From a virus: 31,964 nucleotides of DNA. Below the pieces are notes generated by a model. That model searched no databases. It saw only the letters and a program-made list of their open reading frames with translations, and had not been told where the DNA came from. The DNA is taken from positions 1-31,964 of the IMG/VR virus record IMGVR_UViG_3300023179_000337; one strand, written 5' to 3'. The translations under genes and the position numbers were made by a program. Below, piece after piece: positions 1 to 31,964 of the stretch (positions are counted from its first letter, which is position 1; every line of letters begins with the position of its first letter).

Positions 1-2
1 AA

Positions 3-1100
3 GTTTCTGAACCACAAATCGATATTCCACCAGAAAGAGAGAAAGCACCTAGACGTTCTCCTTTTAGACCACCCAGACCAGAAGTTCAACCCGAACCTCA
101 AAATACCTACCTTAAAGAAGATTATGAAGATGAGGCAGAACCATCCACTAGAAATTGGTTTTCTTCAAAACCTTTAGACGGTCATCCTATTTTAAGTAAA
201 TTTGGACCATCTTTAGCTAAAAAATCTTTCGATTATACTAAACAAAGACTTCAAAATTTAAATAGCAATTACACCGATTCTTTCAGATTGTTTAGAGAAA
301 TAATGCAAATAGAGTCTAGACATAAAGAGCAATTGAATGAATTAGCTAAAAATATTGTAGCTCAAGTTTATGGTATAGATGAATCTCAATTGGAAGTAGA
401 AGATAATGTCCAAGTCAACAAAACAGAGGAACAATCCGAATGGAGTGAGAGAGGGGCTGTAATTGATGATAGAGTTAAAAAACATATCCACATGAGAGCG
501 ACTATGAATATGTTGAGTCATGGCGCTGCTGTTCATCAAATGTTTACATTGCATCATATGGTTAGAGAAGCATTGGATGATATCGACCCAAACCTAGTTG
601 AACTTTATGATAAGTTTAGTGCTGGTGCAACGCACATGTATTGGTTTCAAAACATTGAAAGAGCAGCTGAACAATTGAAAGGTTCCGCTGTAGGTTCAAC
701 TAAAGTTGAATATCAAGAAGGCGAAGATGGCGAAGAAGTTCCAGTTGTAAAAGCTGCTGCTATTTGTTTCCCAGTTTTAGTTCAAGAATTAAGTAAAGGT
801 GTAATGCAGATGTTATCGCATCACCATATCGGAAGACTTGATAAAGCAACATTGGAAAGAGTTTTAGCAGAAGCTGATAAGATTCAACTAGAACCTTACT
901 TTATAATGGTTGGTCCTGCTTTATGGAGAACTACACTTGAAGTATCTAAGAAATTGAATGCCAATTTATCTGAAATCATTTCAGCTATAGCCTCACACGA
1001 ACCAGATGAAGTTCATAATCTATTCGATAAAATGGAAACCAATCCAAGTGCCGCTGAGAATATTATAAGAAACTGGCATAGAGAAATGTACGAAGAGTAA
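3..1100 (+). CDS. Unrecognised phage protein, 5'-truncated, proline-rich N-terminal part
   Basis: The reading frame is already open at the left edge, so the true start lies outside the window and about 365 residues are visible. The TTG at 288 is an ordinary internal leucine codon, not a start. The first ~45 visible residues are rich in Pro, Arg and Glu (PPERE, FRPPRPE, DYEDEAE) and look like a flexible linker. From about residue 95 the protein is predicted to be mostly helical, with motifs such as ICFPVLVQEL and MVGPALWR near the middle and end. The FPVLVQEL and GPALW words remind me, from memory only, of large hypothetical proteins in T4-like aquatic phages. It is not a protein whose function I can name. 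It lies on the strand opposite to the head and tail genes and ends exactly where the gp21 gene ends. A virion or head role is a guess from position. Confidence 0.85.
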   Translation, partial: VSEPQIDIPPEREKAPRRSPFRPPRPEVQPEPQNTYLKEDYEDEAEPSTRNWFSSKPLDGHPILSKFGPSLAKKSFDYTKQRLQNLNSNYTDSFRLFREIMQIESRHKEQLNELAKNIVAQVYGIDESQLEVEDNVQVNKTEEQSEWSERGAVIDDRVKKHIHMRATMNMLSHGAAVHQMFTLHHMVREALDDIDPNLVELYDKFSAGATHMYWFQNIERAAEQLKGSAVGSTKVEYQEGEDGEEVPVVKAAAICFPVLVQELSKGVMQMLSHHHIGRLDKATLERVLAEADKIQLEPYFIMVGPALWRTTLEVSKKLNANLSEIISAIASHEPDEVHNLFDKMETNPSAAENIIRNWHREMYEE

Positions 1101-1775
1101 TTACATCACTTTAGAAATTTTATCAAAAAATTCTAAAATTTGATCTTTTAAATAATCTTCTACATTTTTTCTAGGAAGCTTGGATATTTTATCTTGGAAT
1201 CTATCGTATGACTCCTCAAACGATCCATCTTCTGATATAACATATTCTTTGGATTCCAAAATGCCATTGACAAAAGCTTTTGGACAGGATGGATCAGCAA
1301 CACAGTCAATTGCCACTAAACGGAAATCACTGACTCTATTTGTGCCATTATATTGCTCTGTCAGTTTACCCAAAGCTCTGGTTGACATACCAATCTTAAC
1401 ACCATCATCAATTAAAGCTTGAACTATTAAACCGCAAGGAGTGGAGAGGAGTTTAGATTTACCAATATAAACATTGCCTTCATTTCTTAAATCAGTAACT
1501 AAATGACAGGCTCTCTCTAACGATACATCAGGACTAGATGGATGGTTCAATTCACCCATAGATCTTTTAGCATCGATCATTTCTGTAGTATAGCGACGAA
1601 CTTCTCGATGCATTTCTTCCCTGTCATAAATTCTTTTATTTTTATTAACTTCCTCATACATCATGTAAGGTCCAGTTACATAATAAGATGGTTTGGATTT
1701 ATTATTCGTTTCTTCTTTGATATATTCGAATTGATCTTCAGAAAACGATTGGTCAACTAATAATTTGAATGACAT
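1101..1775 (-). CDS. 21: Prohead core protease, T4 gp21-like
   Basis: At 224 aa this is close to T4 gp21 (212 aa), the serine protease that sits in the prohead core and cleaves scaffold and capsid proteins during head maturation. The visible signatures fit the family: a histidine in ELNHP (His78), a serine in GMSTRALG (Ser131), and the conserved segment around DCVADPSCPKAFVNGI, which holds candidate acidic partners (Asp157, Asp161). In this fold a His/Ser pair with an acidic residue is known to be catalytic; the assignment of particular residues here is my reading. It is the last gene of the long minus-strand cluster, 14 bp downstream of the gp4-like gene. Two TAAATA boxes stand just upstream and no Shine-Dalgarno sequence is visible. 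The C-terminal ~50 residues are charged and less typical. Confidence 0.93.
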   Translation of the reverse strand: MSFKLLVDQSFSEDQFEYIKEETNNKSKPSYYVTGPYMMYEEVNKNKRIYDREEMHREVRRYTTEMIDAKRSMGELNHPSSPDVSLERACHLVTDLRNEGNVYIGKSKLLSTPCGLIVQALIDDGVKIGMSTRALGKLTEQYNGTNRVSDFRLVAIDCVADPSCPKAFVNGILESKEYVISEDGSFEESYDRFQDKISKLPRKNVEDYLKDQILEFFDKISKVM

Positions 1776-1780
1776 ATAAT

Positions 1781-1798
1781 TATTTATTATTATTTATA
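1781..1798 (-). promoter_or_regulatory. Two late-promoter-like boxes upstream of gene 21
   Basis: On the minus strand TATAAATA occupies 1798-1791, an exact match to the T4 late promoter core, and AATAAATA occupies 1788-1781. With T4 geometry (core at -13 to -6) the second box would start RNA at 1775, the A of the ATG, giving a leaderless message. The first would start RNA at 1785, giving a 10-nt leader. No purine-rich ribosome site is present. The boxes overlap the stop of the upstream gene. Confidence 0.6.
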
Positions 1799-2269
1799 AT
1801 CGTATTTATTAATTCCAAGCTCTTTTTCAGTTAAAAGTGTAAATTCGTATCCCATTTTATTACACCATTTTTTGGCAGCTTCCCATTTAGCCATATTTTT
1901 AACGTAAGTTAAATCTTCATATATAATACTTTTCTTTTTTTTATTTTTTCTATCAAACTGTTTTGGATCTAACGTTTGTCTATATGGTTTAACTTCCACT
2001 AAAAATTTTTTCACTTCATTTGATACTTTAATTTTAATAGCAACATCTGGAAAATATGAAGATGTTTTTTCTGTTATTGGATTTGTATATGGTATAACTA
2101 TTCCCTCAGAAGACCATTCTACCACATCATCATTCGTATCACACCATCTAAAAAGTTTTAATTCCCAAGAAGATAAAAATCTAGGATAATCGTTGCCTCT
2201 GTATTTTTTAATATTAATAGGCTTATATATCCCCTGTTTAAATTTTTTATTTATTTGAGTGAGCTTCAT
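1790..2269 (-). CDS. 4: Head-completion nuclease-like protein, T4 gp4 (gp50) family
   Basis: This 159-aa protein matches T4 gp4 (about 150 aa), a late head-completion protein with a TnsA/PD-(D/E)XK nuclease fold, required for heads competent to join tails. The nuclease core can be read in order: a glutamate in SSWELKLFRW (Glu36), aspartate in YFPDVAI (Asp75), and VEVKP with Glu92 and Lys94, followed by a basic stretch (RKNKKKK). The ending, in which KWEAAKKWC is followed by GYEFTLLTEKELG, is also typical of TnsA-like proteins. Its start overlaps the end of the 71-aa gene upstream by 23 bp, so translation is probably coupled. It lies between neck-type genes and gene 21, a head/neck context. 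Confidence 0.85.
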   Translation of the reverse strand: MKLTQINKKFKQGIYKPINIKKYRGNDYPRFLSSWELKLFRWCDTNDDVVEWSSEGIVIPYTNPITEKTSSYFPDVAIKIKVSNEVKKFLVEVKPYRQTLDPKQFDRKNKKKKSIIYEDLTYVKNMAKWEAAKKWCNKMGYEFTLLTEKELGINKYDYK

Positions 2270-2462
2270 TTTTCATTAACTCTAAAAGTTCTTTAGCAGC
2301 TTGATCTACGGATATCATAGGATGTAGAGATGAAGAAATATAATCAGGTTCTTTTTGTGGAGCGTAATAATCTAAAATATTAGTCATCTTATCAAACAAT
2401 TTATTTAATCCAGCTTGAGGCTCATAATTTCCTTCAATACTGTATCTATTAGTCTCAAACAT
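2247..2462 (-). CDS. Small protein of unknown function between neck and gp4 genes
   Basis: This 71-aa protein has no recognisable domain. It is acidic, mostly soluble in character, and ends in a probable amphipathic helix (around DQAAKELLELMKNEA). It starts 3 bp after the stop of the probable neck gene and overlaps the gp4-like gene by 23 bp, so it belongs to the same transcript and is likely translated. AGGATAATTT before the ATG contains a weak purine-rich site. A minor head or neck component is possible from position only. Confidence 0.7.
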   Translation of the reverse strand: MFETNRYSIEGNYEPQAGLNKLFDKMTNILDYYAPQKEPDYISSSLHPMISVDQAAKELLELMKNEAHSNK

Positions 2463-2465
2463 AAA

Positions 2466-3479
2466 TTATCCTATTCTAAAAAGTATAGGTTCACTATCAC
2501 CAAATCCAGCAGAGGCTCCAGTAAATAATCTCTGTTCTAAAGAATCTTTTTCCTTTAAACCTTGTTCAAGCAAAGCTGGATTTATCGTACCACCACCAAA
2601 TAAAGCTGTTCCAGAATATTTACCACGAATATTGCCAATTGCTATTTTTGTCAAGGCTGATGCGTATTGATAAACCCAAGGTTCTTTTATTATATCAGAT
2701 AAAGGTCTTTCCACATAACATGATATGGCTCCATAAAATCTAGATGGGGAAGAACCCATTTTAGGTTGAGGCGTAATTCTCATATATTGAGTTCTTTCAT
2801 CAAATTGTATATCTCTTCTAAGAGATAAAACCTTTTCTCTAGTCTCCAACCAATTTTTTAAAACATACCAAGAAACCAAATCGAACCCATAATTTCCCAT
2901 AGAATATGAGAAGTATGTTTGTTGCGCCAATGTTTGTTCAATAGTAAACAATGTATTAATACCATTCGTTGATCCTTCTTCGAAATCTGTAACAGCTATA
3001 ACTTTCCTATAACTATTTAAAAGATAATCGTAAGAATTCATTAGCTGTAAAGTATCCCTACCTAAACTATCTGGCTTATTAACTTGAAAAATCCAAGGAG
3101 AGTTGGGATCTCCTATAACCATTTTTCCTATAGTATATGCTTTAGATACATCTTTGTTTATATTATCATTTTCCAACCTAGCATTAAAATCTCTAGTTAA
3201 AGAAAATAAAACGTCTAATCTAATTCCTTTATCTTTCTCGTAAAGGTCTGAATCAAATACCAGATATTCTCTAGTGTATCCAGCATATTTAGTAAACATT
3301 TCCGCAGCAATAGATATAAATTCATTTAATTGATCCTCATGTATTTCTAAATTTATCATTGGCGCTCCAAGAGATCTACAGATTCTCTGTCCAACTCTTT
3401 CGTAACTATCCATGATATTGTTTAAATTGCTACTATAAAAAGAAGAAACAGGTAAAGATGTTGTGCATTCCATTGACAT
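2466..3479 (-). CDS. Probable neck protein, T4 gp13-like
   Basis: This 337-aa protein has a size near T4 gp13 (309 aa), a neck protein that with gp14 closes the portal end of the head and receives the tail. The N-terminal part (residues ~25-70) carries the pattern I associate with this group: a helix ending in LGAP, then a beta stretch INLEIHEDQL, then an amphipathic helix ISIAAEMFTKYAGYT. The centre is alpha/beta without a known motif, and the C-terminal third includes a helix with YASALTKIAIGNIRGKYSG and a Gly-rich GGGTINP. The gene sits between fibre genes and head-completion genes, as gene 13 does in T4. The identity rests on pattern and position, not on a search, and another connector protein remains possible. 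TCTAAATA lies just upstream. Confidence 0.6.
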   Translation of the reverse strand: MSMECTTSLPVSSFYSSNLNNIMDSYERVGQRICRSLGAPMINLEIHEDQLNEFISIAAEMFTKYAGYTREYLVFDSDLYEKDKGIRLDVLFSLTRDFNARLENDNINKDVSKAYTIGKMVIGDPNSPWIFQVNKPDSLGRDTLQLMNSYDYLLNSYRKVIAVTDFEEGSTNGINTLFTIEQTLAQQTYFSYSMGNYGFDLVSWYVLKNWLETREKVLSLRRDIQFDERTQYMRITPQPKMGSSPSRFYGAISCYVERPLSDIIKEPWVYQYASALTKIAIGNIRGKYSGTALFGGGTINPALLEQGLKEKDSLEQRLFTGASAGFGDSEPILFRIG

Positions 3480-3489
3480 ATATTTTAAT

Positions 3490-3497
3490 TATTTAGA
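3490..3497 (-). promoter_or_regulatory. Late-promoter-like box TCTAAATA
   Basis: On the minus strand TCTAAATA, continuing as ATT, stands upstream of the probable neck gene. With T4 late geometry RNA would start at about 3484, leaving a leader of some 5 nt before the ATG at 3479. No Shine-Dalgarno sequence is seen. Confidence 0.5.
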
Positions 3498-5493
3498 TAA
3501 ATTTCCATTTGTCCAAAAGATAATCGTTTATTTTTTCAACATCTGTTGAGTTTTTATAACCTTTATATAATAACAATTCATGTAATTTAAATTCTGAAAA
3601 TCCAGAATATGGATCTTTACCACCTATTGTAGTATATGAATTATTAAATGTTGCAGTTAAAGCTGTTACATTTACATAACCATCGCTATCATTAATAATT
3701 GTGGATTGAGATGATGGGCGTGTTGGACTCGCACTTAAAAATCTTGTCGAGACACATAAGGGTTTATTTTTATTATTAACCCCATATTCATATTCATAAT
3801 ATTTAACCAAAGTTCCTATACCTACTGAATACTTGTTTGGTATTTTAAATATTCCATAATTAGCATTAGCCCATAACCATTCCACATTTGCTGAAGAATT
3901 ATATGGAGTGAAAACCGTAAATGTTGAGAAATCACTATTACCAGATAGTATTAAATTTCTATAATGTGTCGATGACAAATTATAATTAAAAGACTGTTTG
4001 GGTAAAGTATTATAATAAGAACTTGTAGTCGTATTACTTGTAAAGTATATTTTAGATCCACTTATTTTTGAAGACAGTGATGTTATATAACTATTACCAT
4101 CTATAGTTGTAAAATCAACAGTTGAATAATCCATGGCATCCAACCATAAAGATATACCCGAAGAAAGTGTGGGAAGAAGAGGAACTGTTTCTCCAAATTT
4201 TACAAATATAGATTGCACTCTAGCATCCGTATAGGATGGGCTGGCTGTTATTATGTGGCCAGTCTCATTTTTTTTATAACCATCAGGTTTAAAAATAAAA
4301 TCTTTGATTTCAATATCATTGACCACAAGCTCTGATATATAACCATAAGATCTTGTAAAAATTTGAATGGATTGATAAGGATCACATTTTACTAGGAAAA
4401 TGGACTTGGATGCTGATAAAGAATTAGTGGCTGGTATTATATCATTGTTAGGCAAAACAACATTGATTCTATCATCCGAACCGATTGAACCATATGGTGG
4501 AGATGCTGAAAGAGCGGATAATGTTACAAATGTGAATACAAAATCTTCATTATAGTCGGATTTAGAGATGTTTATACTATTGCTTGAGTCGTATGGATCT
4601 GAACCATCTATGTTTAAAGTTAAACCTATATCTGGTAAAAAAGATTCGTCAAAATTTAAAGATATGGGATTTATAGGTATACTGTTTTCAAAAAAAGATA
4701 TACCATCTCCAGCATAATATAAATTTCTTTCTGGAGCATTTATGTCATATAAATGATGTCTTCCGTGTAAAAATTGCCCATCATATATAAAATTAAATTT
4801 TCTAGCATGTATACCACTTATGGTAAAAGATTTGGTGTTTTGTGGAAATTTGAAATAATCTGGATTAAAATGCACACTCAATGCCGAATAACATGTAGCA
4901 TCTGTTATTAATAATAAATTATACAATCCACCCTTTTGAGCACCAATAAAACTAGAAAATGATGAAGTGTTTGTGGTAACATAAATAGCAGTTTGCGCTG
5001 AACTTAAATTCCAAACTATATTACCAATATCACTCGGAAATATATTAAAAGCTGAAAAACTTTTTTGTTTTGTAAATTCTTGAACTTTATTTGAATATAC
5101 TGTATTTGAAATATTATTATTCCATTTATTAGATTCTATTTCATATGTTTTGTGAAAAGATTCCCAGCTGGAAGATGCGGCTGAAAAAGAAGTAAAAACA
5201 GATCTATTATTCATCCACGATGCACTGAATGTGTTAACTGTGCTATAAGTTGTTATAAACTTATTCCATTCTAAAGCATTTGCAGTTACTGTTTCATACG
5301 TACTTTTCCAATTGTAACTATTATCTAAAGCCAAAAAATTACCACTTTGGTCATATATATTATTGTGGAATATTCCCAAATAAGGAAATTCTAAAGAAGC
5401 TATTGGATCAGATGCGGAATCTGGAAAATCAGCCATGGCAATCGTATGGTGATTGCTTCTATGGAATTTGTTATGGAAAATAAATACAGACAT
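3493..5493 (-). CDS. Tail fibre or whisker-like protein with Trp-ladder stalk and LamG-like C-terminus
   Basis: This 666-aa protein has three parts. Residues 1-60 hold a His-rich motif (HNKFHRS followed by HHT). Residues 62-124 form a stalk with tryptophans at 62, 76, 93, 110 and 124, with Ser/Thr/Tyr-rich filling. From about 434 to the end is a probable concanavalin/LamG-like domain, starting GISLWLDA and closing with a helix ending in DYLLDKWKF, a pairing I know from LamG-type phage proteins. The first ~250 residues align throughout with the neighbouring 251-aa protein, so the two are tandem paralogs and this one has gained about 410 residues. Its place just before the neck gene is where T4 has the fibritin gene wac. 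A carbohydrate-binding fibre is the best inference. It follows the paralog after 3 bp. Confidence 0.75.
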   Translation of the reverse strand: MSVFIFHNKFHRSNHHTIAMADFPDSASDPIASLEFPYLGIFHNNIYDQSGNFLALDNSYNWKSTYETVTANALEWNKFITTYSTVNTFSASWMNNRSVFTSFSAASSSWESFHKTYEIESNKWNNNISNTVYSNKVQEFTKQKSFSAFNIFPSDIGNIVWNLSSAQTAIYVTTNTSSFSSFIGAQKGGLYNLLLITDATCYSALSVHFNPDYFKFPQNTKSFTISGIHARKFNFIYDGQFLHGRHHLYDINAPERNLYYAGDGISFFENSIPINPISLNFDESFLPDIGLTLNIDGSDPYDSSNSINISKSDYNEDFVFTFVTLSALSASPPYGSIGSDDRINVVLPNNDIIPATNSLSASKSIFLVKCDPYQSIQIFTRSYGYISELVVNDIEIKDFIFKPDGYKKNETGHIITASPSYTDARVQSIFVKFGETVPLLPTLSSGISLWLDAMDYSTVDFTTIDGNSYITSLSSKISGSKIYFTSNTTTSSYYNTLPKQSFNYNLSSTHYRNLILSGNSDFSTFTVFTPYNSSANVEWLWANANYGIFKIPNKYSVGIGTLVKYYEYEYGVNNKNKPLCVSTRFLSASPTRPSSQSTIINDSDGYVNVTALTATFNNSYTTIGGKDPYSGFSEFKLHELLLYKGYKNSTDVEKINDYLLDKWKFI

Positions 5494-5496
5494 CTT

Positions 5497-6252
5497 TTAA
5501 AGTTGTGTTTTATACAGATCGCCAAACATTAAAGAACCATCACATAAAAAATTCAAAACAGTAACTCCGTTTGGTGTTTGTAAAATATCATTTGGAATGA
5601 TGGTACCTACTGGAAACTTATAGACTGTATCGAAATTAACACTCCATCCTCCACCATTTATTTGCTTAACATATAATGTATATATGCCACCTCTTTTCAT
5701 GCTAACTGATGTTGGATTTTTAATTGTCACATTCATATTAACATCTAAGAAAGCAACTTGAGCCACATCTAAATCCCAATCTACATTACCGCCATTTATG
5801 CTTAAAGTGTATCCTCTAAAAGTTTTAGATCTAGTGTTTTGCTGAACTCTATTAGTGTATAATAGATTAGGATCCCCCCATAGTGCGCTATTAGCACAAA
5901 TTGTTGTATATGTGGAATCATAATTCGCAGATACTGGTTTAAGAGATAGATATGCGCTATACCCCAAACCCCAACCACCACTTTCATAATATACTGTGGT
6001 ATAAACAGTTTTTATAGAATCCCAATTAGATGATAATGAACTAACTGTGGAATAAGTACTATACCATTCGTATGAATTAGTGTTTATGTTAAATGATCTA
6101 ATTTGATCAGTTAAGGTGTTATAAAATATACCATTGAATGGTTCATTATATGTGGCTATAGGATCAGTGCCTTGATCTTGGTTCAAATAACTAGATAAGG
6201 TATGATGTGATGATCTATGAAATTTATTGTGCGCTCTAAAAATACCAGCCAT
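5497..6252 (-). CDS. Short paralog of the Trp-ladder fibre protein
   Basis: This 251-aa protein has no named domain. It begins with the same His-rich motif (HNKFHRS, then HHTL) and the same DPIA-x(n)-GIF block as the 666-aa neighbour, then repeats its stalk: aromatic residues Trp63, Trp77, Trp94, Tyr111 and Trp125, spaced 14-17-17-14 exactly as in the paralog. After the stalk, RVQQNTRSKTF, a short all-beta region and the ending FLCDGSLMFGD also have counterparts there, but the LamG-like extension is absent. It could be a coiled or beta-structured trimer that forms a basal fibre or whisker. A box GTTAAATA lies 6 bp before the ATG, and no ribosome site is visible. Confidence 0.7.
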   Translation of the reverse strand: MAGIFRAHNKFHRSSHHTLSSYLNQDQGTDPIATYNEPFNGIFYNTLTDQIRSFNINTNSYEWYSTYSTVSSLSSNWDSIKTVYTTVYYESGGWGLGYSAYLSLKPVSANYDSTYTTICANSALWGDPNLLYTNRVQQNTRSKTFRGYTLSINGGNVDWDLDVAQVAFLDVNMNVTIKNPTSVSMKRGGIYTLYVKQINGGGWSVNFDTVYKFPVGTIIPNDILQTPNGVTVLNFLCDGSLMFGDLYKTQL

Positions 6253-6258
6253 ATGAAT

Positions 6259-6266
6259 TATTTAAC
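6259..6266 (-). promoter_or_regulatory. Late-promoter-like box GTTAAATA
   Basis: On the minus strand GTTAAATA continues as ATT and then CAT before the ATG at 6252. T4 late geometry places the RNA start near 6253, which would leave a leader of about one base. Confidence 0.45.
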
Positions 6267-6273
6267 AAAAAAG

Positions 6274-7875
6274 TTATTCAACAATACTATATAAAACTGC
6301 ATTCAAAACATTTTCTTGTAATTCATATATTTTTAAAATTTCACGATTTATTACCGATGATTGAAAATTCTCATTGATTCCAACAATACAACTTTGATCG
6401 AAGTTTTCAGAAGATAATTCTAAAACGCTAGTATTATATATTTTTTCTATAGATATAATATCTCCTAAAGAATTTTCATCTTTTACAAAAGTGTAAGATA
6501 CATTATTTTTTAAAAAATCAATATTATGTAATAATTTTTTAAAACTTTTTTCGTAAATCCAACTTTGATTCCATTCTTTTTCTTTAATTAAAACCTCATC
6601 TTTTGAATATATTTTAAAATCTGTATCATTCAAAATTGTTATTAAATCCAACTCATCAGTATATATTAATATTTGGTTTGCTCTAGCTGTAGAATTATAC
6701 ATGTATACATATATAAAATCTGAATTTTCAGTTTTAGATATATTCATGAACCATTTAAAATAAGAATTTGTACCAAAATCTACAGCTTTTTTTCTGCCTA
6801 TGGATTTTGTTAATCTACTATCCCACTTTTTTATCAAGCTTTTATTCGTTAATATATAAACAATATCTTTTTCATATTTTGAGAAATTTATATCTATTAT
6901 TTTTTCATCAGACTCTAATACGGATGATAGAGATATAAAACTGTTTAATGTCATTTTTTTATCCACTAATGATAAATCAAAGCTATAATATCCTTTATCG
7001 ACTATTCCATATATTTCATTTTCATCTTTTAATTTTAAAGAATTAAAAGAATAAATTGATTTATACAAACTTATATTTGTTTCGTAAAATAAAAAATTAA
7101 AATTTGAATTATAAAATTTAAATATTTTATTATCAAAATCTTCCACTAAAATAGTATTTTTATACGTTGGAATTTTTTTAGGTTTTTCAAAACGTAAACT
7201 ATCATATCTACTTCCCTGACCACCCAATATATCCAATAAAAATAATCTATTATTGAAAGGAGATGATGTATTTTTAAAAATATTTTCATTCGAAAAATAT
7301 GATAAAAGATCATATTTAAAAACTACATCCAATTTCTCATCAGATACGCACAAATATCTATCTTCCAAAATTGAAATGGAATTTATTTTTTGAAAAGTTA
7401 ATTCTCCAGACAATGCATCCACAAGCGTTATAATATTTGGACAAACTTGACAAAAAGTTGTATCGTAATCATGTCTCAATACAGTGATGGCAGATATACA
7501 ATTTACGAACAGATAAAACATGTTATTATTTCTATAAACCACTCCATTTTGGGCAAAGTCTAATGGTTTAAAATTAGCAGCTGAAAAATCATCTGAATTT
7601 GTAGTATTGTTATATATACCAACTTTACTACCAGTAACGCCTATAAAGCCATTAAAAGTTGTGGGTATTACATAATTAGGTATAGAACATCTACTATACA
7701 AATACATGAAATTGTCATAAAGATATGATAATTTAATATTTATAGTTTTATGATAGGATAGTTCATTGGGTTGAATTATTACTTCATTTTTACTATAAGG
7801 TAAAACATCCAAAACATCAATAGTCTTATCATAATCAAAAATGCTTTTTTCAAATTCTGAAGAAATTGCTATCAT
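6274..7875 (-). CDS. Structural protein with propeller-like repeats, probably baseplate or tail associated
   Basis: This 533-aa protein begins with DVLPYSKNEVIIQPNEL and a helix LSYLYDNFMYLYSRC, words I recall from structural proteins of T4-like aquatic phages but cannot verify here. The centre (about residues 100-420) is a run of beta strands with a four-strand rhythm (DRYLCVSDEKLDVVFKYDL, NTILVEDFDNKIFKFYNS, DIVYILTNKSLIKKWD), which suggests an NHL-like beta-propeller. The C-terminal ~60 residues are more helical (around LKIYELQENVLNAVLYSI). Its ATG overlaps the stop of the 1400-aa gene as ATGA, so the two are translationally coupled and probably act together. No enzyme motif is seen. Confidence 0.7.
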   Translation of the reverse strand: MIAISSEFEKSIFDYDKTIDVLDVLPYSKNEVIIQPNELSYHKTINIKLSYLYDNFMYLYSRCSIPNYVIPTTFNGFIGVTGSKVGIYNNTTNSDDFSAANFKPLDFAQNGVVYRNNNMFYLFVNCISAITVLRHDYDTTFCQVCPNIITLVDALSGELTFQKINSISILEDRYLCVSDEKLDVVFKYDLLSYFSNENIFKNTSSPFNNRLFLLDILGGQGSRYDSLRFEKPKKIPTYKNTILVEDFDNKIFKFYNSNFNFLFYETNISLYKSIYSFNSLKLKDENEIYGIVDKGYYSFDLSLVDKKMTLNSFISLSSVLESDEKIIDINFSKYEKDIVYILTNKSLIKKWDSRLTKSIGRKKAVDFGTNSYFKWFMNISKTENSDFIYVYMYNSTARANQILIYTDELDLITILNDTDFKIYSKDEVLIKEKEWNQSWIYEKSFKKLLHNIDFLKNNVSYTFVKDENSLGDIISIEKIYNTSVLELSSENFDQSCIVGINENFQSSVINREILKIYELQENVLNAVLYSIVE

Positions 7876-10800
7876 AATATATCAGTTAACGTATTAGAAA
7901 CGTTATAATCTCCTTCTAAATAAATCGGTTTAGAAACAGTATCTATCCATTTAAAATCTTTCAATTCCGTATAATACGGTAAATAATTATCCAATTTTTC
8001 TCTAATATAATTCTCCATTTCCGCTCTCGTTTTTTCTGAGAATATCCCACTATTAAATATTTTTAAGTTGAAAACATTTGATTTATATAAAGGTAAACCA
8101 AAATCAAATGTTTTGTCCATAGTGTCTATAAAACTTCTGGTTCCAGATGGCATATTGTATTTCAAATGATTGGGTGGATAAATCATATTGTAAAAATATA
8201 AAACTTGAAATCTATCCAAATATTTGTTTAAAATTTTTATCTCACTTATATTAAAACCACTAGAAGTGTACCTCTTTGCGTCTTTAAAATATTTGAATAA
8301 GGGGATTCCGTTAAAATAATTGTCACACCCATAAAATATTCTTCCTTTAAAAGTTTGAGTTAAAGAGTATTTTTTATCTTTAAAAGTCTTTCTTTCATAT
8401 AATTCACCATCCAAATAAAAATCAGCTACTCCATTTAAAGGATCTATCGAGAAACAGAAATGTCTCAGACCAGATGTGATATCATAGCCATTTATTAAAA
8501 AATCAAGTTCTACGACATCTTCAGCATTAATTTTATTTAAAAGTTTAGCTTTGAAATTATATGTATAATCTTTATATTTGCTCAAATATGCTTTATTGAA
8601 ATTATAATTCGTCAATTTAGAATTTGTTTGAACTTTATTATAATAACCATCGAGATCTATTACAGTCTGCTTATTTTTATCATCCAATTGTATTATAAAA
8701 GTTTTATTATCAGATTTTTTACAAAATAATTGTTTTTTCAGAACATATTTACCGTATTCAAATACTTCACAAAAAGTAAAATCTTCAGCTGAAACCGTTT
8801 CACTATCAGTGCCAGATAATGATATGGTTTCTTTTAATTGATTATATTTCGTATCATATAATTCAAGTTTACCATCACTTGTACAAATGTAGTAATAATT
8901 CCCATCTTTATCTATATCAAATGTTAAAATTTTATAATCTGTTGTTATTATATTGGTTAATGTGCTTAAAGAGACAGAATAAGAATATAATTTCTTATCA
9001 TCATCAAAACCATAAATAAAACCGTTTCTATAAAAAGCATGTCTTCCTTTGAAAAGATACACATCTTCATCTTCAGACGCAACTATCCTGTTAACAGAAG
9101 AACCAGTGTTTATTGTACTCTTTATATCTTTTGAAGTGATAACATTTGATAATAAATCTATGGAAACTAAACCTTTGTTAGTATAAACATAACAATTTTT
9201 ATTATCATTTACCATAGACCGTACCACATCGCTATTTACATTCAAGGGTATAACAGAAGCCATTGCTGAATTAGAATCTACAATAGTTCCTTTTAAATCA
9301 AATTCTATTAATCTAAAATCTTTAGTTATAACATGAATATTTTCCAATCCACTTCTTCTAGATATTCCAGCTATGGCACATAAAGATAAATTGTCTGTAG
9401 ATATTTGATTTATTTTTTCAAAATCATTATTAAAAATTTGTAATGTTGTATCATTTATTTTTAATATCGAATAAGGTGTTGTGTGAGAATAATTGTAAAA
9501 TCCAAAACCATTATTGGTATAATTTCCGAATATTTGATTACCCGTTGGTATAGTCCAGTCATCTTTTTCTAAAAAGAAAGAAAATGTAGCTATATTATAA
9601 TCATAGTCATTATTGGAATCTATATACCCAAAAGTTTCACCATTTAAAACGTATGTTTTCGCATCAACATCTAAATCATGAAAATTAGTATTTTGGTATT
9701 CGTTTAGTTTAGTATGATGTATTTTATGAGATAGAGATTCTTCTATCAATTTCTCATAATCCCTTTTCCCCAAATGCATGTATGCGTAGTAAGCTCCTTT
9801 TTCAAAAGTCATACTACTCTTAACATCCGAAATATTTTCCTTTAAATCTAAACAACTGAAACTATCTTGATATAATATTTCTAAAGCTGTGGATGATAGA
9901 GCTTCGAATTTTGTAACTTTTGAAGGCTTGTAATATCTATCAACCCAAATTGGCCGTGTATCTTTATTTCCAGCAGAAAGCCAAGTGCATAACCATTGAC
10001 CAGTCAATTCTTCTTGGGGATAAGAATAAGGAGTGGTGTCTTTATAATTTTTTAATTTCTTCCAAATTTTATCACTGTTTAATGGTGTATTGCCACCAAT
10101 CGCTCCACATTCAGCTAGTTTGCTGGAATTTATATTCAATATTTCATATGGATATATATTATGAGGTACATGGAAATATGTGGTTTTACCAGATTTAAAT
10201 TCAAATTGATTGGTATATACAGAATATCCTAGATTTATTTTATCATAACCTAATTCTCTATACCCACCAGTAAATATGCTTTCATATTCTTTAATGTTTG
10301 TTTCATTTTCGTTTAAAAACACATTACCTCTAGATTGCTCATTATTTTGATTCAACTGGTTCTTCAAAGTCAGCATGTTGACTGGAAGAGATGATAATAT
10401 ATTGTTTACAGGTGCTGTTAATAAGAAATTATTAGAAACATTTAAATGACTCTTATCATTTAATACATTTATATTATTTTTATTATATGTATCCTCATAG
10501 GAAACCCAGTTGTTTATGCAATTTATAGCATTGGGTTGTTTTATTTTTTTAATATAAAAATTGTTTATTTTTTTGAAATTGTTAGTTTTTGTTAATGACA
10601 ATCTTCCATCTATTGTTCTATATAAAGAAAACACTCCAAGCTGAGTATTTGTATAAAAAATTATTTCATTTTCTTTTAAATTATAATTCAAATCCTTGTT
10701 GTATATTTCAAAATTATTAGATTTTTCACTTACAAATTTTAAAACACTTAAAGATGGGGAATATACCAAATAATATTTTATTTCATTGTCATAATGATAT

Positions 10801-12074
10801 ATTTGACATTTACTTTCATTTAAAAAATTTATTTCTAATATATTATTTTGTGTAAAATTGTTTTCTGTTGTTGAAACTGAAACAAAATTGGTTGAAAAAT
10901 TCCAATATTTTTCCCCATAATCATCTTTTAAATAATTAAACTGCGCATTTCTACCACACGATATATATTCATCGAAACCATAACCCAATTTTCTAATCGT
11001 AGTGGTTGATGTTGGATATGTGAATTTATACCAAACAATGCCATCGTATGAATAATATCCATTAGTAGATGCCGTTTCCGATAATATAAATTTATCTTTA
11101 CCATAAACGATGGAGTCTATATTTGCCGAATTTGGGAGATATGATTCTTTCCAATTTATACCATCCTCAGAATAAAAAATTTTGTTACTAGTACCGTTTA
11201 AAATAACAATAAATTTATTCTCGCCATATATTATAGCTTTTGGAGATATTGAATAGTCTGAAGATATTTCAGAAGGATACCAATTTAACCCATCATTAGA
11301 ATAGGATGAGAAATTAGAATTAGATGATATTGCTACGAATTTATCTTCCCCAAATGTAACAGATGTCCAAGAAGTATATAGTGGCATATAAGCGTATAAA
11401 TTCCAATTAAAACCATCTATACTTGAAAAAACTTGATTAGAATCTTTTTTTATTGTTATAAATAAATTTTTACCAAATGTTAAACAATCGAATCTACCAA
11501 ATGGATTGTTAACACCATCCATACTCCAAGATAAACCATCGTCTTGAGATATTGCAACTTTAGGGTTGGCGTCTACGTCTTGAGATAATGCTACAAATAT
11601 GTCTTTGCCATATATTAAAGATTTCCAAGTAGTGTTTAATGGTAAATCTTTTTCTATCCAAGTTTTTGAATTTTTAGGCAAAACATATGCTTTTGAAGAA
11701 TTTGATTTCAACATTACAACATTATTTTTACCTCTAGCAATATCCACCCAATCTGAACTTGTGGCTGGAGAGGAATATGATTCCCAATTAATAGCGTTAT
11801 TAGAATTTAACGAATATATATAACAAATTTTATTTGTAAAATTGTTATTTTGAATTAAAAATACATTTTCGCTTAGATGATCGTTTTTTGTCAAAATGTT
11901 TAAAACATAATTGTTTATCTTCAAATCTCTAGCATTTTGCAAGCTAGGGACTTTTGTGAAATCCATATTGCCATCGACACCAATACGGGTATTTTCGAAT
12001 TTAATATTCGAATCCTCTTTATATTCGAGATCTAAAGTCTCATAGCTTCTATCTGAGATAAAACGAGTAAGCAT
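7872..12074 (-). CDS. Giant tail protein with Asp-box-like seven-repeat propeller and LamG-like domain
   Basis: This 1400-aa protein has several modules. Residues ~80-370 hold seven repeats of about 40 residues of the form Tyr/Phe-Gly-Glu/Lys-Asp/Asn-x-Phe-Val/Ile followed by Ser-x-Asp-Gly-x-x-Trp (DDGLSW, IDGFNW, NDGLNW, EDGINW, YDGIVW), the Asp-box pattern of sialidase-type propellers. Residues ~600-760 include QWLCTWLSAG and PIWVDRYY, words I link to large phage structural proteins. Residues ~900-1130 look like a second, NHL-like propeller. Residues ~1175-1300 are LamG-like (HFCFSIDPLNG, DFYLDGELY). The last ~70 residues (IREKLDNYLPYYTELKDFKWID) resemble ends of baseplate-attached proteins. 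I see no sialidase catalytic motif, so binding rather than cleavage is likely. The next gene is coupled to it through ATGA. Confidence 0.75.
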   Translation of the reverse strand: MLTRFISDRSYETLDLEYKEDSNIKFENTRIGVDGNMDFTKVPSLQNARDLKINNYVLNILTKNDHLSENVFLIQNNNFTNKICYIYSLNSNNAINWESYSSPATSSDWVDIARGKNNVVMLKSNSSKAYVLPKNSKTWIEKDLPLNTTWKSLIYGKDIFVALSQDVDANPKVAISQDDGLSWSMDGVNNPFGRFDCLTFGKNLFITIKKDSNQVFSSIDGFNWNLYAYMPLYTSWTSVTFGEDKFVAISSNSNFSSYSNDGLNWYPSEISSDYSISPKAIIYGENKFIVILNGTSNKIFYSEDGINWKESYLPNSANIDSIVYGKDKFILSETASTNGYYSYDGIVWYKFTYPTSTTTIRKLGYGFDEYISCGRNAQFNYLKDDYGEKYWNFSTNFVSVSTTENNFTQNNILEINFLNESKCQIYHYDNEIKYYLVYSPSLSVLKFVSEKSNNFEIYNKDLNYNLKENEIIFYTNTQLGVFSLYRTIDGRLSLTKTNNFKKINNFYIKKIKQPNAINCINNWVSYEDTYNKNNINVLNDKSHLNVSNNFLLTAPVNNILSSLPVNMLTLKNQLNQNNEQSRGNVFLNENETNIKEYESIFTGGYRELGYDKINLGYSVYTNQFEFKSGKTTYFHVPHNIYPYEILNINSSKLAECGAIGGNTPLNSDKIWKKLKNYKDTTPYSYPQEELTGQWLCTWLSAGNKDTRPIWVDRYYKPSKVTKFEALSSTALEILYQDSFSCLDLKENISDVKSSMTFEKGAYYAYMHLGKRDYEKLIEESLSHKIHHTKLNEYQNTNFHDLDVDAKTYVLNGETFGYIDSNNDYDYNIATFSFFLEKDDWTIPTGNQIFGNYTNNGFGFYNYSHTTPYSILKINDTTLQIFNNDFEKINQISTDNLSLCAIAGISRRSGLENIHVITKDFRLIEFDLKGTIVDSNSAMASVIPLNVNSDVVRSMVNDNKNCYVYTNKGLVSIDLLSNVITSKDIKSTINTGSSVNRIVASEDEDVYLFKGRHAFYRNGFIYGFDDDKKLYSYSVSLSTLTNIITTDYKILTFDIDKDGNYYYICTSDGKLELYDTKYNQLKETISLSGTDSETVSAEDFTFCEVFEYGKYVLKKQLFCKKSDNKTFIIQLDDKNKQTVIDLDGYYNKVQTNSKLTNYNFNKAYLSKYKDYTYNFKAKLLNKINAEDVVELDFLINGYDITSGLRHFCFSIDPLNGVADFYLDGELYERKTFKDKKYSLTQTFKGRIFYGCDNYFNGIPLFKYFKDAKRYTSSGFNISEIKILNKYLDRFQVLYFYNMIYPPNHLKYNMPSGTRSFIDTMDKTFDFGLPLYKSNVFNLKIFNSGIFSEKTRAEMENYIREKLDNYLPYYTELKDFKWIDTVSKPIYLEGDYNVSNTLTDIL

Positions 12075-12081
12075 TTACAAT

Positions 12082-12089
12082 TATTTAAT
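12082..12089 (-). promoter_or_regulatory. Late-promoter-like box ATTAAATA
   Basis: On the minus strand ATTAAATA continues as ATT and GTAA before the ATG at 12074. By T4 late geometry RNA starts near 12076, leaving a leader of about 2 bases. The box fills the 14-bp gap after the upstream gene. Confidence 0.45.
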
Positions 12090-13870
12090 TAATCAAGTTG
12101 AATTACCTCTATCGTTATACCACTTCCAGCGAAATATGGAGCGCCTCCATCTGAAATTATTAAACCACTATTTGGTGTTTCAAAATTTTCTTTTTCGTAA
12201 AATCTTACATAATTTGGATTTATGCTTATGGCCCCATATTCCCCATATATATAGAAACCTGTATCTAGATATATTGAATTTTCGTTTATAGGGGGTTCTG
12301 GTATGTATGGGTCTATACTTTCCAAAGTAGATTGTTGTGGTACCAACTCCAACAAGAAAGGCAATTCGACATCTTTGGATGGAACGTTAGCTGACAAAAT
12401 AAATGGCAATTTGGTATTAATATCACCTATAAACAAACTATTATCACTATCATCGTTTATGAATAATAAAACATTATTACTATTACCATAATACGGCAAC
12501 GAATCCAGAACTTTTTTGTTTTTATAAGTTTCATAAATACCGCATTGAAAAACTGTTAATGGAACTGTTAGATTTATGTAATTACCATCTTCATAGTATA
12601 TTTGAAAATTTGGATAATAATAAGTATTGTACAATTCGCTAGGATAATATATCGATCTTATACTGCTTAAATTTGGATATAAAATATCATTATTGGACAA
12701 TTGCAATGTATATGTTTGAATATCGTTTCCATTATTTGGATCAAATGTGAGTTTTATTATTTTAGATTTACTTTGATCGAAATTTGAAAAGTCGAATATT
12801 ACATCGGAATCGCAAAACACATAATGTCCCATGTTTATATGTTTTTTATTTTTTAAATCATTATATGTTGTTTTAAAATTACCTCCAGATAAAGAAATTA
12901 TAGTTGGTATATTTCCGCTTAAATTCCAAACCTGTGAAGCGGGTATATTGTATTGATATATATTATCAAATTGACTACCCAAAATATAAAATTTATCACC
13001 TTCTGGTTTAAAAAACATTCCAACTGGTCTATTATCTTGAGCACTAATTGCAAATGATGTACTAGTATAATATGCGGTTGTAATATCCCAAGGTGTTGAC
13101 AATTTATATTCAAAAATTCTATATTTTTCCAAACCTATAATAAAACATTCAGAACCATCTGGTTTGAAAAATAAATCAGATGGTAAAGACTCTTGGCTTT
13201 GAACAGAAAATTCTTTCAAAGGATAAGTTCCAGTGGATATTTCCCAAGGAGTTGATAATGAGTATTGATGAATTTTTTTGCTACTAACTCCAGTTACATA
13301 AAGATTTGTACCGTTTGGACTTATAAATAAACCTTTAGATCCAGATTCGAATAATATTGGAAATTGTGATATATATACTGCTGTACTCGTATCCCAAGGT
13401 GTTGTTAAATTATATTGCATTACGGCATTTTTATTATCACCTATAATATACATTTTTAATCCATCTGGTTTAAAAAATATACCAGTAGGACTGCTTTCCA
13501 AACTAGGATTTAAAGCCAAACTTTTGTTATAATATGCTGTAGAAATATCCCAAGATAAGGAGAGATTATATGTGTGAACTTTATCGCTAACGTTCCCAAC
13601 CATATATAGCGAATATCCACTATTACCAAAAAATAAAGATTGTGGATTTATTTCTCTATCAAAAATAGATTTACTTTTTCCACTATAACCTATATTATCG
13701 CCATTATCCAGACCGTAAAAGGTATCTTGAAATAAAAATGATGATGGATATAAAAGTGGATCTATAATATAACCTCCAGAATAAACAACAAAATCGTTCA
13801 AAGCACTGAAAGGAGAATTATTAGTGGCTGATACTTTTATATTAATTGTATTTGTTGTAAATTTCATCAT
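12089..13870 (-). CDS. Tail protein with a five-repeat propeller of the FFKPDG / PWDxST type
   Basis: In this 593-aa protein, residues ~76-325 contain five tandem ~51-residue repeats. Each has the pattern (G)(L/I/M)FFKPDG, then (M/K)YIIG, then QYNLSTPWDISTAYY, so each unit ends in a Trp-Asp turn. Units of this type are a beta-propeller style I know from aquatic phage and bacterial surface proteins. The remaining C-terminal ~270 residues are beta-rich (LTFDPNNGNDIQTYTLQL, PLTVFQCGIYETY) and finish with a Gly-rich end. Two ATGs are adjacent, so the start could be 13867. The leader is longer than for its neighbours (about 32 nt from the putative promoter). It is probably a receptor-binding or decorating protein; no enzymatic signature is present. 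Confidence 0.75.
   Translation of the reverse strand: MMKFTTNTINIKVSATNNSPFSALNDFVVYSGGYIIDPLLYPSSFLFQDTFYGLDNGDNIGYSGKSKSIFDREINPQSLFFGNSGYSLYMVGNVSDKVHTYNLSLSWDISTAYYNKSLALNPSLESSPTGIFFKPDGLKMYIIGDNKNAVMQYNLTTPWDTSTAVYISQFPILFESGSKGLFISPNGTNLYVTGVSSKKIHQYSLSTPWEISTGTYPLKEFSVQSQESLPSDLFFKPDGSECFIIGLEKYRIFEYKLSTPWDITTAYYTSTSFAISAQDNRPVGMFFKPEGDKFYILGSQFDNIYQYNIPASQVWNLSGNIPTIISLSGGNFKTTYNDLKNKKHINMGHYVFCDSDVIFDFSNFDQSKSKIIKLTFDPNNGNDIQTYTLQLSNNDILYPNLSSIRSIYYPSELYNTYYYPNFQIYYEDGNYINLTVPLTVFQCGIYETYKNKKVLDSLPYYGNSNNVLLFINDDSDNSLFIGDINTKLPFILSANVPSKDVELPFLLELVPQQSTLESIDPYIPEPPINENSIYLDTGFYIYGEYGAISINPNYVRFYEKENFETPNSGLIISDGGAPYFAGSGITIEVIQLD
12900..13645 (-). repeat. Five tandem ~153-bp coding repeats (propeller units)
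   Basis: Five consecutive in-frame units of about 51 codons encode the FFKPDG/PWDxST propeller repeats. They are similar at protein level but clearly diverged at DNA level, so they are old duplications. The fifth unit is the most degenerate. Confidence 0.75.
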
Positions 13871-13907
13871 TAAAATATTATAAACACTATATTAAACGTT
13901 ATATTAT

Positions 13908-13915
13908 TATTTAAA
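13908..13915 (-). promoter_or_regulatory. Late-promoter-like box TTTAAATA
   Basis: On the minus strand TTTAAATA, continuing as ATAATA, lies in the gap between the 80-aa gene and the propeller gene. RNA would start near 13902, leaving a leader of about 32 nt. Confidence 0.4.
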
Positions 13916-13943
13916 CAATCAATCTTCTTTCAATTTGGCAACT

Positions 13944-13973
13944 CACGATTTTGCGGAGTTAAACCGAATCGTG
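13944..13973 (-). terminator. Hairpin at the end of the 80-aa gene, possible terminator or RNA-stability element
   Basis: CACGATT (13944-13950) pairs with AATCGTG (13967-13973). Inside it CGG (13954-13956) pairs with CCG (13964-13966) across a 7-nt loop, with a 3-nt bulge. The stop codon of the 80-aa gene is within the loop. It is GC-richer than the surroundings. It is not followed by a clear U-run on the minus strand, so intrinsic termination is uncertain. Confidence 0.4.
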
Positions 13974-14201
13974 TAAATTATTATCAATTATATATTGATC
14001 AAAATCATGTAAATTATTATCAATTATATACTGATCACATTCTTCCTTTGTTCCAACAAAGAGATTTTCTTGAGTTGATGTAATACCAATCGATTTAAAA
14101 AATGTGATTATATTTTTATCATTGTCAAATATTAAATGCCAAAGACCGTTTTGTTCTTCAGTACTAAATGACCAATTGTATACATTTCTTTCTATAAGCA
14201 T
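13959..14201 (-). CDS. Small protein after the beta-helix fibre gene, with duplicated C-terminal 12-mer
   Basis: This 80-aa protein of unknown function follows one base after the stop of the 825-aa gene, so it is probably co-translated with it. The body (EEQNGLWHLIFDNDKNIITFF, then FVGTKEECDQYI) looks like a small alpha/beta protein. Similar short proteins often follow fibre genes in phages, and a folding helper or accessory is possible, though this is inference only. The end is odd: DQYIIDNNLHD occurs twice in a row because of a 36-bp tandem duplication, which lengthens the protein without shifting frame. Confidence 0.65.
   Translation of the reverse strand: MLIERNVYNWSFSTEEQNGLWHLIFDNDKNIITFFKSIGITSTQENLFVGTKEECDQYIIDNNLHDFDQYIIDNNLHDSV
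13973..14044 (-). repeat. 36-bp perfect-phase tandem duplication in the 80-aa gene
   Basis: Two adjacent 36-bp units (13973-14008 and 14009-14044) share their first 21 bases exactly and differ mainly in the last seven. Each encodes DQYIIDNNLHD plus one residue. There is no spacer between them, and 36 is a multiple of three, so the frame is kept. Confidence 0.9.
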
Positions 14202-14202
14202 A

Positions 14203-16680
14203 TTATGTTATTGTTAAAGTCGAGTTTGCTGAATTATAAGATCCAGTTCTTCCAGAAGCATTTTGCAATGTAACAGCGGGATACAAGTTAACAGTTCTTG
14301 CTGGTAATAAAATAAAAGAATCGCCGACAATAGGAGGAGTTGTAAAATCAACTGTTAAGGTAGTATTGGTAAATGATGCAAAATTTACTTTATTGGAAGG
14401 ATTGGAAGACAATCCATAATTTACTAATGTACCAGCAGAAATTGCAGTAAATCCTGTATATCTCGGCCCAATACCTAATGATGTACTACCAGAAAGAGTT
14501 AATGTACCTGTTCCTGTTTTAATTAAATTAATATTACCAGAAATATTTCCAGTATATGTTGTATTGGTAGGATAACCAAAAGTAGTAACATTATTTGCTG
14601 TTAAATTAGAAAATGTTGAAGAATTATTAAAAATATTAGCAGATGTACATGAAGCAAAATTGGTAGAGTTATTATTAATATTTCTTAATATCTGATCTGT
14701 ACCATTTAAATTTAAAAGTGGTATTTTAAGATTGTTAGGTGCGGTATCGTTTCCAATTCTAAGCATTTCATTATTAATAACAAAAGAAGTGTTCATTATT
14801 GCCATGCCATCCATAAGCCTAAATGCATAAAATCTATGCCCTGAAACATTAAATGTTACAGTCGAAGGTGTGGGGCTATTGATTGTGAACGTATTGAAAG
14901 CGTTATTTAAAATAATAGGTGAATTTATAATAAAAAGACCGTGGGTCGAAGCCCCAAAAGTATTAAACTCACCAGTCCAATTAGAATATCCAGATACGCC
15001 TCCGTTAATTGTTATAGTATTACCAGCATTTACTCGTAGAGTTTGGGTTATATTAGAAGCACTATTATCAATAGGTCCGCAAACAATTAGGCCATTTAGG
15101 GTAACTGATTTATTGGCAATTAAAGATGTACCAGCTGCTCCATTTATATAAATTGGATTATTAATAATTGTATTTGCTGGTGTTGCTGTTGAAGGGATAT
15201 TAATAAACCCGTTCGTAGGTACTGTAGCACTCGAAAGATAAACACTTCCAGTTCCAAACGGATTACTATTAAAAACATTAATAGTACCAGCATTTATAAA
15301 TGTATTTCCAGTATATGTATTATTTCCACTTAATGATAGTGCCTGTGTTCCAATTTTTGTTAAAGAACCAGAACCACTTATCTTACCATTAAGATTGATA
15401 TCAGCTGTCTTACAATCCACATTTCCAGCACTAGAAGCTAAAATTATATCATTATTGATGGTTTGTGTGTTGCTAGAATTATTTTCAATATTACCAAAAT
15501 TTAAAGTGAATCTATTTCCAGATAATGCGAATGCTGCGGCTCCCGTATTAAATTTTATTCCATTATAAGGAGCATCTATCGTAAGATTGTTAAATGGTGT
15601 TAGTCTATTAAATCCAAATTGCAATTCATCAAAAGGTTTTGGAACTCTTATATTCCAGTTAGAAGAAGTACTCCAGTTATTATCAGAACCTAAACCCGTC
15701 CATATAAGAGTAGACGTTTGAAGCAGAGTTGGTGTATTTGTTGGTGTATTTGTTGGCGTAGGTGTTGGGGTTGGGCATCTACTTTCCAAAGGAGTTCTAG
15801 TAGGACTTATACTTGGAGTTATAGTGGGAGTAGCTGTTTTGGTGGGAGTGTTTGATGGACTTCTTGTTATCGTAGGAGTTTGTGTGGGTTTTGGGGTTTT
15901 TGTCGGTGTTCTAGTTACTGTAGGTGTTTGTGTTTTAGTTGGAGTTATCGAAGGCGTGGGAGTATATGTGGGGGTTATAGAAGGTGTTGGAGTTTGTGTT
16001 GGACAAATTGGAAAATTTTTTATAGCCGATAAAGAAAAGGATTGTTCGGATATACCCAATATCGGAGATCCACCATATCCAGTGTTAAAATAATAAAAGG
16101 TGTAAACATTATTATCCGATGCTGAGAGAGTGACATTATTGTTTACAAATAATTCATTTTGACTAGATGTTATTTGATTCGTATTTGTAAATGATATTTT
16201 ACAATTATTAAAATTATTTAAATCGTAAACATTGCTAACCTGCAATCCGTTTATTCCTTTTAAATAAACATTGAAATTTGAAACAGTGTTATTAACAATA
16301 ATATAGTTTCCATAATATACACTAGTATCAACTAAGTCGTAATTATTAACAACACAATGATATTTTACAGGAAAAGCTGAAACTACAAAAAATTGAGTGT
16401 ATGTACCATACACATTTGTTCCAGAAAGTTTAACATAATAAATCCCATCATTATTAAATGTATGTACAATATTTTCCGAAGTATAATCCACATCATACCC
16501 TCCACTCACATTCCAAGCCCAAGAATCAACAGCTAAGATATTTCTGTTAAAACCGCTCAAAGAAATTGTAAGCGGTGCAAACCCTTTTAATGTTTTAAAT
16601 TGTTGAGTATTATTAAATGTACTAGAAGGTGAAAATTCACCATTATTAATCAAAGGAAAATATGTCTTTAAACCAATCAT
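14203..16680 (-). CDS. Fibre or adhesin with PKD-like domain, Thr-Pro array and autotransporter-type beta-helix
   Basis: This 825-aa protein has clear modules. Residues ~30-108 are PKD-like (SWAWNVSGG, VHTFNNDGIYYVKLSGTN). Residues ~226-318 form a Thr-Pro array bounded by two Cys-Pro pairs (ICPTQT and RCPTPT). After a TLIWTGLG link, the rest is Asn/Thr/Gly-rich beta-helix. It holds at least two copies of the autotransporter-associated beta-strand (PATR) motif: SLTKIGTQALSLSGNNTYTG with FINAGTI at ~437-460, and NLIKTGTGTLTLSG with AISAGTL at ~717-755. In bacteria such repeats form passenger domains; here there is no signal peptide and no C-terminal barrel, so it is a virion protein. ATGA overlap couples it to the lectin/FG-GAP gene, and GGGGAG gives it one of the few real ribosome sites. 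A receptor-binding spike is the best guess. Confidence 0.8.
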   Translation of the reverse strand: MIGLKTYFPLINNGEFSPSSTFNNTQQFKTLKGFAPLTISLSGFNRNILAVDSWAWNVSGGYDVDYTSENIVHTFNNDGIYYVKLSGTNVYGTYTQFFVVSAFPVKYHCVVNNYDLVDTSVYYGNYIIVNNTVSNFNVYLKGINGLQVSNVYDLNNFNNCKISFTNTNQITSSQNELFVNNNVTLSASDNNVYTFYYFNTGYGGSPILGISEQSFSLSAIKNFPICPTQTPTPSITPTYTPTPSITPTKTQTPTVTRTPTKTPKPTQTPTITRSPSNTPTKTATPTITPSISPTRTPLESRCPTPTPTPTNTPTNTPTLLQTSTLIWTGLGSDNNWSTSSNWNIRVPKPFDELQFGFNRLTPFNNLTIDAPYNGIKFNTGAAAFALSGNRFTLNFGNIENNSSNTQTINNDIILASSAGNVDCKTADINLNGKISGSGSLTKIGTQALSLSGNNTYTGNTFINAGTINVFNSNPFGTGSVYLSSATVPTNGFINIPSTATPANTIINNPIYINGAAGTSLIANKSVTLNGLIVCGPIDNSASNITQTLRVNAGNTITINGGVSGYSNWTGEFNTFGASTHGLFIINSPIILNNAFNTFTINSPTPSTVTFNVSGHRFYAFRLMDGMAIMNTSFVINNEMLRIGNDTAPNNLKIPLLNLNGTDQILRNINNNSTNFASCTSANIFNNSSTFSNLTANNVTTFGYPTNTTYTGNISGNINLIKTGTGTLTLSGSTSLGIGPRYTGFTAISAGTLVNYGLSSNPSNKVNFASFTNTTLTVDFTTPPIVGDSFILLPARTVNLYPAVTLQNASGRTGSYNSANSTLTIT
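15728..16002 (-). repeat. Thr-Pro coding array 1
   Basis: About 90 codons encode mostly alternating Thr-Pro with Gln, Ser, Lys or Asn insertions. The base period is 6 bp, and the plus strand is strongly G+T rich here. It is interrupted once by a non-repeat segment around LESRC. Confidence 0.9.
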
Positions 16681-18605
16681 ATAATTTCTCCCCCCAATAT
16701 TTCAACTTCTGGTATCATTATTTTAGCCAAGTAATCTTCATTTTCCTTATCAATTAAGAAACCGCTTTGATCGTTTTGTTCCATAGCGGACAGTGGTATA
16801 GATAAATGTTTATAAGGATCTGGTAATAAACATTCCGTATTAAAAATGTCTATGTAACCATTGTTTTTGTCTAATGTGAAAGGTATGCCAACCATTGCCG
16901 TATTTTGTATAATATTTACTTGAGATCCAAAAAATTTATAAGATCTAAGATCCGAGGATAGTGGATATAAAGTAGTTTTTTCAGCAAAATATCCAGTATC
17001 ATCTTTTGTGAAAACATAAGCTCTGCCATAGTTTGGTAATTCTATGGAAGGTCTTGTATCGGTGTAAAACGCTTCACCAGGACATCCTACGATTGCTCTA
17101 TTTCTATCAATTTTTACAGAGTATCCAAAATTTCCAGCTGGCGTGTTTAAATTGAACACAGTTCCCAACTCTGCAATCAGAATCCATTTGTTTAATGCTG
17201 GTGCTAGAAAATAATGAAAAACTTCACCTTGTCCAGAATCTCTTAAATTTCTCTTATTCCCCATTGGAGCGCCTATAAGTAACTCATTACCGTATATGCT
17301 CATGGATTCTCCAAATCCCCTAGCTTCATCGTAAGGAGGCATTAAAATTTGGTGATATTTGTATCCAGAATTTGAATCTCTCTGAAAAGAAATAACGTAA
17401 TTTTTTTTAGAATAAGATAACAAAAAGTCTTTTGACATTTCCACATTTAGACCAAAACCACCACTTAATGGAAAATTAAAAGATTGAGTAAGTATCCATT
17501 TTCCTATGTTTTCAACATTTTCAGATTTAGTGACATAATCATAAACATAATAATATTCCCCACTAGATGAAGATGATATTACTAAAGTATTGTCTGATCC
17601 AGCGCATGATGTTATGTCATCATTTGTGGGAAGTGTTATAGTGTTTTGTTTAACAAAAGCGTTTCCTTTATTCTCGTAAACCAATAAAGTATTTTGAGAT
17701 TTAACATATATTAAATTTTTATAATAATTTAATATTTTTAAAGGAGTCGTAGATCTCGTAGTTTTTTGAAATCTGTAAGAATTTCCATCAAATTTATAAG
17801 TATTAAAAAACTTATAATTATTACTCACCGCCCAAGTTTTATATGCTGGTAATTTATTACCATATAAATTGCCCTTTGTAGAAATTTCTTGAAAACATGT
17901 AGATAGGTATTTGTCGTCTATTTTTTCAGGATATCCAGCAACATTAAATTGTTTTATCAAAAATCTACTATCTTGATCCAAAGACGTATAAAACAATGCA
18001 GCTTTTATAGATCTTCTTTCTAATACAGGCAAGTCGTTTAAAAATAAAACTGTTCTAAAATCCCTTTCATCGTTATTCTTTACTTGAATTTCCAAATTGC
18101 TCATGCATTTTGAAAAAATAACTCTAACTTGTTTATATTGAATTTGTTCATTTAATGATGTTAATTGTTGAGATATTTTAAAATTATGAGAATATTCTAA
18201 ATTTTCACTTTGTTTTAAAAAAGAATATTTTTCTCTTATCCCCTTTCTAATACAAATAGAATTTGAAACCGTGAAATCAACACCATCTACCAATCGTGTT
18301 TTTTTGGCAAAAATTCCATTAGCGTCAAAACCTATACCATACAATGCAGATTCCAACCCTAAATAACCTCCATCATTACATTGATCGTTTATTTCGTTTG
18401 GAGTATAAGCTAAACTATATGCTGGACCACCACCTCTTGGTTTTTCATTTAGAGTCTCAAAAAAGGCTAAACAAAATCCACAAGTAGGAGTATCATTGTA
18501 ATTATAAAAAGCATAATCAACAGATACTATAATATCATGATGAGTGTTCAAAGGTTGGTCGTTCCACATTTGAACAAATTTAAATGTTGAGTCTCTTTGT
18601 TGCAT
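16677..18605 (-). CDS. Tail protein with L-type-lectin-like N-terminus and FG-GAP-like repeats
   Basis: In this 642-aa protein, residues ~30-115 read like a legume/L-type lectin fold: GFCLAFFETL, a Gly-rich GGGPAYSLAY, then GGYLGLESALYGIGFDANG, the typical order of strands. Residues ~390-600 contain at least three FG-GAP-type units, each with F-G-x-S-(M/V) then (L/A)-(L/I)-(I/V)-G-x-P (FGESMSIYGNELLIGAP, FGYSVKIDRNRAIVGCP, FGSQVNIIQNTAMVGIP), usually arranged as an integrin-like propeller. Both modules bind sugars or proteins in known families, so this is probably a host-recognition protein. The upstream AAGG before the ATG is a weak ribosome site. It is coupled through ATGA to the beta-helix gene downstream. 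Confidence 0.75.
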   Translation of the reverse strand: MQQRDSTFKFVQMWNDQPLNTHHDIIVSVDYAFYNYNDTPTCGFCLAFFETLNEKPRGGGPAYSLAYTPNEINDQCNDGGYLGLESALYGIGFDANGIFAKKTRLVDGVDFTVSNSICIRKGIREKYSFLKQSENLEYSHNFKISQQLTSLNEQIQYKQVRVIFSKCMSNLEIQVKNNDERDFRTVLFLNDLPVLERRSIKAALFYTSLDQDSRFLIKQFNVAGYPEKIDDKYLSTCFQEISTKGNLYGNKLPAYKTWAVSNNYKFFNTYKFDGNSYRFQKTTRSTTPLKILNYYKNLIYVKSQNTLLVYENKGNAFVKQNTITLPTNDDITSCAGSDNTLVISSSSSGEYYYVYDYVTKSENVENIGKWILTQSFNFPLSGGFGLNVEMSKDFLLSYSKKNYVISFQRDSNSGYKYHQILMPPYDEARGFGESMSIYGNELLIGAPMGNKRNLRDSGQGEVFHYFLAPALNKWILIAELGTVFNLNTPAGNFGYSVKIDRNRAIVGCPGEAFYTDTRPSIELPNYGRAYVFTKDDTGYFAEKTTLYPLSSDLRSYKFFGSQVNIIQNTAMVGIPFTLDKNNGYIDIFNTECLLPDPYKHLSIPLSAMEQNDQSGFLIDKENEDYLAKIMIPEVEILGGEII

Positions 18606-18610
18606 TTTAT

Positions 18611-18630
18611 GCCTTTATAGTATTTAAGGC
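18611..18630 (-). promoter_or_regulatory. Late-promoter-like box inside a small inverted repeat
   Basis: CTTAAATA (minus strand, 18628-18621) lies between GCCTT and AAGGC arms (18611-18615 and 18626-18630 on plus). RNA from this box would start near 18615 with a 10-nt leader that includes AAGG, a possible ribosome site for the lectin/FG-GAP gene. Confidence 0.4.
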
Positions 18631-18648
18631 TAAAGATGATTTAATCCA

Positions 18649-19224
18649 CTATGGTTTAGTTGGAAAAACAACATCTTCTGGATTTGAAAAATTTTGAGGA
18701 ATGTCCCTCAAGTCTTGCCTATAATTTAACCAAGCTTCTTTAGAAGGTTTTGGACTCGAATCTGGCATCACAGACCAATCGGATTGTGATAATAACAAAT
18801 CTCTTTCATTTCTAATAGAATCCCAAGTTGGTATTAAATTCAATACCCACTCGCCCGAAACCCAATCGCAAGTATATATACTATCATCGAATTCTGGCTT
18901 AGGTGTATTTTCAGGCGTTGGTATTTCCACAATAACCCATTTATCATCGAGCCAAATAATTTTTTGAAGGTTTATATCGAAATCAGGTTTCGGAGTATTA
19001 AGCTCGTTTGGAATTTCTTTAACATTCCAAGTTCCATCAATTTGATTGAAAAAAGCATATTCAGTATTTTCATCAAAAATCGGAGGTTCTATTTCCGTAG
19101 AATTCGAGGGAATTAAAAATATTGGATTTTCAAAATTTACAGTATCCCAAGATTCATAAGCAACGTCTGTTCCAGAATATTTTCCAAATTCGTTAAAAGA
19201 GTAAACTGTTTTAGATCTTCTCAT
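18649..19224 (-). CDS. Tail fibre assembly chaperone-like protein (Phage_tail_APC type)
   Basis: In this 191-aa protein the C-terminal ~60 residues show the family pattern: W-x-x-(I)R-x-x-RD-x-LL-x-x-SDW, then YRQ-x-LRD-(I)P, then a final P-x-x-(V) ... P. This domain is typical of tail-assembly chaperones that sit beside collar or fibre genes. Before it, three imperfect ~38-residue repeats read W-x-(V/I)-x-(E/L)-I-P ... TPKP-(D/E)-FD, possibly a peptide- or fibre-binding stalk. It lies 7 bp after the collar-fibre gene, fitting a helper for that or a neighbouring fibre. The role is inferred from family and position. Confidence 0.8.
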   Translation of the reverse strand: MRRSKTVYSFNEFGKYSGTDVAYESWDTVNFENPIFLIPSNSTEIEPPIFDENTEYAFFNQIDGTWNVKEIPNELNTPKPDFDINLQKIIWLDDKWVIVEIPTPENTPKPEFDDSIYTCDWVSGEWVLNLIPTWDSIRNERDLLLSQSDWSVMPDSSPKPSKEAWLNYRQDLRDIPQNFSNPEDVVFPTKP

Positions 19225-19231
19225 AATATTT

Positions 19232-19888
19232 TTAAAGTTTAATACAAGCTAAAAGAGATATGTTGGCAGGACGTGTTTCCGATCCCGTACGAGGAGTTCC
19301 GTTCACACCATCCGTTAACGGCCCTCCAGAATCTTGAGGATTGCAAATATTTGTAAGTCCAGTATAAGGGGAAGCGTTCCCGCAACCAGATCCACCAACA
19401 GGAACTCTATGAATATGACCTTGCATTTGATCATTTTGTCTAACTCCAATAGTTCCAGAATATGTTAAAGTCCCTATGGCTTGGCTTCCAGTACCTCTAA
19501 TGAATATACCCCTAATATTAGGAACTTGAGGGTCGGTATAAGGAGCTGTCCCTGTGTTAAAAACATAACCAGCGTTTATTAAAAAAGTTCTCAAAGAGGT
19601 ATAACTGGGTCCAAGTGCGGTTGTTATTGCGGCTCCATTACACTCTATCCATCCTTGAGGTGCTGTTGTTGATGCAAAATAAGAGACTATTCCAGTTGGT
19701 ATTGTTGATTGAGTTTTGGAGTTTATCAAATTATCTAATTGAGTATTCATCACACCACTAATAGCATTAGCCATGGTTGATACCGACCATCTTCTTTCTC
19801 CTCCTAAAACAGCCGTATCATATCCAACTATGAAATCGTCGGAAGCAGCTGTTGTTCCTAAAGTAAATTGAGCTAAAGTGCTTGGCAT
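19232..19888 (-). CDS. Short tail fibre with phage tail-collar domain (gp12-like)
   Basis: This 218-aa protein has the classical tail-collar pattern: GIVSYFASTTAPQGWIECNG at residues ~66-85, VPNIRGIFIRG at ~122-132, then QMQGHIHRV and a final TRPANISLLACIKL. The His-x-His pair (158 and 160) matches the position of the metal-binding pair in T4 gp12, where three chains hold a zinc ion with two His each. The N-terminal 50 residues (DDFIVGYDTAVLGGERRW) are a virion-attachment type I also know from collar proteins. It is much shorter than T4 gp12 (527 aa) and has no long shaft. It sits after the baseplate genes, as gene 12 does, and before its likely chaperone. Confidence 0.9.
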   Translation of the reverse strand: MPSTLAQFTLGTTAASDDFIVGYDTAVLGGERRWSVSTMANAISGVMNTQLDNLINSKTQSTIPTGIVSYFASTTAPQGWIECNGAAITTALGPSYTSLRTFLINAGYVFNTGTAPYTDPQVPNIRGIFIRGTGSQAIGTLTYSGTIGVRQNDQMQGHIHRVPVGGSGCGNASPYTGLTNICNPQDSGGPLTDGVNGTPRTGSETRPANISLLACIKL

Positions 19889-19897
19889 ATTATTATA

Positions 19898-19905
19898 TAT
19901 TTATC
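19898..19905 (-). promoter_or_regulatory. Late-promoter-like box GATAAATA
   Basis: On the minus strand GATAAATA matches seven of eight bases of the T4 late core. RNA would start near 19892, leaving a leader of about 4 nt before the collar-fibre ATG. Confidence 0.5.
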
Positions 19906-19918
19906 TTTATATTAAAAA

Positions 19919-22900
19919 TCAACTGAAAGTGACCAAATAATCGTTTTGAATTCTTATAACAGGATCTGAGTTAACAAATGTTACTACAGAATTTATAGGA
20001 GCTGGTGGAGTTTGTGTAGGAGTTGGCGTAACTGTTTTCGTTGGTGTTTGTGTTTGTGTTTTTGTTATAGTGGGTGTTTGTGTTTGTGTTAAAGTAGGTG
20101 TTTGTGTCGGTGTTTGTGTCGGTGTCGGTGTTTGTGTCGGTGTCGGTGTTTTAGTAGCAGGTAAACTTAAAGTTTGTGTAACAGTGGGTGTTAATGTTTG
20201 TGTTGGCGTTACTGTGGGTGTTGGTGTAGCTGTATCTGTTACTGTAGGTGTTAATGTTTGTGTTGGAGTTACAGTAGGCGTTAAGGTTCGTGTTGGCGTT
20301 ACTGTAGGTGTTGGTGTTTTAGTAGGTGTATTTGTACGTGTATTTGTAGGTGTATTCGTTACTGTAGGTGTTTGTGTTGGAGTAGTAGTAGGTGTTTGTG
20401 TTGGAGTTTTTGTAAGCGTTGGTGTAGGCGTAACTGGAGGGGCTGAGAACGGGTTTTTATAATCTAAATATGCTGAAACATATATCGTTTCCGTTAAGGA
20501 TAAATTTTCTATACTGGAATAACTTATATTTATACCAGTAGAATTTTGATAAAGATTTGATTGAGCATATGGCGCTCCTAAGTTGGCATCTGTTATAGAT
20601 AAACTATCGTTTATCAATATAAAACCCGTAGATCCAGATTTTATATCCAAAGATGATGCCCCCATAAGTATACCATCGCCAGAAATATATGTATAATCCA
20701 ATGGCACATTTGAATCATAATACAATATACTAGACCCATTAATAAAATCTGGAATTATAGAAACATTACTATTCTTTATATATAAACCAGAACCTTCAGT
20801 GGTAATAGTGTCTAAATATATCGGACCATCATTTCCGAAAGCATTTGGATCTGGTGTTGAACTTATTATAACTTTATTTGGACCAATTTTATTGATGGAC
20901 AATCCAACTTGTCCAAATGGTAAATAAACAGCGGTTAATGAAACATTTCCAGTAATAACGAAAGTTAAAGTATTTTGGTTGGCAGTTCCTTTAATGTTCG
21001 GGTCATCCGCACATAATGCTATAAACGTACTATCCCCGAAAGTGTTGTCTGCCTTTATAGTTACTCTTTTACCAGATAAAAATTCATAACTGCAAATATT
21101 CAAACTAGAAGGATTGAATGGTTCACAATCCAACCCGATTGGCTCTGTAGAGTAAACTCTACCAACACCACCGCCAGCAGAATATGTTACACTCACAGTA
21201 TATCCCAAATAATTAAAATATGCTACAAAATTATAATTATCATCTAAATCAAAATAACATTTAGGATTTGTAGAATTATTACATGGTCCACCAATCCATC
21301 TATTGAATTGGTAATATTCAGTAGTAGGCTTTGCCGTTAAACTTATAAAAGTTTGTTCGGATAAAGATTTATACGTATTTGAAGTTGTTATATTTAATTC
21401 AGAATCGTCGTAAATCCATTCTATAACACCCTGCGCTGGTTGATTCACTAAAATACTTTTAGTGGTTGGAAATGCCAATGTTTCGAATTCTCCACCTTCC
21501 GTATTGATTATTAAAGAATCATTATCGAAGGGTTGACTTTCAACTCCTAAATTTAAATCATAGTATATGACCTCTCTATACATTGATTTAACATCAACGT
21601 CACCCCACATTATAAACGTACAAACTCTATCTCCACTGTAACAAGGTATACCATCGAATCTATCAAACTTATAACCAAATGGGGCTGGAGATGCCGAAAT
21701 AGTAACATATGTTCCTAAGAAATAATCGGTTTTACATTGTCCAGTACAATCCAATTGACCATCTAATGTCATTATACTACCTAAAGTTGAATCTGCTTTC
21801 AAAGTAACTAGAGGTAATAATTCAAAATTGGCTATTAATTTTTTATCATCGTTTAAATACAAAACGCAATCGTTTGTACTACCAATACATTCTGTCTCCC
21901 CCAACCATGAAACGAATCTACTATTAGACGCTGCTGAAGCAACTAGAGTTATAGTGGAATTAGCAGAATATAAGTATTCGCAATTATCACCGCAATAAAT
22001 ACATGGAGGATCTGTAAACACATCGCCTTTACCAGATCCAACCTTTTCTATTTTTAATCTTTTATAAATTCCAGATAAATTACTTGAGAAAAATCCAGAG
22101 AATTTAATATTTTGAGTTGTGTTAACGTCTATAAAAATAACCTCATCATATGGATAAGTTGGTCTTGTAGCATTTACATAAAATTCTATATCATCTACGT
22201 AAAAATTAAAAATATTTTTAGTTTCGTTATACGATGTCAAATAAATTGTTTTTGTGGATTGAGTATTTTTATCAGTGTATGTTATTAATAAATTATTTTC
22301 AACATCTTTTATGTTAAAAAATTCTTTACCTACGAAAATATTAGTATTGTCATAAGATTCCCAATCGAAGTGAACAACATAATTACCCACTTGGTTTATT
22401 TCTAAACTCTCAACATTCGAGGCAAATGCGTAATTCACACTATAGGGTAAAGTGTCAACTATATTTAAAGAATCATCATCTCTAACTCCTATATATCCAG
22501 ATTTATTAGATATAGCTCTAACATAATATGTGGCTGAAGGATTTGCGTAATTGTTGTCTAAAAAATAATAAAATGGCTTTAATAATAACGGACCTTCTGT
22601 TACAAAAGTATTATCTTCTGGTTTATAATACAATTTTTCATTTACTATAAACGGTATAGAGTTTAAATTTCTAGAAAAATAACTAAAATTATACTCATTT
22701 AAAAATGAATTTTTTCTAAAAGACCCTCCTGAATACTCCACTAAATTTATTTCTGGCACATCACCGTAAGGGCTAGAGAGAGAATATATATTGGTTAAAG
22801 TTTTATTATTCGGATATATTTTACTATAATTTAAACTTTCTAAATTTGAGGCATATATTTCTGGACAAATATATTTGTAATTTGAAGCTGATAATGAATT

Positions 22901-24874
22901 TTCTAAAGTTTTTATAAAAACTAAAAATATTTTTTTATTTTTTTCATCATACCATGGGTTTACAAATGTGTCTAAAAATATATTAAATCCTACTTTTTTA
23001 TTATAAAAGGGTTTGGTGCTTGCATTCTGAAATTCATTATTTTCGATATCATATTTGTAAGAATCACTAATTACATAATTTTCAGTTTCTATTACTATTA
23101 CGTTATTAATTACAAATAGTTTTAAAACCTTATCTTTTATCTCATTTACCACAAAATCTGGATATTTGAAAAATATTTTAGAAAATGCAGTGTTAATATC
23201 ACTTACTGTATTATAAAAATTATTTCTTACAAAGATTTTACCAGTTTTTATATTTTTCTTTTCATATATTGAAGAGTTTTCTATTTTTTTATTAGAAAAT
23301 TCTGTAGATGAACCTTTAATCAAACCCCCATCATATAAATCTCCAGAAATATATTTTGTTTCAGTATTGAGTTTTTTATATAAACCGAATTCATTACTAT
23401 ATTCATCCGTATACCAATCTACTACAACACCCTCATCCAATAAAAGATTTTTAGTATCTTTCTCTATAGGGTATATGTCTACATCGAAACTACCTTGCCA
23501 TATTTGATCCTTATCCCCACCCCAAAAAGTTATATTATCGGTAACTTTAGAAACACCTTCTGTTGATATTTTAGTATTTTGCTGTCTGCTTTGATAACCA
23601 TAAAAAAGTTTATCATAATTGTTACTCAAAACGTCATTTAATCTGAAACCGTTAGATATTTTATCTCTATTCCAATCAACATTTACACTATAAACTAAAG
23701 GGGAATTATTATTTTCTTTATCCGATGTATATATCGTATTTCCTATTTGATCTGGATTTGGAAAAATATAAACTTTATCTGGTGAAGTATTGCTAGGATT
23801 TAACTTATATGATTTATTAGGAGTATTATAAACTAACAATGTTTGATTCTGAGGTATAAAAAAACCTCCTAATTCATATAATGAATATAATTCATCCAAG
23901 GGTTGATTTAATATATTTGTGGAAAAATGTTTATTTAAAAATTCAGATGAATTTTTTTTAGATTCGAATAGTAATCCAGAAACACTTTTATTTTCTGAAT
24001 TTGTAGATATGTAGTAAAAATCGGTACCTATAAATTTTGGATATAATGATTTAAAAAGATTTAATTTTAAATCTTCGTCATTTTCAGATGATATGTAATT
24101 TAAAAAATCTCTATTTTTTAAATAATATAATTCATCTCCGCTTAATATTGGATTGAATGTAAAATCTGAAATATAATCATTATTTGAAGATTTTAAATAT
24201 AATGGATATGCAGATATTGAATTTATTATAGATTCTTTAAAATTTAAAAATATATTGTGATCTAATTTATTTGTATATGTATATTTTGTATTTTCAGATT
24301 TATCATAAAAAGGATCATTTTTACCATATAGTTCTTCGACATTTACATTGAAATTATTATAAAAAGATGACAGTTTACTACCTTTAGTGTCTATATTATT
24401 CTCTATATATTCAAATATTATTTTTTTTATAATACTCTCAACTCCAACGTTGCTACCTTTTAGGTTATACCTTAAAACACTATCTTTCACATCCTTTCTT
24501 TTACTTTTATAATAAAAGGATATTTGTTTTAATTTTTGTATAAAAAATGGAATTATTATATCTAAATCAGAATCATCTGTAAAATCCGAATTCAATATAA
24601 ATCTTTTCTCTTCTTCTGTGGAAAAATTTAATGTAATTTCTCTTAAAAGATTAATATAGGCGTCTCTAACTATTTCCTTTTCTTTAAACTTTTTGATATT
24701 TTTTTTAGATGACCATTTAAAAATATAATTTTGATAATTTTTAAAATTTCTTTCTAAGTCAAAAGATTGATAACTCTCATATTGAATAAAGGATATAAAC
24801 GAATAAGGAGCATTATAATCCTTCGGATTCTCTACATCATTGACTATACTGTATGGTAAAAATGAAAAATCCAT
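19919..24874 (-). CDS. Giant structural protein with divergent InlB-like repeats and C-terminal Thr-Pro array
   Basis: This is a 1651-aa protein. Residues 1-~930 lack a named domain, but [25 protein letters not shown] and [15 protein letters not shown] are words I recall (unverified) from a structural protein that follows gene 6 in T4-like aquatic phages. Residues ~940-1320 hold four ~90-residue units of the divergent InlB B-repeat type: a strand with G-x-(V/I), paired cysteines such as CIYCGDNC and GQCKT, F-x-x-W/F-x-G, a Cys-bounded loop, then (L/V)-x-A-x-F. Residues ~1478-1625 are a long Thr-Pro array, and a 26-residue beta tail closes the protein. The layout suggests an N-terminal baseplate anchor with exposed adhesive repeats. 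Which baseplate protein it replaces (gp7, gp8 or gp10) is not clear. A TAAATA box precedes it. Confidence 0.75.
20006..20438 (-). repeat. Thr-Pro coding array 2
   Basis: About 145 codons encode (Thr-Pro/Gln/Val/Leu) repeats with a 6-bp base period. The plus strand is extremely G+T rich here. An exact 21-bp word at 20358-20378 is shared with array 1 (15914-15934) and encodes TQTPTVT in the same frame in both genes. Confidence 0.9.
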
Positions 24875-24894
24875 TATATTTTATTAGTTGTAAT

Positions 24895-24902
24895 TATTTA
24901 CG
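24895..24902 (-). promoter_or_regulatory. Late-promoter-like box CGTAAATA
   Basis: On the minus strand CGTAAATA continues as ATT in the 52-bp gap before the 1651-aa gene. By T4 late geometry RNA starts near 24889, leaving a leader of about 15 nt. Confidence 0.45.
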
Positions 24903-24926
24903 GGAAAAATAAAATTTTAAAGAGGC

Positions 24927-27900
24927 TTATACCAATTTCAAACCTCTATATAAACTATATGATAACGATTTATCCATTAGACCCCCAAATTTGGACCAAT
25001 CTTTGAAAGATGTTTGCTGTGGTGTTATTGTTGTAAAATCAGAATCAAAATCTATAACATTATCATAAATTTCTAACTCTTTATTTGGTATATAATTATA
25101 AAATTTATAATATTGTTTTATTTCTGACCCAGATTGTTCTTTTGTAGCTGTCACCAAACCCCAACCCCAATTATAATTAACCGAAGACAGGGGTATAATA
25201 TCTCCATTTTTATAACCTTCTACTATAGTATTTGTGACTAATTTGAAATTTTCAGAAAATAATTCAAACGTGACTATGGGATAACCTGCTATAAATTTAC
25301 CAGTATCTATATTTATTTCGCTACCCAAATTATTATTTTTCAAATATCTTATAGAAGAAAGGGCAAAATTTCTATTATATACATTGGGGCTACCAAAAAC
25401 TTTTTTTTGCCCCATTGATAACAAATCTAACGCTCTTCTCACAGAAGGTGGATAGGAATATAAATATTTATTCAATTCTATTCCAGTAGATTCAGCATAT
25501 GATATCAATTGTTGTATATTACAAGTATCTATATCGGAATTATTTTCTACAAAATTTGTTATTTTTTCATATATTACCTTTCCAATTTCATCTATATTTT
25601 CATTTTTACCTATTATTTGTCCAATAAAGTCATCTAATAATACTCTTTTATCGAATAATGATTCTTGTTGAATATATGATTTAAATTGAAGAGATGCGTC
25701 TAAATTTTCTCCTTTTTTTGCTATAGCTGGTTTTGGTTCTAATATATCAAAATAAGTACTCAAGCCTTGAATTGTTCTAGGTTGTGGATTTTCAGTTTTT
25801 ATAAATTTGTTAATCCATCTGAAACCAGTCCAATCGCCAGTTACAAAATAAACACTTTGCAAGTCTTGTAATGTTTTTAATTGAAAGTCCTTTAATTTAA
25901 CGAATGGTAAAGCAGATAAAGGAGTGTTCATGTTTTTAGTGTCTGCGAAATAAATTTTACCATCCACATTGTTCACAACCCAAAGCTCTCCAGAGGAATC
26001 AACGGCTATGCCCCCAATATCTTTTAAATATTCATATCTAACTGTCCCCTGACTAAAAGTATAGTCTTTTTTAGTTTTTGTTGAAAAATTTATTTTACTT
26101 ATCGTATCTGTTTTATGTAAAACGTATAAATTTTGTTCAGCATCTATGCTCATCATGCCAAAACCTTCTATTCCTCTAATTTTTGTTTTTTCCAAACTTT
26201 CTGTATTTATATGATAAACATAATCTTCTCTTTCATAGTTTAAAAAAGATGACTCGTTAATATTTTCCACACCCACCCACAAATTATTGGTATTATCAAC
26301 TATTATTTCTTGTGGAACTTCCAAATAATTAAAGTAGATAATATCTAACAATTTTCCATTATTTGCATATTTGCAAATAAAATTAGACAATGGATGTGTA
26401 TACGCTACATACACATTATGATTTAAATCTACATCAACACAACTGGGTATTATTGTGTTTTCACCAACAAAGCCAAAATATTGAGGATATTTTTGAATTG
26501 TTCTTATATCATATTTCCCCTCTATGGTTTTAATGTCTGTAGAAACATCGGATATTTTTGAAATAATTTTTCCTTTTTTACGATATAAATCCATATCGAA
26601 AAGTTCTAAATTTTCAGAAGAAAAAGGTGGTAAATAAACAACGCCAACAGTATCAGTTTCATAATTTATTTTTATAACAGAAATAGCATCTGTTAAAGAA
26701 ACGTAAAGATTTCCGAATCTATCAGTAGTTGACCACATTGGACTTGCAGTATTATTATGATTTAAAAAAGACACATTACTTCTCAAAACTCCAAAATTAT
26801 CCAAATAATTTACATCTTTTAAATCAATTATAGATATGGGGTTTCCTTCAACATCTGTTCTGTAAATTTTATCATTATCCGCATCTAGTATGAAAACTCT
26901 ATTCTCTTTATCCTCATCTATGTAATTTAAAGGACAGTATGATACATGAAAATTGGCCGTTGTTGTATCGGTAAAAGTATGTAAGGAAGGTTTAAAGTAA
27001 AATTCCAACTCTTCAGTATTGCAATAATTATAAACACTTAATTTTTGATATCTTTTAATTTTAGAAACTCCTAGTTGAGAAATAAAACCATATATTGGAT
27101 ATATTTTTGGAACTGGGACATCTTGTATTTTAACAGTTGCTGATATGGCTACTGTTTTAGCTTCGTATGGTAATGATACCTTGCCAGCAAAATAAGGGGA
27201 GTCATTATATCTTGGTACTGATTCGTTTTTACTAAAAACTGCATCTTTTAATTCATACGCACTTACGTTCACATATTCTTGTAATGGATCTAAGTCAACA
27301 TATTTTATTAATTTTAAATTTACATCATACAATTCATTATTAAATTCTCCTGTATGGAAATTATAAATTGGTTCATATGCTTTTACGCTATAATCTTCAT
27401 TATCTTTTAAATTCAACACAAACGGTATATTCGTATTTTTCCATTTTATAGGATATATGTCAAACGGGTAAACCGATTGAGCCGACAATGTCCCAACAGT
27501 TTTATTGCTACCTTCTATTGAAATTCCATTACTTGTAATTCTTATACTGGATGCTGGATTGAAAATGGATCTAATTGTTTGTGCTGACCATGGAAGATTG
27601 AAATAACCTTCGTCATAATTTTCAAAAAAATTATTTAAATTGTTATTCAATATATCATTATCGTTAAATTCTTTAGAATTAAAAGATGCATATATTATAT
27701 CAACACTTTTTTGGTTGAAATCCGATTGTTTTTGATCAATAAAATATATGTTATCTATGTCTTTGTTGCTTCCACTCGATCCTATGAAACAAGAACCTTC
27801 TACGTGGCTATTATAAAAATTAAAATCCATTTTCCAATTATTATCAACATATCCAGTCGTATACGGTATAGCATACACTGATACAGAATTGGTTTTAGTG

Positions 27901-28514
27901 CTTTCCACTACTTTGGTTTGTAAAAAATTATCCGAATTAACAGATACGCTTACAAACCCATGAAAGGCTCTCAAATGACTATATTTGTTAGTGTAATAAG
28001 ATGAAAGAGTTAAATGATCGCTTTTAGATCCAGATACGTATAAATTTATAGTGTAATCGTTTTTTCTTAAAAAATTTTCGTTTTGCCAAGAATTATATCT
28101 AGTAACTATTATTTGATTACTCGCTTTACCTGTTGGCAAATTATAAGTTTTACCATTAGAATTTAATGGATGTATATAAATATAATCTGGAAAAATATTT
28201 TTGGCCGTTAAAGCGTTTTCAAGTATCAAATTATAAGAATCTCCATTTTTATCAAAAATTGTAGCCCTAACATTGTATGTGTTTGGAAATTTATAATGAT
28301 GTTTAGCGGATGATCCAGTAAAAATGGTATCATCTCCAAAATCCCATATTATGTAATTGTTTGAATAAAAATTTCTGTCTGTAAAATTTGGACTCCAACT
28401 CAATGAGAAATAAAAAGCTGTATTTTCTAAAGTATAAGATTCGTAAGTTTCTGGCGCTCTATAATCATCATAAACTTTACATACTATTTTTACACTGGAT
28501 AATAAATGTGTCAT
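24927..28514 (-). CDS. Large baseplate-associated protein in the gp7 position, PKD-like and NHL-like domains
   Basis: This 1195-aa protein directly follows gp6 with a 4-bp gap. The N-terminal ~100 residues are PKD-like (IIWDFGDDTIF, HHYKFPNTYNVRATI at ~53-83). A long beta-rich region follows. Residues ~545-860 have NHL-type strands (DRFGNLYVSLTD, DLNHNVYVAYTH, DAEQNLYVLHKTD, DSSGELWVVNNVDG), suggesting a propeller. The C-terminal ~190 residues (SVRRALDLLSMGQKKVFG, then YNWGWGLV and FKDWSKFGGLMD) form a separate conserved-looking domain that I associate, from memory, with T4-like phage baseplate proteins. T4 gene 7, the wedge initiator of about the same size, follows gene 6, so a gp7-like anchor with added surface domains is reasonable but unproven. 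Confidence 0.75.
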   Translation of the reverse strand: MTHLLSSVKIVCKVYDDYRAPETYESYTLENTAFYFSLSWSPNFTDRNFYSNNYIIWDFGDDTIFTGSSAKHHYKFPNTYNVRATIFDKNGDSYNLILENALTAKNIFPDYIYIHPLNSNGKTYNLPTGKASNQIIVTRYNSWQNENFLRKNDYTINLYVSGSKSDHLTLSSYYTNKYSHLRAFHGFVSVSVNSDNFLQTKVVESTKTNSVSVYAIPYTTGYVDNNWKMDFNFYNSHVEGSCFIGSSGSNKDIDNIYFIDQKQSDFNQKSVDIIYASFNSKEFNDNDILNNNLNNFFENYDEGYFNLPWSAQTIRSIFNPASSIRITSNGISIEGSNKTVGTLSAQSVYPFDIYPIKWKNTNIPFVLNLKDNEDYSVKAYEPIYNFHTGEFNNELYDVNLKLIKYVDLDPLQEYVNVSAYELKDAVFSKNESVPRYNDSPYFAGKVSLPYEAKTVAISATVKIQDVPVPKIYPIYGFISQLGVSKIKRYQKLSVYNYCNTEELEFYFKPSLHTFTDTTTANFHVSYCPLNYIDEDKENRVFILDADNDKIYRTDVEGNPISIIDLKDVNYLDNFGVLRSNVSFLNHNNTASPMWSTTDRFGNLYVSLTDAISVIKINYETDTVGVVYLPPFSSENLELFDMDLYRKKGKIISKISDVSTDIKTIEGKYDIRTIQKYPQYFGFVGENTIIPSCVDVDLNHNVYVAYTHPLSNFICKYANNGKLLDIIYFNYLEVPQEIIVDNTNNLWVGVENINESSFLNYEREDYVYHINTESLEKTKIRGIEGFGMMSIDAEQNLYVLHKTDTISKINFSTKTKKDYTFSQGTVRYEYLKDIGGIAVDSSGELWVVNNVDGKIYFADTKNMNTPLSALPFVKLKDFQLKTLQDLQSVYFVTGDWTGFRWINKFIKTENPQPRTIQGLSTYFDILEPKPAIAKKGENLDASLQFKSYIQQESLFDKRVLLDDFIGQIIGKNENIDEIGKVIYEKITNFVENNSDIDTCNIQQLISYAESTGIELNKYLYSYPPSVRRALDLLSMGQKKVFGSPNVYNRNFALSSIRYLKNNNLGSEINIDTGKFIAGYPIVTFELFSENFKLVTNTIVEGYKNGDIIPLSSVNYNWGWGLVTATKEQSGSEIKQYYKFYNYIPNKELEIYDNVIDFDSDFTTITPQQTSFKDWSKFGGLMDKSLSYSLYRGLKLV

Positions 28515-28518
28515 TTGT

Positions 28519-30354
28519 TTAATTTATGATAATATTTTTTCTTAAAACTTCATAGTCTTCATAAAAAACAGTTTTAAAATAAGGTAATTTTATAGATTGT
28601 GTCGTTATGAATATATCTTCGCTAGGAGCATTATATATGGGATTATGTATTAAAAAACTCAAACCATTTATTAAAATTTTTTGATTGTTAACCAACCTTT
28701 CGGTGTAAAAAGAATCAACGCCATTGATTTGATATAATGATGAATTTAATTGGTCAATATTAATATACTTTCCCAATTGTAAATTATCAAAATATGATTT
28801 AAAAAGATTTATTATATTTTCTATTAATGATTGATTGCTCACAAATGATTGATTTGTTTTATTAATATAAAGCTTTGTTTCAGATATTATTTCTGGATAT
28901 AAATTTTTAGTTGAAATTTCTTCAGTTGTAGCAACTCCCAATCCTAAAGAAACATAAACTGGATCTTGAAATACTATTTCCGATGTTATTACTTTTAAAG
29001 GTGTTATTGAATCTTTTATTTTATTCTTTAACCCCAAATTTAAAAATCTATTATAATTAGCATTTTCATTTTGAGGAACTCTTGGTATACAATATAAATT
29101 TATATTATTAAAAGAACAAGAGTTTCCAAAATTTATTTGATTAAACATAATTCTACTATCCAAATTGGGTTGAGATAATCCCAAATCGAAATAATATTTC
29201 ATGTGTTCATTCGTATATAATGTATTATCAACAGCTTTAATATCTTGTATTAAATTTGAAAAATTTTTCAAAATATAATTTTCAAAATCGCTAGAATTTA
29301 TTAATCTATATTGAGTTTTATATGTATTACTAGCATTCTTCTTAATACTATCAACATCTTCTTGGAATGTGAACTTGGAAGATGGTAACGTATTAATGAA
29401 ATTTAATTTCAAGGCTTCATTTATATTCAAGATTTTCATTCCAGAAAATCTTATATTTGACATAATTTCATTATATTCAACTGAATTATACAAAAACATT
29501 CTAGATCCATTTAAAGCATTAGACCCTATTTCTCCATCTACTCCATCGCTTCTCAAATAATATATAGCAACTAAATCACCTTCATTTAATTTTTTACCAG
29601 TTATACCATCTCCAAACTTAATAACATATCTTTGATTTTCATTAAGTCTTAATTCGAATGATTCAGATAATGGATTTTCTAAAAATAAATTATTAACATT
29701 TTTCAATTGCCTCCAAGATTCGTTAGAAGGTTTCACATAAACGTGTATGTTATTATGATCTATTAAATCATTATTACCACTTTCATCAACAGATACTAAT
29801 GTCAATTCTTCAAAAGGTTCACCTGTTGAAATGTATAAAGGATATTGTACAAACGAACCTTGGTATAATAATGCAGATTCGTTTAAATCATTTAAAACTT
29901 CAAATCCAGATTCCGATTTAGTAAATGTCACATCTTCTACAAAAGAATATTGCAAATCATTTATATTAAAAAAAGCATATCTTGGAATAGTGTATATACC
30001 TATGGGTAAATCTGAATTAGATGCTGCTGAAAAAGATATTACTGATGTTTGTATTCCTATAGGATTATAGTTTAATGTTTTAACTATTCTATTAACATTC
30101 TCGTATAACTGTGCAGTTGTGAATGCAGCTTCATTTGCTGTTCTGTTTAAATAAAATAATAAAACGTGATAACTGTAAGCTACAACATCCAATAAACTAT
30201 TGAAATTTGAACCTTCAAATATTTGATCAGTGAATACTCCACCTTCAATCAATCTTTGTTGCATTAAAGTTTTCATGGATGTGGCATCGAATGCCGCATA
30301 GCTATTGAAAGATAGTGGGAAATTTTGATTAGTTATGTTATTGTCTTCGGCCAT
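28519..30354 (-). CDS. 6: Baseplate wedge protein gp6
   Basis: At 611 aa it compares with about 660 for T4 gp6, the clamp-like wedge protein that forms the inner ring of the baseplate and drives its sheath-releasing rearrangement. It follows gp25 immediately, the conserved order in T4-like phages. The N-terminal region (MKTLMQQRLIEGGVFTDQIF, then SFNSLLDVVAYSYHVLLFYLNRTANEAAF-type helices, then VNRIVKTLNYNPIG) is the recognisable gp6/J-like start. The middle has GDGITGKKLNEGDLV and YYLRSDG, typical of baseplate J-like proteins. The C-terminal part (INQLNSSLYQINGVDSFYT region) matches the family's gp6-gp6 contact region in style. It starts 5 bp after the gp25 stop and no clear ribosome site is visible. 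Confidence 0.88.
   Translation of the reverse strand: MAEDNNITNQNFPLSFNSYAAFDATSMKTLMQQRLIEGGVFTDQIFEGSNFNSLLDVVAYSYHVLLFYLNRTANEAAFTTAQLYENVNRIVKTLNYNPIGIQTSVISFSAASNSDLPIGIYTIPRYAFFNINDLQYSFVEDVTFTKSESGFEVLNDLNESALLYQGSFVQYPLYISTGEPFEELTLVSVDESGNNDLIDHNNIHVYVKPSNESWRQLKNVNNLFLENPLSESFELRLNENQRYVIKFGDGITGKKLNEGDLVAIYYLRSDGVDGEIGSNALNGSRMFLYNSVEYNEIMSNIRFSGMKILNINEALKLNFINTLPSSKFTFQEDVDSIKKNASNTYKTQYRLINSSDFENYILKNFSNLIQDIKAVDNTLYTNEHMKYYFDLGLSQPNLDSRIMFNQINFGNSCSFNNINLYCIPRVPQNENANYNRFLNLGLKNKIKDSITPLKVITSEIVFQDPVYVSLGLGVATTEEISTKNLYPEIISETKLYINKTNQSFVSNQSLIENIINLFKSYFDNLQLGKYINIDQLNSSLYQINGVDSFYTERLVNNQKILINGLSFLIHNPIYNAPSEDIFITTQSIKLPYFKTVFYEDYEVLRKNIIIN
28521..28528 (-). promoter_or_regulatory. 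Weak late-promoter-like box CATAAATT
   Basis: CATAAATT on the minus strand overlaps the end of gene 6 and lies 6 bp before the ATG of the 1195-aa gene. It matches six of eight positions of the T4 late core and is weaker than the other boxes. Confidence 0.25.
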
Positions 30355-30359
30355 ATAAT

Positions 30360-30833
30360 TTAATTGAAATAGTAACCAGATTCTGCTAATGTTCCTTTTA
30401 TTTCTAAATTATTAATGTTTAGAGATGGAGCGGATATTATTAAATCTATAATATATTGTTGTTCGTCTGTATTTGTTGTGATATTTATATTATCTACGGT
30501 TAATCTAGGCTCAAATCTTGTCAAACCTTGCAATATAGTATCTCCTAATAATCTAGCATTTGCTGTCGATATCCCAGTGAATAAAAATTGTAATAAATTC
30601 AAGCCAAATATTGGATTTAATATTTTTTGACCAGGCATTGTTGTAAATATGTTATATATACTATTTTTTATAGCGTTTAGATCATAATCAGCTACTATAT
30701 CTTTTTGCTCTTTAATATTGTATAAAGGGTTAGTTTTGGTGTAATCTATTTCTAAATCTACTTCCAAATCTATATATGTATTTTTTCTAGCTTTCGGTAA
30801 ACGATTAAATTCTTTTACAATTATAGCAGCCAT
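30360..30833 (-). CDS. 25: Baseplate wedge protein gp25
   Basis: This 157-aa protein (T4 gp25 has 132) has the full GPW/gp25 pattern: a helix AIKNSIYNIFTTMPGQ, then KILNPIFGLNLLQFLF, a second helix ending in TRFEPR, and LTVDNINI. The EPR motif is the hallmark of the family; it contacts gp6 and the sheath initiator in known baseplates. It is the first gene of the 30-kb minus-strand cluster, and its ATG lies two bases after a TCTAAATAATT element, so the message could be leaderless. gp25 and gp6 together form the conserved core wedge. Confidence 0.95.
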   Translation of the reverse strand: MAAIIVKEFNRLPKARKNTYIDLEVDLEIDYTKTNPLYNIKEQKDIVADYDLNAIKNSIYNIFTTMPGQKILNPIFGLNLLQFLFTGISTANARLLGDTILQGLTRFEPRLTVDNINITTNTDEQQYIIDLIISAPSLNINNLEIKGTLAESGYYFN

Positions 30834-30838
30834 GGAAT

Positions 30839-30846
30839 TATTTAGA
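30839..30846 (-). promoter_or_regulatory. Late-promoter-like box TCTAAATA at the head of the cluster
   Basis: TCTAAATA on the minus strand continues as ATTCC and then the gp25 ATG. With the T4 late core at -13 to -6, RNA would begin at 30833, the A of the start codon. It lies in the 27-bp gap between divergent genes. Confidence 0.55.
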
Positions 30847-30860
30847 TTTAAATTTTAATA

Positions 30861-31481
30861 TTGAAAGATATATTGCTTTTGTGTAATGAAAAATTAAGTA
30901 ATATGTATATGGCTGGAAAAATAACTATTGAAGAAATAAAAACCATTTTAAATTATCAAGATAAAATTAAAAACAAGTATAAGAGTATAAATTTTGATAC
31001 TTTTATAGAAACTGGTACTCACTATGGTTCAACGATATTTTCATTATATCCATTCTTTAAAGAATTACACACTGTAGAATTATCTGAAAATTTTTACAAT
31101 ATATGTAGGGAAAGAGCAAAATATGAAAATATCGAAAACATACATTTTCATTTGGGTAGTTCAGATATAGTTATAAAAAAAATATGCGAAGATATTAAAC
31201 AACCATTAATATTCTTTTTGGATAGTCATTGGTCTAAAGACAATACGGCTAAAGGAGAAATAGAAATTCCTCTTTTAAAAGAATTGGAGAGTATAAAAAA
31301 AAGAAATGAAAATGATATCGTTATAATAGACGATTTAAGACTTTTTGGTACAAAAAATCCAGATGATGTGGATTGGAGCGAAATAACCACAAACAATATT
31401 TTAAAAATATTGGGAGAAAATGTATTTGCTACGATGGAGTATAATGACAGATATATTGTTTTTTTAAAACAAAATATGTAA
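30861..31481 (+). CDS. Class I SAM-dependent methyltransferase
   Basis: This protein is up to 206 aa with a TTG start; ATGs at 30903 and 30909 are equally or more likely starts and would shorten it by 14 or 16 residues without touching the fold. The Rossmann methyltransferase motifs are in order: ETGTHYG (residues 50-56, SAM loop), HTVELSE (acidic end of strand 2), FHLGSSDIV (motif III region), FFLDSHW (119-124, motif IV), then IPLLKELESI and IVIIDD (155-158). This group is often linked to glycan or small-molecule methylation rather than DNA methylation, and no DNA-methylase motif (such as DPPY or NPPY) is seen. The substrate is unknown. It is transcribed away from gp25, within the structural region, and may be an accessory cargo gene. 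Confidence 0.85.
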   Translation: MKDILLLCNEKLSNMYMAGKITIEEIKTILNYQDKIKNKYKSINFDTFIETGTHYGSTIFSLYPFFKELHTVELSENFYNICRERAKYENIENIHFHLGSSDIVIKKICEDIKQPLIFFLDSHWSKDNTAKGEIEIPLLKELESIKKRNENDIVIIDDLRLFGTKNPDDVDWSEITTNNILKILGENVFATMEYNDRYIVFLKQNM

Positions 31482-31496
31482 AAATGTTTCTTTAAG

Positions 31497-31504
31497 TATA
31501 AATA
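31497..31504 (+). promoter_or_regulatory. Exact T4-type late promoter core TATAAATA
   Basis: TATAAATA followed by ATT on the plus strand lies 13 bp before the ATG of the last gene. RNA would start near 31510, leaving an 8-nt leader. It is the only plus-strand copy placed at a gene start in the window. Confidence 0.6.
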
Positions 31505-31517
31505 ATTAAGTCAAATT

Positions 31518-31964
31518 ATGGGAAAATTTATAAAATTATACGAATCGGCTATTCAAAGATTTACGAGAGGTGGTTTATTAGTGGGCGATCTTGTTAAATT
31601 TAAAGATGGATATGGGAATGATGATTTTTTTAAAGATCAAAGTTCCAACTATATAGAAAAGATTAAAAGTTTTATAAATAGTGGTTTGAATATAAGAGTT
31701 TCAAGCATTAAACCAGTGCGCCCATCTTACCAACCTGGTAACGTTTACAATGAATCTAGTGAATTTTTAGTGGATATAGTTTTGGAGAAGGCCCCAGGTC
31801 TTTATTATGAATTTATAACAGTACCAATGAGGATATTGGAACATTTTGATACTGGAGTTAATCTAGCCCCAATACCAGATGCTCTAAGATATGATAATAA
31901 GGCATCTACAGATATTACAGAATTAGGATCTATCCGTAAAGGCGCGGAAACTCTCTTGATCCAT
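31518..31964 (+). CDS. Conserved T4-like phage protein of unknown function, 3'-truncated
   Basis: The ATG at 31518 opens a frame that runs off the right edge (149 codons visible). The beginning reads MGKFIKLYESAIQRF, then GDLVKFKDGYGNDDFF, then a helix YIEKIKSFINSGLNIRV and a beta region with VDIVLEKAPG and YYEFITVPMRI. This layout (GD-x-VKF, helix, G-L-x-(I)RV, then an LD-x-x-x-G turn and TVP) is one I recall from hypothetical proteins of T4-like aquatic phages. No function can be assigned. An exact late-promoter core precedes it. Confidence 0.8.
   Translation, partial: MGKFIKLYESAIQRFTRGGLLVGDLVKFKDGYGNDDFFKDQSSNYIEKIKSFINSGLNIRVSSIKPVRPSYQPGNVYNESSEFLVDIVLEKAPGLYYEFITVPMRILEHFDTGVNLAPIPDALRYDNKASTDITELGSIRKGAETLLIH

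Follow-up and report, generated by a model that had tools for sequence, protein, structure and literature searches.

In the excerpts of PMC3797505 used here, fibritins are described as beginning with a conserved module of about 50 residues, continuing in a helical, interrupted shaft and ending in a highly variable C-terminus. A different build is reported for the neck fibre of Anabaena phage A-1(L). In the portion of PMC10966104 considered here, this fibre is a bead-chain of several proteins (gp82-gp81-gp80) encoded in one operon, its anchor gp82N has a pilus-component-like fold and a carbohydrate-binding module sits at the distal end; the term coiled-coil does not occur in that portion of the text. 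Insertions of three residues into coiled coils (stammers) lower the periodicity below 3.5, locally to 10/3, and in known structures the strain is absorbed by a short 3-10 helix (excerpts of PMC4786415).

Here, we analyze two adjacent fibre-like genes in a viral record of 31,964 bases, the whole of which is called the window below. Both proteins share a histidine-rich N-terminal module of about 45 residues, a stalk with a ladder of regularly spaced aromatic residues and a beta domain, and the longer paralog has a C-terminal region that changes between phages. We think it probable that the two are paralogous trimeric virion fibres built from a docking anchor, a segmented coiled-coil ladder, a beta domain and, in the long type, a binding tip. 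Our verdict is a fibritin-like fibre pair of the whisker or fibre kind already known. The finding delimits a family of uncultured-phage fibres built as anchor, stalk and tip, and anchor and ladder together provide a sequence signature for locating variable, probably host-recognising tips.

Organization of the locus

The window carries a T4-like structural module on its minus strand. PHROGs matches in this module comprise protease, head-closure, neck-adaptor and gp25-type proteins; Pfam also matches two of these, the protease and gp25. A short fibre protein of 251 aa (A-type; 5497..6252, minus strand) and a long one of 666 aa (B-type; 3493..5493, minus strand) are encoded between a 533-aa gene (6274..7875, minus strand) and the neck gene (2466..3479, minus strand). 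The neck protein is a homologue of gp13 (head-tail adaptor Ad2), as judged by its match to phrog_211 (E 2.2e-16), by named neck proteins found with tblastn and by hhalign to T4 gp13 (96.7%, E 4e-10, 62 columns). A gp13-type neck gene thus lies directly downstream of the pair, in agreement with the preliminary description, which had pointed out that T4 has wac in the same slot. A and B genes are adjacent wherever both are complete, and in several phages they overlap by 4 bases; in locus L033, for example, A ends at 5819 and B starts at 5816.

Conservation of the aromatic ladder

The ladder occupies residues 58-127 of the 251-aa protein (5872..6081, minus strand; W63, W77, W94, Y111, W125) and residues 57-126 of the 666-aa protein (5116..5325, minus strand; W62, W76, W93, W110, W124). 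These residue numbers had been given in the preliminary description together with coordinates and protein lengths, and all of them are correct. The paralogs align over about 250 residues with 34% identity (the first 250 residues of the long protein), gap-free from residue 2 or 3 to the end of the ladder, and the five ladder pairs (251-aa/666-aa) are W/W, W/W, W/W, Y/W and W/W. All four Trp in the ladder region of the short protein pair with Trp in the long one, which is equalled by 1 in 100,000 shuffles. The residues in between mostly differ, as had been noted: only 16 of the 58 outside the ladder positions are identical. Since the paralogs align without gaps, equal spacing between them is by itself only homology, and relatives were therefore gathered for comparison.

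One locus was obtained via the 251-aa protein, 80 via the neck gene and 77 via the family alignment; several loci are the same contig twice (e.g. L030, L116), so that locus counts exceed contig counts. As A-type we counted complete ORFs that start with MAG and have one profile match from position 5 or earlier to position 140 or later (34 distinct; the start of the L022 protein was moved 17 residues inward). As B-type we counted complete ORFs of at least 140 aa that carry the histidine motif and come from the window or the loci below L121 (40 distinct), leaving out A-type proteins, L002 and L003.

The 14-17-17-14 spacing, for which exact conservation between the two paralogs had been claimed, is kept in all 34 distinct A-type proteins and in 29 of the 40 B-type proteins, while 11 of the 40 depart from it. 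Each departure concerns one interval: interval 1 is 16 in four proteins, interval 3 is 15 or 18 in three and interval 4 is 24 or 35 in four. A-type ladders contain no indel in 34/34; their five positions are aromatic in 33/34, the exception being a Gly at position 1, and the Ser at -3 of each aromatic is invariant. Positions 3 and 5 are Trp in 74/74 proteins of both types. In the B-type, position 1 is W in 38/40, and W, Y or F occupies position 2 in 40/40. The residue at position 4 varies among Y, W, F, L and I (aromatic in 32/40 B-type proteins). Because the spacing persists across relatives, the ladder is more than homology between two paralogs; it is a real, conserved feature in the A and B branches.

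The idea of a structural repeat also held up, in the form of S-x-x-W ... Y-x-x-V units of 14 or 17 residues. An early histogram over 1873 ORFs peaked sharply at 14, 17, 20, 29 and 31 and pointed to quantised spacing as a general rule. This rule was rejected: the peaks came mostly from homologous A/B sequences, and S or T had been accepted at -3. In a recount with the A/B proteins set apart, stricter redundancy removal and S alone at -3, the other proteins gave 65 S-x-x-W intervals of 14, in 14 proteins, five of 17 and a single one of 20. One of these five is the A-type protein of L022, misfiled with its long start, which is also the source of one interval of 31 and one of 36. We therefore claim 14 as a general unit and 17 only as a variant of the A/B proteins. 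Repeats of S-x-x-W of about 14 residues are also joined to an ISDL-type N-terminus that has no histidine anchor (L039, 2537-3817; L040, 6633-7973), so the stalk unit is portable.

Periodicity and secondary structure of the ladder

Per-column mean hydrophobicity of the ladder has a period of 3.43-3.45 in the A and in the B family, and none of 1000 shuffles scored as high. The periodicity remains when the five aromatic columns are masked (shuffles as high: 22/1000 for A, 0/1000 for B). Hardly any power falls on period 2.0 in the ladder; in the A-type alignment the C-terminal part has its peak there instead, as for a beta domain, at a level that is not significant. At 3.444 residues per turn the five ladder positions lie at most 0.07 turn off one line, and 0.85% of random spacing sets are equally coherent at any period between 3.35 and 3.65. 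On a flat strand, by comparison, the intervals of 17 would put the invariant third Trp on the opposite side. The period of 3.43-3.45 places all five aromatics on one helical face, and in this helical sense the earlier proposal of a shared face is supported. The weight of the method is limited by its weak positive control: T4 fibritin is a known coiled coil, and its windows, taken as single sequences, gave no significant periodicity at 3.3-3.7.

Proline and glycine distinguish the two kinds of unit. Pro occurs in the two 17-residue units in 15/34 and 12/34 A-type and in 20/40 and 9/40 B-type proteins, as against 0/34 and 0/34 (A) and 2/40 and 2/40 (B) in the 14-residue units, and Gly occupies +3 in the second 17-residue unit of 88% (A) and 65% (B). 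This concentration in the 17-residue units argues for a segmented alpha-helical coiled coil, and the simplest reading of the sequences would be two heptad segments that flank two units with a three-residue interruption.

AlphaFold monomers of both proteins have helices in the ladder at pLDDT below 50, and hence the helical reading is based on the periodicity and is unproved by structure. The ladder of the 666-aa model includes one strand, at 81-86; neither model has a ladder built from strands. The richness of the ladder in S, T, N and Y, residues that favour strands or loops, speaks against a helix. Searches of solved structures yielded nothing usable for the stalk, whether the query was the A profile, the B profile or one of three relatives or stalk pieces, and the one strong match is restricted to the collar tip of the L132 protein. 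In the open-access literature searched, no paper on such an aromatic ladder was found.

The 62 residues of the ladder over 18 layers amount to 3.44 and resemble in this respect coiled coils with stammers. The positions of Pro and Gly at the insertions are a difference, and they suggest an interruption rather than an overwound continuous helix. A more far-reaching reading, which we regard as doubtful, takes the ladder as one unbroken trimeric coiled coil with a strong left-handed twist (about 31 residues in 9 turns), two conserved stammers and stacked Trp/Tyr layers. In this uncultured phage clade it would then serve as a fixed-length stalk between one histidine-rich anchor and many exchangeable sugar-binding tips. 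For coiled-coil rules below 3.5 residues per turn, a stalk this short and with such strict aromatic spacing offers a compact test case, and its average of 3.44 would be of interest if the helix were continuous.

The N-terminal anchor

Both proteins begin with the same module, residues 1-45 of the 251-aa protein (6118..6252, minus strand) and residues 1-44 of the 666-aa protein (5362..5493, minus strand). An alignment of 16 anchors gives the motif H-x-K-x-H-x-x-x-H ... D-P-I-A ... P-F/Y-x-G-x-F in the first 45 or so residues. Among 16 viral records, the anchor is present twice in 9/9 records with an A/B pair and once in the 7/7 others. With exactly one or two copies per record, the motif is not a start common to fibres in general but the mark of a single kind of site. 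The His at residues 8, 12 and 16 of the 251-aa protein (i, i+4, i+8) are invariant in 16/16 aligned anchors and might conceivably form a metal site along the axis of the fibre.

Six loci (L129, L130, L135, L145, L147 and L148) encode proteins of 84-87 aa that extend scarcely beyond the anchor and lie directly downstream of the 533-aa homologue. They are perhaps adaptors for a fibre encoded elsewhere. No convincing anchor turned up when the two proteins and one anchor were compared by tblastn with 50,697 named phage records, and tblastn of a stalk piece and the anchor gave no named phage either, although the low-complexity filter may have hampered the search with the stalk.

Beta domain and C-terminal regions

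The C-terminal domain of the short protein (residues 141-251; 5500..5832, minus strand) is homologous to residues 150-250 of the long one (4744..5046, minus strand). Most of it is confidently modelled, with block means mostly at 70-89 from residue 151 of the 251-aa AlphaFold model. Seven of the eight top rows of its fold matches are phage spike or baseplate chains, with Z of 6.8-8.3 over 90-100 residues compared to 3.2 from row 10 down; values of Z below 8 may, as the search tool cautions, reflect merely a common arrangement. Two rows above this drop, 6o38 (Z 7.0) and StcE (Z 5.8), are not from phages. Acinetobacter phage Solidus gp83, the capsid spike of phage Pa223, baseplate chains of Klebsiella phage KP1 and TSP4 of phage CBA120 superpose on residues 141-251. 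They differ from the window proteins in that identity is 8-14%, only the beta domain matches and they occupy other places in the virion. Further matches of the beta domain are many viral proteins bearing the name tail fibre, and three weak tblastn matches of the 251-aa protein fall mainly within it.

Residues 251-666 of the long protein (3496..4743, minus strand) are replaced in relatives, and they contain no recognised domain according to Pfam. A ConA-like lectin fold at residues 420-666, suspected from the sequence, was dropped, as Pfam gave nothing above the cut-off and the AlphaFold model is poor there. The 20 B-type proteins scanned with Pfam include CBM_4_9 in three, EPTP in two, and a legume lectin and RCC1 in one each. 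Matches of two longer relatives to named phages are confined to their C-terminal domains.

Comparison with fibritin and other neck fibres

With T4 fibritin (gp wac) the window proteins have in common the gene slot before gp13 and the layout of an N-terminal module, a shaft and a variable C-terminus, as far as the excerpts of PMC3797505 describe it; that the shaft is helical and interrupted, as in fibritin, is suggested for the window proteins by periodicity and Pro/Gly, at low pLDDT. They differ from fibritin in their histidine-rich anchor, a shaft of only about 65 residues, the fixed aromatic spacing and the spike/baseplate-type beta domain after the shaft, and in being two paralogs instead of one gene and not always beside the neck gene. 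Kinship with fibritin is not supported: hhalign shows no similarity to T4 wac, no fibritin family is among the PHROGs or Pfam matches, and homology is rejected at the sequence level. In the hhalign comparison of the A (34 rows) and B (40 rows) alignments with 11 T4 proteins, wac, represented by one sequence only, was outside the five best, all of which were below 1%; the neck protein against gp13 served as control. Pfam matches up to E 1 contain no fibritin family that would indicate a C-terminal foldon, which weighs little because fibritin C-termini are extremely variable (PMC3797505, excerpts). Given the fibritin-like layout without similarity to wac, the window proteins probably work like fibritins and cannot be filed as such. 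The neck fibre of A-1(L) is likewise made of several proteins from one operon and ends in a carbohydrate-binding module; it is likened here by description only and deviates in its bead-chain form and its anchor (PMC10966104, excerpts).

Docking site and alternative readings

Of 87 homologues of the 533-aa gene, 76 are immediately followed by an anchor gene and one more overlaps one (L139); 54 of 92 neck loci have an anchor gene directly before the neck gene. Counted were neck loci with at least 1500 bases upstream or a direct neighbour, and 20 with too little upstream sequence were left out; the window, where an anchor gene also directly precedes the neck gene, is on the minus strand and enters neither count. 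Loci were gathered partly by the neck and partly by the anchor, hence these counts are not unbiased rates. In 38 of the 92 neck loci the anchor gene does not adjoin the neck gene, and four of these have an A/B pair further away. Among single-anchor loci, 31 (L121-L151) have no neck gene within the retrieved stretch and 18 of them have the 533-aa homologue. In record G007 some 97 kb of the contig separate the anchor from the neck gene. At seven loci (L050, L054, L056, L057, L059, L067 and L068) the stretch separating the neck gene from the 533-aa homologue is occupied by other fibre-like proteins, mostly two paralogs, each about 280-325 aa long, that have an ISQL/ISEL-type N-terminus and lack the histidine anchor.

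The anchor gene thus tracks the 533-aa gene more constantly than the neck gene, which leaves a neck site plausible and not settled. Neck or upper tail is the most likely docking site, and the baseplate is also possible. That the proteins are baseplate-attached fibres or spikes, with the adjoining neck gene merely reflecting the usual order of a structural operon, is a serious alternative to which we give about one chance in three. The neighbour counts, the single-anchor loci and G007 all favour it, as do the resemblance of the beta domain to baseplate and tailspike domains and the sugar-binding types among the B-type tips of relatives. On the other side, T4 wac occupies this very slot, between the fibre genes and gene 13, and the 533-aa and 1400-aa proteins have no similarity to T4 gp6-gp12.

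Other alternatives concern the ladder itself. Many phage fibre shafts are beta-structured, and a beta-spiral or triple beta-helix with its aromatics toward a common core would fit the S/T/Y/V/N-rich composition and the alternation of W-x-S-x-Y-x-T over seven residues in units 1 and 4. We nevertheless consider a beta shaft unlikely in view of the period of 3.43-3.45 with almost no power at 2.0, of the third Trp, which the 17-residue intervals would flip on a flat strand, and of the AlphaFold models, neither of which builds the ladder from strands despite the one at 81-86 of the long protein. Less probable still is a mixed trimer of A and B, whose chains would be kept in register by identical spacing. 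The adjacent and partly overlapping genes and the shared 14-17-17-14 pattern are in its favour, but shared ancestry suffices for equal spacing, and an interval is altered in 11/40 B-type and in none of the 34 A-type proteins. As B intervals change without a change in A, strict matching is not maintained, and a strictly in-register heteromer is disfavoured. The plainest account, in which the ladder has no special structure and the paralogs are recent, with Trp just their best-conserved residue, obtains the equal spacing for free from the gap-free alignment. We hold it to be very improbable, because the A-type ladders are free of indels, the helical periodicity survives masking of the aromatics and S-x-x-W repeats of 14 recur in 14 other proteins.

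In the preferred reading of paralogous trimeric fibres, each protein would form a trimer, an assumption taken from the type of protein. The N-terminal module would dock the fibre at one virion site. The ladder would be a short segmented alpha-helical coiled coil with Trp, Tyr and Val as core layers, its 14-residue units forming continuous heptads and its 17-residue units containing an interruption of three residues, by which the aromatics stay on one face. Through the fixed spacing, the layers of all three chains would stay aligned with one another and the stalk would get its defined length. The beta domain would cap or branch the stalk, and the tip of the long paralog might bind a surface sugar or another structure.

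Elsewhere in the window, two large proteins of 825 and 1651 aa (14203-16680 and 19919-24874, minus strand) contain long Pro-Thr-rich tracts. A 130-aa ORF on the plus strand (20070-20462) is the mirror image of such a tract in the 1651-aa protein. On the plus strand, opposite to the structural module, there is also a 206-aa ORF at 30861-31481 that is methyltransferase-like by eye.
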